64,000 nucleotides of DNA. Origin: Pleurocapsa minor HA4230-MV1 (lineage in GTDB: Bacteria > Cyanobacteriota > Cyanobacteriia > Cyanobacteriales > Xenococcaceae). The stretch spans positions 186,001 to 250,000 of the forward strand of contig JAHHHZ010000020.1 in the NCBI GenBank assembly GCA_019359095.1, read 5' to 3'. Shown here piece after piece: positions 1-64,000 of this stretch. The first letter of the stretch is position 1. Every line of letters starts with the position of its first letter. A model generated the notes under the pieces. The model worked only from the letters and a program-made list of their open reading frames with translations. It did not search any database and was not told the origin of the DNA. The position numbers and the translations under genes were made by a program.

Positions 1-504
1 CAAGATCCTCATGCCTGCCTTAATCCTCGGATGACTGTGGGCGAAAGTATTGCCGATCCTTTATTAATTCATCAGCTTGCTACCTCATCCCAAGCAAAGC
101 AACAGGTAGTAACCATGCTGGAAAAAGTAGGCTTGACCCCTACGGCAGAATATTACCGACGCTATCCCAAAGAACTATCAGGGGGACAACAACAACGAGT
201 GGCGATCGCCAGAGCCTTAATTACCAAGCCTAAGCTAGTAATCTGCGATGAACCTGTGAGTATGCTCGACGCTACCGTACAAACCCAAGTATTAGAGCTA
301 ATGTTGGCATTAAAAGCAGAATTTGACCTAACTTACCTATTTATTACTCACGATCTTTGGGTCGCAAGATTCTTTTGCGATCGCATTGCCGTCATGAATT
401 CAGGACAAATCGTCGAAATTGACGCAACGGAAAAGATTTTTACTCAAGCACAACATCCCTATACTCAAAAACTGTTGGCGGCGGCACCATTATTAGCTAA
501 ATAA
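1..504 (+). CDS. Oligopeptide/dipeptide-type ABC transporter ATP-binding protein (5' truncated by window)
   Basis: This is the C-terminal part of a DppF/OppF-type ATPase that would energise peptide or nickel uptake at the inner face of the plasma membrane. The frame is open from base 1 and begins QDPHACLNPRMTVG, the usual Q-loop region of this family, so the ATG at 31 is internal and the true start lies outside the window. The ABC signature LSGGQQQRVAIARAL, Walker B LVICDEP, the D-loop and the H-loop FITHD are all present. The C-terminal stretch ending HPYTQKLLAAAP is the peptide-transporter signature. Bases 264-351 recur almost exactly at 35660-35747. The substrate cannot be told from this part. 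Confidence 0.93.
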   Translation, partial: QDPHACLNPRMTVGESIADPLLIHQLATSSQAKQQVVTMLEKVGLTPTAEYYRRYPKELSGGQQQRVAIARALITKPKLVICDEPVSMLDATVQTQVLELMLALKAEFDLTYLFITHDLWVARFFCDRIAVMNSGQIVEIDATEKIFTQAQHPYTQKLLAAAPLLAK

Positions 505-540
505 CTCCTAAGAAACAAATTAATCTGCTGAGGCTGGGAA

Positions 541-600
541 AAGGGAAAGGGGCTTGCCCTAAAGGACTAACTTCGTGTCGCACCGCTTAGTTTGGTGAAA
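541..600. repeat. Interspersed repeat, copy 1
   Basis: The core GGCTTGCCCTAAAGG, followed by a stretch ending in the words TTCGTGTCGCACCGC and TAGTTTGGTG, occurs here and again at about 56168-56234, where it carries an extra insert of about 18 bases. It sits in a 207-base spacer between convergent genes. It does not code. It looks like a dispersed intergenic repeat of the kind common in filamentous and colonial cyanobacteria. Confidence 0.7.
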
Positions 601-711
601 AGGGAAAAAAAATCGTTTCTCTCTGACATGACGAATTTTATTCGTTGGACGCTGATGTTAGGCACTAATTCCACTACGGGACTTAAATAATTAAGAAAGC
701 AAAAACATTGA

Positions 712-2640
712 TTAAAATGCGTTCGCCCTGTTTTTTTCCCGAGTATATTTCAAAGTCGAGCCAGCTTTCCAGACTGGTTGACCTCGCTCATAAGCACCAA
801 TATCAGGTGAATCGCCCTTAAAGTCGTCTGTAATCCCAGGAATGTTTACTCCAGCATCTACGGCTGGAGAGTTTGGCTGTAAGCTAAAATCGGGCAAAGA
901 TTTTGATTCTTCTGTAGGAGGTTTAGCAAATTTACTATCCGTATTCATCAACAGATTATTAGATTGTCGCTCGGCAACTATACTTTTAGAGCCTGCAAAA
1001 ATATTATTCCTTGCGTCAACAGATCCTCCGTTGGTAAGCACTTCTCCTAGAAAAGTATTATTGAAGACTCGCTCGTGTCCTCTGGGACTACCAGCCAGCA
1101 AATTATAGTTATCTTGACCCCAAATTAAGTTCCAGACTACGTTATGGTGAATTGTGCTATTAAAACTTTCTAAGTCTAAATAAATACCGCGAGTTCCCCA
1201 GGCATTACTGAATGCTTTAGTATCTCGAATCCAGTTATGATGAATCGCCCCACCTTCTAGATTAACGTGACAGCAAACATAGATAGCACCTAAATCAGTG
1301 CTGAGCATCCCAAACTGAGAAATATCGTTATAAGCAATTTCGATATTTCGCCCATCAACACCTGCGGTATGCCAATCAATATTTATGGCATCTCGACCAG
1401 CGCGAGTAATCGTGTTATGAGTAATTTGATGACCGTTGCCATTGATGCGGACAGGAGCAGCATAAGATACCTGATAATTAGTACTGGCAATAATATTATT
1501 GGTTACTAGATGGTTTTTGCCTTCTAACAGCACACCGTTGCCAGAACTCCATTCGATAATCGAGTTTTTTAAGGTATTGCCACTACCTCTTAGCTGAATT
1601 CCAGTATCATGTGTGTGTGAAGCCAAGAATAAAGCATTATCAGAGTCAGGTGCTTGCTCTGTCTCAGGTAATGGCGGTAGAGTCATGTGGTGGGATACAT
1701 ATTTAGCTCGAATATCATCAATGACTATCCCAGTACTGCGATCGCTGGTAGTGATAGTATTAGCAAATAGATTTAAACCACGTATAGATATATAAGAGCG
1801 ATCGTTCAAATCAAAAGCAAAATTGCGCTGTTTGACTTCTACTTGACTAGGCTTCTTGCCATTAGGTGACCAGAGATATAAAGTTTTATTTTGATCTTGA
1901 TAAAACCATTCACCTGGACTATCGAGTAATTCTAATTTACCAAAAAAATACAACCAAAATCCGCCCCTCTCCCAAGGAGCAGTCATTTGAGCGGTTAATT
2001 TTTTGGATTGACTGTCAGTTATTGTACCTGTACGAGTAGTGTACCATTCATTACTCCACACTTTTGCGCCTGCCCATCCCTCAGATAAAACAGGAATTTC
2101 GCTATTTTCAATCGTAGCTGCCGTTCCTCCCTCGCTTTTTAAACCTCCACCGATTAAAGTGGGACGCAAAAAATCTCGGTTTTCGTCTAGATTGGGAAAA
2201 CGAGCTTCAGGCATCATTTCCCCGTTCACAAAAACTTGATTGGCGAAAAATTCAGTGTCGCTGTAATTACTAACAGGTAGAGATGCATTAGTACGGAAAA
2301 TTGAATCGCGATCTACAGTCCATCCTTCAATTATTTCAGTTCCAGAGATCGTTACTTCTTCATCTTTATATGCTGCAAAGGTTATTGGCTCTTTGCTCGT
2401 TCCCGAAATTGCGGGTTGTACGGTTTCACGATAAATTCCCTGTCGTAACCAACATATTTCGCCAGGTTGAACAATCTCAGCGCATTTTTGAACGGTTTTG
2501 AATGGGCGATTAAGAGTACCAGGATTATCGTCTGAACCTTGAGGAGAAATGAAATAACCTTCGTCATCACATCCTGACATAGCTAAACTCAGAAAAATAC
2601 CAAGACCAAAGAATAGGACTCTTATTTTATTTATAAACAT
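712..2640 (-). CDS. Secreted right-handed beta-helix lipoprotein
   Basis: The protein is about 642 residues from the ATG at 2640, which I prefer to the ATG at 2685 because it places a normal signal peptide at the N-terminus: a basic start, a hydrophobic run, then the lipobox LAMSGC. The mature protein opens with a DUF1565-like segment (YFISPQGSDDNPGTLNRPF). It then has PbH1/NosD-type turns rich in N and I, such as GNTLKNSIIEWSSGNGV and NIEIAYNDI, which form a parallel beta-helix. This fold is typical of polysaccharide lyases and epimerases. As the last gene of the leftward EPS arm it may trim or modify exported polymer. No catalytic residues can be assigned. Confidence 0.85.
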   Translation of the reverse strand: MFINKIRVLFFGLGIFLSLAMSGCDDEGYFISPQGSDDNPGTLNRPFKTVQKCAEIVQPGEICWLRQGIYRETVQPAISGTSKEPITFAAYKDEEVTISGTEIIEGWTVDRDSIFRTNASLPVSNYSDTEFFANQVFVNGEMMPEARFPNLDENRDFLRPTLIGGGLKSEGGTAATIENSEIPVLSEGWAGAKVWSNEWYTTRTGTITDSQSKKLTAQMTAPWERGGFWLYFFGKLELLDSPGEWFYQDQNKTLYLWSPNGKKPSQVEVKQRNFAFDLNDRSYISIRGLNLFANTITTSDRSTGIVIDDIRAKYVSHHMTLPPLPETEQAPDSDNALFLASHTHDTGIQLRGSGNTLKNSIIEWSSGNGVLLEGKNHLVTNNIIASTNYQVSYAAPVRINGNGHQITHNTITRAGRDAINIDWHTAGVDGRNIEIAYNDISQFGMLSTDLGAIYVCCHVNLEGGAIHHNWIRDTKAFSNAWGTRGIYLDLESFNSTIHHNVVWNLIWGQDNYNLLAGSPRGHERVFNNTFLGEVLTNGGSVDARNNIFAGSKSIVAERQSNNLLMNTDSKFAKPPTEESKSLPDFSLQPNSPAVDAGVNIPGITDDFKGDSPDIGAYERGQPVWKAGSTLKYTREKNRANAF

Positions 2641-2744
2641 AAGTATCTGGGTAACATTAAATAGAAGGTAATTATAAGTAGGCAAGAGATACAGTCTTTT
2701 ATTATTTTTTATACTTACCTACTTTAATTAAAATTTTAAAATAG

Positions 2745-3809
2745 TTAATCGAAAATATATAAAAGATACTCTTTTAATACTCGTTCTTGAGAAAATTTAT
2801 TTTCCATTAACTTACGACTATTTTGCTTCATACTTGAGATTAAAGCTTTGTCTTTAGTTAACATTATTAGTCTCTCTAATAATTCTGCTTGAGAATCGCA
2901 AATATAGCCATTCCTGCCGTTTTCAATTACTTCAGAGGCTCCCAAGGCATTTTTGGTAGTTAAAATTGCTAATCCAGCACAAGCTGCTTCTCCCAAAACT
3001 GATGGATAACTATCACAGTTAGTTGGTAAAACAAAAATATCTTGATTTTTAAATAGTTCAACGTGCTTAGAGTTTCCATACTGAACATTTGTTTCTATAG
3101 TAACTCCTGGACAAGGTTCTACAAGATAATTTGTAACCATAGTCATTTTTAATCCTGGTTCATTATATTTTTTAAACCAATCAAGTAAAATATCTCCACC
3201 TTTACGCTGAAAATCACCACCTACAAATAAAAGACGAATCTCATTATTTCTAAACTCTTGACTAGATACAAAAAGCTCTAAATCATAAGCAAATGGAAGC
3301 TTAACTTTTTTGAGTTTAGTGGATGGTACATGGTAATCTTTTTTTATTTGGTCTATAACATTATCTGTTAGTCCCAACACAGATATTTGTGCATTTAAAA
3401 TTTTTGTATGAATCCAAGTTAACCAATTAGGAGAACCAGAAGTTTTCCAAATTGGTTCATACAACTTTCGAGTCCACTCAGTTACTATATAACTTTGATT
3501 TTTTCCAGTAGCTAAATAGCCAAATAGTGCTGTGGATACTCCATGAAATAATATTGCTCTCTCTTCTTTTTTAGCTTGATAAATAGCTTGCCACAGTTTC
3601 ATAGACTCTCGTAATCTTGCTAAAAAAATTAGTAGATAATCTATTGTAAAAATAGATTTAGGATGAGATTTACTTTGATTAGAATTAAAACGAAATACTT
3701 TAAGATCTATATCAGCTTTTTCTTTAAATAAACTAATAAAACGCTTTTCATATGTAGCATTGCCCAGATCTACAGGAAAGGTTATCAATAAAAGTTTTTT
3801 CATTGCCAT
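2745..3809 (-). CDS. GT4-like glycosyltransferase
   Basis: This cytosolic GT-B transferase probably adds one sugar to the lipid-linked EPS repeat. The open frame reaches 3872, but the extra 21 residues (MYYIVIYF...) do not look like the family. MAMKKLLLITFPVDLGNATYEKR, starting at 3809 (or 3803), is a typical first beta strand. The C-terminal nucleotide-sugar site is visible as LFVGGDFQRKGGD, followed by FVLPTNCDSYPSVLGEAACAGL, the variant EX7E region. It is markedly AT-rich compared with the housekeeping genes to the right. It lies between the beta-helix lipoprotein and another GT4 gene on the same strand. Donor and acceptor are unknown. Confidence 0.8.
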   Translation of the reverse strand: MAMKKLLLITFPVDLGNATYEKRFISLFKEKADIDLKVFRFNSNQSKSHPKSIFTIDYLLIFLARLRESMKLWQAIYQAKKEERAILFHGVSTALFGYLATGKNQSYIVTEWTRKLYEPIWKTSGSPNWLTWIHTKILNAQISVLGLTDNVIDQIKKDYHVPSTKLKKVKLPFAYDLELFVSSQEFRNNEIRLLFVGGDFQRKGGDILLDWFKKYNEPGLKMTMVTNYLVEPCPGVTIETNVQYGNSKHVELFKNQDIFVLPTNCDSYPSVLGEAACAGLAILTTKNALGASEVIENGRNGYICDSQAELLERLIMLTKDKALISSMKQNSRKLMENKFSQERVLKEYLLYIFD

Positions 3810-3916
3810 AATTTCAAAATTAATTAAATAGTTATTTTCCCTCTGACCAAAGTAAATTACGATGTAATACAAAAATACTTTTGTTTAAATTAATTTTTAA
3901 GAAAATCATCATACTT

Positions 3917-5167
3917 TTAACTTTTCTCTGGTTTTATTAAACTTTTACTAACGCACTCTTCATAAACATTAGCTAGCCATTTTCCTTTGCTTTCCCAACT
4001 ATAAAACTCCTTAATTTTCTTTTGTCCTGCTTGTCCCATTTGAGTACATAAACCTGGCTCTTTTGCTAATTTCACCATCGCTTGAGCGAGATCGGTGACT
4101 GCCTGTTGGGGATTATCTGCCGAAACTTTGATGCCAGTCTCTGAGGTCACTAATTCTGATGGGCCTCCCAAATCTAGGCAAACAATAGGTCTGCCCGATG
4201 CCATAGCTTCTAAAGGAACCCATCCTCCTGAATCATGTAAACTCGGGTGTACTAGAGCTAAACATTGTCCTAGCTTGATTAAAACTTCCTCACGATCTAA
4301 TAAACCAAAAAACTTTACTTGCTCCGTAATACCTAAATCTAGAGTCAGGGCTTGCAAATTTTCTAATTCAGTTCCTTCACCTACAATCCAGTATTCCGCA
4401 TCATCTAAATTAGCTTTGGCAAATGCTCGTAGACCTAAATGGATACCTTTCCAATGAAGAAGACGTGCAATATTAATAAATCGAACTGGAGAATTAGTTG
4501 GGGGCTGACATTGACTTAGTTGTTCGATTTCTGATTGGGAAAGACCTGATTCTGAGGCTCGTTGAACATGAGTTGCACCCAATTTTTTGATTCTTTGGGC
4601 TGTATCTTCTGTAGTTGCGTAGATAATTGCGCTTTTTCGGGCAGTTAGACCAGTAAATGGATCGAATTCACCAATTGCGCGCCATGCCAAACGTAAGATT
4701 TCATACAGCTTGTTTTTTAAGTTAAAATCTGTCCAAAAATTTAATGGTGCTGACTCTCCACCACCTACTGGCCCCCAAATAAAAGGGATTGGTAAAAAAG
4801 AAAGAAAACTGGGAGAAGAATAACGTACAAATGTAACATGATGAACTAAATCGAATCCAATTTTGCGATGTAAATCTCGTGCGACAAAATATGCTTGAAT
4901 TTGCCAAAAATAATAATGAAGTTGCATTGCACCAGATTGTCCCCAACGTAGACTGTCTTGCCAAAAAGGAAGGGTAAAATAAATAAAATGTAAGTTGGGA
5001 ATTGGATTGCGTGTTAACTCTGCTTCAATCGCCTCTCGACTTTCATCGGGTCTGGTTAATACCCAGACTTCATGGTATTTGGCAACTTCTTTGGCTAAAT
5101 TCCAACCTACACCACGTTCAGAACCTTTGCCTGGTTCACATGAATAAGCAGATAATAAAACTTTCAT
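3917..5167 (-). CDS. GT4 family glycosyltransferase
   Basis: This is a 416-residue retaining GT-B transferase. The N-terminus MKVLLSAYSCEPGKGSERGVGWN is characteristic of a GT4 group that is common in EPS loci. The GPVGGGE loop lies near residue 130. The C-terminal domain shows FINIARLLHWKGIHLGLRAF and VHPSLHDSGGWVPLEAMASG, where the second E of the EX7E motif binds the nucleotide sugar. It is 39 bp from the upstream gene in the leftward operon. It is a sugar-assembly enzyme of unknown linkage acting at the cytoplasmic face of the membrane. Confidence 0.9.
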   Translation of the reverse strand: MKVLLSAYSCEPGKGSERGVGWNLAKEVAKYHEVWVLTRPDESREAIEAELTRNPIPNLHFIYFTLPFWQDSLRWGQSGAMQLHYYFWQIQAYFVARDLHRKIGFDLVHHVTFVRYSSPSFLSFLPIPFIWGPVGGGESAPLNFWTDFNLKNKLYEILRLAWRAIGEFDPFTGLTARKSAIIYATTEDTAQRIKKLGATHVQRASESGLSQSEIEQLSQCQPPTNSPVRFINIARLLHWKGIHLGLRAFAKANLDDAEYWIVGEGTELENLQALTLDLGITEQVKFFGLLDREEVLIKLGQCLALVHPSLHDSGGWVPLEAMASGRPIVCLDLGGPSELVTSETGIKVSADNPQQAVTDLAQAMVKLAKEPGLCTQMGQAGQKKIKEFYSWESKGKWLANVYEECVSKSLIKPEKS

Positions 5168-5205
5168 AGTTAAGTTATTTTAAAGATCGATATTATGTTT
5201 AAGAG

Positions 5206-6363
5206 TTAATGAATTTGATCATAATTTTTATGCATTACCTTTGAAGGTACTGTCTTTTCATATATATGTGCCATTTGTGCAGCAGTTTCTTTCCAGGTAA
5301 ATATATTGGCTCTAGCTAATCCTTGCTCTATTAGTTTTTGATGAGATAAAACATTCTGCTGAAGACGCAAGATACTTGTGGTTATAGTCTCGACATCAGT
5401 AGGACTGACTAAAATTGCTGCATCATTAGCTACTTCTGGTAAGGAAGAAACATTAGATGTAATGACAGGTGTTCCACAAGCCATGGCTTCTAGAATAGTT
5501 AGACCAAAACCTTCATAAAGAGAGGGAGCCAATAACACATCAGCAGCATTATAAAAGCAAATCAAAGCTTCGCGATCTAGTTTTCCTAAAAAGGTTATAT
5601 GTTTACTCAAAGTTTGCTCGCTGATAAACTGTTTTTGTTCTATCGTAAAGTCATCGCCAATTTTCCACAAACGAACGGGGAATCCCCGCTTGGCGATCGC
5701 TTTTACTACTTTTAAAACCGTTATGATGTTTTTACGTTGATGAGTTGAACCAACATTTAATATACAAATTTCCTCTGGCGAGGCCGTGTATTGCTGTCGC
5801 CAATTTTGGACTATTTCAGAGGATAGCGGACGAAATTGTGATTCAACACCATTGGGTATTACAGTTATTTTTTCAGGGTTTATATTTAAATGATTAGTAA
5901 TGTCTTGAGCAGTATTTGTTGAAACAGCAATGGTACGATCGACTACCGTAATTCCTCTGACTGAATATTCCCAAGCAGCCATACTGAAAGCTGGAAAACG
6001 AGACTGATTTTTTAAGATTTCTGGATATACATATTGTACTAAATCATGACAAGTAATAATCACTGGTTTACCTGATTTTTTTAGCCAATATGCAACATGA
6101 CCGTTAGTATGATCGATAACATGAAAGACATCAGCTTCTAAATTACTTACTGTTCGAGGATGATTTAAAAAACGTTCGTAATATTTACGAATTGGATTAC
6201 CAGAATGCCATAAGTTCTCTAAATCTTTACTCCAAGGTTTAGGAGCAATTTCAATGATTTCCCAGTCTGGATGAAGGAGCTTTAATTCTGCAACCAAATT
6301 ATCTGCATAGACATCCATGCTAAAAGCAACTTTTGCTTCTCGCCTAACAATTACTACTCGCAT
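5206..6363 (-). CDS. GT4 family glycosyltransferase
   Basis: This 385-residue GT4 enzyme resembles the mannosyltransferase-like branch. The N-terminal Rossmann domain contains FHVIDHTNGHVAYWL and ITCHDLVQYVYPE. The C-terminal domain has ILNVGSTHQRKNI, and then the classical EX7E segment in LAPSLYEGFGLTILEAMACG followed by SLPEV. The ATG at 6363 follows a short spacer from the acyltransferase gene. Of the four GT4 genes in this arm, this one has the most canonical motifs. The exact donor is not readable from sequence. Confidence 0.92.
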   Translation of the reverse strand: MRVVIVRREAKVAFSMDVYADNLVAELKLLHPDWEIIEIAPKPWSKDLENLWHSGNPIRKYYERFLNHPRTVSNLEADVFHVIDHTNGHVAYWLKKSGKPVIITCHDLVQYVYPEILKNQSRFPAFSMAAWEYSVRGITVVDRTIAVSTNTAQDITNHLNINPEKITVIPNGVESQFRPLSSEIVQNWRQQYTASPEEICILNVGSTHQRKNIITVLKVVKAIAKRGFPVRLWKIGDDFTIEQKQFISEQTLSKHITFLGKLDREALICFYNAADVLLAPSLYEGFGLTILEAMACGTPVITSNVSSLPEVANDAAILVSPTDVETITTSILRLQQNVLSHQKLIEQGLARANIFTWKETAAQMAHIYEKTVPSKVMHKNYDQIH

Positions 6364-6407
6364 TTACACACTCCATAAACTATTTTAAAAGTTCATTAAG
6401 AAAATTA

Positions 6408-7496
6408 TTATATATATTGAGAAAAGGTTTTATTTTTTAGCAAAATTGCAACCAATAGCCAACTAATTAAAAAAGTAGATATAGAGTAACCTAACATCGA
6501 CATAATAGAAATACTTTGGGCAAGTTGAGGTATGAGCTGGACAATTATAATTTCTACTACACTTTTAACAAAAGGATGAATCAAATAAATACCAAAAGAA
6601 CATAGACCGAGATTACTGATTAAAGTATTCTTTTTAAGATAATAGGAAATCGCAATTCCTAAGAGTAACAAACTAAAGGCGATTGTAATTTCATTTACTG
6701 CCTTGGGAAGAAAATTGTTGCCAATAATATTAACATATAAGAAACCAAAAAATAATAAAATTATAACTGGCTGTCTATAAAATAATTGATAGTTATATTT
6801 CTTGAAGAATTGATTGATTAGCATCGCCATAAAAAAATATGGTAAACATCTTATCATCCAAGCTAAATTAACCAAAATAATTCTTAAAGGAGAATAAAGC
6901 CAGCTTGATGTAGATATTAAATTTAATATATTAGGAAAGGCTGTATAATTCCCTAAATCAAAAGAATTATTGTTTGTCAATAGCAATTGATAAATAATAA
7001 GACTTAATACAGAAAATAAAGATAGTAAAGGTAGAGATTTTGGCTGGTGATTAAAATAATTAGCCAAGGGCAACAATAAAGTTCCAGAGACTAAAAGCGG
7101 TAAAAAATACAAATGATAAGAAGCAGCACCCAAAAAAGTAATCGCTAATGGATCAGATAATAATTGCTTAATTTGACTGTTATTATGGGTTAGCAAAAAT
7201 ATAATTGTTTTAAACGTGACATAAAAAAGACTCCAAAGCAAATAAGGTATAATGATTCGCCTAAACTTTTTCTGCCAAAAAGAGATGGAAACATTTAAGG
7301 GTAATTTTTTAGTTGAAAAATAAAAAGACGCTGCTAAAAAAAAAGGAACAGCAAAATAAAATAAATAACGAAATTGAATAGCGCGATCGCTGATCGGAAT
7401 ACCCCAAGTTTCATCTCCCGAATGAACTAAAATAACCGCAAAAGCTGCCAAACCTCGACAGAGATCGATACCCACAAATCTGATTGTTTTATCCAT
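6408..7496 (-). CDS. Membrane acyltransferase, acyltransferase_3 (OafA-like) family
   Basis: This 362-residue multi-pass membrane protein has about ten hydrophobic segments. The N-terminal signature IDLCRGLAAFAVILVHSGDE is that of acyltransferase family 3, with the catalytic histidine in the VHSGD segment and an R near the cytoplasmic end of helix 1. Members O-acetylate or O-succinylate polysaccharides at the membrane. It lies 3 bp after the stop of the GT4 gene at 7500, so the two are co-transcribed. It likely decorates the EPS repeat unit with an acyl group. The specific acyl donor is inference. Confidence 0.88.
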   Translation of the reverse strand: MDKTIRFVGIDLCRGLAAFAVILVHSGDETWGIPISDRAIQFRYLFYFAVPFFLAASFYFSTKKLPLNVSISFWQKKFRRIIIPYLLWSLFYVTFKTIIFLLTHNNSQIKQLLSDPLAITFLGAASYHLYFLPLLVSGTLLLPLANYFNHQPKSLPLLSLFSVLSLIIYQLLLTNNNSFDLGNYTAFPNILNLISTSSWLYSPLRIILVNLAWMIRCLPYFFMAMLINQFFKKYNYQLFYRQPVIILLFFGFLYVNIIGNNFLPKAVNEITIAFSLLLLGIAISYYLKKNTLISNLGLCSFGIYLIHPFVKSVVEIIIVQLIPQLAQSISIMSMLGYSISTFLISWLLVAILLKNKTFSQYI

Positions 7497-7499
7497 AAA

Positions 7500-8672
7500 T
7501 TAATTTAAATTGAAAATTGTTTTCTGCCACAAATCAACTAATCTTTGGGCAATTCGTTCGTGAGAATAGTATTTTTGCACTCTATCAATGCCGTAATTGC
7601 TCATTTCTTGTAACCAAGAGCGATCGCAGATAGCCCGCTTTAGAATTATTGCTAAGGCTGTAGCATCTTCTTCAGGAAAAATTAAATCAGGATGAGCAAT
7701 TACATTGGGAATTTCTCCACAACTAGAGCCGACTACAGGGATGCCCATCGCCATCGCCTCAATGATTACGTGACCAAACTGTTCTTTCCAAGTAGCAACG
7801 GTACGAGAAGGAAGCACCAACACATCAAACTTACTTATTTCTTGGGGGGCTTCTTCATGGCGCACCGCTCCTTTCCAAGTTACGATATCTTCTAACTTTT
7901 GTTTTTTTGCTTCTTGTCTTAAGTCAGCTTCACTAAAACCAGAACCACAGATCGTAATTCGGCAATTTAAACCTTGTGGTTGTAATTGACTGACAGCAGT
8001 AAATAAAATATCAATCCCTTTTTCTGGTACTAATCGTCCAAGAAAGCCAATATTGAATTCATCTTTATTACTAGGAATTTGAGGGGAAAATAAAACCGTA
8101 TCTACCCCCATTTGAGGCATTATTTCTATTTGTCTGGTGTAACCCCAGTTACGCATTACTGCTGCACCATCCTGATTGCCAGCAATAAATAAGTTAGTCG
8201 CACTCATGACCAAATTACGTACCCATTGTCTGGGTAAAGGTAGGGAACGCTGTTGATTTTCCCAACCAAAAACTACCATTGGCTTTTGATAGAGTTTTGC
8301 CCAAATTGCTACCTCGAAAGCACAGAGAGAAAAAATTTCTTCTTCAACTTGAATTAAATCTGGTTGAAAATCATCGATCACTTGCCAAATTTTCCAGGGT
8401 GCATATAAATGTGCGCCAACTTTGCCTGTAAACCAAACTGGTGCGGAGTAAATACGAATTTGTGGAAAAGGCATTTCTAATGGTAGAAAACGGTTCCATT
8501 CCAAAGCTTTCCAATTATTAGGAGCAAGCAAAGCTAATTCTACCTCTTTTGTGTCGGCGATCGCCTTTAGTTTTCCTTGATTTACTCCTACTACATAGGC
8601 ATGACTAACAATTAATACTCGCAATTTTAGTTTTGAATGGTTGTAATGATTCATAAAAGAGATAAAGTCCAT
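7500..8672 (-). CDS. GT4 family glycosyltransferase
   Basis: This is a 390-residue GT-B transferase. RVLIVSHAYVVGVNQGKL forms the first strand and loop. IGFLGRLVPEKGIDILF opens the C-terminal domain. VLPSRTVATWKEQFGHVIIE carries the EX7E-type donor site, followed by GEIPNVI. A second ATG (residue 7, MNHYNHSK) is also a possible start. It is the first glycosyltransferase after the Wzc-like gene, so it may act early in repeat-unit assembly (inference). Confidence 0.9.
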   Translation of the reverse strand: MDFISFMNHYNHSKLKLRVLIVSHAYVVGVNQGKLKAIADTKEVELALLAPNNWKALEWNRFLPLEMPFPQIRIYSAPVWFTGKVGAHLYAPWKIWQVIDDFQPDLIQVEEEIFSLCAFEVAIWAKLYQKPMVVFGWENQQRSLPLPRQWVRNLVMSATNLFIAGNQDGAAVMRNWGYTRQIEIMPQMGVDTVLFSPQIPSNKDEFNIGFLGRLVPEKGIDILFTAVSQLQPQGLNCRITICGSGFSEADLRQEAKKQKLEDIVTWKGAVRHEEAPQEISKFDVLVLPSRTVATWKEQFGHVIIEAMAMGIPVVGSSCGEIPNVIAHPDLIFPEEDATALAIILKRAICDRSWLQEMSNYGIDRVQKYYSHERIAQRLVDLWQKTIFNLN

Positions 8673-8784
8673 TAGTTCAACCTTCTGAAAAGTTTATTAG
8701 TTGCTTCAAGTTGAATCCAGTAAACAAGAGGTTGAGCGAGGATTTTTTTCCAGTTAGTTAATTTAGCAAGACTCTTCTACTTGT

Positions 8785-10977
8785 TTAATTTATATTATTA
8801 ATAGCTAATCCCAAAATTGGAGCTTTACACAATCTTAATTGATTAAGAGCTTCAGTTATTTCATCAGTTTGTATTCTACCTACCTCGGTAACTAAGACAA
8901 TTCCATCTATTTGACCAGCCAGTAAATTTACGTCAGCAAATCCAACTATAGCGCAAAGATCGTAGATAACTATGTCAAAACTATTTCTTAATTCTTCAAT
9001 TAAAATATGCATTTTTGCTGATGCTAATAAGTGACTACAGTCCTGTTTAATAAAAGATGAATTTTTGGGTAATTTTGTATTTGTAATTGTTTCATCTTTT
9101 AAACCAGAAGTGATAAAAGATAAATTACTTTCTAAAAGCAATTGTTTAGTATTAATTTGCTCTAAACTTAAATTATAATCATTCTGATTTAAGATATCTA
9201 TTAAACCTATTTCTGATTCTAAATCCAAATATTTAGTTAAACGATCATTACTACGTAGATCTGTATCAACCAGCAAAGTCTTTTTACCCATTGAAGCACA
9301 TGCTCTAGCAAGATTTAAGGCAACAGTAGATTTTCCCTCTCCAGAAATCGCCGAAGTAATTACCAGAGACTTAATATTAATGTTGGAATCTAAATGCCCT
9401 GAATTAAAATTTAAAAGACCTAAATTAGCAGCAAATGAACGAAATGCTTCCATTGATAAAGAAGCTAACTCTGGAAGAGATCGTTGTTTGAGCGAATGTG
9501 ATTCTTGTGAAGATAATTGTCTTAATTCTTGTTTAATAAATGCTAATGTCTTATTTTTTGGTATATGAGGAATTGTACCCAAAATAGGTAAGTTAGTTAT
9601 TTCTTCAACCTTAGCTGAAGTATAAATAATATTTTGATATTTATCTAAAATTAAAGCTGTTCCTACACCTAACAATAATCCCAAACTTGAACCTAGCAAC
9701 AAGTAGTTAATCATACCAAAATTTTTAGTTGCTGGTTCTTCTGCTGGAGTTAAAAGTTGCCATGGTGCTTCTTGTTGAGCAGCTTCAATTGAAAGGGCAT
9801 CTTTTTGCAGCTCAAATTCGTTGAGTTTATTATTAGCTAAAGCTAGATTTTGTAAAAGGTTATTGTAATCACTAGAAACTGATGACCAACCTTCTAATTG
9901 TAATTTTAAATTATTTGTTCCTTTAACTATGTTTTGTTGGCGATTTTCTGATATATTAATTTCTTTATTTAACTGTTGGCGAATCTCTTCTCCTACTTCT
10001 CTAATTAAAAAAATAATTTGTTGCTTTTCTTGTTTTAAAGTTTGTATTTCTATACTATTATTTGAAAAAATCGCAGACTTACGAGCAATTTCAAGCTCTA
10101 TTTGTCGAGATTTATTGAGTAATTCAAGATACTGAGGAGTAGCAAGCTTAATCGCCGTCTCTGATTTTTCTGGCTTTGTTTTTAGTTCCCGATCCAGATT
10201 TTTAGCCATCAACCTAAGTTCAGCGATCCTGATATTAATATCCTCTGCTTCTTGATTTAATTTATTAGAACGGGTTGTTAGAGGTTCTAAAGAAATATCT
10301 GGCTTAATAAAATTATGTTTGCTTCTTAATGTTTTAATTTGTTCTTCTATATTGTTAACTTCTAAGTCAGCTTTTAGTATTTGTTGGTCTAAAAAACTAA
10401 TACCTCGTTTAACTCCAGATAAGCGTTTTTCTGCACTATAGTCTATGTATACCTTAATTAAAACATCCACAACACTAGCAACTTTTTGTTTATCTACATT
10501 TTCATATGTTACTAGCAGAACATCTTGAGCTTCTTGATTTTCTTGACTATCAGTGATTATGTTAATCGTTAAGCCATCATATAACTCTTGATAACTCATG
10601 TCGGGATATTTACTTTGAAGTAATTCAACAGCACGCAAAATTAATTTAGGGCTTTTTAAAATTTTAAGTTGAACATCATTCAACTCTACAGAAGTAATTT
10701 CTTCTCTGGTTTCTCTAGACTCTTCATTAGTAGAAGTAACTTTAGTTTCAATGTTTAATGGCTCCAATAGTTCAAAACTGGCAAAATAAACTGGAGGGGT
10801 AATTAACATTTTTATAAAGGCAAAAGAGGTCATTCCTAAAGTAAAACATATAATTAGAAAAATTTTGCGCCAAATAATATTTTTTATTTCACGTAAATTT
10901 AAGCCTCCTTCAGAGTTTTCAGCCGTAGAATAATTATTTAAAGGATAAAAATTTTGCGTCTCTAGATTATGGTTCAT
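8785..10977 (-). CDS. Wzc-like polysaccharide co-polymerase with BY-kinase domain
   Basis: This 730-residue inner-membrane protein controls chain length and export of EPS. A Wzz region has transmembrane helix 1 near residues 36-56. A long periplasmic coiled coil (about 190-400) follows, then helix 2 near 420-441, then a cytoplasmic CpsD-type ATPase. Walker A is ISGEGKSTVALNLARA (about 542-555), Walker A' is LLVDTDLRSND, and Walker B is FDIVIYDL. The protein stops soon after the P-loop fold (GLAINNIN) and lacks the tyrosine-rich tail that bacterial BY-kinases autophosphorylate. The D-x-P usually seen after Walker B is also replaced. It heads the leftward operon. Confidence 0.93.
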   Translation of the reverse strand: MNHNLETQNFYPLNNYSTAENSEGGLNLREIKNIIWRKIFLIICFTLGMTSFAFIKMLITPPVYFASFELLEPLNIETKVTSTNEESRETREEITSVELNDVQLKILKSPKLILRAVELLQSKYPDMSYQELYDGLTINIITDSQENQEAQDVLLVTYENVDKQKVASVVDVLIKVYIDYSAEKRLSGVKRGISFLDQQILKADLEVNNIEEQIKTLRSKHNFIKPDISLEPLTTRSNKLNQEAEDINIRIAELRLMAKNLDRELKTKPEKSETAIKLATPQYLELLNKSRQIELEIARKSAIFSNNSIEIQTLKQEKQQIIFLIREVGEEIRQQLNKEINISENRQQNIVKGTNNLKLQLEGWSSVSSDYNNLLQNLALANNKLNEFELQKDALSIEAAQQEAPWQLLTPAEEPATKNFGMINYLLLGSSLGLLLGVGTALILDKYQNIIYTSAKVEEITNLPILGTIPHIPKNKTLAFIKQELRQLSSQESHSLKQRSLPELASLSMEAFRSFAANLGLLNFNSGHLDSNINIKSLVITSAISGEGKSTVALNLARACASMGKKTLLVDTDLRSNDRLTKYLDLESEIGLIDILNQNDYNLSLEQINTKQLLLESNLSFITSGLKDETITNTKLPKNSSFIKQDCSHLLASAKMHILIEELRNSFDIVIYDLCAIVGFADVNLLAGQIDGIVLVTEVGRIQTDEITEALNQLRLCKAPILGLAINNIN

Positions 10978-11622
10978 GATTTTTAAATTGTTTAATTGCT
11001 AAACATAAGCAAGTAGTAAATTTCTATTTAAAAAAATAATATGTTTGTTCTATAGAAAACAATAGTATAATACATACATAAGACAATTTTTCGTACATTT
11101 TTACTATAAAATATACATATTTGCTACAAAAATCAAGCCTTCTAATTTAAGCAGTTAAAAAAAATTAATACAAAACTTACTTAAAAAATTAATCTTGACT
11201 TCTTTGAATTAATAATGTAATAATGCAATAATGTTTTTTTAATATCAATACTTAAATAGCAATCTTTTGCACAAATATCTAGAGAAGACACCTTTGAGTG
11301 CACTTTCGATTTTGCTGTTCAAGGCACTGTTGCCTTAAAATAGATAATCTATTTGATATTTAATGTTTTTTCTTTAAATATCAAAAACTGTCGTGCATTA
11401 TCTGCTTATTTTGATTATTTTAAAAATCATAAAAATTAAACTTGATAGGTTTATAAACTTTTAAACATATGTGAACAATAGTGCATACATCTATTTAACT
11501 ATTTGTATATTACTTGCATATGAAACTTATTCTAATATTGTTATTTTTAGTTTTTCTCTAAGTTAAAAACTAGAAAATTTTTGCTTGTTTTTTTTTAATT
11601 AAAATAAAATCAATGTAGTTTT
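10978..11622. other. Intergenic divergent control region of the EPS locus
   Basis: This is about 645 very AT-rich bases between the divergent wzc-like gene and the Cys-rich gene at 11623. Promoters for both arms of the EPS locus must lie here. A TATAAT box sits at 11066-11071 with a TTGTTC 15 bases before it, which is only a weak candidate. A 6-bp hairpin AAGGCA-CTGT-TGCCTT lies at 11321-11336. I see no ORF, tRNA or recognisable riboswitch. Confidence 0.6.
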
Positions 11623-12012
11623 ATGCCTAATAAAAGAAGTAAAAGAGGAAAAACTCAAATTTATAATTGTCCTTTTTGTCAGCAAAGATTATGGAGGTTA
11701 GGAACTTCAAAATATTACATTTTTTATCAAAATGACATTGAAATTAAGAAAAATCTATGTATTTCTGCTAAAAATGCTAAGTTGCTAGCTAATCAAAACT
11801 CTACATACCTAGATACAAAAAAATGGATAGAAGCTTTTTGTTGTCAAAAACATGGATCACTTTGGCTATTAATTTCACTTCAAGAAAAAGGTTGCAATTA
11901 TAGGTTGGCTAAGGAAAAAGATTGGTTACAGACGAATAAAACCTCTGACCCTAGAAGATCTAACCCTTCCGTTAGCGAATTTACTTTGAGAATGAGCCGT
12001 GCGCTTTTTTAA
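11623..12012 (+). CDS. Small conserved Cys-rich protein, putative zinc ribbon
   Basis: This 129-residue protein of unknown function has no signal peptide. It contains a CPFCQQRLWRLG knuckle (C16, C19) and a second cluster, FCCQKHGSLWLLIS, which together could bind one zinc. The C-terminal half ends with NPSVSEFTLRMSR. From memory this resembles a cyanobacterial family of uncharacterised proteins found near polysaccharide genes, but I cannot confirm it. It is the first gene of the rightward EPS arm, 88 bp before the GT26 gene. The zinc-binding role is inference from the paired cysteines. Confidence 0.7.
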   Translation: MPNKRSKRGKTQIYNCPFCQQRLWRLGTSKYYIFYQNDIEIKKNLCISAKNAKLLANQNSTYLDTKKWIEAFCCQKHGSLWLLISLQEKGCNYRLAKEKDWLQTNKTSDPRRSNPSVSEFTLRMSRALF

Positions 12013-12100
12013 AATTACGGCGTGATTAATTACAAAGGGCAAATCATAACGGAATAAAAATAAGATTTAAAGCTATTTTTATAATACAAACAACGCAAGG

Positions 12101-13354
12101 ATGATACCAAAAAAAGAACTACTTAATGTTCCTGTTACTTGTCTGCCTTTGGATGAGCAAATCATGTTGATGCTACGCTGGGCGAAAATGAGAACGAGCA
12201 AAGTTGTCTGTTTGGCCAACGTTCATATGCTAATGGAGGCTTACTGGCATCCAGCCTTTAAAACGATTTTACAGAAAGCAGATTTGGTTACTCCTGACGG
12301 CAAGCCTTTAGTTTTGATGCTACGTCGATTGGGAATACATCACCAAAACCAGGTATCGGGAATGGATGTCTTTCTTAATTTGTGCAACCTAGCTGAAAGT
12401 ACGGGGGTTGGAATATATTTTTTAGGCTCTACGAACGAAATATTAGCAAAGATTAAGCAAAAACTAAACCGTGAATACCCAATTTTAAAAATTGCTGGGA
12501 TGAAAGCAATTCCTCATCTTTCTATTGAAGAAATTTATGCTAATCAAGATACTGAATTAATAGAAGATATCAATAAAAGTAAAGCTGGCATAGTATTTGT
12601 TTGTTTGGGATGTCCGAAACAGGAAATCTGGATGTCTCAATATCAGGGTTTGATTAATGGGGTGATGATTGGAGTTGGGGCTGTTTTTTCAATGTACGTA
12701 GGAATTAATCCCAGAGCGCCTCAATGGATTCAACAAGCAGGTTTAGAATGGCTATATCGCTTATTACAAGAGCCACGGCGTCTCTGGCGTCGTTATGGTT
12801 CAACGATTCCACCTTTTCTATATTTAGCTATCAAACAATTATTGACTCTCTATCAAGAAAAATTAAAACTAGAGGATCAAAACTCAGTAGATGGTCATTC
12901 AATGTTTAATATTGATGAGCTAGATACTTCACCTAAAAGAATAGGTGACATTTTAGTTAGACAAGGTTTAATAACTACAGATATCTTAAATAAAGTAATA
13001 CAAGAACAAGAACAAGCTTATGAGTTAAAAATAGGCGAGATTTTGATTAAGAATAATTTAATTTCTTTACCTCAATTGAAATATTATTTAAGAAATCAAA
13101 ATATTAAACTTGGTGAAATTTTAATTGAGCAAAAATTACTTAAAAACTCAAAATTAAAACAAATTTTACTACTTCAAAAAACTATAATGTCTGGTAAAAA
13201 ATTAGGTGAAATTTTAATTGAGCTAAATATATTGTCGGATAAACAAATAGAAATGGCTATTCTTGAGCAGTATTGGCGACGTAAAGGACTATGGTTAAAT
13301 CAACAGACACCTGAAGAGAGTTCAGATTCCCAAAAAATTTATGTTCAGCTTTAG
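12101..13354 (+). CDS. WecG/TagA/CpsF (GT26) glycosyltransferase fused to four MshEN-like motifs
   Basis: Residues 1-245 are a GT26 transferase of the kind that adds the second sugar to an undecaprenyl-linked primer. The family blocks are visible: VCLANVHMLMEAY, ADLVTPDGKPLV, a GMDVF block, and VCLGCPKQEIWM followed by GVGAVFSMYVG. Residues 280-390 are four 24-residue units beginning RIGDIL, KIGEIL, KLGEIL and KLGEIL, each ending near an LxxQ or IxxQ, with spacers of 6, 2 and 7 residues. This is the pattern of the MshEN c-di-GMP-binding domain. Only unit 1 keeps the leading arginine. The GT alone would be about 250 residues, so the tail is a true addition. A GCAAGG ribosome site precedes the ATG. 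Confidence 0.92.
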   Translation: MIPKKELLNVPVTCLPLDEQIMLMLRWAKMRTSKVVCLANVHMLMEAYWHPAFKTILQKADLVTPDGKPLVLMLRRLGIHHQNQVSGMDVFLNLCNLAESTGVGIYFLGSTNEILAKIKQKLNREYPILKIAGMKAIPHLSIEEIYANQDTELIEDINKSKAGIVFVCLGCPKQEIWMSQYQGLINGVMIGVGAVFSMYVGINPRAPQWIQQAGLEWLYRLLQEPRRLWRRYGSTIPPFLYLAIKQLLTLYQEKLKLEDQNSVDGHSMFNIDELDTSPKRIGDILVRQGLITTDILNKVIQEQEQAYELKIGEILIKNNLISLPQLKYYLRNQNIKLGEILIEQKLLKNSKLKQILLLQKTIMSGKKLGEILIELNILSDKQIEMAILEQYWRRKGLWLNQQTPEESSDSQKIYVQL

Positions 13355-13391
13355 TTATTTTAATAAATTAATAAATTAAACGTAAATAAAA

Positions 13392-13877
13392 ATGGCAATT
13401 AATGATGATGTTGTATTAGGTAGTAATGTAAAAATTTTTCATCCTAATTTAGTTAATCTTTATGGTTGTAAAATTGGTGACCATACTAAAATTGGCACTT
13501 TTGTTGAAATTCAAGCAAATGTCATTGTAGGACAGAGATGCAAAATTTCTTCTCATAGTTTTTTATGTGAAGGGGTAACTATTGAAGATGAAGTTTTTAT
13601 TGGTCATGGTGTAATGTTTACCAACGACCTTTATCCTCGCGCTACTAATGAAGATGGCAGTTTAAAAACAGAAACTGATTGGGATGTGATTCAAACCACA
13701 GTCAAAAACCGTGCCTCTATTGGTAGTAATGTCACAATTCTTCCAGGAATTAATATTGGTAGACACGCTATAGTCGGAGCTGGTGCGGTTGTAACTAATG
13801 ATGTTGACGATTATGCAATTGTGGCTGGAGTTCCGGCTCGCGTTGTGGGAGATGCTCGCATTAATAATTCAAATTAA
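13392..13877 (+). CDS. Left-handed beta-helix N-acetyltransferase (WbpD-like)
   Basis: This 161-residue hexapeptide-repeat enzyme has turns such as IGDHTKIGTFVEIQANVIVG and IGSNVTILPGINIGRHAIVG, ending with the canonical GAGAVVTNDV and AGVPARVVG. Members transfer acetyl from acetyl-CoA to an amino group of a nucleotide sugar. The WbpD type acts on the 3-amino group of UDP-GlcNAc3NA. The neighbouring Gfo/Idh dehydrogenase and DegT aminotransferase genes are the expected partners (WbpB, WbpE), which supports this reading. It is separated from them by 278 bases, so it may be transcribed apart. Confidence 0.85.
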   Translation: MAINDDVVLGSNVKIFHPNLVNLYGCKIGDHTKIGTFVEIQANVIVGQRCKISSHSFLCEGVTIEDEVFIGHGVMFTNDLYPRATNEDGSLKTETDWDVIQTTVKNRASIGSNVTILPGINIGRHAIVGAGAVVTNDVDDYAIVAGVPARVVGDARINNSN

Positions 13878-14005
13878 AAAAATAAATATTATCAAATGAT
13901 TTTATCAAAACGTGACATAATTATTAAAAAACAAAATTAATTAAAGGCTTGCTTTTTTTAGAGCAAAATATTTGTCAAAAATGTATATTATTTTGTTTGC
14001 TCAAC

Positions 14006-14033
14006 ATCAAAGTTTTATATATAAAACTTTGAT
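14006..14033. promoter_or_regulatory. Perfect 28-bp palindrome upstream of amino-sugar operon
   Basis: The two 14-base arms are exact reverse complements. The left arm reads ATCAAAGTTTTATA and there is no loop. It lies 123 bases before the ATG at 14156 and 129 bases after the acetyltransferase stop. It may be an operator for the operon or a hairpin ending the upstream transcript. There is no clean T-run after it, so an operator or a cruciform is at least as likely. The function is inference. Confidence 0.55.
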
Positions 14034-14155
14034 TTATATGTACAATTACATAAATAACACAAAAATAATTTTAAGAGACAATATAGTTGTATATTTTTGA
14101 CTAAATAATCGTACATAAATATTTTTTATCAAATATAAATACCGAAACAAAACTA

Positions 14156-15205
14156 ATGGAAGATATCATCAATATTGGCGTAATTGGCTACGGATATTGG
14201 GGACCAAATTTAGTTCGTAATTTTGCTGAATTGCCGACCGCAAAAGTTACTATGATTAGTGACTTCAAGACAGAACTATTATTAAAAGCGCAGACAAGAT
14301 ATCCAACTATTGAAGTAACCACAAACTATCAAGATATAGTTACTAATCATAAAATAGATGCTATAGCGATCGCCACTCCCGTATCGACACATTTTGACTT
14401 AGCACTGGCAGCTTTAAAAGCTGGTAAGCACGTTTTTGTCGAAAAACCAATGACCGTAACCACAGAACAAGGATTGCGGTTAGTTGAAGAAGCAGAAAAA
14501 CGTAATTTAGTATTAATGGTCGATCATACATTTGTTTATACAGGTGCAGTGCAAAAAATGCGCGATCTTGTATCTAGCAAGCAACTGGGTGATATTTATT
14601 ACTATGATTCGGTCAGAGTCAATTTAGGGCTATTTCAGCACGATGTCAATGTACTTTGGGATTTAGCAGTACACGATCTTTCAATTATGAACTATGTATT
14701 GCAAACTCAGCCCTATGCTGTTTCGGCAACTGGCATAAGTCATGTTCCTGGAGAACCAGAAAATATAGCCTATTTAACTTTATTTTTCCACAATGATATG
14801 ATCGCTCATATTAATGTTAATTGGTTAGCACCAGTCAAAGTACGTCGTACCCTTATTGGTGGTAGTGAAAAAATGGTCGTGTTTGATGACTTAGAGCCTA
14901 GTGAAAAGCTAAAAGTATACGATAAAGGTATTACTTTAAATGGCAATATCAATAGTAATGCGGATAAAGTCTATCAAATGCTAATTGGTTATCGTACAGG
15001 AGATATGTGGTCTCCTAAGCTAGAAATGACAGAGGCATTACGTACTGAAGCATTACATTTTATTGAATGTATCCAACAAGGCAAACGTCCAATTACTGAT
15101 GGCTATGCAGGATTGCAAATAGTCAAAATTCTTGAAGCTGCTACTCTTTCCATGAAAAAGCAGGGTCAATTAGTTGAATTAGATAAAATCGAGGTAGCAG
15201 TATGA
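14156..15205 (+). CDS. Gfo/Idh/MocA family nucleotide-sugar dehydrogenase (WbpB-like)
   Basis: This is a 349-residue NAD(P)-dependent oxidoreductase. The Rossmann motif is [17 protein letters not shown] (residues 7-23), the catalytic EKP is at 96-98 (HVFVEKPMT), and the substrate-domain segment [14 protein letters not shown] is conserved in the UDP-sugar branch. It likely oxidises the 3-OH of a UDP-sugar to give the 3-keto form that the next enzyme aminates. Its stop overlaps the ATG of the aminotransferase by 4 bp (ATGA). It is the first gene of a six-gene overlapping operon. The exact sugar is inferred from the partner genes. Confidence 0.88.
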
Positions 15206-16311
15206 TTCCCTTTGTTGATTTAAAAACTCAGTATTTAAGCATTAAAGAAGAGATAGATACGGCTGTTTTAAAGGTATTAGATAGTACCCAGTTTATTTTG
15301 GGTAACGAAGTTGTTGCTTTTGAAAAAGAGTTTGCAGCCTACTGTAATACCGATTATGCTTTGGCTCTTAATACAGGTACAAGTGCTTTACACTTAGCCT
15401 TACTTGCTGCGGGTATTGGGGCTGGGGACGAAGTAATTACAACTCCCTTTACCTTTGTCGCTACTGTAGCAGCTATTTGTTATGCAGGAGCTACCCCAGT
15501 TTTTGTCGATGTCGATCCAATTTCTTACACCATTGATGTAAAGCAAATCGAACAAGCGATCACTCCTCGAACTAAGGCAATTTTGCCCGTACATTTATAC
15601 GGTCAACCAGCAGATATGCAGCCCATCATGGAAATTGCTCGTCGTCATGGTTTAACTGTCATTGAAGATGCAGCCCAAGCACATAGAGCGGAGTACAAGG
15701 GACAAAGAGTTGGCAGCATTGGGGATATCGGCTGTTTTAGTTTTTATCCAGGTAAGAATTTAGGAGCTTACGGCGAAGGTGGTGCAATAGTTACCAGTAA
15801 TCCCGAATATGCTCGCAAAATCAAAATGTTGCGGGATTGGGGACAAGAGGAAAGATATCATCATGTCATGAAAGGCTATAACTATCGCATGGATGGGATT
15901 CAAGGCGCAATTTTACGAGTGAAGTTACGTTACTTAGACCAGTGGACAGAAGCCAGAAGAACTCATGCTGCTCAGTATGACGAGCTTTTAGCCAATTCAG
16001 GAGTCAAAACTCCAACCGTGATGCCTTATAGTCATCATGTGTATCATATTTATGCAGTGCGAACTCACCAAAGAGAACAGCTACAGCAAAAACTAAATGA
16101 GCAGGGAATTCAAACTGGTATTCACTATCCTATTCCCGTACATCTGCAAACAGGATACGCCGATTTAGGTTATAAACTGGGTGATTTTCCGAATTCAGAA
16201 TTAGTAGCAAAAGAAGTTCTCTCATTACCTATGTATGCAGAACTTTCTTCTGGGCAAGTTAAAACTGTAGCAACAGCTTTACAAAGTGTGGTTGAGGGAG
16301 TTGATCAATGA
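15202..16311 (+). CDS. DegT/DnrJ/EryC1/StrS sugar aminotransferase 1 (WbpE-like)
   Basis: This 369-residue PLP enzyme transfers an amino group from glutamate to a keto-nucleotide sugar. The cofactor-binding pieces are [12 protein letters not shown] (residues 57-68), VIEDAAQAH (153-161), and the Schiff-base lysine K185 in [30 protein letters not shown] is the usual C-terminal landmark. ATGA overlaps link it to genes on both sides. With the dehydrogenase before it and the acetyltransferase at 13392 it makes a credible WbpB/E/D set for a 3-acetamido sugar. Confidence 0.93.
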
Positions 16312-17396
16312 TTGATAACAACCTTCTGCCTGGTTTTAACTCTAAACGACTTCTTTCTCTAATCAAAAGGTCAATTACTGAGTGTAATTTGCAATTAAAC
16401 GACTTAACTGTACTGACTGAAGCAGCTACTGGAGCTTATATTGTGACACCGATTATTGCTGCAATGGCGGGAGCGAAAAAAGTCTACGCTATCACTCAGG
16501 ATACTCCCTATGGTAGTGCGGAAGAAGTTAAAGAGCAAACCGCCAAGTTAGCTCAATTAGGACAAGTCAGAGACAAGATCGAATTTATTACGACTAAGAC
16601 TCAAGACATTGTGGCAGCAGCCGACATTATTACTAATAGCGGACATGTGCGACCTATAAATGCTGAAATGATTAGTTGGATGAATCCTAATGCTGCTATA
16701 GGTTTAATGTATGAAGCATGGGAATTTAGACCAGAAGATATTGATCGACTAGCTTGTCAAAAACGCAATATTCCGATTGTCGGTGTCAACGAACGTCATT
16801 CAGCAGTAGATGTTTTTTCCTTTTTGGGGATGATGGCAATTAAGCAGTTACTAGATGCAGGAATTTCTGTATATAACTGTGATATTTTGCTTCTTTGCGA
16901 CAACCCATTTCGGACATTTATTGAGCGAGGTTTGTTAAATGCAGGTGCAAGAGTAGATACTGTAGAAAATTTGACACAGACATCTTTAGATAAAACTTAT
17001 GATGCCATTCTAGTTGCACTACAGCCACAATCATATCCAGTCTTATCAGTAGAAGCTGCGAAGCTGATCGCTAATGTTTGGTCGGAGGCGGTAGTACTAC
17101 AATATTGGGGGGAGATTGACCGTGCTGCTTTTAGTGAGCATAATATTCCTTTATTTCCTCCAAAAGCACCAAAACCAGGACATATGGGAGTTTTACCTTC
17201 AGATGTTGGCCCAGAAGCGATTGTTCGTTTACAAACTGGTGGGTTAACAGCAGCAGAAGTAGTATATCGTCAGAGATTAGTTACCTCGGAAACAACAGGG
17301 CTTAACAATCAAGCTAATTCACAAATAATAACTGATAAAGCTGCGATCGCTGAAATTTTAGTTAACAATTGCTCTGAAGCAATAGGACAAGTATAA
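16308..17396 (+). CDS. Unrecognised Rossmann-like protein of the amino-sugar operon
   Basis: I do not recognise this 362-residue protein. It has no signal peptide or membrane segment. An [24 protein letters not shown] segment looks like a dinucleotide-binding turn. The middle has [13 protein letters not shown] and [10 protein letters not shown] second alpha/beta unit contains [22 protein letters not shown]. The C-terminus has a conserved-looking [18 protein letters not shown]. The overall layout recalls two-domain NAD-binding proteins such as adenosylhomocysteinase-like or shikimate-dehydrogenase-like folds. It overlaps the aminotransferase by 4 bp and abuts the formyltransferase with no gap, so it must serve the same sugar pathway or its control. 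Confidence 0.8.
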
Positions 17397-18380
17397 ATGG
17401 TTAAAGTTTTGCTCATTGGCTTGGGGATTACTACTTTGACAGCTTTAGAATCTTTAATTTCTCAATGTCAAGTTGTTGGTATAGTCAGAAATATAGCTCA
17501 AGAATCTGAAGCAAACGATCCCGTTATCAATTTGGCTAAAAAGGAAAATATTCCTCTTTTTAATGATCCATCTCAAAAAGCCATTCAATCTTTAATTGTT
17601 GAACTAAAACCTGATTGTGTTGTAGTTTCTTCTTACAACCAAATACTCCCTCAATCGCTAATTAAATTAACTACTTTTATTAATGTTCATTATTCCCCTT
17701 TACCACAATATCGTGGTCGCGCCAATGTTAATTGGGCAATTATTAATGATGAATCTCATGTAGCAATTAGTATTCATTTAATCTCACCTGAATTAGATGA
17801 AGGTAATATTTTATATCAGCAATTAATTCCTATCGAGCATGATGATACGGTGGCAACTTTATACGAGAAATTAAATCAAATTCAAAAAGAAAACTTGGGG
17901 ATAACAATTATTAAAGCCTTACAAGGTAATTGGGGAATACCTCAAAATCACGAGCAATCAAGTTATGGTTGTACTCGTTTACCAGAAGATGGCGAAATTA
18001 ATTGGTCGGATAGTACTAAAAAAATTAATAATTTGATTCGTGCTTTAGTTGAACCTTTTCCTGGTGCTTATACTTATTTCAAAGGTGAAAAATTAATAGT
18101 TTGGCAAGCCGAAATTGTTAATAATGCACCTCAATATATAGGTCGAATTCCTGGACGAATTATTAATAGATCGCCAACAGAAGGTCATGTTGATATTTTG
18201 ACAGGGAATGGAGTTTTAAGATTGCTTGAAGTTCAATTATTTGGACAAGAAAAAACTCAAGCAGCCAAAGTAATTAAATCAGTCAAAAGTACTTTAGGAC
18301 TGCAAACATCTGAGCTATTAAATCGTATTCAAAGTTTAGAAAAGCAAATTTTTTACTTACAACAAAAAAATGAAAAATAA
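17397..18380 (+). CDS. Sugar N-formyltransferase (methionyl-tRNA formyltransferase-like fold)
   Basis: This 327-residue enzyme of the formyl-THF-dependent formyltransferase family carries the catalytic Asn-His-Asp triad: N96 and H98 in INVHYSPLPQYRGR and D134 in SPELDEGNIL. The SSYNQILP segment also matches. A C-terminal domain (about 210-300) contains LPEDGEINW and a LVEPFPGAYTYF block, as in ArnA-N and WbkC/VioF-type sugar formylases. The genomic setting between sugar aminotransferase and epimerase genes excludes the housekeeping tRNA role. It should put a formyl group on an amino sugar. It overlaps the next gene by 11 bp. Confidence 0.87.
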   Translation: MVKVLLIGLGITTLTALESLISQCQVVGIVRNIAQESEANDPVINLAKKENIPLFNDPSQKAIQSLIVELKPDCVVVSSYNQILPQSLIKLTTFINVHYSPLPQYRGRANVNWAIINDESHVAISIHLISPELDEGNILYQQLIPIEHDDTVATLYEKLNQIQKENLGITIIKALQGNWGIPQNHEQSSYGCTRLPEDGEINWSDSTKKINNLIRALVEPFPGAYTYFKGEKLIVWQAEIVNNAPQYIGRIPGRIINRSPTEGHVDILTGNGVLRLLEVQLFGQEKTQAAKVIKSVKSTLGLQTSELLNRIQSLEKQIFYLQQKNEK

Positions 18381-19344
18381 AAGAGTTTTAATCACTGGTG
18401 GTGCAGGTCTTGTTGGCTCTCATATTGCTGATTTATTAGTTAAAGAAGAAGTAGCCGAAATTATTATTTTAGATAACTATACTCGTGGTCGCCAAGAAAA
18501 CTTAGCTTGGGCAGCAGCTAATGGCCCATTAGTCATGGTAGAAGGAGATATTCGCGATCGCCAATTACTAGCAGATATCATGCAAGGTGTCGATCTAGTT
18601 TTTCACCAAGCAGCAATTCGGATTACTCAATGCGCTCAAGAACCACGTTTGGCACTCGAAGTTTTAGCCGACGGTACTTTTAATGTCTTGGAAGCAGCAG
18701 TCAACGCTAAAGTTCAAAAAGTAGTAGCAGCTTCTTCGGCTTCTATTTACGGGATGGCAAAAGACTTTCCCACTACCGAGTCTCATCATCCCTATAACAA
18801 TCGTACTTTTTACGGTGCTGCTAAAACCTTTAATGAAGGTATATTACGTAGCTTTTACGATATGTATGGGTTGGATTACGTGGCATTGCGTTACTTTAAC
18901 GTTTATGGCCCTCGCATGGATATTTATGGTGTCTATACCGAAGTCCTAATTCGTTGGATGGAGAGAATTGCCAACAATCAACCACCTTTAATCTTTGGCG
19001 ATGGTCAACAGACAATGGATTTTGTCTATATCGAAGATATTGCTAGAGCTAATATCTGTGCTGCCAAAGCTGATGTTACAGATGAAGTTTTTAATGTCGC
19101 TAGCGGTACAGAAACCAGCTTAAACGATCTTGCTCTAAGTTTAGCTAAAGTAATGGGTTCTGACTTAAAACCAGAATATGGGCCAGAACGTAAAGTTAAT
19201 CCTGTACAAAGACGGATTGCCGATGTTAGTAAAGCCAAAAAATTAATCGATTTTACTACCGCCGTATCTTTAGAAGCAGGTTTAGAAAAATTAGTTAGTT
19301 GGTGGCTTTCGCAAAAACAGGAGCAAGAAACAAGCAATGTCTAA
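18370..19344 (+). CDS. NAD-dependent epimerase/dehydratase (extended SDR)
   Basis: This 324-residue extended short-chain dehydrogenase has the NAD site TGGAGLVGSH (residues 9-18), the catalytic SSASIYG (122-128), and Y148 and K152 in YGAAK. RYFNVYGPRMD and FVYIEDIARANICAA complete the sugar-nucleotide epimerase signature. It probably epimerises or dehydrates the nucleotide sugar that the second aminotransferase uses. Its start lies inside the end of the formyltransferase gene and its end overlaps the next start by 8 bp. The substrate is not defined. Confidence 0.92.
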   Translation: MKNKRVLITGGAGLVGSHIADLLVKEEVAEIIILDNYTRGRQENLAWAAANGPLVMVEGDIRDRQLLADIMQGVDLVFHQAAIRITQCAQEPRLALEVLADGTFNVLEAAVNAKVQKVVAASSASIYGMAKDFPTTESHHPYNNRTFYGAAKTFNEGILRSFYDMYGLDYVALRYFNVYGPRMDIYGVYTEVLIRWMERIANNQPPLIFGDGQQTMDFVYIEDIARANICAAKADVTDEVFNVASGTETSLNDLALSLAKVMGSDLKPEYGPERKVNPVQRRIADVSKAKKLIDFTTAVSLEAGLEKLVSWWLSQKQEQETSNV

Positions 19345-20539
19345 AACAATTAAAAAAATTCCTATTGCTATACCATTTCTGGGAGAAGCAGAAGCAGCAG
19401 CAGCAAGTCGAGCTATTTTATCGGGATGGGTAACTCAAGGCCCTGAAGTAGCAGCTTTTGAAGCCGAATTTGCTGAAGAAGTAGGGGCTAAATATGCTTG
19501 TGCCGTATCTAATTGTACTACCGCTTTACATTTAGCATTGTTGGCAGTAGGAGTACAACCAGGGGATGAAGTCATTACTGTCAGTCATTCCTATATTGCC
19601 ACAGCTAATAGTATTCGCTATTGTGGCGCGACACCAGTTTTTGTGGATATCGAACCGCAGACTTATAACATTAATCCCTTATTAATTGAATCAGTAATTA
19701 GCGATCGCACAAAAGCTATTCTCGTGGTTCATCAAATGGGAATGCCCTGCGATCTCAAAGCTATTATCGATATTGCTCGTCGTCATCAGTTACCAGTTAT
19801 CGAAGATGCAGCCTGTGCTATTGGTAGTGAAATTCTTTGGGATGACAAATGGGAAAAAATTGGTAAACCTCACGGAGATATTGCTTGTTTTTCTTTTCAC
19901 CCTCGCAAAGTAATTACTACTGGTGACGGTGGCATGATTACCACGAATAATCCTGAATGGGACAAGCAATTTCGTCTCTGGCGACAACATGGTATGAGTG
20001 TCCCTGATACTGTGCGTCATGGTGCAAAACAAGTCATTTTCGAGTCTTACCCCATGTTGGGCTATAACTACCGCATGACGGATATCCAAGCAGCAGTTGG
20101 ACGAGAACAACTTAAACGCTTACCAGAGATTGTTAGCCGTCGTCGCGAACTAGCAGCTAGATATCACGAAATGCTTGCAGACATACCAGGCTTAAAGTTA
20201 CCCACAGAACCAGAATGGGCTAAAAGCAACTGGCAGAGTTATTGTGTTCGTTTACCTAATGGTTGCGATCAAGTGCCAGTTATGCAGGGAATGCTAGATG
20301 CTGGCGTGTCCACCCGTAGAGGCATTATGTGCGCTCATCGTGAACCAGCTTATAACCAAGAAAAGTGGTCTTGTGGAATTCAACGAGAAACCTGTGATTG
20401 TAAAAAAGAAAGTTGCGATCGCTTGATCGAAAGCGAACAAGCACAGAATAATTCAATTATATTGCCTCTGTTTCATCAAATGAGCGAACCAGAACAGGAT
20501 TATGTTGTCCATTTTTTACAAAGCTCGGCTCGTCAATAA
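19337..20539 (+). CDS. DegT/DnrJ/EryC1/StrS sugar aminotransferase 2
   Basis: This 400-residue PLP enzyme, distinct from the one at 15202, has the Schiff-base lysine K191 in CFSFHPRKVITTGDGG, the PLP-phosphate site SNCTTALHLAL (58-68), and the acidic residue in VIEDAACAIG. The S-F-H-P-R-K-x-I form resembles perosamine/PseC-type enzymes that aminate C4, so a 4-amino sugar that is then N-formylated is plausible (inference). An odd Cys-rich insert near residues 344-359 (SCGIQRETCDCKKESC) has four cysteines and could bind metal. It is the last gene of the operon. Confidence 0.92.
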   Translation: MSKTIKKIPIAIPFLGEAEAAAASRAILSGWVTQGPEVAAFEAEFAEEVGAKYACAVSNCTTALHLALLAVGVQPGDEVITVSHSYIATANSIRYCGATPVFVDIEPQTYNINPLLIESVISDRTKAILVVHQMGMPCDLKAIIDIARRHQLPVIEDAACAIGSEILWDDKWEKIGKPHGDIACFSFHPRKVITTGDGGMITTNNPEWDKQFRLWRQHGMSVPDTVRHGAKQVIFESYPMLGYNYRMTDIQAAVGREQLKRLPEIVSRRRELAARYHEMLADIPGLKLPTEPEWAKSNWQSYCVRLPNGCDQVPVMQGMLDAGVSTRRGIMCAHREPAYNQEKWSCGIQRETCDCKKESCDRLIESEQAQNNSIILPLFHQMSEPEQDYVVHFLQSSARQ

Positions 20540-20775
20540 GCGTTCAAAAATAAGCGTTCAAACCAATATTAACTTTTATTACTTTTTATTTTCTTCAATA
20601 CTAAGAAGTGAATGATAAGGCTTAAGCATTGACCCAAAATATTATTTATCAATACTAAAAAAATATCGTTAATGCCTAATTAATCTAGTCTGTAACTTCC
20701 TTCTTAGTGTTTTTTTTAGCTAAATATTATCGAGACATCTATCTATAAAACTCAAATAAATTTAAGTAATTTTCT

Positions 20776-23700
20776 ATGTTTAACTTTGATTCTCAATCTT
20801 CTAACGATTGTTCCAGTAGCAATAATAACAACTTATTGTTAGATTCATCCGAATCATTAGAATTCCCAAATTTACTGGGACTTAATGATCATCTTAGCAA
20901 TGGCCAAACAATAGCTTTTATTGATTCTCGTGTTCCTGATGTCAAAAATCTTACCGAAAATCTTCAGGCAGATATTAAAGTTATTCTCAATCCTAATCAA
21001 GACGGCTTTGAGCAAATTAGCCAGGTTCTAAAACAATACGATGAATTAACAGGTATTCATATTATTTCTCACGGCAATACAGCAGAGTTACAGCTAGGCA
21101 ATAGTATCTTTAATTCCGCGTCACTTGACGAATACAAACAAGAACTACAACAGTGGACATCTTCACTAACTCCAGAAGCGGATATCTTACTATATGGCTG
21201 TAACATTGCAGGAGAAAAAGCAGGACAAGCTTTTGTTAATACTTTTAGTAACTTAACTGGTGCTGATGTAGCAGCATCTAGAGATTTTACTGGTGATGAC
21301 TCTCAAGGTGGTAACTGGCTGCTTGAATACAGTACAGGCAAGATTGAAACAGCAATACCTTTTACTAATTCTTTCATAAATGAATACGAGGGTCTTTTGC
21401 CCACCCTATTCACCAGCCAAACCCCAGCCCAAACCAATCTTACCGATGGAACTGGTAGTGCAGGTGATTATGAATTAGGGATGGAGTTCAGAACTGACCA
21501 AGCAGGACAGATTTCGGCTATTCGCTACTACAAAGCTGAGAGTGAAACAGGTACTCATGTTGGTAAAATCTGGTCAGCTTCAGGACAACTACTTGGAAGT
21601 GTGACTTTCAGCAATGAAACAGCTTCTGGCTGGCAACAACAAGCACTAACTACTCCTATCAGTATTGGAGCCAATACAACCTATATTGTCTCAGTCAATG
21701 CCAATACTCACTATGTATCTACTAATAATGGACTGGCAACTACAATTGCCAATGGCAATATCAGTTCCGTAGTCGATGATTCTAACGGAGTTTACAATAC
21801 GACTCCTGCTAATTTCCCGACCCAATCTTATCAAAACTCCAACTATTTCCGCGATATCGTCTTTACTCCTAATCAAACTGCCAACAATAATCCTGGTACG
21901 GTAACAATTAATGGCACAGCCACCCAAAACCAAATCCTAACCGCAGCAGTTGGCGATGCCGATGGACTTACAGGCAATACCATTAACTATCAATGGCAAC
22001 AGAGCAATAATAACGGTACAACTTGGACTGATATTTCAGGTGCAACTAACCAGACTTTGATATTAGGACAAGCTCAGGTAAATAATCGAGTTAGGGTAAC
22101 AGCAACTTACACTGATACCTTGGGTAGTGGCGAAAATCCGACTAGTGCAGCAACCAATTCTGTAGCTAACGTTAATGACATCGGCATAGCTACAATTAAT
22201 GGGACAACTTCACAGGGTGGTACTCTAGCAGCTAATGTCACTGATGTTGATGGTTTAACTGGAATAACTATCAATTATCAATGGCAGCAAAGTAATAATA
22301 ACGGTACAACCTGGACAAATATTACAGGCGCAACCAATCAAAATCTAACCTTAGATAACAGTTTGGTTGGCAAGCAGGTTCGAGTTAACGCTATTTACAC
22401 CGATACTTTAGGCGAAAACGAAAACATCTTTAGTCCTGCTAGTAATCCTATTTCCGCAGTCGTTTTAGAAAGTCTCTTTACTGGTCAAACTCCCACCCAA
22501 ACCAACCTTACCGATGGAACTGGTAGTGCAGGAGACTATGAATTAGGCATGGAGTTTAGAACTGCCCAAGCAGGACAGATTTCGGCCCTTCGCTATTATA
22601 AAGCTGAGAGTGAAACAGGTACTCATGTTGGTAAAATTTGGTCGGCTTCAGGACAATTACTAGGAAGTGTGACTTTCAGCAATGAAACAGCATCAGGCTG
22701 GCAACAACAAGCACTAACAACGCCGATAAGTATTGCAGCCAATACAACCTACATTGTCTCAGTCAATGCAAATACTCACTATGTATCTACTAATAATGGA
22801 CTGGCAACTACAATTACCAATGGCAATATAAGCGCAGTAGCCGATGATTCTAACGGAGTATACAATACGACTCCAGCTAATTTCCCCACTCAATCTTATC
22901 AAAACTCTAATTACTTCCGTGATATTGTCTTTACTACTAATACGTCTAATCCCAACAATAATCCTGGGACAATAACCGTCAATGGCACAGCCACCCAAAA
23001 CCAAATCCTAACCGCCACAGTTGGCGATGCCGATGGACTCACAGGCAGCACGATTAACTATCAATGGCAACAGAGCAATAATAACGGTACAACCTGGACT
23101 AATATTTCAGGCGCAATTAATCAGACTCTGGTATTAGGACAAGCTCAGGTAGATAATCAAGTTAGGGTGACAACAACTTACACTGATACCCTAGGCAATA
23201 GCGAAAATGCTACCAGTGCAGCTACAACTTCTGTGGTTAATGTTAACGACATGGGTATGGTTACTCTCAATGGCACAGCTGCACAGGGCGGTACTCTCAC
23301 AGCAAATGTTGCCGATGCTGATGGTTTAACTGGAATAACTATCAACTATCAATGGCAGCAGCTTAACAACAATACTTGGACAAATATTACAGGCGCAACC
23401 AACCAAAATCTAACCTTAGATAACAGTTTGGTTGGCAAACAAGTTCGAGTCAATGCCACCTATGCAGATGCTTTGGGCGCTAATGAAAATATTTTGAGTA
23501 CTGCGAGTAATCCGATTTCCGCAGCCGTTTTAGAAAGTCTCTTTACTAGTCAAACTCCCACCCAAACCAACCTTACCGATGGAACTGGTAGTGCAGGAGA
23601 CTATGAGCTAGGTATGGAGTTTAGAACTGCCCAAGCAGGACAGATTTCGGCCCTTCGCTATTATAAAGCTGAGAGTGAAACAGGTACTCATGTTGGTAAA

Positions 23701-26010
23701 ATTTGGTCGGCTTCAGGACAATTACTAGGAAGTGTGACTTTCAGCAATGAAACAGCATCAGGTTGGCAACAACAAGCTTTAACTACTCCCATCAGTATTG
23801 CAGCCAATACAACCTACATTGTCTCAGTCAATGCCAATACTCACTATGTATCTACTAATAATGGACTGGCAACTACAATTACCAATGGTAATATCAGTGC
23901 CGTAGCCGATGGCTCTAACGGCGTTTACAATACGACTCCAGCTAATTTCCCCACCCAGTCTTACCAAAACTCCAACTATTTCCGCGATATCGTCTTTACT
24001 ACTAATCAAACTCCTAACAATAATCTTGGTACAGTTGCGATCGCTGGTCAAGTAGCAGAAAACCAAACTTTAACAGCAAACGTTAGCGATCTCGATGGTG
24101 TTAATCAAAATACGATTACTTATCATTGGCAGCAAAGTAATGATAATGGAGTTACTTGGACTAATATTAATGGCGCCATCAACAAAACATTCACTTTAGA
24201 AGATGCACAGGTAAATAAGCGAGTCAGAGTCAGAGCAAATTATGTCGATGCTTTGGGAAGCAGTGAAAGTCTCATTAGTACAGCTACATCTACCGTTGCC
24301 AACATCAACGATCTCGGTCTAGGTATTTTAGCTGGTAGTGCAACTACTGGGCGTAACCTAGTTGCTAACATTCTCGATAACGATGGACTGACAGGGGTAA
24401 CAATTAACTATCAGTGGCAACAGTTTTCTAATAATGTCTGGACTAATATTGTTGACGCAACCACCAAAACCTTAACACTAGGTGGATCTTTATTAGGTCA
24501 ACAAGTACGAGCAACAGCTAATTACATTGATGCTTTGGGAGGTAGCGAGAATATTTCTAGTTCTGAGGTAAGTATTACTGCTCAAAATGCAATTGTTCTG
24601 GAAAATCAAAAGACAGGTACTAGTGATTGGAAAATTACTAACCCTGCTAACAGCAATGAAATTGCAGGATTTGCTTCTGTAACCAGTATAGATAAAGGAG
24701 AGTCTTTACCAATCAAGGTATCTCTGGCACAAGCTGGACAATACAAAATTGATGTTTATCGATTAGGCTATTACGGAGGCAATGGAGGTCGATTGATTAC
24801 TAGTAGTGGTTTACTTAATGGTATTACCCAAGCTGGGCCTACCTTCGATCCTGAAACTAGATTAGTCGAATACAATTGGAATACCTCTTATGCACTACAG
24901 ACCGACAACAACTGGACTAGCGGTTTATACATTGCTAAGTTAACCGATATTAGTACTGGGAAAGAAGCCCAAGTATGGTTTACTTTACGGGACGATAATC
25001 GACCTGCTGACATAGGTTTCCAAGAAGCTGTGACAACGGCTCAAGCCTATAATAATTATGGTGGTTACAGCACCTATGATTTCAACAGTGCTGGCAATGA
25101 ACGAGCATTTAAGGTTTCTTTCGACCGACCCTTTGGTCAAAATGGTAATATAGAGAGCTTTAACAACCGATTAACTTGGGAATATAACCAGGTAAGATGG
25201 CTGGAATCTCAAGGCTATGACGTTTCTTATTACACTAATCTCGATGTTCATACCAATCCCTTACAACTATATTCTCAAAAGACCTTTTTATCTGTCGGTC
25301 ATGACGAATATTGGTCGCTAGAAATGCGAGATAACGTCGAACAAGCTCGCGATAATGGCACTAATCTAGCCTTCTTTTCGGCAAATACCGCCTATTGGCG
25401 TGTAAGATTTGACCCTTCTAGTACTGGAGAAGAAAATCGTGTCATGGTGGTTTATAAAGATGATTGGGCAATAGATCCAGTCGCCCAAGATGACCCGGCT
25501 CAAGCAACAACTCTATTCCGTAGCGCAGAAGTTAACCGACCAGAAAATGCTTTACTAGGTGTGATGTATACAGGAGATATTGGTAGTAATAATATTTACA
25601 ATGGTTTTGACTATGTAGTTACTAATGCTTCAGACCCTTACTACGCTAACACTGGTCTCCAGAACGGTGACAGAATTTCCAGATTAGTAGGATATGAATG
25701 GGATGCAGTTGTTAATAATGGCTTTACTCCAGCAAATCTAGTAATTTTGTCACAATCACCAGTTCAACCGCTAGGCGCGCTTCCTCCTCTTCCCCCAGGA
25801 ACTGATACCACTATTTCTAATGCTGTCCGTTATACAGCAGCAAGTGGTGCAAAAGTATTTTCAACAGGTTCTGTTCAATGGGTGTGGGGATTAGATAGCG
25901 ACAAAGTAGTAGATCCTCGTACAGATCAAAGAGCGCAGCAAATTGCCGTTAATATTTTCAAAGATATGGGAGCTTTACCTTTCACTCCACTGCCAGGTCT
26001 TGTGGTTTAA
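20776..26010 (+). CDS. Giant modular surface protein: DUF4347, DUF4082 x3, Ig-like repeats, DMF-lyase-like C-domain
   Basis: This 1744-residue protein is probably extracellular, without a classical signal peptide. DUF4347 spans about 46-200 (IHIISHGNTAELQLG, ILLYGCNIA). Three near-identical DUF4082 modules lie at about 211-365, 566-720 and 922-1078, each opening with LF-x-x-QTP and containing DGTGSAGDYELGMEFRT. Each is followed by Ig/cadherin-like repeats with INYQWQQ and W-x-x-I motifs. Residues about 1270-1740 match the large C-terminal domain known from N,N-dimethylformamidase beta-like proteins (RLGYYGGNGGR, SVGHDEYWSLEMRDN). DNA identity between the DUF4082 modules is very high, which points to recent duplication or conversion. 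It is likely an EPS-associated surface or sheath protein. Confidence 0.9.
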   Translation: MFNFDSQSSNDCSSSNNNNLLLDSSESLEFPNLLGLNDHLSNGQTIAFIDSRVPDVKNLTENLQADIKVILNPNQDGFEQISQVLKQYDELTGIHIISHGNTAELQLGNSIFNSASLDEYKQELQQWTSSLTPEADILLYGCNIAGEKAGQAFVNTFSNLTGADVAASRDFTGDDSQGGNWLLEYSTGKIETAIPFTNSFINEYEGLLPTLFTSQTPAQTNLTDGTGSAGDYELGMEFRTDQAGQISAIRYYKAESETGTHVGKIWSASGQLLGSVTFSNETASGWQQQALTTPISIGANTTYIVSVNANTHYVSTNNGLATTIANGNISSVVDDSNGVYNTTPANFPTQSYQNSNYFRDIVFTPNQTANNNPGTVTINGTATQNQILTAAVGDADGLTGNTINYQWQQSNNNGTTWTDISGATNQTLILGQAQVNNRVRVTATYTDTLGSGENPTSAATNSVANVNDIGIATINGTTSQGGTLAANVTDVDGLTGITINYQWQQSNNNGTTWTNITGATNQNLTLDNSLVGKQVRVNAIYTDTLGENENIFSPASNPISAVVLESLFTGQTPTQTNLTDGTGSAGDYELGMEFRTAQAGQISALRYYKAESETGTHVGKIWSASGQLLGSVTFSNETASGWQQQALTTPISIAANTTYIVSVNANTHYVSTNNGLATTITNGNISAVADDSNGVYNTTPANFPTQSYQNSNYFRDIVFTTNTSNPNNNPGTITVNGTATQNQILTATVGDADGLTGSTINYQWQQSNNNGTTWTNISGAINQTLVLGQAQVDNQVRVTTTYTDTLGNSENATSAATTSVVNVNDMGMVTLNGTAAQGGTLTANVADADGLTGITINYQWQQLNNNTWTNITGATNQNLTLDNSLVGKQVRVNATYADALGANENILSTASNPISAAVLESLFTSQTPTQTNLTDGTGSAGDYELGMEFRTAQAGQISALRYYKAESETGTHVGKIWSASGQLLGSVTFSNETASGWQQQALTTPISIAANTTYIVSVNANTHYVSTNNGLATTITNGNISAVADGSNGVYNTTPANFPTQSYQNSNYFRDIVFTTNQTPNNNLGTVAIAGQVAENQTLTANVSDLDGVNQNTITYHWQQSNDNGVTWTNINGAINKTFTLEDAQVNKRVRVRANYVDALGSSESLISTATSTVANINDLGLGILAGSATTGRNLVANILDNDGLTGVTINYQWQQFSNNVWTNIVDATTKTLTLGGSLLGQQVRATANYIDALGGSENISSSEVSITAQNAIVLENQKTGTSDWKITNPANSNEIAGFASVTSIDKGESLPIKVSLAQAGQYKIDVYRLGYYGGNGGRLITSSGLLNGITQAGPTFDPETRLVEYNWNTSYALQTDNNWTSGLYIAKLTDISTGKEAQVWFTLRDDNRPADIGFQEAVTTAQAYNNYGGYSTYDFNSAGNERAFKVSFDRPFGQNGNIESFNNRLTWEYNQVRWLESQGYDVSYYTNLDVHTNPLQLYSQKTFLSVGHDEYWSLEMRDNVEQARDNGTNLAFFSANTAYWRVRFDPSSTGEENRVMVVYKDDWAIDPVAQDDPAQATTLFRSAEVNRPENALLGVMYTGDIGSNNIYNGFDYVVTNASDPYYANTGLQNGDRISRLVGYEWDAVVNNGFTPANLVILSQSPVQPLGALPPLPPGTDTTISNAVRYTAASGAKVFSTGSVQWVWGLDSDKVVDPRTDQRAQQIAVNIFKDMGALPFTPLPGLVV

Positions 26011-26153
26011 TTAGCAAGTTGTGCTGAATTACAGGCAGCTAAAACCGATGGAGCTGAGACTAAAAATGAATTCTATTAGTTGAAAGCTCCTTGATCATTT
26101 TGAAACCAATATTTCTTTGACTCACAGTTAAAACAAAAAATAAACCATCTAAG

Positions 26154-27815
26154 ATGAACAATAAACTGACCAACAATACCTTGAATCTTTGGCGAGAAGA
26201 AGGTAGTCGCCTCATCCCTAAAAATTATGAAATATTTAGTAATCTTCTCTCACAAGCATCGTCTTTGTTAAAAAGTCATAAATACGATGCAGCAGCAGCT
26301 TACTGTCAAATTGCATCTTTTCACGCTCAACTGAATCATTGTGGTTTTTTTGTCAGTCCAGAAATTGAGCAAATCCTGCTCACAATTGGACAAAAAGTTA
26401 TACCAAAGAATTTTGATCCTCACAAAACTACTGTAGTACCTGGAAAACTTAGAAAAATTCTCCATGTTGCTACTAATGTGACAATGATTGGCGGAATTCC
26501 CCAGTTAATAAGGCGTTGGATTCAGCAGGACAATTTAAGTTCACATTCACTTGCTTTAACCAAACAAGCTCCACAGAATGTTTCAAAAGAACTTGTAGAT
26601 TTAGTATTGAGCAGTCAAGGCAATATCTATGTGTTGAACGAAGGAATAGGAGGATTTACTTATCGAGCTAAAAAGCTATTTCAATATTCCAGAATAGCAG
26701 ATATTGTTGTAATACATACATTAGAACATGATGTTATTCCAATGATTGCATTTGCCAACAAAGAACAGTCTCCACCGATTATATATGTAAACCATGGCGA
26801 CCACTGGTTTTGGTTAGGTGCTGGTATCAGCGATATCGTAGTTAATCTTCGTGAATCAGGTATGCGCCTATCTTTGAAGCGAAGGGGAATTGAAGAACAG
26901 CGCAATTTACTTTTACCAACAATTCTAGAACCATCTTTGAGAAAACTTTCTCGACTGGAGGCCAAGCGACAGCTGGGTATAGATGAAAATGCTGTGATGC
27001 TTTTTTCTATTGCTAGGGTAGCTAAGTATAGAACAATTAACGGTCTTAGTTTTGCTGATGCACACGTTCCGTTATTAAAAAAATATAAACAAGCGATTTT
27101 GGTTGTAATTGGTCCTGGTGATGGTGAAGAGGATTGGTCTTTAGCAATTGAGCAAACTCAAAGAAGAATTAAAGTGTTGAGACAAACGAAAGCTACAGAT
27201 ATATTTTTTCAAGCTGCGGACATATATGTTGACTCATACCCTTTTGTCTCGATTACATCGTTGCTGGAAGCTGGAAGCTACAGCTTACCTTTGGTAAGTC
27301 GTTATCCATATTCTTCTGATGCTTGTGAGATCTTGGGTGCTGATATGCCAGGTTTAGACGGCAATTTAATTAGAGTTCAAAATATTGACGAGTACACAGC
27401 AGTTTTGTCTGGCTTAGTTGAAGATGAAAAGTTTAGGCTTGCTTTAGGAAACGCTACTAAAAGTAAAATTGAAGAGAATCATTGGGGCAATAACTGGCAG
27501 TCTTCTTTAAATGAAATCTATGCATATGCCACAAAGATACCTAGAGTAACTAAAAAATTGAATTTAGTAAATGAGATGTTTTTAGGTGAACCAGATATTT
27601 TTTTACCAAGCATTAATAGTACTGAGATTAACAATATATTTCATTGGCAAATGTCTCTTATGCCATTTGATGAACGACTACGCTTGTGGTCTTGTTTAGT
27701 ACAAAACAATGGTTTTCGGAATAATCCATTCAATTTGCTCTTATCAGATTGGCTTCACTGGCGTTATTACTTATTTAGAGACCGCATATTAAGTTTTTTA
27801 TTTAGAAGATCTTAA
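26154..27815 (+). CDS. Glycosyltransferase with N-terminal helical extension
   Basis: This 553-residue protein starts with about 110 residues of helical, TPR-like sequence (LLKSHKYDAAAAYCQIASFHAQ). It continues with a GT-B domain beginning ILHVATNVTMIGGIPQLIRRW, where the GG loop is the donor-domain N-terminal turn. The second half has a FSIARVAKYRTINGLSFADAH-like segment and a DIYVDSYPFVSITSLLEAGS region in place of the classical EX7E motif. The C-terminal 80 residues (WQMSLMPFDERLRLW) are a separate small domain. Placement between the surface protein and a GT2 gene supports an EPS role, or possibly glycosylation of the surface protein (inference). Confidence 0.75.
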   Translation: MNNKLTNNTLNLWREEGSRLIPKNYEIFSNLLSQASSLLKSHKYDAAAAYCQIASFHAQLNHCGFFVSPEIEQILLTIGQKVIPKNFDPHKTTVVPGKLRKILHVATNVTMIGGIPQLIRRWIQQDNLSSHSLALTKQAPQNVSKELVDLVLSSQGNIYVLNEGIGGFTYRAKKLFQYSRIADIVVIHTLEHDVIPMIAFANKEQSPPIIYVNHGDHWFWLGAGISDIVVNLRESGMRLSLKRRGIEEQRNLLLPTILEPSLRKLSRLEAKRQLGIDENAVMLFSIARVAKYRTINGLSFADAHVPLLKKYKQAILVVIGPGDGEEDWSLAIEQTQRRIKVLRQTKATDIFFQAADIYVDSYPFVSITSLLEAGSYSLPLVSRYPYSSDACEILGADMPGLDGNLIRVQNIDEYTAVLSGLVEDEKFRLALGNATKSKIEENHWGNNWQSSLNEIYAYATKIPRVTKKLNLVNEMFLGEPDIFLPSINSTEINNIFHWQMSLMPFDERLRLWSCLVQNNGFRNNPFNLLLSDWLHWRYYLFRDRILSFLFRRS

Positions 27816-27964
27816 GTTTTAAAAATGAATTTTGTTATGTCTCTTAAAATAATAAATATACCAATATTAAGTTTATTATCATAAAATAAAACTACGTTAA
27901 TGCCAAATATTATAAATTTTGAGTTTTATAATTAATAAACTTTGCGACTACAAAAAATATATTT

Positions 27965-28999
27965 ATGAATTTTAAACCACTAACTAGTGTTATTATCAAC
28001 AATTATAATTATAAGCAATTTTTGTCACAAGCGATTGACAGTGTTTTAAGTCAAAGTTATCTTTATACCGAAATCATTGTCGTCGATGATGGCTCTAATG
28101 ATTCTTCTCGTGAAATTATTGCTGACTATGGAACTCGTGTAATTCCGTTGCTTAAAGAAAATGGTGGACAAGCTTCAGCATTAAATGCAGGTTTTGCAGC
28201 CAGCAAAGGAGAAATTATATTTTTTCTTGATGCTGATGATGTATTTATTTCTAATAAAGTGGAGGAGTTGTTGAAATTATTTACTCAGATAATTCAACAC
28301 AATCCCGATGCAATGATTTCTAATTACATTCAACCTATAGATGAAAAAGGATTGACTATTGATATTGATATTTTGAATACTTTAAGTACTATCAATGATT
28401 GGAGATACTTATCTAAAATTCGAGGCAAAAAAAATAAATTAATAGACAAAGTAATAACCAAGTTAAGTACTCCCGAACAAGTCTATCAATTTGCTGTAAA
28501 GTATCGGTTTATCCCCTATCTGGGAATGCCTACTAGCGGTATAGCAATGACTCGTTCTCTTGCAAAAAAAATTTTTCCTATACCTAGCGAGTCTATTAAA
28601 ACTTCAGCAGATGATTTTGTGGTTAAAGGAGCATCGTTGATTGGAACAGTTTATTTAACTAATCATGTTCTTACAAAGTACCGTATTCATGGAAAAAACA
28701 GTTGGTACGGGAATCAAAATCTACTTCCAGAGACTTACTTTAATATACTCGATGATTTTTTAAATTTAAAACTAATAAGCACTGGAAGAAAAGAAGTTTT
28801 CTCTTATTTTAGCTCTATTCACGCTAAAGGTTATTATCGAGCTAAATATAAATATCAATGTAGTTATAAATTAATTGATTTAGCGCTCAAAGTTGTTTTA
28901 TGGCATATTAATTTAATGACTATATCTTTTTTCTTGAAAACAGTTTACTTGGCGATTATTTTTGGATTTAAAAAGAGGAATAAAATAAATAATAAATAA
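27965..28999 (+). CDS. GT2 family glycosyltransferase
   Basis: This 344-residue GT-A inverting transferase has the family opening SVIINNYNYKQFLSQAIDS, IVVDDGSNDSSREII, and the metal-binding FLDADDVF (DxD). A C-terminal hydrophobic stretch near residues 305-335 may dock it on the membrane. It closely parallels the GT2 gene at 33178 in its N-terminal 100 residues, suggesting paralogues made by local duplication. It adds one sugar to the EPS repeat; the donor is unknown. Confidence 0.92.
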   Translation: MNFKPLTSVIINNYNYKQFLSQAIDSVLSQSYLYTEIIVVDDGSNDSSREIIADYGTRVIPLLKENGGQASALNAGFAASKGEIIFFLDADDVFISNKVEELLKLFTQIIQHNPDAMISNYIQPIDEKGLTIDIDILNTLSTINDWRYLSKIRGKKNKLIDKVITKLSTPEQVYQFAVKYRFIPYLGMPTSGIAMTRSLAKKIFPIPSESIKTSADDFVVKGASLIGTVYLTNHVLTKYRIHGKNSWYGNQNLLPETYFNILDDFLNLKLISTGRKEVFSYFSSIHAKGYYRAKYKYQCSYKLIDLALKVVLWHINLMTISFFLKTVYLAIIFGFKKRNKINNK

Positions 29000-29153
29000 T
29001 TATAATTTATTTATTATTTATTAAACAGTAAAAAATATTTTTTTAAACTATTTTAATGAATATCAACGACGATTAAATTGATCTACATCTGGGTCAACTG
29101 TAAAAAAAATACTGAGGGATATTATCGTTTAAGAAAAGTTATTTCAAAATCAA

Positions 29154-29177
29154 ATACATACATACATACATACATAC
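29154..29177 (+). repeat. (ATAC)6 tetranucleotide repeat just before the flippase ATG
   Basis: Six perfect ATAC units end two bases before the ATG at 29180. The spot normally holding a ribosome site is therefore the repeat itself. Tetranucleotide tracts of this kind change length by slipped-strand pairing. Here they would alter ribosome-site spacing, or the frame of any translation entering from the TTG at 29078. No Shine-Dalgarno sequence is visible right before the ATG. Confidence 0.85.
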
Positions 29178-29179
29178 TT

Positions 29180-30973
29180 ATGAATCAATTTTTTTATAAA
29201 TTTTTTTATATTACAAAAAGTAATCACAAACAGCTACTAGTAATGATGTTTCTATTTATTTTTATTTCCGTTTTGGAGGTTTTTGGAACAGGAATAATTG
29301 GACCATTCATTGCGATAGCTACTAATCCAGATACAGTCAAGAATAATTATTGGCTAAATTTGGTTTATCAACAATTACATTTTAATTCGCACCAACAATT
29401 TCTAATTATTTTGGGTTTATTAGTAATTATTACTTTTTATATTAAAGCTTTTTTTAGTTTTAATGCTCAAAAATCAGTTTTTGAATTTGGCTATGGTTTG
29501 CGAGGTGAACTAGCATCAAAATTAATGAAAGCATATATAGAAGCACCTTATAGCTTTCACTTAGGAACTAACTCAGCAACTTTAATTCAAAATGTTGTCA
29601 CCTCAACCGATATGGTTTGTCTAGGCTTAATTATGTCACTGTTGACCTCAATCTCTAATGCTGTGATTATCCTGGCATTAATAATATTACTGGTCAATAC
29701 TAATTCAATGGCTTTAATTTTGATTGCCATTATTCTCTTAGTCAGCTTAGGTTTGTTATATCCTATGAAAGACCGTTTAGTTCGTTGGGGTAGTGAAGGA
29801 TGGAAAGCAAATGGTGAGATGATTCGGATTATGAATCATGGTTTGGGTGGTTTTAAGGAAACTCGTGTACTAGGTTGTGAATCATATTTTCAGCAGCAAA
29901 TGGCGGTTCAAACCCAAAAATACGCCAGAAATTTAAGTTTGGCTTCAGGTTATGGCAATCTACCCCGTTTTGTCGTCGAAGCGTTTATGATTAGCTTTTT
30001 AATTGGGTTTACGCTGTTATTTATCAATTTAAATCAAGGAAATGAAGAAAATCTAACTGCGGTTTTAGGTATTTTTGCTTTGGCATCGATTCGTTTATTG
30101 CCAGCAACTGGCAATTTAATTTCTGGTATTAACGTCATTCGCACTAATACTCATGCTCTTGATCGCCTCTTTTTTGACTTCAAAGAGTTAGAAAAAAGAG
30201 AGTCTAGATCTAATGTTGAATCTCCAACTCGTTCTGAAGATCTCTCACTCAATCGAGATGTACAACCTATACTTTTTGAGCAACAACTTACGTTAGATAG
30301 GCTTACTTATCAATATCCTAATGCTCATAACAAAGCTTTGAAAGAAATTTCTCTGACTATCAATAAAGGGCAATCGATTGGTTTAATTGGTAAATCTGGT
30401 TCTGGTAAGACTACTCTGGTTGATGTTTTATTAGGTCTTTTTATGCCGCAATCTGGGGATATTAAAGTTGATGGTATTTCTGTCTATAACAATTTACGTG
30501 CTTGGCAAGATCAACTGGGTTATGTTCCTCAAACAATTTTTTTAATTGACGATACGATTGAACGCAATATTGCTTTTGGAGTTGCTGATAACTTAATCGA
30601 TCAAGAACGTTTAAAAAAAGCGGTTGAAATGGCTCAGTTGACTCAGGTAATCGAACAACTGCCAAATGGTATTAAAACTATGGTGGGAGAACGGGGAGTA
30701 CTTTTATCGGGAGGACAACGACAGCGAATTGGAATTGCCCGAGTACTGTATCACGAAAGAGAAATTTTGGTGTTTGATGAAGCAACTGCTGCGTTGGATA
30801 CAGAAACCGAAAAACTGGTAACAGAAGCGACTAAAGCCTTAAGTGGCAAAAAGACAATTATTATTATTGCTCATCGTCTTTCAACCATTGAACACTGCGA
30901 TCAAATATTTCAACTTGATCGGGGTCAAATTATTAAATCGGGCAGTTATCAAGAAGTTGTCTTAGATAATTGA
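29180..30973 (+). CDS. ABC exporter, MsbA/PglK-type polysaccharide or lipid-oligosaccharide flippase
   Basis: The protein is 597 residues from the ATG at 29180. The frame is also open back to a TTG at 29078, but those 34 residues include the repeat-encoded YIHTYI and look non-native. Six transmembrane helices lie in the first 330 residues. They are followed by an ATPase with Walker A GLIGKSGSGKTTLVD, signature LLSGGQRQRIGIAR, Walker B ILVFDEATAALD and H-loop IIAHRLST. The fused, half-transporter form acts as a homodimer, flipping lipid-linked sugars as PglK does. No Wzx is seen nearby, so this may be the repeat-unit flippase. Slippage in the preceding ATAC tract could affect expression. Confidence 0.9.
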   Translation: MNQFFYKFFYITKSNHKQLLVMMFLFIFISVLEVFGTGIIGPFIAIATNPDTVKNNYWLNLVYQQLHFNSHQQFLIILGLLVIITFYIKAFFSFNAQKSVFEFGYGLRGELASKLMKAYIEAPYSFHLGTNSATLIQNVVTSTDMVCLGLIMSLLTSISNAVIILALIILLVNTNSMALILIAIILLVSLGLLYPMKDRLVRWGSEGWKANGEMIRIMNHGLGGFKETRVLGCESYFQQQMAVQTQKYARNLSLASGYGNLPRFVVEAFMISFLIGFTLLFINLNQGNEENLTAVLGIFALASIRLLPATGNLISGINVIRTNTHALDRLFFDFKELEKRESRSNVESPTRSEDLSLNRDVQPILFEQQLTLDRLTYQYPNAHNKALKEISLTINKGQSIGLIGKSGSGKTTLVDVLLGLFMPQSGDIKVDGISVYNNLRAWQDQLGYVPQTIFLIDDTIERNIAFGVADNLIDQERLKKAVEMAQLTQVIEQLPNGIKTMVGERGVLLSGGQRQRIGIARVLYHEREILVFDEATAALDTETEKLVTEATKALSGKKTIIIIAHRLSTIEHCDQIFQLDRGQIIKSGSYQEVVLDN

Positions 30974-31030
30974 GGCAATACTAATCATTTATTTTTACAA
31001 ACATTTACAAACAATTGAAAGAGAAAATTT

Positions 31031-32188
31031 ATGAAGATAGCTTATGCAACAACCTATAATTCACGTAGATTAGCTGGCTTAAATGAATGGTCTGGCTTAG
31101 GCTACTATATTGCACAATCTTTGAAAAGCCAAGGTATGCATTTGGACTATCTCGGACCTTTGAAAGAGAAGGTTGACTTGAGGATGAGACAAAAGTTAAA
31201 ACGCAGTTACTACAGGTTATTTCAAAGTTCACATTATGAAAAAGACTCAGATATATTAGTTCTTAAAGATTATGCCCATCAAATTTCTAACCTGCTTTCT
31301 TCAACAAATGCAGACATCGTGTTTAGCGCGACGATAAGACCAATTGTCTACCTTGAATGTAGTCAACCGATTGTTTTCTGGGCAGATGCAACTGGTGCTG
31401 GTCTGATAGATTTTTACCCCCAGTATAGAAATCTATGCCAGGAATCACTTGAAAACTGGCACATGATAGAAAAGCTTGCCCTAGAAAAGTGTAAGTTAGC
31501 AATTTACGCTTCTGAATGGGCAGCTCAGACGGCAATTAAGTATTACAATGCAGACCCTGCTAAAGTAAAGGTAGTACCCTTTGGCGCAAATGTTGATGCT
31601 TTAAAAACTTTGGATGAGGTGAAGGATTTGATTGAAGCTAGACCTTCAAATCAATGCAAACTCTTGTTCTTAGGTGTTGATTGGTATCGTAAAGGAGGAG
31701 ATGTTGCGCTCAAGGTTGCTGAAGAACTGAATAATGCAGGTTTAGATACGGAATTAACAGTTGTTGGTTGTGAACCGATTGTGGAAGGAACTATCCCTAG
31801 CTTTGTTAAACCTTTGGGCTTTATCAGTAAGTCTACTGCTACTGGAAAAAAAAGAATTAATCAACTCATTGCGGAATCTCATTTTTTGATTCTGCCTTCA
31901 AAAGCAGAATGCTATGGAGTTGTTTTTTGTGAAGCAAATTCATTTGGTGTCCCTTGTATTTCCAGGAAAGTTGGTGGGATTCCAACAATTATCAAAACAA
32001 ATATCAATGGTAATCTGTTCGATCTCAATGCTGATATATCTGAATATTGCGATTACATATATAATTTATTTTCTAACTACGCAGATTATAAAATTATGGC
32101 TCTCTCTGCTTTCAATGAATATCAATCACGTTTAAATTGGAAAGTAGCAGGGCAAAAAGTAAAACAATTGCTTTTAGAAAACATTTAA
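31031..32188 (+). CDS. GT4-like glycosyltransferase
   Basis: This is a 385-residue GT-B enzyme. The N-terminal part starts MKIAYATTYNSRRLAGLNEWSG and includes IVFWADATGAGLIDFYP. The C-terminal half has KLLFLGVDWYRKGGDVALKV and FLILPSKAECYGVVFCEANS, the EX7E-like donor site, then VGGIPTII. GAGAAA before the ATG is a modest ribosome site. It follows the flippase gene by 57 bp and probably shares its transcript. Confidence 0.88.
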   Translation: MKIAYATTYNSRRLAGLNEWSGLGYYIAQSLKSQGMHLDYLGPLKEKVDLRMRQKLKRSYYRLFQSSHYEKDSDILVLKDYAHQISNLLSSTNADIVFSATIRPIVYLECSQPIVFWADATGAGLIDFYPQYRNLCQESLENWHMIEKLALEKCKLAIYASEWAAQTAIKYYNADPAKVKVVPFGANVDALKTLDEVKDLIEARPSNQCKLLFLGVDWYRKGGDVALKVAEELNNAGLDTELTVVGCEPIVEGTIPSFVKPLGFISKSTATGKKRINQLIAESHFLILPSKAECYGVVFCEANSFGVPCISRKVGGIPTIIKTNINGNLFDLNADISEYCDYIYNLFSNYADYKIMALSAFNEYQSRLNWKVAGQKVKQLLLENI

Positions 32189-32223
32189 TATGACATTCAA
32201 TAAAAAATAATTAGGTAAAAATA

Positions 32224-33141
32224 GTGTATCAATTACGTAATGCAATTGCTTATTTATCTCGTTCTACACCCTATTTTAGAGGAAAACGTCGTTTGGGAAA
32301 TGCAATTAGTCGTTTATCAAGTAATTTTAATCATAACCACGAATGTATTTCAAAGGTTAAAATGCAAGATGGGACTTGGATGCAATTAGATGTGCGAAGT
32401 CGAACAGAGCAGTGGTCTTATTGGACAGGTTATTATGATAACGACATAATTTTAAAATTGTCGAATTGCTTAGAAGAAAAATGTGTTGTATTTGATGTTG
32501 GCGCAAATATTGGGTTTTATTCAGTCCCATTGGGTCGCAAATTACAGAGACTAAATGGTCAATTATATGCCTTTGAGCCAGTTAAATCTAATTTTGAGCG
32601 TCTTAAAACTAACATTTCATTAAATAATTTAGAAGAGACTGTCAGAGCATACGAAATTGCATTAGGAGATGATGAAGGTGAGATCAAAATATCTCTGGAA
32701 AACAAAAATAATTCTACTACAGGCAATGCTGTAATGGTTAAAGGAGAAATACCAGTCAGCTATTTTGGTATAACTTCAAAAGCCCACTTAACAAAACTCG
32801 ATACCTTTGTCAAAAAACAAAATATCAAAAAATGTCATCTAATCAAGATTGATGTTGAAGGGGCTGAAGTTATGTTTTTGGATGGTGGTTCGTCTTTTCT
32901 TAGTCAAACTCGCCCCATTATTTATGGTGAATTTAATAATTATTTCTTGCCAAAGTTTGGGAATTCATTTTTAGATGTAGTAAATATTGTTTCACCTTGG
33001 AGCTACCGCTTTTTTGAGCAAAAAAAATCTGGTCAATTTATTGAAATAAAAAAATTCAAGCCCGACCTTGAACATATAATACTAGCACCCTCGGAAACAC
33101 CAAATTCAATTTTGAATAAGTTAGGAGTGATTCAGGAATAG
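32224..33141 (+). CDS. FkbM family methyltransferase
   Basis: This 305-residue SAM-dependent methyltransferase starts at a GTG (the frame has no better ATG). Motif I is VVFDVGANIGFYS (residues 88-100), followed by YAFEPVKSNFERLKTN with the acidic E118 that binds the SAM ribose. LIKIDVEGAEVMFLDGG is the FkbM signature. Members O-methylate sugars in EPS and O-antigen. It lies 36 bp after the GT4 gene and 36 bp before the GT2 gene, so it likely methylates a residue of the same polymer. Confidence 0.92.
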   Translation: MYQLRNAIAYLSRSTPYFRGKRRLGNAISRLSSNFNHNHECISKVKMQDGTWMQLDVRSRTEQWSYWTGYYDNDIILKLSNCLEEKCVVFDVGANIGFYSVPLGRKLQRLNGQLYAFEPVKSNFERLKTNISLNNLEETVRAYEIALGDDEGEIKISLENKNNSTTGNAVMVKGEIPVSYFGITSKAHLTKLDTFVKKQNIKKCHLIKIDVEGAEVMFLDGGSSFLSQTRPIIYGEFNNYFLPKFGNSFLDVVNIVSPWSYRFFEQKKSGQFIEIKKFKPDLEHIILAPSETPNSILNKLGVIQE

Positions 33142-33177
33142 AAGGTTGAAAGCTTGTTTGTTGTTTAATGAAAAAAA

Positions 33178-34233
33178 ATGAATTTTCAACCTTTTGTCAG
33201 TATTATTATTAATAATTATAACTACGATCGCTTTTTAGCCGAAACAATTAACAGTGCTTTAAATCAAACCTATCCCGAGACTGAAGTGATTGTAGTTGAT
33301 GATGGCTCAACGGATAATTCCCGTGTAATTATAGCTGAGTATGGCGATCGCATCATCCCGATTCTGCAACCCAACGGCAAACAAGCATCCGCTTTTAATA
33401 ATGGATTTGCTAGAAGCAAAGGAGATATTATTATCTTTCTTGATTCCGATGATTATTTATTGCCTCAAGCACTAACGGAAATCGCTAACATCTGGAAACC
33501 AAATCTAGCAAAGGTGCATTACCGTCTTAATGTAGTTAACGGGAAAGGAGAATCTTTAGGTTATTCTTGTCCTCAAGGAAGTTCCCCTTTATCTAGTGGC
33601 AAAGTCTGGCAAACACTGTTAGAAAAAGGAGGATATGTCAGCACTCCCACCAGTGGCAATGCTCTTAATCGTCAGGTTTTAAGCAAATTATTTCCTATTC
33701 CTGATGAATATAAGCTAACAGCAGACGATTATCTATCTTTTCAAGTACCTTTTTATGGAGAAGTTGCAGCCATTGAAGAGCCTTTGGGAGTGTATCGAGT
33801 CCACGATAGCAATCAATGGGCATTAGCTACCGTAACAGGCGATCGCTTTAAGCGTTTTGTTCGCCATGACCTCCAAAATTTTGCCTTGTTAAGCAATAAA
33901 GCAGCAGAATTTGGTTATAAAATTCCTCCAGATCTCGAACAACGTGCAATTGGTCGTCTTTGGTCGCGAATTATCTCTCTTAGACTTAATGGTAAAACCC
34001 ATCTAGTCGAGAGCGATCGCTCTACCAAATTAATTTATCAAGGAATTCGTAGTCTCTGGAAATATTCTGATTTTAATGTTCCCAAACGATTAGTTTATAG
34101 TCTTTGGTTTATTTGGGTTGGCTGGATGCCTTTACCATTAGCCAAACTAGCGATCGCTTGGTTATACGCACCACATCAACGTCCTAAATTAATTGATTGG
34201 ACTGTGACTAAATTTCGTCAATTAGTAAAGTAA
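33178..34233 (+). CDS. GT2 family glycosyltransferase
   Basis: This 351-residue inverting GT-A transferase has SIIINNYNYDRFLAETINS, VIVVDDGSTDNSRVI, and the FLDSDDY metal site (DxD). The C-terminal 80 residues contain amphipathic segments (WFIWVGWMPLPLAKLAIAWLY) that may associate with the membrane. It is paralogous to the gene at 27965. An ATG ten bases upstream (33168), followed by eight As, is out of frame and is not used as the start here. Confidence 0.92.
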   Translation: MNFQPFVSIIINNYNYDRFLAETINSALNQTYPETEVIVVDDGSTDNSRVIIAEYGDRIIPILQPNGKQASAFNNGFARSKGDIIIFLDSDDYLLPQALTEIANIWKPNLAKVHYRLNVVNGKGESLGYSCPQGSSPLSSGKVWQTLLEKGGYVSTPTSGNALNRQVLSKLFPIPDEYKLTADDYLSFQVPFYGEVAAIEEPLGVYRVHDSNQWALATVTGDRFKRFVRHDLQNFALLSNKAAEFGYKIPPDLEQRAIGRLWSRIISLRLNGKTHLVESDRSTKLIYQGIRSLWKYSDFNVPKRLVYSLWFIWVGWMPLPLAKLAIAWLYAPHQRPKLIDWTVTKFRQLVK

Positions 34234-34311
34234 ATTGAAATTGAAGGCAAGAGCGAAAAAAAGATAATTATTTTAATTATTTATTTTAAATTTATTTAAA
34301 CCAATCAACTA

Positions 34312-35654
34312 ATGAACTTAAATAGCTCACAATTAAGCATTAAAAAGGCAAAAAAAAAATAACCTGGACTAATAGTACTAATTTAATTATTTTTGCTTTT
34401 GCTATAGTTTTTTATTCGCGAATTATCTGCTCCACCTTGGGTATTCCTTCAATTGTTAGTCACGCCCACTTTGTAGTGATTCCCTGGGTTTTTTGGATTA
34501 TTTTAACAACCGCGCCGACGAAAGATGCTAAACAAATTAAATTAACTTACTCTCTTTTATCAGGACTATTTTTATTTTTCACTGTAATTGTGGCGAGTGC
34601 CTTATGGAATGAAACTGGTTTTATTAATGCAATCATTAGTTTCATGATGCTAGCAGAACCAATAATCTTCTTAACTGCCATTGTTAGTATTCCTATGTCT
34701 GGTGCATCGTGTTTAAAACTTAAAAAGTGGTTAATATGGTCTGCTCTAATTAATTTCATACTTGCTGCCGTGCAAAAACCTCTAATTGACGCGGATAAAC
34801 TTTATGCTGAAGGCTTTAACGGTACGGATGGTTGCGGTGGGGTATTTTTTGTTTCGGGAGCGGGCAATTACATCTCTGCTTCGGTATCTTTAGCATTTGC
34901 TTTATACTTTTTTAATGACAAAAAAATTCCCTTTTGGATTCGTTTATTAGCCTTAAGCGCAGCATTTTGGCAGCTTCTATTTTCTGATTCTAAGCAACTT
35001 ATCTTGGCTTATGTAGTTGCCTGGATATTGTTGATTTTGCTTAATTCTCAAGATCTGAGCAAGACTATTAGGTTGATGATCGGAATACTTATTTTCGGCT
35101 TAGTATTTTTCTGGTGCATTCAAAACATAGAACAGTTTAGTTCCTTTACAGCTTGGGCAAGACCAGAACTATACGAAACAGATGGCGAAGCTTGGTATGC
35201 TAAATTTTATTCGGTGCGCGCTATTATAGATGAGTTTCAGTCCCCAATTAATTGGTTTGTTGGTTTAGGCCCTGGTCATACGGTAAGTCGCTTGGGAGCG
35301 TGGTTTCTCGTCGATTATTGGTCTATACTAAGTCGTTTTGGTGCTACCTACACCTCCATGGGGACAGATGCCATGAAATTTGTGGGTGGTTATTGGCTTA
35401 CTAATAGCTCAAGTATTTTTAGCCCTGTTTTTGGCTGGGCGGGAATTTGGGGAGATTTGGGTTTATTTGGTTTAGGAGCATATTTATATTTAGCTTATTT
35501 AGTTTGGCAAAATTTTGGCTTGAATAGTTCTTTAAAAATAACCTTACTGTCAATCTTAGTTTTGGGATTTATTTTTACTCAAATGGAAGAGCCAGGCTAT
35601 ATGGTTTCAATTGCTCTATTATTAGGACTAGCATGGCACGAAAGAAAATTATAG
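34312..35654 (+). CDS. Wzy-like polysaccharide polymerase/O-antigen ligase, split by an A10 tract
   Basis: A multi-pass membrane protein with about ten hydrophobic segments and a large loop (ARPELYETDGEAWY, GLGPGHTVSRLGAWF) matches O-antigen polymerase/ligase architecture. The long frame is open from just upstream of the TTG at 34437, but its first transmembrane helix (NLIIFAFAIVFYS) lies farther left in the same frame. The only good start is the ATG at 34312 (MNLNSSQLSIKKAKKK), which runs into ten As (34350-34359) and then a TAA. One more A would join the two frames into a 447-residue protein. So as read the gene is frameshifted: phase variation, transcriptional slippage, or a sequencing error. 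Confidence 0.8.
34350..34359 (+). repeat. A10 homopolymer tract at the polymerase frameshift
   Basis: Ten consecutive As are followed by TAACC. With ten As the ATG at 34312 reads GCA AAA AAA AAA TAA and stops. With eleven it reads on as ATA ACC TGG into the membrane protein. Long A tracts slip both at replication and in RNA polymerase. Confidence 0.85.
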
Positions 35655-35659
35655 GGTAG

Positions 35660-35747
35660 GCTCGACGCTACCCTGCATACCCAAGTATTAGAGCTGATGT
35701 TGGCATTAAAAGCAGAATTTGACCTAACTTACCTATTTATTACTCAC
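35660..35747 (+). pseudogene. 88-bp duplicated fragment of the ABC ATPase gene at 264-351
   Basis: These 88 bases align without gaps to 264-351, with four mismatches by eye. They cover the D-loop to the H-loop of the peptide ABC ATPase (LDA... to LFITH). The copy begins 6 bases after the polymerase stop, and a 6-bp inverted repeat (GGGTAG/CTACCC) spans its left edge. Matches stop right after ACTCAC. It encodes nothing on its own. The copy is only a few substitutions old, so it marks a recent ectopic duplication or a deletion that joined the two ends. Confidence 0.85.
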
Positions 35748-35789
35748 CAAGATTAAAAATTATTAGCATAAATCAGTTGACAAAAAAGC

Positions 35790-35878
35790 ATGCAGAGTAA
35801 AAATATTTCGGGTACAATCATTTGCGATCGCTATAAAATTATTAACGTACTCGGTAAAGGTGGAGTTGGGATAACTTA
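35790..35878 (+). pseudogene. N-terminal remnant of a Ser/Thr protein kinase gene
   Basis: An ATG frame reads MQSKNISGTIICDRYKIINV and then LGKGGVGITY, the start and glycine-rich loop of a Hanks-type kinase much like the intact one at 48531 (LGRGGVGVTF). It is cut by the inverted-repeat element starting at 35879. The sequence on the far side of that element does not resume the kinase frame, so the rest of the gene is gone. Confidence 0.8.
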
Positions 35879-36129
35879 TCCCTCTTTTGTCACTTTCCGA
35901 GGCAAAAGAGTAGCAGAAAAAGGATTTAGCCATCAGGAAAATAAACAGAAAATTGATTCATGACAGCGATTAATTGATGAAAACCAACTAATAAAGAACC
36001 CTAAAGGACGACACGCAGCTAGTCCTTTAAGACACTTCCTAAATACTGAATCTATTACCCTCTCTGCCTCACCGCTACCAACAACTTTTTTGATTGTAGT
36101 TTAATTCTCGGAAAGTGACAAAAGAGGGA
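35879..36129. mobile_element. 251-bp MITE-like element, 23-bp perfect TIRs, TA flanks
   Basis: The left end (35879-35901) and the right end (36107-36129) are exact 23-base inverted copies beginning TCCCTCTTTTGTCAC. Both ends are flanked by TA (35877-35878 and 36130-36131), the target duplication made by IS630/Tc1-mariner type transposases. The interior has no ORF of note and holds an internal CTAAAGGAC/GTCCTTTA hairpin near 36000-36030. It is a non-autonomous element that would need a transposase supplied elsewhere. Family assignment rests only on the TA. Confidence 0.82.
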
Positions 36130-36222
36130 TAGAACATTTCCTACTTCCTAATATTGCTCACAATTTCCTCAAGCTTATTGCTTATCTTAAAAATGAGATT
36201 GAATTAACCAATGAGGTAAATC

Positions 36223-36444
36223 ATGATTGCCACAGTTAACTTTTCTATTGATGAGATTAAAAATGAAGCCTCTGATCTAGTTAAAACAGGAAAGATCGCT
36301 CCTCATCAACCAATTTATGTTCTTTGCGAGTTTATTTCTCCAAGAGAATGGATTTGCGCTGAATGTGAATTAGAAAAAAACGATTATCTCTTAAGAGATC
36401 ATATCTGCGATCTCTTAGCCAAAGAAGAATGGTCAGAAGATTAG
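36223..36444 (+). CDS. DUF4327 family protein
   Basis: This is a 73-residue acidic cyanobacterial protein of unknown function. The blocks QPIYVLCEFISPREWICAE and LEKNDYLLRDHICDLL are the conserved core of DUF4327, with two close cysteines (CAEC). The length is typical. It is 14 bp before the pentapeptide gene and probably shares its mRNA. I can say nothing about its biochemical role. Confidence 0.85.
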   Translation: MIATVNFSIDEIKNEASDLVKTGKIAPHQPIYVLCEFISPREWICAECELEKNDYLLRDHICDLLAKEEWSED

Positions 36445-36458
36445 GAGGCAAAAATTGA

Positions 36459-36962
36459 ATGGCACAGGTAATTAAAAAACAGGAATTAGATCAGTACAAT
36501 ACTACGGCAATGAAGGTGGAGTTACTGAAAGCTGCATATATGGCAGGTAGAAGAGATTTTTCGCGATCGCAATTACAAAATATATGTTTGCATAAAGCAC
36601 ATTTAGCAGCGATTAATTTTAGCGATGCCTATCTAAATCGGGCTATTTTAAGTAAAGCTAATCTTGAAAGAGCTTATTTCAATCGAGCAATTCTTTATGC
36701 TGCAAATCTCAACCAGGCACTAATGTATCAGGCTAGTTTGATTGAGGCAAATTTAGAAAAAGCCACCTTAAGTCATGCTACCTTGAATCATACTAATTTG
36801 AGTGGAGCAAATCTCAGAAATGCTAATCTCGAACACGCGCAATTAGTCTGGGCAAATCTACGGGGAGCAAATTTAAAAGATGCCAATCTTGATAAGGCGA
36901 ATTTAACTGGTGCAAAGTTTGGTCAGACGATTATGCCCGATGGAAGTATTAGAAATGATTAG
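36459..36962 (+). CDS. Pentapeptide repeat protein
   Basis: From about residue 35 to 155 this 167-residue protein is made of A(N/D)LxX pentapeptides (for example SGANLRNANL and RGANLKDANLDKANL), which fold as a right-handed quadrilateral beta-helix. The first 35 residues are a short helical lead. There is no signal peptide, so it is likely cytosolic. An AGGAGG ribosome site lies at about 36444-36449, overlapping the end of the DUF4327 gene region. The function is unknown; such proteins are abundant in cyanobacteria. Confidence 0.93.
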   Translation: MAQVIKKQELDQYNTTAMKVELLKAAYMAGRRDFSRSQLQNICLHKAHLAAINFSDAYLNRAILSKANLERAYFNRAILYAANLNQALMYQASLIEANLEKATLSHATLNHTNLSGANLRNANLEHAQLVWANLRGANLKDANLDKANLTGAKFGQTIMPDGSIRND

Positions 36963-37154
36963 TAGTTTGTAGTTAGTAAAGGTGCTGATTATCTTCAGCA
37001 TCCTTATTTGTTGATAGATTTAAATTAGGCGATAGTACCTGAATTAGTAGATTTTTATTAGTAGTTTAAATGGCTAAGTTTTAAACTTAAATAAACAGTA
37101 ATGAGATCACAACTACTTAATTTTCTTTAAGACATATTGGATTAAAACCAGTAA

Positions 37155-37997
37155 ATGTCAAAAGTAAAAATTAAGATGGTAAGCCAGCTTTTAAGAGTAA
37201 GTTTAGTCAAACCTGACTTTAATTATATTAAAGATGTCTATGAAGTTTGTTTAGAAAAATATCTACAAAATCCTCAAAAGGTATTTGACGTTATTAATTC
37301 AATTAACCATGGTAGAAAAATCCTTATATCTAATCAAGAAGTAGATACTTATATCGCTTTTTATGGCATACAACATTATTATAAACTAATAGAAGCGTTT
37401 GACGCACTTGATATATCGAAATTTGACGATAAACAGCTGGAAATCTTTAGTTATGGTTGTGGTGCTGCAACTGATACTTGTTCATTAATAAGTTATTGTC
37501 GCTCAAAACAAATAAATTTACCTTTTAAAAAACTTACATTAATTGAACCTTCTCTGATTGCACTCAAAAGAGGGATTGAATACATTAATCAAGCTTTGTC
37601 TCCTAAAGAATTAAAGGAAATAAATATTAAACCTGTTAATAAATATCTTGAAAACTTAGGAGAAAGTGATATATCTTCTGAATACGCGACTTCAAAAATT
37701 CATATATTTTCTAATATTCTTGATTTACAAAGCATAGATTTAAATGATTTAGCATCACTCATTCTAACAACTCAAACTGGGAATAATTATTTTATGTGTA
37801 TTAGTCCGATACGATATGATGGTAGAACTAGGATTGAAACGTTTTATCAAATTGTATCAAATAGCGTGATGGTAAATAATATATGTACAAAGAATACTGG
37901 TATTAGAAATAAAGTTTGGTCAATGAAAAAGAACGATTATGATAATAACTATTATATAGATAGATATCATAAAATTTTTATGGTGCAAATGATTTAA
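37155..37997 (+). CDS. Methyltransferase-like protein of unknown function
   Basis: This 280-residue protein resembles a class I SAM methyltransferase: a glycine turn IFSYGCGAATDTC (residues 97-109) followed about 25 residues later by KLTLIEPSLIALKRG, with E131 at the position that binds the ribose. The N-terminal 90 residues are helical and unlike any family I recall. A start at residue 8 (MVSQLL) is also possible. Base composition is very AT-rich. It stands 40 bp before the AlkB-like gene on the same strand, so a shared stress or accessory role is possible (inference). Confidence 0.7.
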   Translation: MSKVKIKMVSQLLRVSLVKPDFNYIKDVYEVCLEKYLQNPQKVFDVINSINHGRKILISNQEVDTYIAFYGIQHYYKLIEAFDALDISKFDDKQLEIFSYGCGAATDTCSLISYCRSKQINLPFKKLTLIEPSLIALKRGIEYINQALSPKELKEINIKPVNKYLENLGESDISSEYATSKIHIFSNILDLQSIDLNDLASLILTTQTGNNYFMCISPIRYDGRTRIETFYQIVSNSVMVNNICTKNTGIRNKVWSMKKNDYDNNYYIDRYHKIFMVQMI

Positions 37998-38037
37998 TCA
38001 TAATTAAATTAATTTTAATTATGCCATACTAAATGAT

Positions 38038-38697
38038 ATGCAAAAACAACTGAATCTCGATCTATTTTCTACCAAGAAAACTGATAATAAAAAACATCCT
38101 GAAATTGTAACTTTGCCATCAGGTGAATCTATGCCTGATGGAGAAGTGATTATGTATCGAAATTTTTTTGAAGAATTAGAAAGCGACCAACTATTCAACG
38201 AGTTACTAGGTAGTATAAATTGGCGACAAGATAAAATAAAAATGTTTGGTAAAGAAGTTGATTTACCTAGATTGACTGCTTGGTACGGAGATCGAGGTAA
38301 ATCCTATAAATATTCAGGTATTAACATGAATCCCGATACCTGGACACCGACACTACTTTCAATTAAAGAAAGAGTTGAAAAAGTAGTAGAGCTAAACTTC
38401 AATAGTGTCTTATTAAACTTATATCGCAATGGAAAAGATTACGTTTCATGGCATAGTGACGATGAGCCAGAATTAGAGCAAAATTCAATTATTGCTTCAA
38501 TCAGTTTTGGTGAAACAAGACGTTTTCAATTAAGACATAAATTAAATAAAGATTTAGATACAATCGAACTTGCTTTGACCCACGGTAGTCTACTACTAAT
38601 GCAGGGTGCAACACAACATTTTTGGAAACATCAAGTACCAAAAACTGCCAAAGTATTGACGGAAAGAATTAATTTAACATTTAGAATAATCACTTAA
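38038..38697 (+). CDS. AlkB-like 2-oxoglutarate/Fe(II) dioxygenase
   Basis: This 219-residue enzyme is predicted to remove alkyl groups from nucleic acid bases by oxidative dealkylation. Iron ligands are H139 and D141 in SWHSDDEPE and H198 in HFWKHQVPK. R210 and R216 (ERINLTFR) bind 2-oxoglutarate. The region GKSYKYSG and the DDEPE form match the ALKBH2/3-like group common in bacteria. It lies in an accessory segment with repeats. The DNA repair role is established for the family; a modification role on RNA cannot be excluded. Confidence 0.93.
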   Translation: MQKQLNLDLFSTKKTDNKKHPEIVTLPSGESMPDGEVIMYRNFFEELESDQLFNELLGSINWRQDKIKMFGKEVDLPRLTAWYGDRGKSYKYSGINMNPDTWTPTLLSIKERVEKVVELNFNSVLLNLYRNGKDYVSWHSDDEPELEQNSIIASISFGETRRFQLRHKLNKDLDTIELALTHGSLLLMQGATQHFWKHQVPKTAKVLTERINLTFRIIT

Positions 38698-38761
38698 ATA
38701 TTAAAGTTACTAAATTAAATCAGAAAAGTTCTCTTAGTTCTTCAATTTCAATTTTACTCAT

Positions 38762-38816
38762 GATCGATACCTTTAATTGTGTCTTCCACTTCTTGATACA
38801 ATTCATGAAGCGATCG
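38762..38816 (-). pseudogene. Echo of the chlH 3' end (copy 1)
   Basis: On the minus strand this segment reads [18 protein letters not shown], against ChlH's real ending ...[17 protein letters not shown]. The 21 bases at the heart (about 38779-38799) are identical to the chlH tail at 40419-40439, and the shared GCGATCG follows one indel later. It ends where the 124-bp direct repeat begins. It is a degenerate tail copy rather than a gene. Confidence 0.7.
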
Positions 38817-38930
38817 CAATTCTTTTTGATGGTAAAGGAATATCTTTAATCCATAATTGTTTTTTGGGTTTATGTTCTATTTTTCATTTTAGGAGGTGCG
38901 ATCGCATTTTCCTACTCCATAGTTGTTTTT
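38807..38930. repeat. 124-bp direct repeat, copy 1
   Basis: This is identical to 39472-39595 except for one base (GATCGC versus GATAGC). It includes HIP1 sites at both ends, and the two copies start 665 bases apart around a small membrane-protein gene. Frames through it (38777-38989) repeat in the second copy only because the DNA repeats, so I do not call them genes. Confidence 0.88.
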
Positions 38931-38957
38931 ATATCCTATTTGAAAAAAAATTTATGT

Positions 38958-39395
38958 ATGGAACAAGTTATTTTTTTATTCATCTATAATTTATTACCAG
39001 TAATATTTTATTTTATTGCTTTTTTAATACCTAACGAAAAATTGCTTTCCACCTATACTTTATTCTGGTTAATTATTTTCATCCTTGCATTTCCTTGGAT
39101 AATTAATTGTCTGGACATATCAATGTCAGAAAGTTCTAATTATTTAGATCAAATTACATGGATAGCGTGGACTTTATTCTTTCCATTTCCGCTTGGATTT
39201 CCTTCATTTGGAACAGCAATGGTGGGAATAATTGGGAAAGCTTTTATTCTATATAAAGAAAATATGAATCAGGAGGTTAGATTGACGACCGTCCAGATGA
39301 CTGGATTAGTATTTATAATACTATTCAATCCTCTTTTTCAACTTGGATATACATCCTTGATAAATCTTGTTAGAAATAATGTTTGTCATACCTAA
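38958..39395 (+). CDS. Small hypothetical membrane protein
   Basis: The protein is 145 residues from the ATG at 38958 (MEQVIF). An ATG at 38940 adds MKKNLC. It has four hydrophobic segments, the first starting LFIYNLLPVIFYFIAFLI. No family is recognised. It sits exactly between two 124-bp direct repeats, so it may have been carried as a unit. A similar small membrane protein follows at 39891 but the two are not clearly related in sequence. Confidence 0.6.
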   Translation: MEQVIFLFIYNLLPVIFYFIAFLIPNEKLLSTYTLFWLIIFILAFPWIINCLDISMSESSNYLDQITWIAWTLFFPFPLGFPSFGTAMVGIIGKAFILYKENMNQEVRLTTVQMTGLVFIILFNPLFQLGYTSLINLVRNNVCHT

Positions 39396-39471
39396 AGTAA
39401 GTAAAAATAGATAAAAAAAGTTAATGTATATATCCCTTTAATCTTATTTTCTACTTATTAATATGAATTGC

Positions 39472-39595
39472 GAAGCGATCGCAATTCTTTTTGATGGTAA
39501 AGGAATATCTTTAATCCATAATTGTTTTTTGGGTTTATGTTCTATTTTTCATTTTAGGAGGTGCGATAGCATTTTCCTACTCCATAGTTGTTTTT
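39472..39595. repeat. 124-bp direct repeat, copy 2
   Basis: This is the partner of 38807-38930 with a single mismatch. Its last part is followed at once by a third, more diverged partial copy, so the unit also duplicates in tandem. Confidence 0.88.
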
Positions 39596-39642
39596 TGGGT
39601 TTATGTGTTATTTTCCATTTTAGTAGGTGCGATCGCATTTCA
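39586..39642. repeat. Partial third copy of the direct repeat
   Basis: Matches the middle and end of the 124-bp repeat (GTTTTTTGGGTTTATG, then TAGTAGGTGCGATCGCATTT where the others have TAGGAGG) with several substitutions. It is joined head-to-tail to copy 2. Confidence 0.75.
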
Positions 39643-39890
39643 ATCGCTTAAATAGTGTCTGAAAGTTTAATTGTTATCACTCGTGTAGCGAAGCCATGCC
39701 ATTAGGCTTATTGCAAGTTTAAAGCTTATGAAGTCAAAATTATGAAATGTTGATTTTTTATCTGTAGGGAGATCGTCTGTCTGAAATAAAGGCTATCACC
39801 TTATTTATTTTATTAGTTGATTACATTGAACAAATTGCTTAATGTTATCTTGAAAGTAATAATTAAAACTTACAAATATAATTTAAAATC

Positions 39891-40253
39891 ATGCAGAAGC
39901 TAACAGACATCAACGACGAATCTAAAAGTATATTATTGTTCTGTGTTTATAGGCTATTAATAGTAGTTAATGTTGGAATTTTAATGTCTGATGAGTACAT
40001 TAATTATTTTCAATATGCTTTAGGAGACTCGAATCAAAAAATTGTTTTCTTTATACTCGGTAGTCCACTATATATTTTAATACATTTATTACCATTGACT
40101 CTTATGCTAGGAGTTATATATGGAATTATTGGATTATATAAAATACAATCTATCAGTCATAAAATTTTATGCTTTATAAGTATATTGATAAATAGTTTAA
40201 TTATTTTACTTGCGATCGCTTTCTTGATTGATGCTAGCTCTACTTGGTCTTGA
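39891..40253 (+). CDS. Small hypothetical membrane protein
   Basis: This 120-residue protein has three predicted membrane helices (ILLFCVYRLLIVVNVGIL, a PLYILIHLLPLTLMLGVIYG block, and ILINSLIILLAIAFLI). No domain is recognised and there is no clear ribosome site. It stands alone between repeat DNA and the chlH tail echo, convergent with chlH. It could be a genuine orphan gene; support is the length and the clean hydrophobic pattern only. Confidence 0.55.
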   Translation: MQKLTDINDESKSILLFCVYRLLIVVNVGILMSDEYINYFQYALGDSNQKIVFFILGSPLYILIHLLPLTLMLGVIYGIIGLYKIQSISHKILCFISILINSLIILLAIAFLIDASSTWS

Positions 40254-40297
40254 TTAATATTTTTGTTATTATAATTGCCCAGATTAAATTAACTACT

Positions 40298-40331
40298 AAT
40301 CAATTCCTTCAATCCTGTCCTTCACTTCATA
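40298..40331 (-). pseudogene. Echo of the chlH 3' end (copy 2)
   Basis: 34 bases match the true chlH 3' end at 40401-40434 with about four mismatches. The minus strand reads YEVKDRIEGID against ChlH's [12 protein letters not shown], and the same stop follows. It lies about 70 bases beyond the real stop, so the gene tail is present almost in tandem. Confidence 0.7.
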
Positions 40332-40399
40332 AACAAAACAAAGAGATGCAACATTACATTGCACCTCCCAACTAAATTATTAACCTGAAATTAATTTAA

Positions 40400-43300
40400 T
40401 TAATCAATTCCTTCAATTCTGTCTTCCACTTCTTGATACAGTTCCCGCAGGCGATCGAGATTTTCTTCATTAGTTTCCCAATAACCACGACCATTCACTT
40501 CTAGCAAAGTACCCACAATCTTACGGAAAGAATTAGGGTTCATGTCCATCAATCGCTTACACATCTCGGGATCGTCAATGAAAGTAGTATTAACATCTTC
40601 ATAGACCCAGTTGTCTACTGCATCGGCCGTAGCTGACCATCCCATAGTGTTAACTAAACGCTTGGATAGTTCCCGCACACCTTCGTAACCGTTGCTCAAC
40701 ATTCCTTCGTACCATTTGGGATTAAGCATCTTGGTACGAGCATCTAAACGTACAGTCTCTGATAACGTGCGCACTTGAGCGTTAGCAGTAGTAGTGTCGG
40801 CGATGTAGGCAGTGGGTTTTCTACCGTCATCTCTTAGGCTAGATACGATCTTGGTCGGATCGGAATCAAAGTAGTGAGATACGTCGGTTAAGCTGATTTC
40901 AGAGGAATCTAAGTTTTGGAAAGTAACATCAGCGCGCTTTAAAGAAGATTCAAATAAACCTCGGCTTTCGTCCATGACTCCTGGGTTATCGGAGTTAAAA
41001 GCAAAGGATTTACGGTTGAGGTACATATCCTGGAGTTCTTTTTCTTCTTCCCAACTGCTGTTTTCTACTGCCAAGTTAATGTTGGAAGAGTATGAACCAG
41101 AAGCGTTAGAGAAAATCCTTGTAGCTGCTTGACGGACATTAATACCCATTTCTGCCGCTTGTTCTAAGGCGTGTTTGCGGATAAAGTTCATGTCTACAGG
41201 TTCATCGGCTTCGGCTGCCATTTTTACACCGCGATCTAATAAGTTCATTTGGTTAATGAACAGGTCACGGAAAACACCCGAACAGTTAACTACCACGTCG
41301 ATACGAGGACGACCTAGTTCTTCTAAAGGAATTAGCTCTAGTTTGTTGATCCGTCCTAAAGCATCGGGTACAGGACGAACACCAATCATCCACATGATTT
41401 GGGCTAAAGACTCACCATAGGTTTTGATATTATCTGTTCCCCAAAGCACACAAGCAATACTTTCTGGGTAGTTACCACCGTTGTCCAGTTTTTGACGTTC
41501 AATCAAGCGGTCTACCACAATTTTGGCTGATTGCACCGCAGCTAGGGTAGGAATCGACTGCGGATCTAACGCATGAATGTTTTTACCAGTAGGTAAGACA
41601 TTGGGGTTACGGATCGGATCACCACCAGGGCCAGGTAAGACGTATTCGCCTTCTAAAGCTTGAAGTAGTCCACCCAGTTCATTATCGGCACATACTTGTT
41701 CTAGACAGAATTCGAGATATTCGATTAGAGGCTTGAGAGCATTTTCATCGATATTTTTGTAACCATGTTCGTTTAAAGCTTCCATCCAAGGGGCTTTCTT
41801 GCCAATATTAAAGAAATTAAGCTTGGACACCATGGACACTCGACCTTCAGCATCAATTTGAGCCTGGACTAATGCACCCACCGCAGCACGAGTTGCTTGA
41901 GTAATATCTTGGAATAGCTGCACGTCGGCTAAGACACCGCGATCGTTATTAGTGTAAATTTCGTCTATATCCCTACCAATGCTGTTGGCAATGATGCGCG
42001 GGAAAGAAATAATCCCTTCCTCTTCGCGGTCTAGGTTGGAAATACTGACTAAAGTTGCGATCGCTTCTTCGGCAGATGGCGGTTTACCAATGATGTGTAA
42101 GCCACAAGGCAGTAAGCGAGACTCGATTTCCATTAGCTGTTTATAGACCAAGCCAATGATCGTATCCCGTTCGTCTTGGGTCATTTCTTTGGCTGAATGC
42201 TCAGGAAAATTAATATCTTTATCTAGATTACAAATCCGTGCCTGATCCATTACCGTATCGACAATTTGGATACCTCGTCCACCATCTTTGAGGCTTTGGT
42301 AGGAACCAATTAAATCCCCTAGTTCTTTCAAACCTTTATATAGCCCTGCATTTTCGGCAGGAGGAGTGAGGTAGGAAATTGTCGAAGCATAACTACGGCG
42401 TTTAGCAATAGTCGCCTCGGAAGGGTTATTGGCTGCGTAGTAGTAGATGTTGGGAATACTACCAATCAGGCTATCAGGGTAACAATCCCCAGACATACCC
42501 ATTTGCTTCCCTGGCATAAATTCTAGTGAACCATGAGTACCAAAGTGCAGGACGGCATCAGCTTGCCAGATATGCTCTAGATAAGTATAGTAAGCTGCAA
42601 AACCATGATGGGGACTGGCTGAACGAGAGAACAACAACCGCATCGGATCGCCTTCATAACCAAAGGTAGGTTGTACGCCGATAAAAACGTTACCAAATTC
42701 CTTGCCATAAATCAGCAGGTTTTGACCATCACTATTTAAGTGTCCTGGAGGTGGCCCCCAGTTTTCTTCTAGCTTCACGGAATAGGGTGTTAATCTTTCA
42801 TACTGTTCCACCGACATCCGATGGGCAATATTCAGTTCAGGAGAAGCATATTGGGCTTGAGCATCATGAATCACCGCTTGCATCAAGTCTTCAGCCGAAT
42901 CAGGTAAGTCTTGGATGTCATAACCGTTATCCCGTAAACCTTTCATGGCTTCGTAGATAGAACCAAAGACGTTGAGATAAGCTGCCGTCCCCACGTTGCC
43001 TTTATCAGGAGGGAAACTAAAAACGGTAATGGCTACCTTCTTCTTGAGCTTGGGTTTCTTACGTAAACTACCCCATTTCATCGCTCGACGGGCGATCGCT
43101 TCTACCCGATCTTGCAGGGCAATGGATTTACCTGTAGCCCCATCTCTACCAGAGGCAATTATCGGCTCGATCGCTCCATCTAATTCAGGAATAGCAATCT
43201 GTAAGGCTACCTGGACAGGATGTAGACCTAGTTCACTTTCTTCCCACTCTTCGGTGGTTTGGAAGACCAAAGGTAAAGCTACCATATAAGGGCGGTTCAG

Positions 43301-44374
43301 GCGTTTGAGGGATTCGATCGCCTTGGGATGATCTTGTCTAGCTGGCCCACCCACTAGGGCGAAGCCTGTCAGTGAAACTACTACATCAACAATGGCTTGA
43401 TTTTGATTTTCTTGCCAGAAGTAAGCATCTACAGGTTTGGAAAAGTCTAATCCTCCAGCAAAGACGGGAATGACTCGCGCCCCCATACACTCTAGTTCCT
43501 GCACCATGGCTACATAGTGAGCATTATCTTGAGTCACTAGGTGAGTTCGCTGCAACACCAAACCAACACAAGGTGCTAAAGGATCTTTGAGATCGTCAGA
43601 TATATCTTTACGGCTATTAAACCAGGCTAAATATGCTTGAATATCCTCAAACATTTTTGGTGCTAAAGGATGCCAGATACCCATATCAGGATAAGTGATT
43701 GGTTCGGCATATTTAAATTTGTCCTGCTTGTCTGGATAAACATATTTATCCGACAGCATCAATAAAAAGTTTTCTAAATTGTCGGCATTGCCACCTAACC
43801 AGTACTGAAAGCTCAACATGAAATTACGAGCATCCTGGGCTTTTTCCACAGGTAAATATTTCAATACTTTAGGCAAAGTACGCAACAGCTTGAGCATCGC
43901 ATCTTGGAAAGAACTGCCCGACTTTTCTTTACGCTTACGCATAAATTGAGCGATCGCACTTTTGGATTGACCCAACTGCGCCATCGAGAAGCTACCCATC
44001 TTGTTCAGACGCATAACTTCTGGCATCGAAGGAAATACCACTGCTGCGTCTAAATTATCACGGTGAGGTGCTACGGCCTCAACTACTTTTTGAGCTAAAT
44101 CTTCAACAAATATTAATGAAGCAATAAATATATTCGCCTGAGCGACATCATGTTTAAAATTATGATAATTTTCTTCGTTTCTTAATTCTTCAATTAAATA
44201 ACCACTCAGTTCAATAGCTAGGTGGGGATTATTATTATTAATCGACTTGGCTGCCTCAGTTAAAGTACTTTGATACTGTGGCTCTAGTACGACATAGACC
44301 ACCCTAAGTAGATCGCGTCCGTTAACAGCATCGGGTTTAACGTGACGAACGGTGGATTTGACCTGGGTGAACAT
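40400..44374 (-). CDS. chlH: Magnesium-protoporphyrin IX chelatase subunit H
   Basis: This 1324-residue catalytic subunit of Mg-chelatase binds protoporphyrin IX and inserts Mg2+ with ChlI and ChlD, committing tetrapyrrole to chlorophyll. The CobN/Mg-chelatase blocks are clear: the N-terminal domain [18 protein letters not shown], the [20 protein letters not shown] segment with family-conserved histidines, and a C-terminal [18 protein letters not shown]. The length is as expected. A strong AAGGAGAG ribosome site precedes the ATG. It is monocistronic. Fragments resembling its last codons recur downstream at 40298 and 38762. Confidence 0.98.
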
Positions 44375-44812
44375 ATAACTTGACTCTCCTTGTATAGTTG
44401 GCGATATGAACAGGTTATTTCAAGATTAGCTTGCTCTTTAACTTAACCTGGACTAAAAAGCTTACGTAAAGTATTTTTATCAAAAAATGCTCCTCTAAAT
44501 CCGCCAAATCCCCGATCTGACACAATTCGATAACAATAACTAAATATTATGTAACAAACTTTAACAAAATTATTGAGCGATTACTTCAATTTTGCTTTGC
44601 ATTACTTAATCATAAAATGTTTGACAATTTTTACCGTTTACTATCTAAATTTGTGTAGCAAGATTTAATTTGGAAAGTGAGGCGATCGCAAATTTCATAA
44701 GCTAGATTTAGATTAAGCGAAATAATTACTGCGATCGCACCTGTATAAATTGAGGTGTCTAGCGATCGCGTCTATAAAAGTTGAAGGTTAAGGCGATCGC
44801 AAGCTAATTAAA
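44375..44812. other. chlH upstream region with HIP1 cluster
   Basis: This 438-base spacer holds the chlH promoter near 44400-44650 (no element can be named with confidence) and four GCGATCGC sites packed into about 120 bases at 44680-44800. I see no ORF or RNA gene. Confidence 0.6.
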
Positions 44813-45031
44813 TCAAGCAGAAACTAATTTAGGGACTGGTAATGATTTACCTTCTGCCTGAAACCATAAAATCAATTCTTCCATTACATCCAAACCATTC
44901 TGCAAAGCTGATTGATAAGTATCTCCATGAGTAACAGGCTGCATAATCTCATTAGCAAAGTCGGGAAGATAAGCTAAATAACATTCATCTTCTTGACTCC
45001 AGGCGATCATAATTTGATATTTATGATTCAT
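44813..45031 (-). CDS. hicB: HicB family antitoxin
   Basis: The protein is 72 residues from the ATG at 45031; a start at 45046 would add MKEPK. The degenerate RNase H-like HicB fold shows as YQIMIAWSQEDECYLAYLPDF with later GDTYQSALQNGLDVMEELI. It would bind and neutralise HicA. Its start overlaps the end of hicA by 11 bp (shared ATGAATCATAA), so hicA is translated first. It lacks a C-terminal DNA-binding domain, so autoregulation is uncertain. Confidence 0.88.
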   Translation of the reverse strand: MNHKYQIMIAWSQEDECYLAYLPDFANEIMQPVTHGDTYQSALQNGLDVMEELILWFQAEGKSLPVPKLVSA

Positions 45032-45200
45032 TTTTGGCTCTTTCAATAGTTTGTTTTACTTGCTTTTCCGAATATGCTTTAGCATCCGATCCATCTTTCC
45101 CTGGCAAGTTTACCCTTATTGTAGTCCCTGGATATTGATATATGGCATGACTTCCCTTACCTCGTTTTGGAAGCAACTCAAAACCTGCTTGTTTTAACAT
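45021..45200 (-). CDS. hicA: HicA family mRNA interferase toxin, possibly start-less
   Basis: This 59-residue frame reads MLKQAGFELLPKRGKGSHAI and then YQYPGTTIRVNLPGKDGSD, which is HicA, with the catalytic histidine in KGSHAIYQ. Family members begin about 12 residues earlier (x-PKKIRELKAML). That segment is present here as NLPKKIREL, but no ATG, GTG or TTG precedes it; the codon before PKK is TTA. The internal ATG at 45200 has no ribosome site and would drop the first helix. The gene may therefore be damaged or weakly expressed. Confidence 0.8.
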   Translation of the reverse strand: MLKQAGFELLPKRGKGSHAIYQYPGTTIRVNLPGKDGSDAKAYSEKQVKQTIERAKNES

Positions 45201-45485
45201 GGCTTTTAATTCGCGTATTTTCTTTGGTAAATTGCTTGCTCTTTAATTTTTTAAACTCAAATATCTCAAATATATTATACAGATTCTGTTTTTATAAATT
45301 GGAGAGTAGATCGAGCGCATTTGTGTAAGTTTAAGGTTAATGCGCTTGAATCGCACTCAGAGAAAATGCCGTCCAACTTGGCAAATCACGATGCTTAACA
45401 ACGCAATTATCAAAGTCAAACGACATAAAAGGTATTTCATTAAATAAATTTTGGTTAAAACCGCAATTTACAATTAGATTTTGTC

Positions 45486-45782
<297 letters not shown>

Positions 45783-45979
45783 TCAAGGGCTAGTTTACCC
45801 CATGCCCCTATTGTCACCCGACGAAAGACGAGATAACTTTAAATTCTGTTACAAGCACCAGGAAATATAGACCGATTTGTTGATTCTGTTTAATATTTCT
45901 TAAGGTAAATGCGATCGCTAGCTTGATTTGAAGCTCAAAGTTCGCTACATAATGAAGAAAGCTTCCATCATCACCAAGC

Positions 45980-46441
45980 ATGGTTAACAGTAATTCTGAT
46001 CGGCAAAAATCGGTAACCTTACCACCCCAGGTAAAGTTAATCAATAGTTACTATAGTTTAATGGGGTTACATCCTTCAGCCTCAAGTATTGTCATTCGGC
46101 GTAGCTATCGTCAACTGAGCAAAAAATATCATCCCGACACCACCCAATTACCAGCTAATGTCGCTACGGCTAAATTTCAACAGCTTAATGAAGCTTACGC
46201 TGTATTGAGTAGTCCTGAAAAGCGATCGCTCTACGATTTACAGATTGGCTATTCTCGTCTGAATGTCATTCAAGCACCAAGCTGGTCACAACCCGAATCC
46301 CACAACTATTCTCGGACGGCATATTTAGACCCTACCGATCGCCCTCTGTCTTCAGGAGAAATATTCGTTTTGGTATTGCTAGGGTTAACCTTTATCGGCT
46401 GTTTATTACTTGTGGCGATCGTCGCTTATCTACGGGGATAA
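45980..46441 (+). CDS. J-domain protein with C-terminal membrane anchor
   Basis: This 153-residue type III DnaJ-like co-chaperone has a J-domain at about 23-90 (YYSLMGLHPSAS), with HPD at residues 51-53 in KKYHPDTTQL and the helix IV region SSPEKRSLYDL. A single transmembrane helix at about 128-150 (LVLLGLTFIGCLLLVAIVAY) ends the protein. It would stimulate a DnaK at the thylakoid or plasma membrane. It is divergent from psaC. Confidence 0.92.
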   Translation: MVNSNSDRQKSVTLPPQVKLINSYYSLMGLHPSASSIVIRRSYRQLSKKYHPDTTQLPANVATAKFQQLNEAYAVLSSPEKRSLYDLQIGYSRLNVIQAPSWSQPESHNYSRTAYLDPTDRPLSSGEIFVLVLLGLTFIGCLLLVAIVAYLRG

Positions 46442-46734
46442 TTGGTTTACTTTACAGTTAAGACACATATAAAACAGATAAAATACCTAATCTTCATAAA
46501 AGAAGAGTTTGAGTTGTTTTATAGTCATAAATTACTCCGCTATTAGTAGGTTATGTAGCTGCCTAAGTGGGGCAGGAGCTATAAATATAAATAAATAGAT
46601 ATAGTTTAAATAATCGTAACTTTTTTTGCGATTGAATTAACTGTTTATCCCAAACGTTAGATTAATTCTTGCTGTTTTAACCTCGTGTATATAAACACAT
46701 ATAAAAACTATAAAAAACTATAGATAAAGTTTGT

Positions 46735-47769
46735 ATGGCTAACTCAAATAATACTTCTGCTGGAAAAAAAACTAATAAAGTTCTTAATGTAGACCAAGAT
46801 TTTGCTGGTAATTTGGATAAAGCGATCGCTGCTGCTAATGATGGCGATACTGTTTCCTTGGGGAAAAGTACTTATACTACTTCGGGAATTAATATTCATA
46901 AAGATATTACAATCGATGGCTATCGAGGCAAAACAATCATCAAGGGAAAAGGTGTCACCGATTCGATCATTACTGTAAATTCAGATGCAAGCGGTACAAC
47001 TATTCAAGATGTTGTCATAACTAATGGGAACAATGGTATCAAGGTTAAGGAGGCAACTAATGTCACTTTGCAAAATCTCGACCTTCATGATATTGGGATC
47101 GATAAACCAATGAGGGATGGTCAAAATAACATTGCTATTAGCTTAACTGGAGCTGACGGATTTAAAATACTTGATTCAAAAATATCTGATATTGGTCGTA
47201 AAGGAATTGGCGTTAATGATACTGATGGTGGAATAATTAGTGGTATTACTTTAGAAGATATCAATCTGGATGCAGAACACTCTCAAAGTTATGATGCTGG
47301 TGGAATAAAACTATTTAATACTAACGATGTCACTATTAGTGATAATAAATTGTCTGGGATTAATGCTTTTAATATTTGGAATGATCTTAGTAGCAACACC
47401 ACCATCGATGGGAATGAGATTAGAGGGGTAGGAGAAGACTTTTTAGCCCCCGACTATAATAAATATGTTGGCTTAGCAGGTATTTATAATGAGAAAAGCT
47501 ATAAGTCAATTGTTGACAACAACATCGTTACTTCAACCAAAGATTTCTTAGCATTTGACTCTACAGAATTTACGACTAAAACTATGAAACTAGGTGATAA
47601 TAATGAGTTTTCTAGTATGCGAATAGATACAACCGACTATTGGGCAAATGAGAAATTAGAAACACAGGTTGCCATAACTGAAGATCCTGATGCAGCCAAC
47701 TTTGCCCTCTTTGAGGATGACTTTTACTCAGGTGGTACTTTTGGTGGTGATACTACTGGTGGTGTCTAG
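46735..47769 (+). CDS. Parallel beta-helix repeat protein
   Basis: This 344-residue protein has no signal peptide. After a short Asn/Ser-rich start, residues about 20-280 have beta-helix turns like those of mannuronan epimerase and pectate lyase folds (DGDTVSLGKSTYTTSGI, KDITIDGYRGKTIIKGKG, ITLEDINLDAEHS). The C-terminus is acidic and glycine-rich (FEDDFYSGGTFGG), possibly a secretion signal of the type used with type I export. The substrate is unknown. It may be a second polysaccharide-handling protein alongside the lipoprotein at 712. Confidence 0.8.
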   Translation: MANSNNTSAGKKTNKVLNVDQDFAGNLDKAIAAANDGDTVSLGKSTYTTSGINIHKDITIDGYRGKTIIKGKGVTDSIITVNSDASGTTIQDVVITNGNNGIKVKEATNVTLQNLDLHDIGIDKPMRDGQNNIAISLTGADGFKILDSKISDIGRKGIGVNDTDGGIISGITLEDINLDAEHSQSYDAGGIKLFNTNDVTISDNKLSGINAFNIWNDLSSNTTIDGNEIRGVGEDFLAPDYNKYVGLAGIYNEKSYKSIVDNNIVTSTKDFLAFDSTEFTTKTMKLGDNNEFSSMRIDTTDYWANEKLETQVAITEDPDAANFALFEDDFYSGGTFGGDTTGGV

Positions 47770-47812
47770 TTTGACAAAAGCTGTAAGCTATAAGCTTATT
47801 ACGTGGTTGGAT

Positions 47813-47837
47813 ATGCGCGGGCAACCTGCGCATTTTT
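47813..47837 (+). terminator. Rho-independent terminator after the beta-helix gene
   Basis: ATGCGC and GCGCAT arms with an inner GG/CC enclose a short loop (GCAA region) and are followed by five Ts. It lies 44 bases after the stop at 47769. Confidence 0.75.
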
Positions 47838-47902
47838 CACGCGCTTTTTAAATTTTCTAGAAGCGTATTTTGTATATTACAGCGAATTTCAGTTAGATAG
47901 AA

Positions 47903-47931
47903 CCTATTACCCATTACCCATTACCTATTAC
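47903..47931. repeat. Heptamer tandem repeat (STRR-like)
   Basis: Four near-identical units of the form CCATTAC/CTATTAC in a row, ending nine bases before the next ATG. Short tandemly repeated repetitive heptamers are a known feature of cyanobacterial spacers. Confidence 0.7.
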
Positions 47932-47939
47932 TCCAATTC

Positions 47940-48236
47940 ATGATCCTAGAAGTTGCAGTCTTAAACATTAAGCCAGGTATGAATCAGCAATTTGAGACTG
48001 CTTTTGTGGAAGCTTCCCAGATTATTGCCTCAATGAATGGATATATCTCTCACGATCTACAAAAGTGTTTAGAAAGCGAAAATCAGTATTTATTATTAGT
48101 TAACTGGCAAACTATTGAGGATCATACCGTTGGTTTCAGACAGTCTGCTGAATATCAAACTTGGAAAAAACTACTGCATCATTTTTACACTCCTTTTCCC
48201 ACAGTAGAACATTACCAAACTGTAATTAAAAGCTGA
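47940..48236 (+). CDS. Antibiotic biosynthesis monooxygenase (ABM) domain protein
   Basis: This 98-residue dimeric ferredoxin-like protein reads MILEVAVLNIKPGMNQQFETAF, then SMNGYISHDLQKCLESEN and YLLLVNWQTIEDH-VGFR, which are the ABM core. Family members act on small quinones or heme-like substrates, or have no known substrate; the name does not imply antibiotic synthesis. A hairpin with a T-run follows at 48240. It is a single-gene unit. Confidence 0.88.
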   Translation: MILEVAVLNIKPGMNQQFETAFVEASQIIASMNGYISHDLQKCLESENQYLLLVNWQTIEDHTVGFRQSAEYQTWKKLLHHFYTPFPTVEHYQTVIKS

Positions 48237-48239
48237 AAA

Positions 48240-48278
48240 TGGCGATCCCGAAGGGTAGGCGGAGCCTAATCGCTTTTT
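48240..48278 (+). terminator. Hairpin with T-run after the ABM gene
   Basis: GGCGAT and ATCGCT arms, with an inner AGGC/GCCT stem, are followed by TTTTT. It starts 4 bases after the stop at 48236. The inner sequence (AAGGGTAGGCGGAGCC) has the look of a dispersed cyanobacterial palindrome reused as a terminator. Confidence 0.6.
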
Positions 48279-48286
48279 AGCATCCT

Positions 48287-48429
48287 ACTCACGGGGTGAC
48301 AAGCAAATTCAAAGCTTTACTGATAGAGGAGTAGTGAGGTAGAGGGGTAATACTCCAATAACTCCACCACTCCACCACTCCAAATAGCCAATCCCTGTCT
48401 TATTTTTAATCTAGTTGTCACCCCGTTAG
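48287..48429. mobile_element. 143-bp MITE-like element with 12-bp inverted repeats and 8-bp direct flanks
   Basis: ACGGGGTGACAA at 48291-48302 and its exact inverse at 48415-48426 lie a few bases inside two direct copies of AGCATCCT (48279-48286 and 48430-48437), which look like a target-site duplication. Between them are tandem CACTCCAC-like units and no ORF. The outer 3-4 bases of each end do not match, so the true boundary may differ slightly. Confidence 0.6.
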
Positions 48430-48530
48430 AGCATCCTGAATCAAGATCTAAGGTTTCAATCTAATCTCCCGTAAGAGTGAAGTTAAGTATTAAAATTAGG
48501 AAGTCTTCGTGAAACCTCTTTTAGACAATT

Positions 48531-50180
48531 GTGTCGATGGATAACAATCTTGTAGGACAGACTATTCAGGGACGTTATTACGTCGTTAGGCAACTGGGAA
48601 GAGGTGGCGTAGGAGTCACTTTTTTAGCTAAGGATCAGCAGTGTTTTGATAGCCCGTGTGTCGTTAAACAGCTTCAGCCTAAAACTAGCAATCCTCAAAC
48701 CATAGCCATAGCCCGAAGATTATTTAATCGGGAAGCTGAAATCATGAATAGTTTGGGTCATTGCGATCGCATTCCCCGATTATTGGCTTATTTTGAACAG
48801 AATCACGAGTTTTTCTTAGTTCAAGAATTGATTGAGGGACATGATCTAAGCCAAGAAATTTTGCCTGGTCAACCTTGGTCAGAAGCCAAAACCTTGGCTC
48901 TACTACAGGATATTCTCGAAGTACTACTAATTGTCCAGCAGCATAACGTCATTCATCGTGACCTTAAGCCTTCTAACTTAATGCGCCGTAGTCAAGATAA
49001 CAAAATTATCTTGATTGATTTTGGCTCTGTCAAGCAGGTAACCACACAAATTGTTGATGCTGCGGGACAGGTAAAACAGACCGTGGCAGTAGGAACTAAA
49101 TCTTATATGCCGATGGAGCAGATGATGGGTCGTCCTGGTTTTTATAGCGATATTTACGCTTTGGGTGTCATCGCTATCCAAGCCTTGACAGGAATCCATC
49201 CTCGCGAATTTACCATTGATGATGATGGTGAAATAATTTGGCGTAATAAACTCAATCGTCAAGTTCACTATCAACCTCGGTTTCTCGATCTGCTAGATCG
49301 GATGGTGCGCTATCGTCATCAAGATAGATACAGTTCGGCAGGAGTCGTCTTGTCAGACTTGAAGCAATTAGATGCTGCACAAAATAACAATAGGGAAACG
49401 CTGATTATCTCCAAGAGCGCTACTCCAAAACCTCAGCAACCCAAGCCTGTAGACAATATAAATCGAACAACTACCGTTGTTAATAGTCAACCTACACCAA
49501 TTAACCAGCCAGTCCATAACCAAGCTATTAATCAAACTACAGTAATCACTAATCCTGCTAGATATTGGCAACCAAATTCCAGATCGCCAGTTATTAAATC
49601 CTCTAAATCGAAGTCTAAGTCTAAATCTAAGTCTAAATTACCTCTGGTGCTAGGCTTGCTTGCACTACTAGCTGCTCTAGTAGGATGGATGATCGTCAAG
49701 CAGATTAAGAGTCCACAACTGGCGTTTTCGCTGTATGAAAATTACAGCCTGGGTTTTCGTGTCGATTATCCTCAAAACTGGTCAAAGCAAAATCGAGATG
49801 ACTTTTTAGCGACAGGGGTAGTATTTTTTTCCCCTTTAGAAAATGATGCAGATCAGTTTAAAGAGCAGGTTAGTGTCTTAGTCGAAAATCTATCCACAGA
49901 TCTACCCTTATCTAAGTACACAGAATTATCCCTCTCGGAAATTAAGCAGCTTTCCGACCCGAATATCGGCGAAGCTCAAGTAGTTGCTATGGGCGCTAAC
50001 GAAGGGCGACAAATCATTTACCAAGGAGAAGAGAATGGTAGTCCTGTAAAAAGAATGCAAACCTGGTCAGTTAATGGCAATCGAGCCTACTTAATTACCT
50101 ATACTGCTTTACCAGAAAGCTTTGATGATTATTTGCCTACAGTAGAAAAAATGATTCAATCTTTTGAAACTACTGAATAA
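48531..50180 (+). CDS. Membrane Ser/Thr protein kinase with PsbP-like sensor domain
   Basis: The 549-residue frame starts at GTG 48531; an ATG six bases later is equally possible. The Hanks kinase domain spans about 14-285: G-loop LGRGGVGVTF, K46, catalytic HRDLKPSN (142-149), DFG (163-165). A linker rich in Q, P and N leads to an (SK)n run near 360-368, coded by a hexamer repeat in the DNA. A transmembrane helix (about 371-389) follows, then about 155 residues with a PsbP/Mog1-like look (YENYSLGFRVDYPQNWSK), probably outside the membrane. It likely senses an external or lumenal signal. The stop abuts the lysC stop. Confidence 0.95.
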   Translation: MSMDNNLVGQTIQGRYYVVRQLGRGGVGVTFLAKDQQCFDSPCVVKQLQPKTSNPQTIAIARRLFNREAEIMNSLGHCDRIPRLLAYFEQNHEFFLVQELIEGHDLSQEILPGQPWSEAKTLALLQDILEVLLIVQQHNVIHRDLKPSNLMRRSQDNKIILIDFGSVKQVTTQIVDAAGQVKQTVAVGTKSYMPMEQMMGRPGFYSDIYALGVIAIQALTGIHPREFTIDDDGEIIWRNKLNRQVHYQPRFLDLLDRMVRYRHQDRYSSAGVVLSDLKQLDAAQNNNRETLIISKSATPKPQQPKPVDNINRTTTVVNSQPTPINQPVHNQAINQTTVITNPARYWQPNSRSPVIKSSKSKSKSKSKSKLPLVLGLLALLAALVGWMIVKQIKSPQLAFSLYENYSLGFRVDYPQNWSKQNRDDFLATGVVFFSPLENDADQFKEQVSVLVENLSTDLPLSKYTELSLSEIKQLSDPNIGEAQVVAMGANEGRQIIYQGEENGSPVKRMQTWSVNGNRAYLITYTALPESFDDYLPTVEKMIQSFETTE

Positions 50181-51992
50181 TTAAGCAGGAATAATGATCT
50201 GTTCGGAGCCTCCTAAACCAAAAGCTTCATGAACTGCCTGGAGTGCTTTGATGCCATCTGTCTCGTCGATGACACAGCTAATTTTGATTTCCGAGGTAGT
50301 AATCATTTGAATATTAATGTTCTCCTTAGCTAGAGAAGCAAAAAACTTAGCAGCCACTCCAGGATGTCCAATCATACCTGCACCGACGACACTCAATTTG
50401 GCGATCGCTTTATCTCCTGACACCTGACCACAGTTAATCTGGCGATCTAGTTCAGCAATCACCTCACAGACCAACTCCGCATCGGCTTGAGCGACGGTAA
50501 AGGCAATATCACGGGTGGGTTGACCGTTGATAATGTGGCAGCGTTGGGACTGAATAATCGCATCGACGCTAATATTTTTTTGTGCTAACAAAGTGAAAAT
50601 TCGTGCAGCCATCCCTGGGGTATCGGGAACATGACGAATGGCAATCCGAGCTTGATTAGTATCAAGAGCGACACCTCTAACGGGGGGATGGTTTTTTGGC
50701 TCTTGACGAGTGGTAATTTCTTTTTGCGAATCCAGATCGACATCAAAGGCTAAGGACAAAAGATGTAGGGCGCGATCGCATTCTGATTCGTCAATTACGC
50801 AGCTTACTTTAACTTCTGAAGTAGAAATCATTTGAATGTTAATGCGGGCATCGGCGAGGGTTTTAAACATCTTGGCAGCAATACCAGGACGACCAATCAT
50901 GCCAGCACCAGAAATAGCCACCTTCGCAATTTGCCGATCGATAATTACTTCGGCTTGTTCGGTAAGACTGGGGTGGGTACGTAAAGAAGGGGCGATCGCT
51001 TCTGCCACAGCCGAAGCTGCTTTAAGAACGCGATTAACCACCGTAAAGGCAATATCATTCGTATTTCCTTCGTGAATCGACTGAATAATCAAATCTACAT
51101 CAATATTTTGAGTTGATATTTCGCCAAACAAGCTAGCTGCTACCCCAGGACAATCTGGTACTCGTAAGAGGGCAATTTTTGCTTGGTCGCGGTCGATCTC
51201 CACACCATCTACCGCTTTAGCAATCTCCATTCCTTGTAACGAGCGGGGTTGGGGTAAACGAGAAACCACTCTGGTGCCAGGGCGATCGCTCCAGCTAGAT
51301 AGCACTACTAACGGCATCCCATAATTACGAGCAATTTCTACTGCACGGGGATGCAGGACTTTTGCGCCCAAACTGGCTAACTCTAACATCTCATCTGCCG
51401 TAATCTCAGACATTAACTGAGCGGTGGGGACAAGACGAGGATCGGTGGTGAGAATCCCAGGAACATCAGTATAAATTTCGCAGCGGTCTGCTTTGAGAGA
51501 GGCTGCAAGCGCCACTGCAGAAGTATCTGAGCCTCCGCGACCCAGAGTGGTAATTTCGAGATCTTCGCTGTCGCTAACTCCCTGAAAACCAGCTACTACC
51601 ACTACCTCACCTTTATTGAGGTGTCTTTCAATGCGATCGGTACATACTTGGAGTATTCTGGCGCGACTATGTTCGGCTTCCGTGACAATTCCCACCTGCG
51701 CTCCTGTGAGGGAAATTGCGGGTCTTCCGATTGCCTGTAACGCCATGCTGAGAAGGGCGATCGTCACCTGTTCTCCTGTAGATAGCAGCATATCCATCTC
51801 GCGGCTACTAGGGTTATTGGAGATCTCGTTAGCTAGTTTCACTAAACTGTCGGTAGTTTTGCCCATTGCCGAGACAACGACAACCAAACTATCTCCTTGC
51901 TGTACAGCTCGACTGATTCTCTTCGCCACCGCTTGAATTCGTTCTACTGAACCAACAGATGTCCCGCCATATTTTTGTACAACTAAAGCCAT
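50181..51992 (-). CDS. lysC: Aspartate kinase
   Basis: This 603-residue enzyme phosphorylates aspartate, the first step to lysine, threonine and methionine. The kinase domain (1-250) opens MALVVQKYGGTSVGSVERI and has TLGRGGSDTSAVALAA. Four ACT domains follow in two pairs (for example AKIALLRVPDCPGVAASLFG and KVAISGAGMIGRPGIAAKMF), the duplicated arrangement typical of cyanobacterial LysC, giving feedback inhibition by lysine and threonine. It is convergent with the kinase gene, with no base between the two stop codons. Confidence 0.97.
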   Translation of the reverse strand: MALVVQKYGGTSVGSVERIQAVAKRISRAVQQGDSLVVVVSAMGKTTDSLVKLANEISNNPSSREMDMLLSTGEQVTIALLSMALQAIGRPAISLTGAQVGIVTEAEHSRARILQVCTDRIERHLNKGEVVVVAGFQGVSDSEDLEITTLGRGGSDTSAVALAASLKADRCEIYTDVPGILTTDPRLVPTAQLMSEITADEMLELASLGAKVLHPRAVEIARNYGMPLVVLSSWSDRPGTRVVSRLPQPRSLQGMEIAKAVDGVEIDRDQAKIALLRVPDCPGVAASLFGEISTQNIDVDLIIQSIHEGNTNDIAFTVVNRVLKAASAVAEAIAPSLRTHPSLTEQAEVIIDRQIAKVAISGAGMIGRPGIAAKMFKTLADARINIQMISTSEVKVSCVIDESECDRALHLLSLAFDVDLDSQKEITTRQEPKNHPPVRGVALDTNQARIAIRHVPDTPGMAARIFTLLAQKNISVDAIIQSQRCHIINGQPTRDIAFTVAQADAELVCEVIAELDRQINCGQVSGDKAIAKLSVVGAGMIGHPGVAAKFFASLAKENINIQMITTSEIKISCVIDETDGIKALQAVHEAFGLGGSEQIIIPA

Positions 51993-52121
51993 AATCTTTA
52001 TTTCAGTCCCACCAGAAGCATCGCTTATATTACCAGTTATTAACTACAAGTTGCCAGTGATTTGTTAAAGCTTGTATCTTGAAGAGATAGAATCTAATTG
52101 ATGTGCTTACTGTAATTTAGC

Positions 52122-53177
52122 CTAAATAATCGACATAGTTGGCGAAATAATTTCTTGTCCGCCATGCCAAATCTGACCATCAAGAGCCATTTGCTCAATT
52201 AGACTTGCTAAACGTAGAGCCTTAAGCGCTTGTTCTCCGCCGACAGAGGGACGCTCACCACCACGAATACAGTTAACAAAATGTTCTATTTCCGCATAAA
52301 TTGGCTCTACATTACTGGTGTATACTTTTTCCGTAATTCCGTCTCGTTGGTAAGAAAGTGGCTCGATAGTCAAACTATTGGACTGATGACGATGGATCAA
52401 AATTTCGTTGGTGAGAAAATTAGTCTCAATCAGGGAATTTTTACAGTGGGCGGACAAACAGCGAATCTTACGGTGAGTAACTTTGGAGGCAATGAGAGTT
52501 GCTACCACACCATTGGCAAACCCCAGGTTAGCGGTAACATAATCTAAGTTGCCCGAATTACTAGAAGTGCTACCACTAGCGGTTAGTCTAACTACTGGTG
52601 CAGCGGATAATTCTAACAGCAGATCGATATCATGGATCATTAAGTCCAAAACTACGGAAACATCGTTAGCGCGATCGCTATAGGGACTTAAACGACGTGC
52701 TTCTAGAGCCAGAATGCTTTCTGTTTGAATGACTTTACTTAGTTCCCTAAAAGCAGGATTAAATCTTTCAATATGACCTACTTGCAAAATACATCCTGTT
52801 TCCGCTGCCAGATTAACCAAGGATTCAGCTTCAACCAGATCGGCTGCAATCGGCTTTTCAATCAGGATATGTACCCCTGCTTTCAGACAACGCTCTCCTA
52901 CTTCATGATGGAGTTTTGTCGGCACAGCAATACACACCGCATCCACCGCAGGTAACATATCCTCATAATTTTCATAAAAGTGAGTTTGATATTGGCTAGC
53001 GATCTCGATGCCTTTAGCTAAATCAATATCAGATACACCAATTAATTCAATTTCTTTGAGTAAGCTCAAAATACGGACGTGGTGTCGTCCCATATTACCC
53101 ACCCCAATAACACCCATCCTCAGTGGGCGCGCCTGATTTCTAGCATTGTTTAGCTGCCGATCAAGATTACTATACAC
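52122..53177 (-). CDS. Gfo/Idh/MocA family oxidoreductase
   Basis: This 351-residue NAD(P)-dependent dehydrogenase has the nucleotide site MGVIGVGNMGRHHVRIL (residues 21-37) and EKP at 107-109 (HILIEKPIA). VLDLMIHDIDLLLEL is the conserved His/Asp helix. The 20-residue N-terminal extension before the Rossmann strand is unusual; M21 may be the real start. Such single-gene copies occur widely in cyanobacteria and may act on a sugar or inositol. The substrate is unknown. Confidence 0.87.
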   Translation of the reverse strand: MYSNLDRQLNNARNQARPLRMGVIGVGNMGRHHVRILSLLKEIELIGVSDIDLAKGIEIASQYQTHFYENYEDMLPAVDAVCIAVPTKLHHEVGERCLKAGVHILIEKPIAADLVEAESLVNLAAETGCILQVGHIERFNPAFRELSKVIQTESILALEARRLSPYSDRANDVSVVLDLMIHDIDLLLELSAAPVVRLTASGSTSSNSGNLDYVTANLGFANGVVATLIASKVTHRKIRCLSAHCKNSLIETNFLTNEILIHRHQSNSLTIEPLSYQRDGITEKVYTSNVEPIYAEIEHFVNCIRGGERPSVGGEQALKALRLASLIEQMALDGQIWHGGQEIISPTMSII

Positions 53178-53444
53178 TTTAATAAATAAACTCCTACACC
53201 AATAAGTCGATAAGTATAACCGATATTTTTTCGTTCCTGGAATGATCCAGATACTATCATAGAGATCATCAATGTAAATGTTAGTTAAGACAGATCAGAA
53301 AGTGTGCCTAGTATTTAACTAGATTAAGGTGGGCTAATTAGCGAAAAAATTGCTGTAATTAATTAATAATAATTCTCGTGATTTAAGGCATTTATCCCCT
53401 GCTTTGGCGTTTCACTACAGCTAATTTAGACACAATATAGAAAA

Positions 53445-54743
53445 ATGATTTTTGAGGCTGAATCGTATTGGTTAACTAATGCTCATGTTCCCAGTTGTTT
53501 GCTCAATTTAGCTCATCTTCCCCAGCCGACAAGAGAAGGTTTATGTTTAGTTAATCTGAAAATTAGTCAGGGAAACATCGAACAAGTTACTGCTACCAAC
53601 TCTATCGAAGCAGATCTTCCTTATCTAGATTTACAACAGCAGATCCTGCTTCCTTGCTTAATAGATGTCCACACTCATTTAGATAAAGGACATATTTGGG
53701 AGCGATCGCCTAACGTAAATAGTACGTTTGACATGGCTTTGAGTCAAGGGAATATCGACCGAGAAAAGTATTGGCAACCAGAAGATGTTTATCGTCGCAT
53801 GGAGTTTGGGCTTAAGTGCAGCTATGCTCATGGTACGCAAGCAATTCGCACCCATATTGATTCCTCTGGCAAACAAGCGGACATCAGTTTAGAGGTGTTT
53901 GCTTGTTTGCAGTCAGCTTGGCAAGATAAAATCACTCTCCAGGCGGTTAGTTTAGTGAGCTTAGATTATTACCAAACTCCAGCAGGAGTAGCCTTAGCGG
54001 ATAAAATTGCTGAGATTGGCGGTATTTTAGGCGGTGTGGGTTGGCAAAATCCCGATCTAGAAACTCAGTTAGACAGGGTATTTACTCTAGCTCAAGAAAG
54101 AAACTTGGATTTAGATTTCCATGTGGATGAGAATGGCGATCCTGACTCTATTTGCCTTCAGAAAGTAGCTCAAGCTGCAATTAGGCATGACTTTAGCAAT
54201 CAAATTACCTGTGGACACTGCTGTAGTCTAGCGGTGCAGTCTGCTGATGTAGTTAATAAAACTATTGAGCTAGTTAAACAAGCTAAAATTGCCGTGGTTA
54301 GTTTACCGATGTGCAATCTTTATCTACAAGATCGTCAGCTAGGGAAAACTCCCCATTGGCGTGGTGTAACTAGAGTGCATGAACTAAAGCAGCAGGGTGT
54401 ACCTGTAGCTTTTGCTAGTGATAACTGTCGCGATCCTTTTTTTGGTTTTGGCGATCATGATGTCTTGGAAGTGTTTGAGCAAGCAGTAAAAATTGCTCAT
54501 TTAGATGCGCCTTATGCCAATTGGATTACCAGTGTCACCACAACTCCCGCCCAGATCATGAATTTAACTCTAGGGAAAATAACCCCAGGTAATGTAGCCG
54601 ATTTAATTATCTTTCCTGCTCGTTACTTTAGTGAATTATTAGCGCGATCGCAACACAATCGGATTGTTATCCGCCGAGGTAAACAAATTAAGTCAGATTT
54701 ACCTGATTATCGTGAACTAGATGATTTGATCATTAGTAAATAA
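53445..54743 (+). CDS. Cytosine deaminase-like amidohydrolase
   Basis: This 432-residue metal-dependent hydrolase of the CodA group has the metal-binding HxH in LIDVHTHLDKGHIW, further ligands in FHVDENGDP and TCGHCCSL, and the catalytic Asp in ASDNCRDPF. The substrate-domain sequence GFGDHDVLEVFEQA also matches. The family deaminates cytosine or related pyrimidines and hydrolyses other N-heterocycles. Length and motifs are normal. It stands alone. Confidence 0.9.
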   Translation: MIFEAESYWLTNAHVPSCLLNLAHLPQPTREGLCLVNLKISQGNIEQVTATNSIEADLPYLDLQQQILLPCLIDVHTHLDKGHIWERSPNVNSTFDMALSQGNIDREKYWQPEDVYRRMEFGLKCSYAHGTQAIRTHIDSSGKQADISLEVFACLQSAWQDKITLQAVSLVSLDYYQTPAGVALADKIAEIGGILGGVGWQNPDLETQLDRVFTLAQERNLDLDFHVDENGDPDSICLQKVAQAAIRHDFSNQITCGHCCSLAVQSADVVNKTIELVKQAKIAVVSLPMCNLYLQDRQLGKTPHWRGVTRVHELKQQGVPVAFASDNCRDPFFGFGDHDVLEVFEQAVKIAHLDAPYANWITSVTTTPAQIMNLTLGKITPGNVADLIIFPARYFSELLARSQHNRIVIRRGKQIKSDLPDYRELDDLIISK

Positions 54744-55018
54744 AACCAATATTACTGGCATCGCCCAATTGTATATTTAATGTGATGATTTAGGCGATCG
54801 CTACTTCAAAACTTTGTTTAAACCAGGATCTAATAGTATTATTTTAGTAATACTTATGGGTAATCAGAGCGATCGCTAATCTCAATTAATATCAATAATG
54901 TGCAAAACTTCAAGCTAAATTGATTACAAAGCGATCGCCTATTGCCATCAACCTAAGAAACCCAGTCTTCGTCTTGATTAGCTTTTACCTCAATCTTCTT
55001 CACCCGAACTCAGGTTAT

Positions 55019-55585
55019 TTACTTCAACGCTTTGAGCAATATATTTTTAGCTTCAGAGATTGCCTGGACAAAAACATCTGTATTATCCGTAGCTTGCGCC
55101 ATTACCAGTCCACCTTGAATTGCTACCATGACACCATATGCTAAGTTCTGACTTTCTGTTTCTGACAATCCTTGTTTTTGTAAATAGGTACTTAAAGCTT
55201 TAATCCATCGTTGAAAGTAGCTTTTGATCTCAGATGAAAACTGTTCTTTAGCATCACAAAGAGCAAAAGAACCCAGCAAACAGATTCTTTGTCCACTAGC
55301 AAAGTAGGTATCCACTGTGTTAAACATCTTCCCTAAAACTATTTCTGGGTCATTATTTGTATTTAAAGGCGCAAATATATTCTCTTCAAACCAACAGTCA
55401 ATTTGTCTTAAAATAGCTTTAGCAATATCTTCTTTCCCACCAGGAAAATAATTATAAAGACTTCCTTTTCCTAAACCCGAAGCCTTGATAATTTGAGCGT
55501 AGGATGTTCCATGATAACCATGTTCCCTAAACAACTCAGCTATAGCTGCAATAGCTTGTGCTTTGTCAATCTTAGGTGCAGGCAT
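55019..55585 (-). CDS. TetR/AcrR family transcriptional regulator
   Basis: The protein is 188 residues from the ATG at 55585 (MPAPKIDKAQAIAAIAELF). The open frame reaches 55654, but the extra part is basic and lies inside the DUF1348 gene. The DNA-binding helix-turn-helix is YAQIIKASGLGKGSLYNYF; the rest is a helical ligand-binding domain. It lies 23 bp after the DUF1348 gene, so the two form an operon. Two operator-like boxes upstream at 56087-56133 suggest it represses its own operon. The ligand is unknown. Confidence 0.92.
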   Translation of the reverse strand: MPAPKIDKAQAIAAIAELFREHGYHGTSYAQIIKASGLGKGSLYNYFPGGKEDIAKAILRQIDCWFEENIFAPLNTNNDPEIVLGKMFNTVDTYFASGQRICLLGSFALCDAKEQFSSEIKSYFQRWIKALSTYLQKQGLSETESQNLAYGVMVAIQGGLVMAQATDNTDVFVQAISEAKNILLKALK

Positions 55586-55608
55586 AAATTTAAATTTAAA
55601 ACCTAATT

Positions 55609-56073
55609 TTAAGTTAAACCTGGATGATTTTCTGGTCTTATATTGCCCGACCAAAAGAACTTGCGTTCCTCAAGCTTAATTTTAACGTCATTGATACTCG
55701 CTTCTCTACGAGACATTAAGCCATTTTGAGCAAACTCCCATAATTCATTTCCATGAGCGCGATACCATTGCTGTAAATCATCATGCCACTCATATTGAAA
55801 GCGCACTGCTATTTTATGATCATCAAACGCCCACAACTCTTTGATAAGTCTGTAATCCAGTTCTTTCAACCACTTGCGAGTTAAGAATTCTGTAATTTTG
55901 ACCCGACCTTGAAAAAATTCGGTACGGTTGCGCCAGATACTATCCTCTGTATATGCTAAAGCCACTTTTTCAGGATCGCGGGTATTCCAAGCATTTTCAG
56001 CCATCCGCACTTTTTGAACCGCAGTTTCTCGATCAAAAGGAGGAAGTGGCAAGCGTTGTTCTATTGTTTCCAT
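55609..56073 (-). CDS. DUF1348 (NTF2-like) protein
   Basis: This 154-residue protein has a SnoaL/NTF2-like cone fold. The family signature is [42 protein letters not shown], then [20 protein letters not shown]. Family members are often next to TetR regulators, as here. The substrate is unknown. It is the first gene of the operon and sits under the operator-like boxes. Confidence 0.92.
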
Positions 56074-56086
56074 TTAAACTATTAAA

Positions 56087-56133
56087 CCGATTAGTACAAT
56101 ACTATAATAATTTATTGTACCAATTAGTAAAAT
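56087..56133. promoter_or_regulatory. Paired operator-like boxes upstream of DUF1348-tetR
   Basis: ACCGATTAGTACAAT (56087-56101) and ACCAATTAGTAAAAT (56119-56133) are direct copies with two mismatches, 32 bases apart, or three helical turns. Each holds a near-palindrome of the type TACCAATTAGTA. The 12-bp arms at 56090-56101 and 56113-56124 are also inverted repeats with one mismatch. The position overlaps the expected promoter of the operon. Binding by the TetR protein is inference. Confidence 0.55.
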
Positions 56134-56159
56134 GTAATTACTAGCTTATTATGAGGGAA

Positions 56160-56290
56160 AAGGGTAAAGGCTTGCCCTAAAGGATGTTATACCCTTGTGG
56201 TACTAACTTCGTGTCGCACCGCATAGTTTGGTGGAAAAGCGCGAAGTTGCGTTGCGGGGGTTCCCCCCGTTGAGCAAACTTCGTAAGAAA
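56160..56290. repeat. Interspersed repeat copy 2 and long hairpin
   Basis: The first part matches the repeat at 541-600 (GCTTGCCCTAAAGG, CTTCGTGTCGCACCGC, TAGTTTGGTG) with an 18-base insert. It runs into a strong palindrome around 56241-56287 (GCGAAGTT with G-run arms, ending AACTTCGT). The spacer between the DUF1348 operon and yoeB is otherwise empty. Confidence 0.7.
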
Positions 56291-56359
56291 GGAAAATAGA
56301 TTAGTCTGCTATTCATGCAAGAGTTATATTCAAATGATGAGCCAAAATTTAGCCAAAGT

Positions 56360-56623
56360 TTAATAGTGATAACGACATTGCAAAAATATTAGCTTCTTAC
56401 CATCTATTTGATATACGAGCCTGTGTTCTTGAGTGATTCTTCTCGACCAACGAGATCCAGGTAAATATTTGAGTTTTTCTGGCTTGCCAATTCCCGTTGT
56501 AGGATTAGTGACTATTGCTTCTACTAGATCTAAGATTCGATTGAGTATCTTGCGGTCTTTTTTTGCCCACCAACGTAGATCTTCGCGAAATTGTTGGTCA
56601 AAAATCACTATGCTACCGCTCAA
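56360..56623 (-). CDS. yoeB: Txe/YoeB family mRNA interferase toxin
   Basis: This 87-residue ribosome-dependent endoribonuclease has FREDLRWWAKKDRKILNRIL, SRRITQEHRLVYQI and the C-terminal CRYHY, where the last H-Y pair and the R-x-x-x-x-H-R segment make the active site. It overlaps the antitoxin gene by 11 bp. Length is normal and all key residues are present, so it is probably active. Confidence 0.93.
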   Translation of the reverse strand: MSGSIVIFDQQFREDLRWWAKKDRKILNRILDLVEAIVTNPTTGIGKPEKLKYLPGSRWSRRITQEHRLVYQIDGKKLIFLQCRYHY

Positions 56624-56909
56624 TGTCTAACTCCTGACAGAGTTCTGCCAGGTTTTCCGATTTTAGATCTGGTTGATCGGCGATCGCATCGGCTCTAGCC
56701 ATAGCTGCCAGTAACTTTTGAGCATTCTCAGGAGATCTAAATAGATGCAATGTTTCTAGTAGGTTCGATAGTTCATCAGCAGCGAGAATTGCCACATCTT
56801 CTTTTCCCTGACGAGTTACAATAATGACACTGCGATCGGCGATCGATTCATCAAGTATTGAGGCTAAATTTTGACGCAGATTAGTATAGTTGGTTTGCTT
56901 GGCTAACAT
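56613..56909 (-). CDS. yefM: YefM family antitoxin
   Basis: This 98-residue Phd/YefM antitoxin has the N-terminal DNA-binding fold NYTNLRQNLASILDES and VIIVTRQGKEDVAILAADE, while the acidic C-terminal tail (LKSENLAELCQELD) wraps the toxin. It is the first gene of the pair, under a TGTAC-type operator at 56917-56934. It autorepresses in the family. Confidence 0.92.
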   Translation of the reverse strand: MLAKQTNYTNLRQNLASILDESIADRSVIIVTRQGKEDVAILAADELSNLLETLHLFRSPENAQKLLAAMARADAIADQPDLKSENLAELCQELDIER

Positions 56910-56916
56910 CTCAAAA

Positions 56917-56934
56917 AGTACAGATATATGTACT
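56917..56934. promoter_or_regulatory. yefM-yoeB operator palindrome
   Basis: AGTACA and TGTACT arms separated by six bases (GATATA), 8 bases upstream of the yefM ATG. Characterised YefM-YoeB operators carry a TGTACA core, so this is a probable autorepression site. Confidence 0.65.
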
Positions 56935-57023
56935 TATAGTAGCAATTTTAAAACCACTATGGAGCTAGTGATAGCCAATTAAAAGGCTTAGAGCTTACAG
57001 CTTATAGCCTAGAGCCTTCGATC

Positions 57024-57059
57024 AAAAAACACCCCGCCTAACTTTGCATAGGGAGGTGT
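57024..57059 (-). terminator. Rho-independent terminator of gap2
   Basis: On the minus strand ACACCTCC and GGGGTGT arms form a stem of about seven pairs with a long loop, followed by six Ts. It lies 36-70 bases after the gap2 stop. Confidence 0.8.
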
Positions 57060-57094
57060 CTGCCGAAAAATATAATTTGTTAGAGCTTTGTGAC

Positions 57095-58108
57095 TTACAT
57101 TCCTTTAGCTACCAATTCAGCCAAATCAACAACGCGCTGAGAATAACCCCACTCATTGTCATACCAAGCAATGATTTTAACCATGTCGCCATCTAGCACT
57201 AGAGTTAATAGTCCATCAACGGTAGAGGACACATCTGTACCTTTGAAGTCCGAAGAAACTAGAGGTAAGTCAGTGTAACCCAAAATGCCTTTGAGAGAAC
57301 CTTCAGCAGCCTTTTTAAGTACTTCGTTAACTTCCTCAGCAATGGTTTTCTTCTCCACCTGAGCCACCAAATCAACTACCGAAACGTTAGGAGTTGGCAC
57401 TCGTAGAGCGATACCGTTTAACTTACCTTTTACTTCAGGATAAACTAGGGCTACTGCTTGGGCCGCACCAGTAGAAGTCGGGACAATGTTCTCTGCTGCT
57501 GCTCTAGCTCGTCTTAAATCACGGTGGCTAGCATCCAAAATACGTTGGTCGCCAGTATAACTATGAGTAGTAGTCATAGCACCTTTAATGATGCCAAAGT
57601 TTTCGTTAATAACCTTGACAATAGGAGCTAGACAGTTAGTAGTACAACTAGCATTACTGACAATATCAAATTCACCAGGAGTATATTTTTCGTCGTTTAC
57701 TCCCATAACGTAAGTACCGATGTTAGGGCCACTTCCAGGAGCAGTAATGACTACTTTTTTAGCCCCAGCTTGAAGATGCTTTCCTGCACCTTCGGCATCA
57801 CGAAAAACACCAGTAGCTTCAATAATGATATCAACATCCCACTCTTTCCAGGGCAAGTTTAGTGGGTTGCGATCGGAGACACATTTAATTGTTTTGCCAT
57901 TGACGATCAAAGAGTTAGCGTCATAACCAATGTCTGCGTCCAAAACACCCAACATAGTGTCATACTTTAACAAGTGAGAGTTGGTTTTAGGATCAGAAGT
58001 ATCGTTAAGACCGACCAATTCTAAATTTGTATCATTTCCTCTAGTTAGCAGACATCTGACAAAGTTACGCCCGATACGCCCAAAACCGTTAATTGCTACT
58101 CTAACCAC
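57095..58108 (-). CDS. gap2: Glyceraldehyde-3-phosphate dehydrogenase, type I (Calvin-cycle Gap2 type)
   Basis: This 337-residue enzyme starts at GTG (58108), with GAGGG as its ribosome site. The NAD(P) site is [15 protein letters not shown], the catalytic cysteine is C155 in [12 protein letters not shown], and the second-phosphate region is [20 protein letters not shown], typical of the cyanobacterial/plastid enzyme that reduces 1,3-bisphosphoglycerate with NADPH. It lacks the plastid GapB C-terminal extension, as cyanobacterial copies do, and is normally regulated through CP12. A strong terminator follows. Confidence 0.97.
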
Positions 58109-58510
58109 AATACTCTTGCCCTCTAAATTTTATTAGGTTAATACATTAAAACATTCTTAATAAGACTCATCATATCGTAAAGTCAGCACATTTCAAGACC
58201 TGACTCAGAATCAATTTCAACCTTATATTGGCCTCATATCTGAAGCTAATAATTGCCTCGGACTGGAAATTAGGGCGGTGATGTCTCAAGAGTAATTAAA
58301 TCACAAATTTTGACCTTAATTTCCTGGAGAATGTAACTTTTGCGCTCAAATTTACCAATTTTCTGCTACTTCTACTGCTTGTTTATCCCTAAGTCTCAAA
58401 AATTCTTGCTATCATAGCCCGTATTGTTTACGGCAATGAGAAGATACAGAGTGCTTCACTTCAAAACAAGTTAGTAGTATTCTGTAACCCTCAACCAAGA
58501 TATACGTGCT
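58109..58510. other. Divergent gap2-murC promoter region
   Basis: This 402-base spacer between divergent genes must hold both promoters. I see no ORF, RNA gene or strong palindrome. The stretch 58170-58330 is moderately AT-rich with no signal I would name. Confidence 0.5.
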
Positions 58511-60004
58511 ATGGCAGGAGTCAAAGAAGTGGCAAAAGTAGATTTGAAAGGAAAACCATTTCACTTTATTGGTATTGGCGGAATTGGGATGTCGGCTTTA
58601 GCCCAGATTGTTGCTCAACGACAACTGCCAGTATCAGGTTCTGATCTGCGTTCTAGCCACATTACCGATAGATTAGAAGCCTTGGGTGCAAAGATTTTTT
58701 ATGGTCATGAAGCCAGAAATCTCGATTTTTTTGTGCCAACTCCAGGGATCAAACGCCAGCCAGTATCAGCAGGAGCGTCTGAAGCTCTGCCAGAAATTGA
58801 GGTTTTAAATAGTTATTCTCATACCTTGTTACCACAGGTTATTTGTTCTACGGCGATCGCCCTAACTAATCCTGAATATCAAGCAGCAGTCAAACTCGGC
58901 TGTCCAATTTTTCATCGTTCCGATCTTTTAGCAGCTTTGATTGATGAATACGAAAGTATTGCAGTTTCAGGGACTCACGGTAAAACCACCACCAGTAGCT
59001 TAATTGGCTATATGCTCTTCAAATGTCAACTTGACCCCACAATTATTGTCGGTGGAGAGGTAGATACTTGGGATGGTAATGCTAGAAGTGGGCAAGGAGA
59101 ATATTTAGTCGCGGAAGCAGATGAATCAGATGGTTCTTTAGTTAAGCATCATCCTAGTATTGGTATTATTACCAATATTGAGTTAGATCATCCCGATCGC
59201 TATCAAGATATTCAAGAAGTAGTCAGTATTTTTCAAACTTTTGCTGGACAGTGTAAAACATTAATTGGCTGCATTGACGATCCGATTATTCGTGACGAAT
59301 TAGCTTTAACTATTAGCTATGGTTTAAATCCAGATTGGGGTGCTGACTACACTGCGAAAAATATTACCTATCACGCTCAAGGAAGCAAGTCGCAGATCTG
59401 GGAAAGGGGAGTTTGTTTAGGAGAGTTACAGCTACCACTCCTAGGAGAACATAACCTCAACAATGCTCTAGCTGCGATCGCCGTAGGTAGACAAGTCGGT
59501 TTGGAATTTAGCACCATTGCTGAAGCGATCGCTACTTTTGGTGGCACGAAAAGACGGTTTGAGCATCGAGGAGAAGTCAACGACATCACTTTTATTGATG
59601 ACTATGCCCATCATCCCAGCGAAATCAAGGTTACCTTAACCGCTGCTAAACAAAGAGTATCTGGTAACAATTCTCTCCAGCGAGTAGTGGCAATTTTTCA
59701 ACCCCATCGCTATAGCCGTACTAAAACCTTCTTAGAAGAATTTGCCTTAGCTTTTAAAGATGCTGATGTAGTGATAATTACGGATATCTATAGTGCGGGA
59801 GAAAACAACACCTTCGGTATCAGTGGCTCAGATTTAGTTAAGGCGATCGCCACTTACCATCCCGACGTTCACTATCATCCAGAGGTTGAGTCGATTGAAA
59901 ATTTCCTCTGTTCAGAAATATTAGCGCCTGGAGACTTGGCAATATTCTTAGGAGCGGGTAATCTTAATCAATCGATTCCCAAAACTATTCATATGTTTCA
60001 GTAA
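58511..60004 (+). CDS. murC: UDP-N-acetylmuramate-L-alanine ligase
   Basis: This 497-residue cytosolic ligase adds L-Ala to UDP-MurNAc in peptidoglycan synthesis, using ATP. The N-terminal Rossmann loop is IGIGGIGMSALAQI, the ATP loop is VSGTHGKTTTSSLIG, the central domain has EADESDGSL and TNIELDHPD, and the C-domain has DDYAHHPSEI. Length and order are normal. It is followed 64 bases later by murB on the same strand, as in many cyanobacteria. Confidence 0.98.
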   Translation: MAGVKEVAKVDLKGKPFHFIGIGGIGMSALAQIVAQRQLPVSGSDLRSSHITDRLEALGAKIFYGHEARNLDFFVPTPGIKRQPVSAGASEALPEIEVLNSYSHTLLPQVICSTAIALTNPEYQAAVKLGCPIFHRSDLLAALIDEYESIAVSGTHGKTTTSSLIGYMLFKCQLDPTIIVGGEVDTWDGNARSGQGEYLVAEADESDGSLVKHHPSIGIITNIELDHPDRYQDIQEVVSIFQTFAGQCKTLIGCIDDPIIRDELALTISYGLNPDWGADYTAKNITYHAQGSKSQIWERGVCLGELQLPLLGEHNLNNALAAIAVGRQVGLEFSTIAEAIATFGGTKRRFEHRGEVNDITFIDDYAHHPSEIKVTLTAAKQRVSGNNSLQRVVAIFQPHRYSRTKTFLEEFALAFKDADVVIITDIYSAGENNTFGISGSDLVKAIATYHPDVHYHPEVESIENFLCSEILAPGDLAIFLGAGNLNQSIPKTIHMFQ

Positions 60005-60006
60005 TC

Positions 60007-60060
60007 ATTTATCAGTAATCACCAATCAGTAATCAGTAATCAGTAATTAGTAATCACTAA
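60007..60060. repeat. STRR-like heptamers between murC and murB
   Basis: Several units related to AATCAGT/AATTAGT in tandem fill almost the whole murC-murB spacer. This is an example of cyanobacterial short tandem heptamer repeats. Confidence 0.75.
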
Positions 60061-60068
60061 CCACCTTA

Positions 60069-60953
60069 ATGAACAAAGATAATTTAATCCAGAAGTGCGT
60101 ATCTCTAGCTGGTCAAACCTCCTATAAAGTAGGTGGTGATGCTCAATGGTATGCTGCACCGAGAAACTGGGATGAGTTGGCAGCAAGTTTTGAATGGTAT
60201 CAATCTCAGGATATGCCTTTGACTTTGTTAGGCGCTGGTTCAAATTTACTAATTAGCGATCGCGGTTTACCAGGATTTGTCCTTTCAACTCGACATTTTC
60301 GTGGCTATGAGTTCAATCCAGAGACAGGAATTTTGGTTGCGGATGCGGGGGAGGCGATCGCTAAACTAGCTTGGAAAGCTGCTAAACGTGGCCTTAAAGG
60401 GCTGGAATGGGCGGTGGGTATTCCTGGCACGGTGGGGGGAGGTGTGGTAATGAACGCTGGTGCGCACACTTCTTGTTTGGCGGATATTTTAGTCAGCGCG
60501 ACTGTCTTGTCTCCCGATGGCACAATTGCGGAATTAAAACCTGAAGATTTAGCTTATAGCTATCGTACCTCTAATTTACAAAGAGGCGATCGCCTGGTAG
60601 TCAGAGCGACAATGCAGCTTGAACCTGGCTATAGCAAGGCTGAAATTATGGAAATGTCTAACCAAAATTGGACGCAGCGCAAAACGACTCAACCTTATCA
60701 CCTTCCCAGTTGCGGTAGCGTTTTCCGTAATCCTCAACCTCAACCAGCAGCTAATCTGATCGAGCAGCTAGGATTAAAAGGATACAAAATTGGTGATGCG
60801 CAAATAGCTCATCGTCATGCTAACTTTATTCTCAACTGTGGTGCAGCTACTGCTAAAGATATCTTTGAGTTAATTCGCTATGCTCAAGAAAAAGTAGAAT
60901 ATCATTGGTCAGTATCTTTAGAGCCAGAAGTTAAGCTACTCGGAGAGTTCTAA
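60069..60953 (+). CDS. murB: UDP-N-acetylenolpyruvoylglucosamine reductase
   Basis: This 294-residue FAD enzyme reduces enolpyruvyl-UDP-GlcNAc with NADPH to UDP-MurNAc, the substrate MurC then extends. The FAD-binding segment is LLGAGSNLLISDRGLPGFVL, then AVGIPGTVGGGVVMNAGAH, a SYRTSNLQ arginine block, and LPSCGSVFRNP with the active-site serine. The C-terminal part ends with HANFILNCG and a Glu (LEPEVKLLG). Length and motifs are those of the type II short MurB. Confidence 0.97.
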   Translation: MNKDNLIQKCVSLAGQTSYKVGGDAQWYAAPRNWDELAASFEWYQSQDMPLTLLGAGSNLLISDRGLPGFVLSTRHFRGYEFNPETGILVADAGEAIAKLAWKAAKRGLKGLEWAVGIPGTVGGGVVMNAGAHTSCLADILVSATVLSPDGTIAELKPEDLAYSYRTSNLQRGDRLVVRATMQLEPGYSKAEIMEMSNQNWTQRKTTQPYHLPSCGSVFRNPQPQPAANLIEQLGLKGYKIGDAQIAHRHANFILNCGAATAKDIFELIRYAQEKVEYHWSVSLEPEVKLLGEF

Positions 60954-61039
60954 TTAACCGAATTAAGCGATCTTTGAGTTATGCTAAATCTTTCTAATTA
61001 ATTTCGCAGTCACTAATACACAAAATACACAAAATAGAT

Positions 61040-61378
61040 ATGGCAGGAAGAGGATTTGGGCCACTAGGCAAAATGAAAGAACTTGCTGACGCTTTTAAAA
61101 AAGCTCAGGAGGTACAGGCAGGAGCGCAACAACTCCAAAATGAATTAGAGCAGATGGAAATTGAAGGAACTAGTGAGGATGGACTAGTTAAAGTCGTCAT
61201 GAGTGGGAACCAAGAACCCCGTCGTGTCGAGATTTCCCCCGAAGCTATGAACGCTGGTGCAGAAGCTCTCTCCGCATCTGTTTCCGTAGCCATGAAGTCT
61301 GCTTATGAACAGTCTACAGATTTAATGCGTGGGCGCATGGAAGAACTTACCAGTGGTTTGAATTTACCTGGAATGTAA
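61040..61378 (+). CDS. YbaB/EbfC family nucleoid-associated protein
   Basis: This 112-residue DNA-binding protein reads [22 protein letters not shown] and continues with the dimer core MEGTS-like ([17 protein letters not shown]), then [10 protein letters not shown]. It forms dimers that bind DNA and may shape the nucleoid. It follows murB by 86 bases. A terminator lies at 61421-61448. Confidence 0.95.
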
Positions 61379-61420
61379 ATTCAATGAGCAATGAACAATG
61401 AATAATAAATAAATATTTAG

Positions 61421-61448
61421 TAGGGGTTTTTATTGCCCCTATTTTTTT
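61421..61448 (+). terminator. Rho-independent terminator after ybaB
   Basis: TAGGGG and CCCCTA form a 6-bp stem with a 9-base loop, followed by seven Ts. It lies about 43 bases after the ybaB stop and only two bases before the GTG of the next gene, so that gene depends on read-through or on a promoter overlapping this hairpin. Confidence 0.85.
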
Positions 61449-61450
61449 GA

Positions 61451-62080
61451 GTGACTAAATTAATTAATCAAACAAGAGTGATTTTAATTAGTGGCTCTTC
61501 CCATGTAGGAAAATCGACTCTTGGTCGATCTCTAGCAGCCAAACTAAGTTGGAATTATCTTTCGACAGACACTTTAGCGCGACATCCTGGTCGTCCTTGG
61601 GTGAGTACAAAAGTCAAGTCTATCCCAGAACATGTAGTACAACATTATCAAACTTTATCGGTTGAGGCTCTTTTTGTAGATGTATTAGACCACTATCAAA
61701 ATAATGTTTTACCGCAAATCGAGGCGATAGTTCATGCTCATACCTGTGATTTAGCAAGAGAGTGCCTTGTACTTGAAGGATCTGCATTATGGCCAAAATT
61801 TGTAGCGAATTTAGTTGACAAAAATACTGTCAAAGCAATTTGGCTTACAGCTAGTGAGGAATTATTCCGAAGTCGAATCTTGGCTGAAAGTAATTTTGAT
61901 AATGTAAGCAAAAATCGGCAGTACCTGATTGAAAAGTTTTTAGCTCGTACTCTACTCTACGATCGATGTATGAGAGATGAAGTTGAACGTCGTGGATTTA
62001 TCTGTATTGATGTAGAAACTCTGTCAATGAGAGATGAGCTTGCCAAAAAATGTCTAGAATTGATTAATGTTTCCTATTAG
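61451..62080 (+). CDS. P-loop nucleoside/shikimate kinase-like protein
   Basis: This is a 209-residue ATP-binding protein. Walker A is GSSHVGKST (residues 15-23), followed by LAAKLSWNYLSTDTLARHPG, where the STD/LARHPGR segment resembles the substrate-binding part of AAA_18/adenylate-kinase-like folds. CLVLEGSALWP looks like a Walker B-type strand. A second GTG at residue 10 (61478) is also a possible start. The substrate is unknown. The start, two bases after a terminator T-run, is odd. Confidence 0.75.
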   Translation: MTKLINQTRVILISGSSHVGKSTLGRSLAAKLSWNYLSTDTLARHPGRPWVSTKVKSIPEHVVQHYQTLSVEALFVDVLDHYQNNVLPQIEAIVHAHTCDLARECLVLEGSALWPKFVANLVDKNTVKAIWLTASEELFRSRILAESNFDNVSKNRQYLIEKFLARTLLYDRCMRDEVERRGFICIDVETLSMRDELAKKCLELINVSY

Positions 62081-62368
62081 CGAGCGCAAAACCTATTAAT
62101 TTTTATTGGCGTTGCACAATGAATAAATGATCGGCTAAAAACTAACATATTTGTTATAAACATCGATAATTTTTTGTCTGAAATTGAGTGAATACGCTTT
62201 CATTTAAGATTTGCTTTCCGAATTTCAACTAATGTATCTCACTTATTTGAGAAATGCTATAACGTTTTTACGTATGACTATATTACAGTCAATAAGTTAA
62301 TCGAAGAATTATTTTTAACAGTAAATGCAGTTAGTGGTTAGAAAGTTTTCTGTGAGCTGCTTATCGAG

Positions 62369-64000
62369 CTATTTAACCTTGGCGCGGAAGCGAATAAAGC
62401 CATAAGAATTAGCAGGTGTTCCTGGAGCTGTAGCTGGAGGGAGAGGAGTATTTAGTTTAATTAACACTACTCCTGAAAGATTATTGCTACTGTCATTAAC
62501 AGGAATTAAAGTATGAGGAATTAAATTATCGGTATCATTAGGATCGTGTTTTTTACACAGGTTAAGAGGAGGATTAGTACCTGGGGGATAAAAATTTCCT
62601 TGGTGATTATTAATGGGATTTTTAATAAAATTCGATAAATATATATTGATAGAGTCAGCTGGATTCGTTGTATTCAATCCCAAACCAATACCAACTTCCG
62701 TGCCATAACTGTTTTTATTAAAAGTCATATTATCTGGCACAACATCGCAAATGTTGACATTTTTAGCATCCGCATCACCATTAGAGAGAAAATAAATAGT
62801 GTATTCTACTTCATCTCCTGGTTTAACATCAGGAACATTAATTGCTCCACGTAGATATTTGTTGATACTAGGGTCGCTATTAGAATCGGGCCAATTAGAA
62901 TTGTTATCATTTAAAGTAGCGTCATCAACAAAAGTATTATCGAATTGAATTTCGTCGTCTGGCTGACCAGGGTTAATAGCTGTAATCCGCTTGACCAGGA
63001 GTAATTTGGGGTTAGATGCTACGGGTTGAGCGATCGCAATTTGATAATCTTCAACTTCACCGTTACTGGCAGCATTTCCAGGGGTAGTATTATTAATCGA
63101 ATTATCGCTGGTTAAACGCAAACGAACGTAAGTGTTACCTACTGTTCCCACACTAATCCCACTCCAGGTTAAATTAGCTGCGGGGTTGCCACCAGTAGTA
63201 CCTTGATTAACTGTTGCACTAGCATATTCTATTAGTTCAAACTTACCGTCTTTATTAAAATCAATCCAAGCGTGAAGGGTAGCAGATTGTGTTGTGGTGT
63301 TAGTAGCAGTAATATTGTTGGCAGGAATGGTGTAGCTGGTATCCCCTGCGGTTAGGGTAGGTAGAGTAAAGTTGTTTTCATCATCGCCATTACCTGTCCC
63401 TGTCCCCGTAAGAGCATCATCATCGGTAGCATTGCTATTATCCTCAATACCATCAACAAAACCATTGGCATCAGCATCGGGAGCTGTTGTGCCTAAAAAT
63501 AATCCAGAAACGATCGCGTGATTTGCCCCTAGAGGATTGGTGCTACTGTTGTTATCAACAATATTATCTGTACCGTAAGTATCGGGAGCATCACCGAAGT
63601 CAGCAGGACATAAGTTTGCTAGAAAAGCATTTGTAAACTGATTTTGCAGGGTGCTGTAATCAGTAATGGGAAGAAAGTCAGCTTCCAGTACGTTTGACCC
63701 GTTGTAAGCCGCAGTATTATCTCCGTCTGTAATTGGCTTAAAGCCACTGTCTATAGTTAATCCATCTACGCCTATCCCGTAGATATGTGCGCCAGCATTT
63801 TTAAACTGTGTGGCTTCGTCTGTGGGACTTCCTCCGCTGGTTTGCGCTCCATCGGTAAAGAAAAACACGACATCTGGCTGGTTGACTCCTAGTGCGGTAC
63901 CTGCTTGAAAACCTGCTTCCCAGTTTGTACCACCACCAGGAACACCATAATTAGTATTTAAAGCAGTTTGAAAAGTGGCTAGATTAGCAGCGGTAATATT
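62369..64000 (-). CDS. vWA/GEVED/DUF11-like surface protein (5' truncated by window)
   Basis: The gene runs off the right edge; the first listed start codon (GTG at 63868) is internal, as the frame continues upstream to base 64000 with GGTNWEAGF and GVNQPDVVFFFTDG, the MIDAS and strand of a von Willebrand A domain. A PADFGDAPDTYGTDN segment then leads to a GEVED-type domain (NGEVEDYQIAI) preceded by WIDFNKDGKFE. A DUF11-like repeat (VKPGDEVEYTIYFLSNGD) follows, and the protein ends RFRAKVK. It is a secreted or surface-anchored adhesin-like protein. There is no anchor in this part. Confidence 0.85.
   Translation of the reverse strand, partial: NITAANLATFQTALNTNYGVPGGGTNWEAGFQAGTALGVNQPDVVFFFTDGAQTSGGSPTDEATQFKNAGAHIYGIGVDGLTIDSGFKPITDGDNTAAYNGSNVLEADFLPITDYSTLQNQFTNAFLANLCPADFGDAPDTYGTDNIVDNNSSTNPLGANHAIVSGLFLGTTAPDADANGFVDGIEDNSNATDDDALTGTGTGNGDDENNFTLPTLTAGDTSYTIPANNITATNTTTQSATLHAWIDFNKDGKFELIEYASATVNQGTTGGNPAANLTWSGISVGTVGNTYVRLRLTSDNSINNTTPGNAASNGEVEDYQIAIAQPVASNPKLLLVKRITAINPGQPDDEIQFDNTFVDDATLNDNNSNWPDSNSDPSINKYLRGAINVPDVKPGDEVEYTIYFLSNGDADAKNVNICDVVPDNMTFNKNSYGTEVGIGLGLNTTNPADSINIYLSNFIKNPINNHQGNFYPPGTNPPLNLCKKHDPNDTDNLIPHTLIPVNDSSNNLSGVVLIKLNTPLPPATAPGTPANSYGFIRFRAKVK

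Follow-up and report, generated by a model that had tools for sequence, protein, structure and literature searches.

A GT26 glycosyltransferase with a tandem MshEN tail as a candidate c-di-GMP effector in an exopolysaccharide cluster of Pleurocapsa minor HA4230-MV1

The window, that is, the whole stretch of 64,000 nucleotides that was analysed (contig JAHHHZ010000020.1, positions 186,001 to 250,000), carries on its forward strand a gene for a 417-residue glycosyltransferase of the GT26 (WecG/TagA/CpsF) family, in which the catalytic part is followed by a long helix, a variable linker and a C-terminal tail of four similar motifs. A gene for a Wzc-like kinase lies divergently beside it. The features referred to below are the following, in window coordinates.

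8785–10977, minus strand: Wzc-like chain-length/export kinase, the divergent neighbour (Wzz and AAA_31 profiles)
12101–13354, plus strand: GT26 glycosyltransferase with C-terminal tandem MshEN tail, 417 aa (ORF translation, profiles)
12278–12796, plus strand: GT26 profile match, residues 60–232 (PF03808)
12773–12880, plus strand: predicted long helix, residues 225–260, in the position of the C-terminal appendage of TagA (AF2 model)
12881–12937, plus strand: variable linker, residues 261–279 (entropy, AF2 model)
12938–13009, plus strand: MshEN motif unit 1, residues 280–303 (profile, conservation, pattern)
13028–13099, plus strand: MshEN motif unit 2, residues 310–333 (profile, conservation, pattern)
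13106–13177, plus strand: MshEN motif unit 3, residues 336–359 (conservation, pattern)
13199–13270, plus strand: MshEN motif unit 4, residues 367–390 (conservation, pattern)
12938–13099, plus strand: predicted MshEN domain 1 (units 1 and 2), main candidate c-di-GMP site (conservation, fold superposition)
13106–13270, plus strand: predicted MshEN domain 2 (units 3 and 4), second candidate c-di-GMP site (conservation, fold superposition)
13265–13297, plus strand: C-terminal signature EQYWRRKGLWL, residues 389–399 (pattern, sequence reading)

Ten neighbouring proteins were scanned, and Pfam matches were obtained for seven of them: the Wzc-like kinase, a hexapeptide acyltransferase, a Gfo/Idh/MocA oxidoreductase, a formyltransferase, an ABC exporter, a GT4 glycosyltransferase and an acyltransferase. 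The GT26 assignment, made in a first-pass annotation from the letters alone, and the placement of the gene in a polysaccharide-type cluster are borne out by the profile of the enzyme and by these neighbours. Of 17 named relatives, 10 have a Wzc-like homologue in the flanking DNA, several of the contigs ending inside the flank, and homologues of glycosyltransferases, ABC exporters or DegT are present in some of the others. A 129-residue, cysteine-containing open reading frame without a Pfam match (11623–12012) lies between the Wzc and GT26 genes, and its homologues, at 47–68% identity, occur near GT26 and Wzc in four other loci (L050, L051, L058 and L065).

The GT26 assignment is clear, with PF03808 matching residues 60–232 at E 1.9e-59 and TIGR00696 matching at E 1.6e-51; no GT2 domain was matched in the Pfam scan of the protein, and GT26 was the sole glycosyltransferase family found. 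The enzyme probably adds a sugar to a growing slime polymer. Counting positions on an alignment with TagA, Asp66 and Arg227 correspond to the catalytic Asp65 and the appendage Arg221 of that enzyme, and both are invariant in all 31 aligned GT26 proteins with a tail. The sugar-contacting Thr37 of TagA is replaced by Leu38, which is invariant in nine of nine proteins of the window type, and the substitution suggests that the sugar donor may differ from ManNAc. The predicted helix of residues 225–260 lies where TagA has its C-terminal appendage, an element reported to make its active site complete; in solution TagA is described as an inactive dimer, which at the membrane turns into an active monomer as the appendage packs against the catalytic site (PMC6493773). 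The linker that follows has pLDDT values below 50 at residues 261–269, and the mean alignment entropy at residues 250–279 is 2.51 bits as compared to 0.97 bits for the GT domain.

A strict 24-residue motif pattern has exactly four matches in the protein, at residues 280, 310, 336 and 367, and none in 20,000 shuffles of residues 253–417. The four units of exactly 24 residues and the spacers of 6, 2 and 7 residues described in the first-pass annotation are thereby reproduced, as is its remark that only unit 1 begins with arginine, units 2–4 having lysine at position 1. Its coordinates were right at the start, while the end, 13273, is one codon too far, the units spanning 12938–13270. All six positions that contact c-di-GMP in each motif of MshE (1, 2, 3, 17, 21 and 24; PMC5013675) are occupied by suitable residues in each of the four units, namely (R/K/L)1, hydrophobic residues at 2, 17 and 21, Gly3 and Gln24, with isoleucine in place of leucine at several of them. 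The turn glycine at position 10 is found only in unit 1 and is replaced by Asn, Lys and Asn in units 2–4; in MshE it is a structural, non-contact position (PMC5013675).

The MshEN character of the tail is supported by the NCBIfam model NF053729 (c-di-GMP_motif, "cyclic di-GMP-binding domain-containing protein, MshE-related"), which matches two stretches of the tail with 70.3 bits against a cut-off of 38 (E 8e-20), and by the best PDB sequence matches of the tail, which are PilF, PilB and MshE. DUF4388 scored 21.8 bits, below its Pfam cut-off of 25, and was not adopted. The Pfam profile PF05157, named "MshEN", does not match the 417-residue protein at E ≤ 10. As a control, three pilus-type ATPases were scanned, two of them with clear motifs (L086 and L087) and a third (L014) motif-free by the pattern used. 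PF05157 starts at residue 140 in L086 and at residue 142 in L087, where the glutamines of the last motif are residues 139 and 140, respectively. The profile therefore begins just past the last motif; it does not contain the c-di-GMP motif and models the C-terminal subdomain, which makes it uninformative as a test for MshEN and unsuitable for the profile-based refutation proposed in the first-pass annotation. By the same profile, at E ≤ 10, there is no sign of the MshEN_C subdomain in the tail. The isolated N-terminal subdomain of the Vibrio cholerae protein (residues 1–62) is reported to bind c-di-GMP at 0.35 µM, slightly better than MshEN 1–145 (PMC5013675). Receptors made of the N-terminal subdomain alone are missed by PF05157, and such effectors are probably undercounted wherever that profile is used.

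Fold searches with a full-length model were swamped by the GT domain, and the tail was therefore modelled by itself, with a pLDDT of 94.9. The predicted fold is the four-helix bundle of MshEN_N, present twice: units 1–2 superpose on c-di-GMP-bound MshE at 1.6 Å over 60 residues, and units 3–4 on c-di-GMP-bound PilF GSPII-B at 1.8 Å over 59 residues. The model thus upholds the earlier suggestion of an MshEN-type tail, as do the profile and PDB matches, and it revises the division into four separate units, since the predicted tail is two tandem MshEN domains (1+2 and 3+4) rather than four loose units. The spacers inside the two pairs, of 6 and 7 residues, agree with the value of about 5 in the known domain, and 2 residues separate the pairs. 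A pairing of units 2 and 3 was rejected because their spacer is two residues long in all 24 window-type proteins, because the six best fold alignments of the tail model all cover units 1+2 or 3+4, and because losses of contact residues in units 3 and 4 tend to coincide, as described below.

Conservation was assessed on an alignment of 31 GT26 proteins with a tail, of which 24 are of the window type (the window protein included) and seven have a diverged tail. Within the 24, the mean entropy is 0.59 bits at contact positions, 1.24 bits in the core and 1.80 bits elsewhere. Gly3 is kept in 24, 24, 23 and 22 of them in units 1 to 4, respectively, and Gln24 in 24, 24, 21 and 20. The first pair has all six contact positions in both units in 24 of 24 proteins, and in the second pair at least one unit falls short in five of 24, units 3 and 4 jointly in three of those five (Fisher p 0.008, which is a guide only as the rows are related). 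The tail dN/dS is 0.07–0.23 in five of six pairs compared, dS being saturated in the sixth. In the seven diverged tails conservation is no higher at the contact positions than in the core, although columns assigned by window numbering are unreliable for these rows in units 2–4. Their unit 2 has no glutamine at position 24 and has one at position 23 in five of the seven; motif II of PilF GSPII-B is likewise one residue short.

The first-pass annotation had further supposed that binding might be weak for want of arginine, an argument that does not survive comparison with PilF. Lysine at position 1 is the norm in the family, being present in 22, 22, 19 and 16 of the 24 window-type proteins in units 1 to 4, respectively. 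GSPII-B of PilF has lysine in motif I and leucine in motif II at this position and a reported KD of 6 nM, about 83-fold tighter than MshEN; exchange of the lysine for arginine weakens binding, with 92 nM for the K167R-E170D double mutant, similar to K167R (PMC11731258). The lysine-bearing PilB2 of D. geothermalis and PilB of C. thermophilum bind at 13.5 nM and 53 nM, and the authors of that study widen the consensus to (R/K/L)LG (PMC11731258). By analogy, lysine at position 1 appears compatible with high affinity for c-di-GMP and may even favour it.

Proteins of this architecture are not confined to the window. The genome itself encodes a second GT26-MshEN protein, about 61% identical to the first, and has 15 NF053729 matches at E ≤ 1. 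Taking a match as running into the tail when it reaches query residue 320 or beyond, such GT26 matches occur in at least 22 of 195 genomes of the order, at least eight of the window type, at least nine diverged and at least five at about 30% identity; named relatives include Myxosarcina, Pleurocapsa, Hyella, Hydrococcus, Xenococcus, Calothrix, Nostoc and Goleter. A tree built by a quick method from 58 GT26 domains, with long outgroup branches, places the fusions of the window type on one side of a branch with a support of only 73, and five Nostocales members are nested among the Pleurocapsales.

Several further proteins were noted by the way. Five GT26 proteins of about 30% identity (L129–L133), absent from the tree, keep the TPN that contains Thr37 in TagA and have, by eye, diverged MshEN-like tails; they are perhaps a second, independent fusion. 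A window-type gene in a record titled Candidatus Gracilibacteria (L062) groups with Hydrococcus on the tree, and the record is probably a mis-binned cyanobacterial contig. A Xenococcus GT26 protein (L064:5989-7101), left out of the alignment, has three units by eye, the first pair and one near the C-terminus. Finally, five proteins of the same genome as the window (L001, L004, L006, L009 and L010) are diverged four-unit MshEN-like proteins with the pattern PIG..Q / RFGE..ETVDFF, one of them with pentapeptide repeats and one with, by eye, TPR-like sequence.

The C-terminal signature links the tail to other proteins. In 23 of the 24 window-type proteins unit 4 is followed by a loose version of this signature, with tryptophan at the second variable letter in seven, and a related signature ends cyanobacterial MshEN modules that are fused to GalE or stand alone. 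Fusions of the UDP-glucose 4-epimerase GalE with a C-terminal MshEN were seen at L092:523-1761, L109:1498-2787 and L110:1498-2784, the last read by eye, and in part in L084. Such modules end in EQ(A/S)WR(K/Q)QG(L/V)WL, and in L092 and L109 the TIGR01179 matches have E values of 4e-143 and 6e-138 and the NF053729 matches scores of 45.7 and 47.7 bits, respectively; the fusions are a possible link between c-di-GMP and sugar-nucleotide supply. The stand-alone proteins are about 70 residues (one bundle) or about 137 residues (two bundles) long, end in a W(R/Q)xxGxW-like signature, mostly EQYWRxxGFWV in single-bundle proteins, and show no enzyme domain; all four scanned with NF053729 scored above its cut-off. 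Frames of 70–123 residues were seen in L094, L098, L102, L103, L105, L107, L113, L115, L118 and L122–L128, and frames of 133–186 residues in L081–L083, L111, L112, L114, L117, L119 and L121, of which L081 and L112 are the same gene. We tentatively suggest, as an idea that may well prove wrong, that cyanobacteria possess a portable c-di-GMP cassette of one or two MshEN bundles without MshEN_C and with a related signature, which is placed on GT26, on GalE or in free proteins of about 70–140 residues. In that case a single messenger could govern the supply of precursors as well as the assembly of chains, and two lysine-type, high-affinity sites per transferase could form a graded or cooperative switch.

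The reading that we favour, and consider fairly probable, is that the tail of this GT26 enzyme, encoded beside Wzc in an exopolysaccharide cluster, is a c-di-GMP receptor that promotes sugar transfer via the C-terminal helices of the GT26 part. In each of the two predicted bundles a single c-di-GMP molecule would lie between the motifs. Its guanine would be stacked against Lys or Arg at position 1, read at the Hoogsteen edge by the backbone of Gly3 and supported from below by the hydrophobic residues 2, 17 and 21, and Gln24 would bind the phosphate and ribose. The site in domain 1 would be required, and that in domain 2 would assist it. Their occupancy would act on the adjoining C-terminal helices, which in TagA complete the active site of the monomer on the membrane, by shifting a dimer-monomer or membrane equilibrium toward the active form, and more c-di-GMP would result in more sugar transfer to a polyprenyl-linked acceptor and more exopolysaccharide output. 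Binding of c-di-GMP is better supported here than the direction of the effect and its point of action, both of which are drawn by analogy with NfrB, an E. coli GT2 transferase with a C-terminal MshEN that belongs to the phage N4 receptor system, is controlled by c-di-GMP with a Kd of 1 µM and lowers N4 plating when its MshEN is substituted (PMC8669469). The genome has 20 GGDEF matches, none of them within the window, the nearest on the same contig lying outside it (C20:142916). A cyclase gene next door was considered and rejected, a pattern search for the GGDEF signature having had no hit in the frames of the 17 flanks and in window frames of at least 110 residues.

The same conservation and context bear on three other explanations. 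The tail could bind c-di-GMP for the sake of location, so that the transferase is brought to, or kept from, a partner, for instance the Wzc/Wzx/Wzy complex or a diguanylate cyclase in the membrane, at an unchanged catalytic rate. The variability of the linker would suit such a role, as would a C-terminal signature that extends beyond the binding motifs and is loosely shared with enzyme-free modules, and in the NfrB system the cyclase DgcJ is reported to co-purify with the transferase (PMC8669469); however, the failure to find a neighbouring cyclase frame in the search described above counts against this explanation, which we regard as unlikely. Somewhat less probable still is a tail that derives from MshEN but has lost its response to c-di-GMP and serves as a scaffold, for instance in oligomerisation or docking. 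Absence of binding within this fold has precedents in the non-binders PilF GSPII-A, which did not bind c-di-GMP even when rebuilt to consensus (PMC12002112), and XpsE (PMC5013675), and the diverged GT26 tails and several proteins of the same genome keep the repeat pattern, by eye, without Gln24 in units 2 and 4. In the window type, on the other hand, conservation falls exactly on the ligand contacts, including the polar Gln24 and Gly3, which a scaffold would not obviously need.

That the physiological ligand is another guanine cyclic dinucleotide or nucleotide seems very improbable. The sequence by itself does not reveal which ligand is bound, and the V. cholerae MshEN also binds cGAMP, yet about 660-fold more weakly (330 µM versus 0.5 µM for c-di-GMP; PMC5013675), and both the retention of the guanine-reading Gly3 in the two half-sites of each pair and the abundance of GGDEF matches in the genome speak for c-di-GMP.

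If control by c-di-GMP through the GT26 part is correct, the messenger would intervene directly in lipid-linked sugar transfer, and not in transcription or at pilus ATPases, and slime production may be switched directly at the GT26 enzyme. This would also be the second case after NfrB of MshEN on a glycosyltransferase, of another family, and one open to a residue-level test at Gly3 and Gln24. To our knowledge, few c-di-GMP effectors of cyanobacterial exopolysaccharide are known. In Thermosynechococcus, c-di-GMP is reported to be an inducer of cell aggregation (PMC5871770).

Among known systems, the TagA of Thermoanaerobacter italicus is likewise a GT26 enzyme but ends after the appendage (244-residue construct) and has no sensor tail, besides having Thr37 where the window protein has Leu38. 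MshE of V. cholerae, the MshEN prototype, has the same domain of two 24-residue motifs and a spacer as units 1–2, whereas it is an ATPase with one MshEN, has arginine rather than lysine, and keeps the glycine at position 10 in each of its motifs (PMC5013675). GSPII-B and GSPII-C of PilF from Thermus thermophilus are, like the window tail, tandem MshEN-type domains; motif I of GSPII-B has a lysine at position 1 followed by LGE, as in the tail, and the predicted bundles superpose on it. PilF, however, is a pilus ATPase, and its GSPII domains include a C-terminal subdomain for which there is no counterpart in the tail. In BgsA and other polysaccharide synthases controlled by c-di-GMP the messenger is reported to act directly on the glycosyltransferase, as is proposed here, although via another receptor domain and on a synthase rather than a GT26 transferase.

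Another close system is NfrB, which like the window protein consists of a glycosyltransferase followed by a C-terminal MshEN in an exopolysaccharide system, and the NCBIfam NfrB model matches the window tail weakly, with 26.7 bits against a cut-off of 1170. NfrB is described as a GT2 enzyme that bears the signatures of processive glycosyltransferases and whose domains are separated by two putative transmembrane helices (PMC8669469), in contrast to the window protein, which belongs to GT26, has no GT2 match, carries two tandem MshEN domains and lies in another gene context. That MshEN can be fused to glycosyltransferases is stated in general terms in PMC5013675, and no paper treating a GT26-MshEN fusion was found in a literature search, although the supplementary architecture tables of PMC5013675, which lay outside that search, might mention one. 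MshEN on a GT2 enzyme is thus known from NfrB, and what appears to be new here is its occurrence on GT26, another family.
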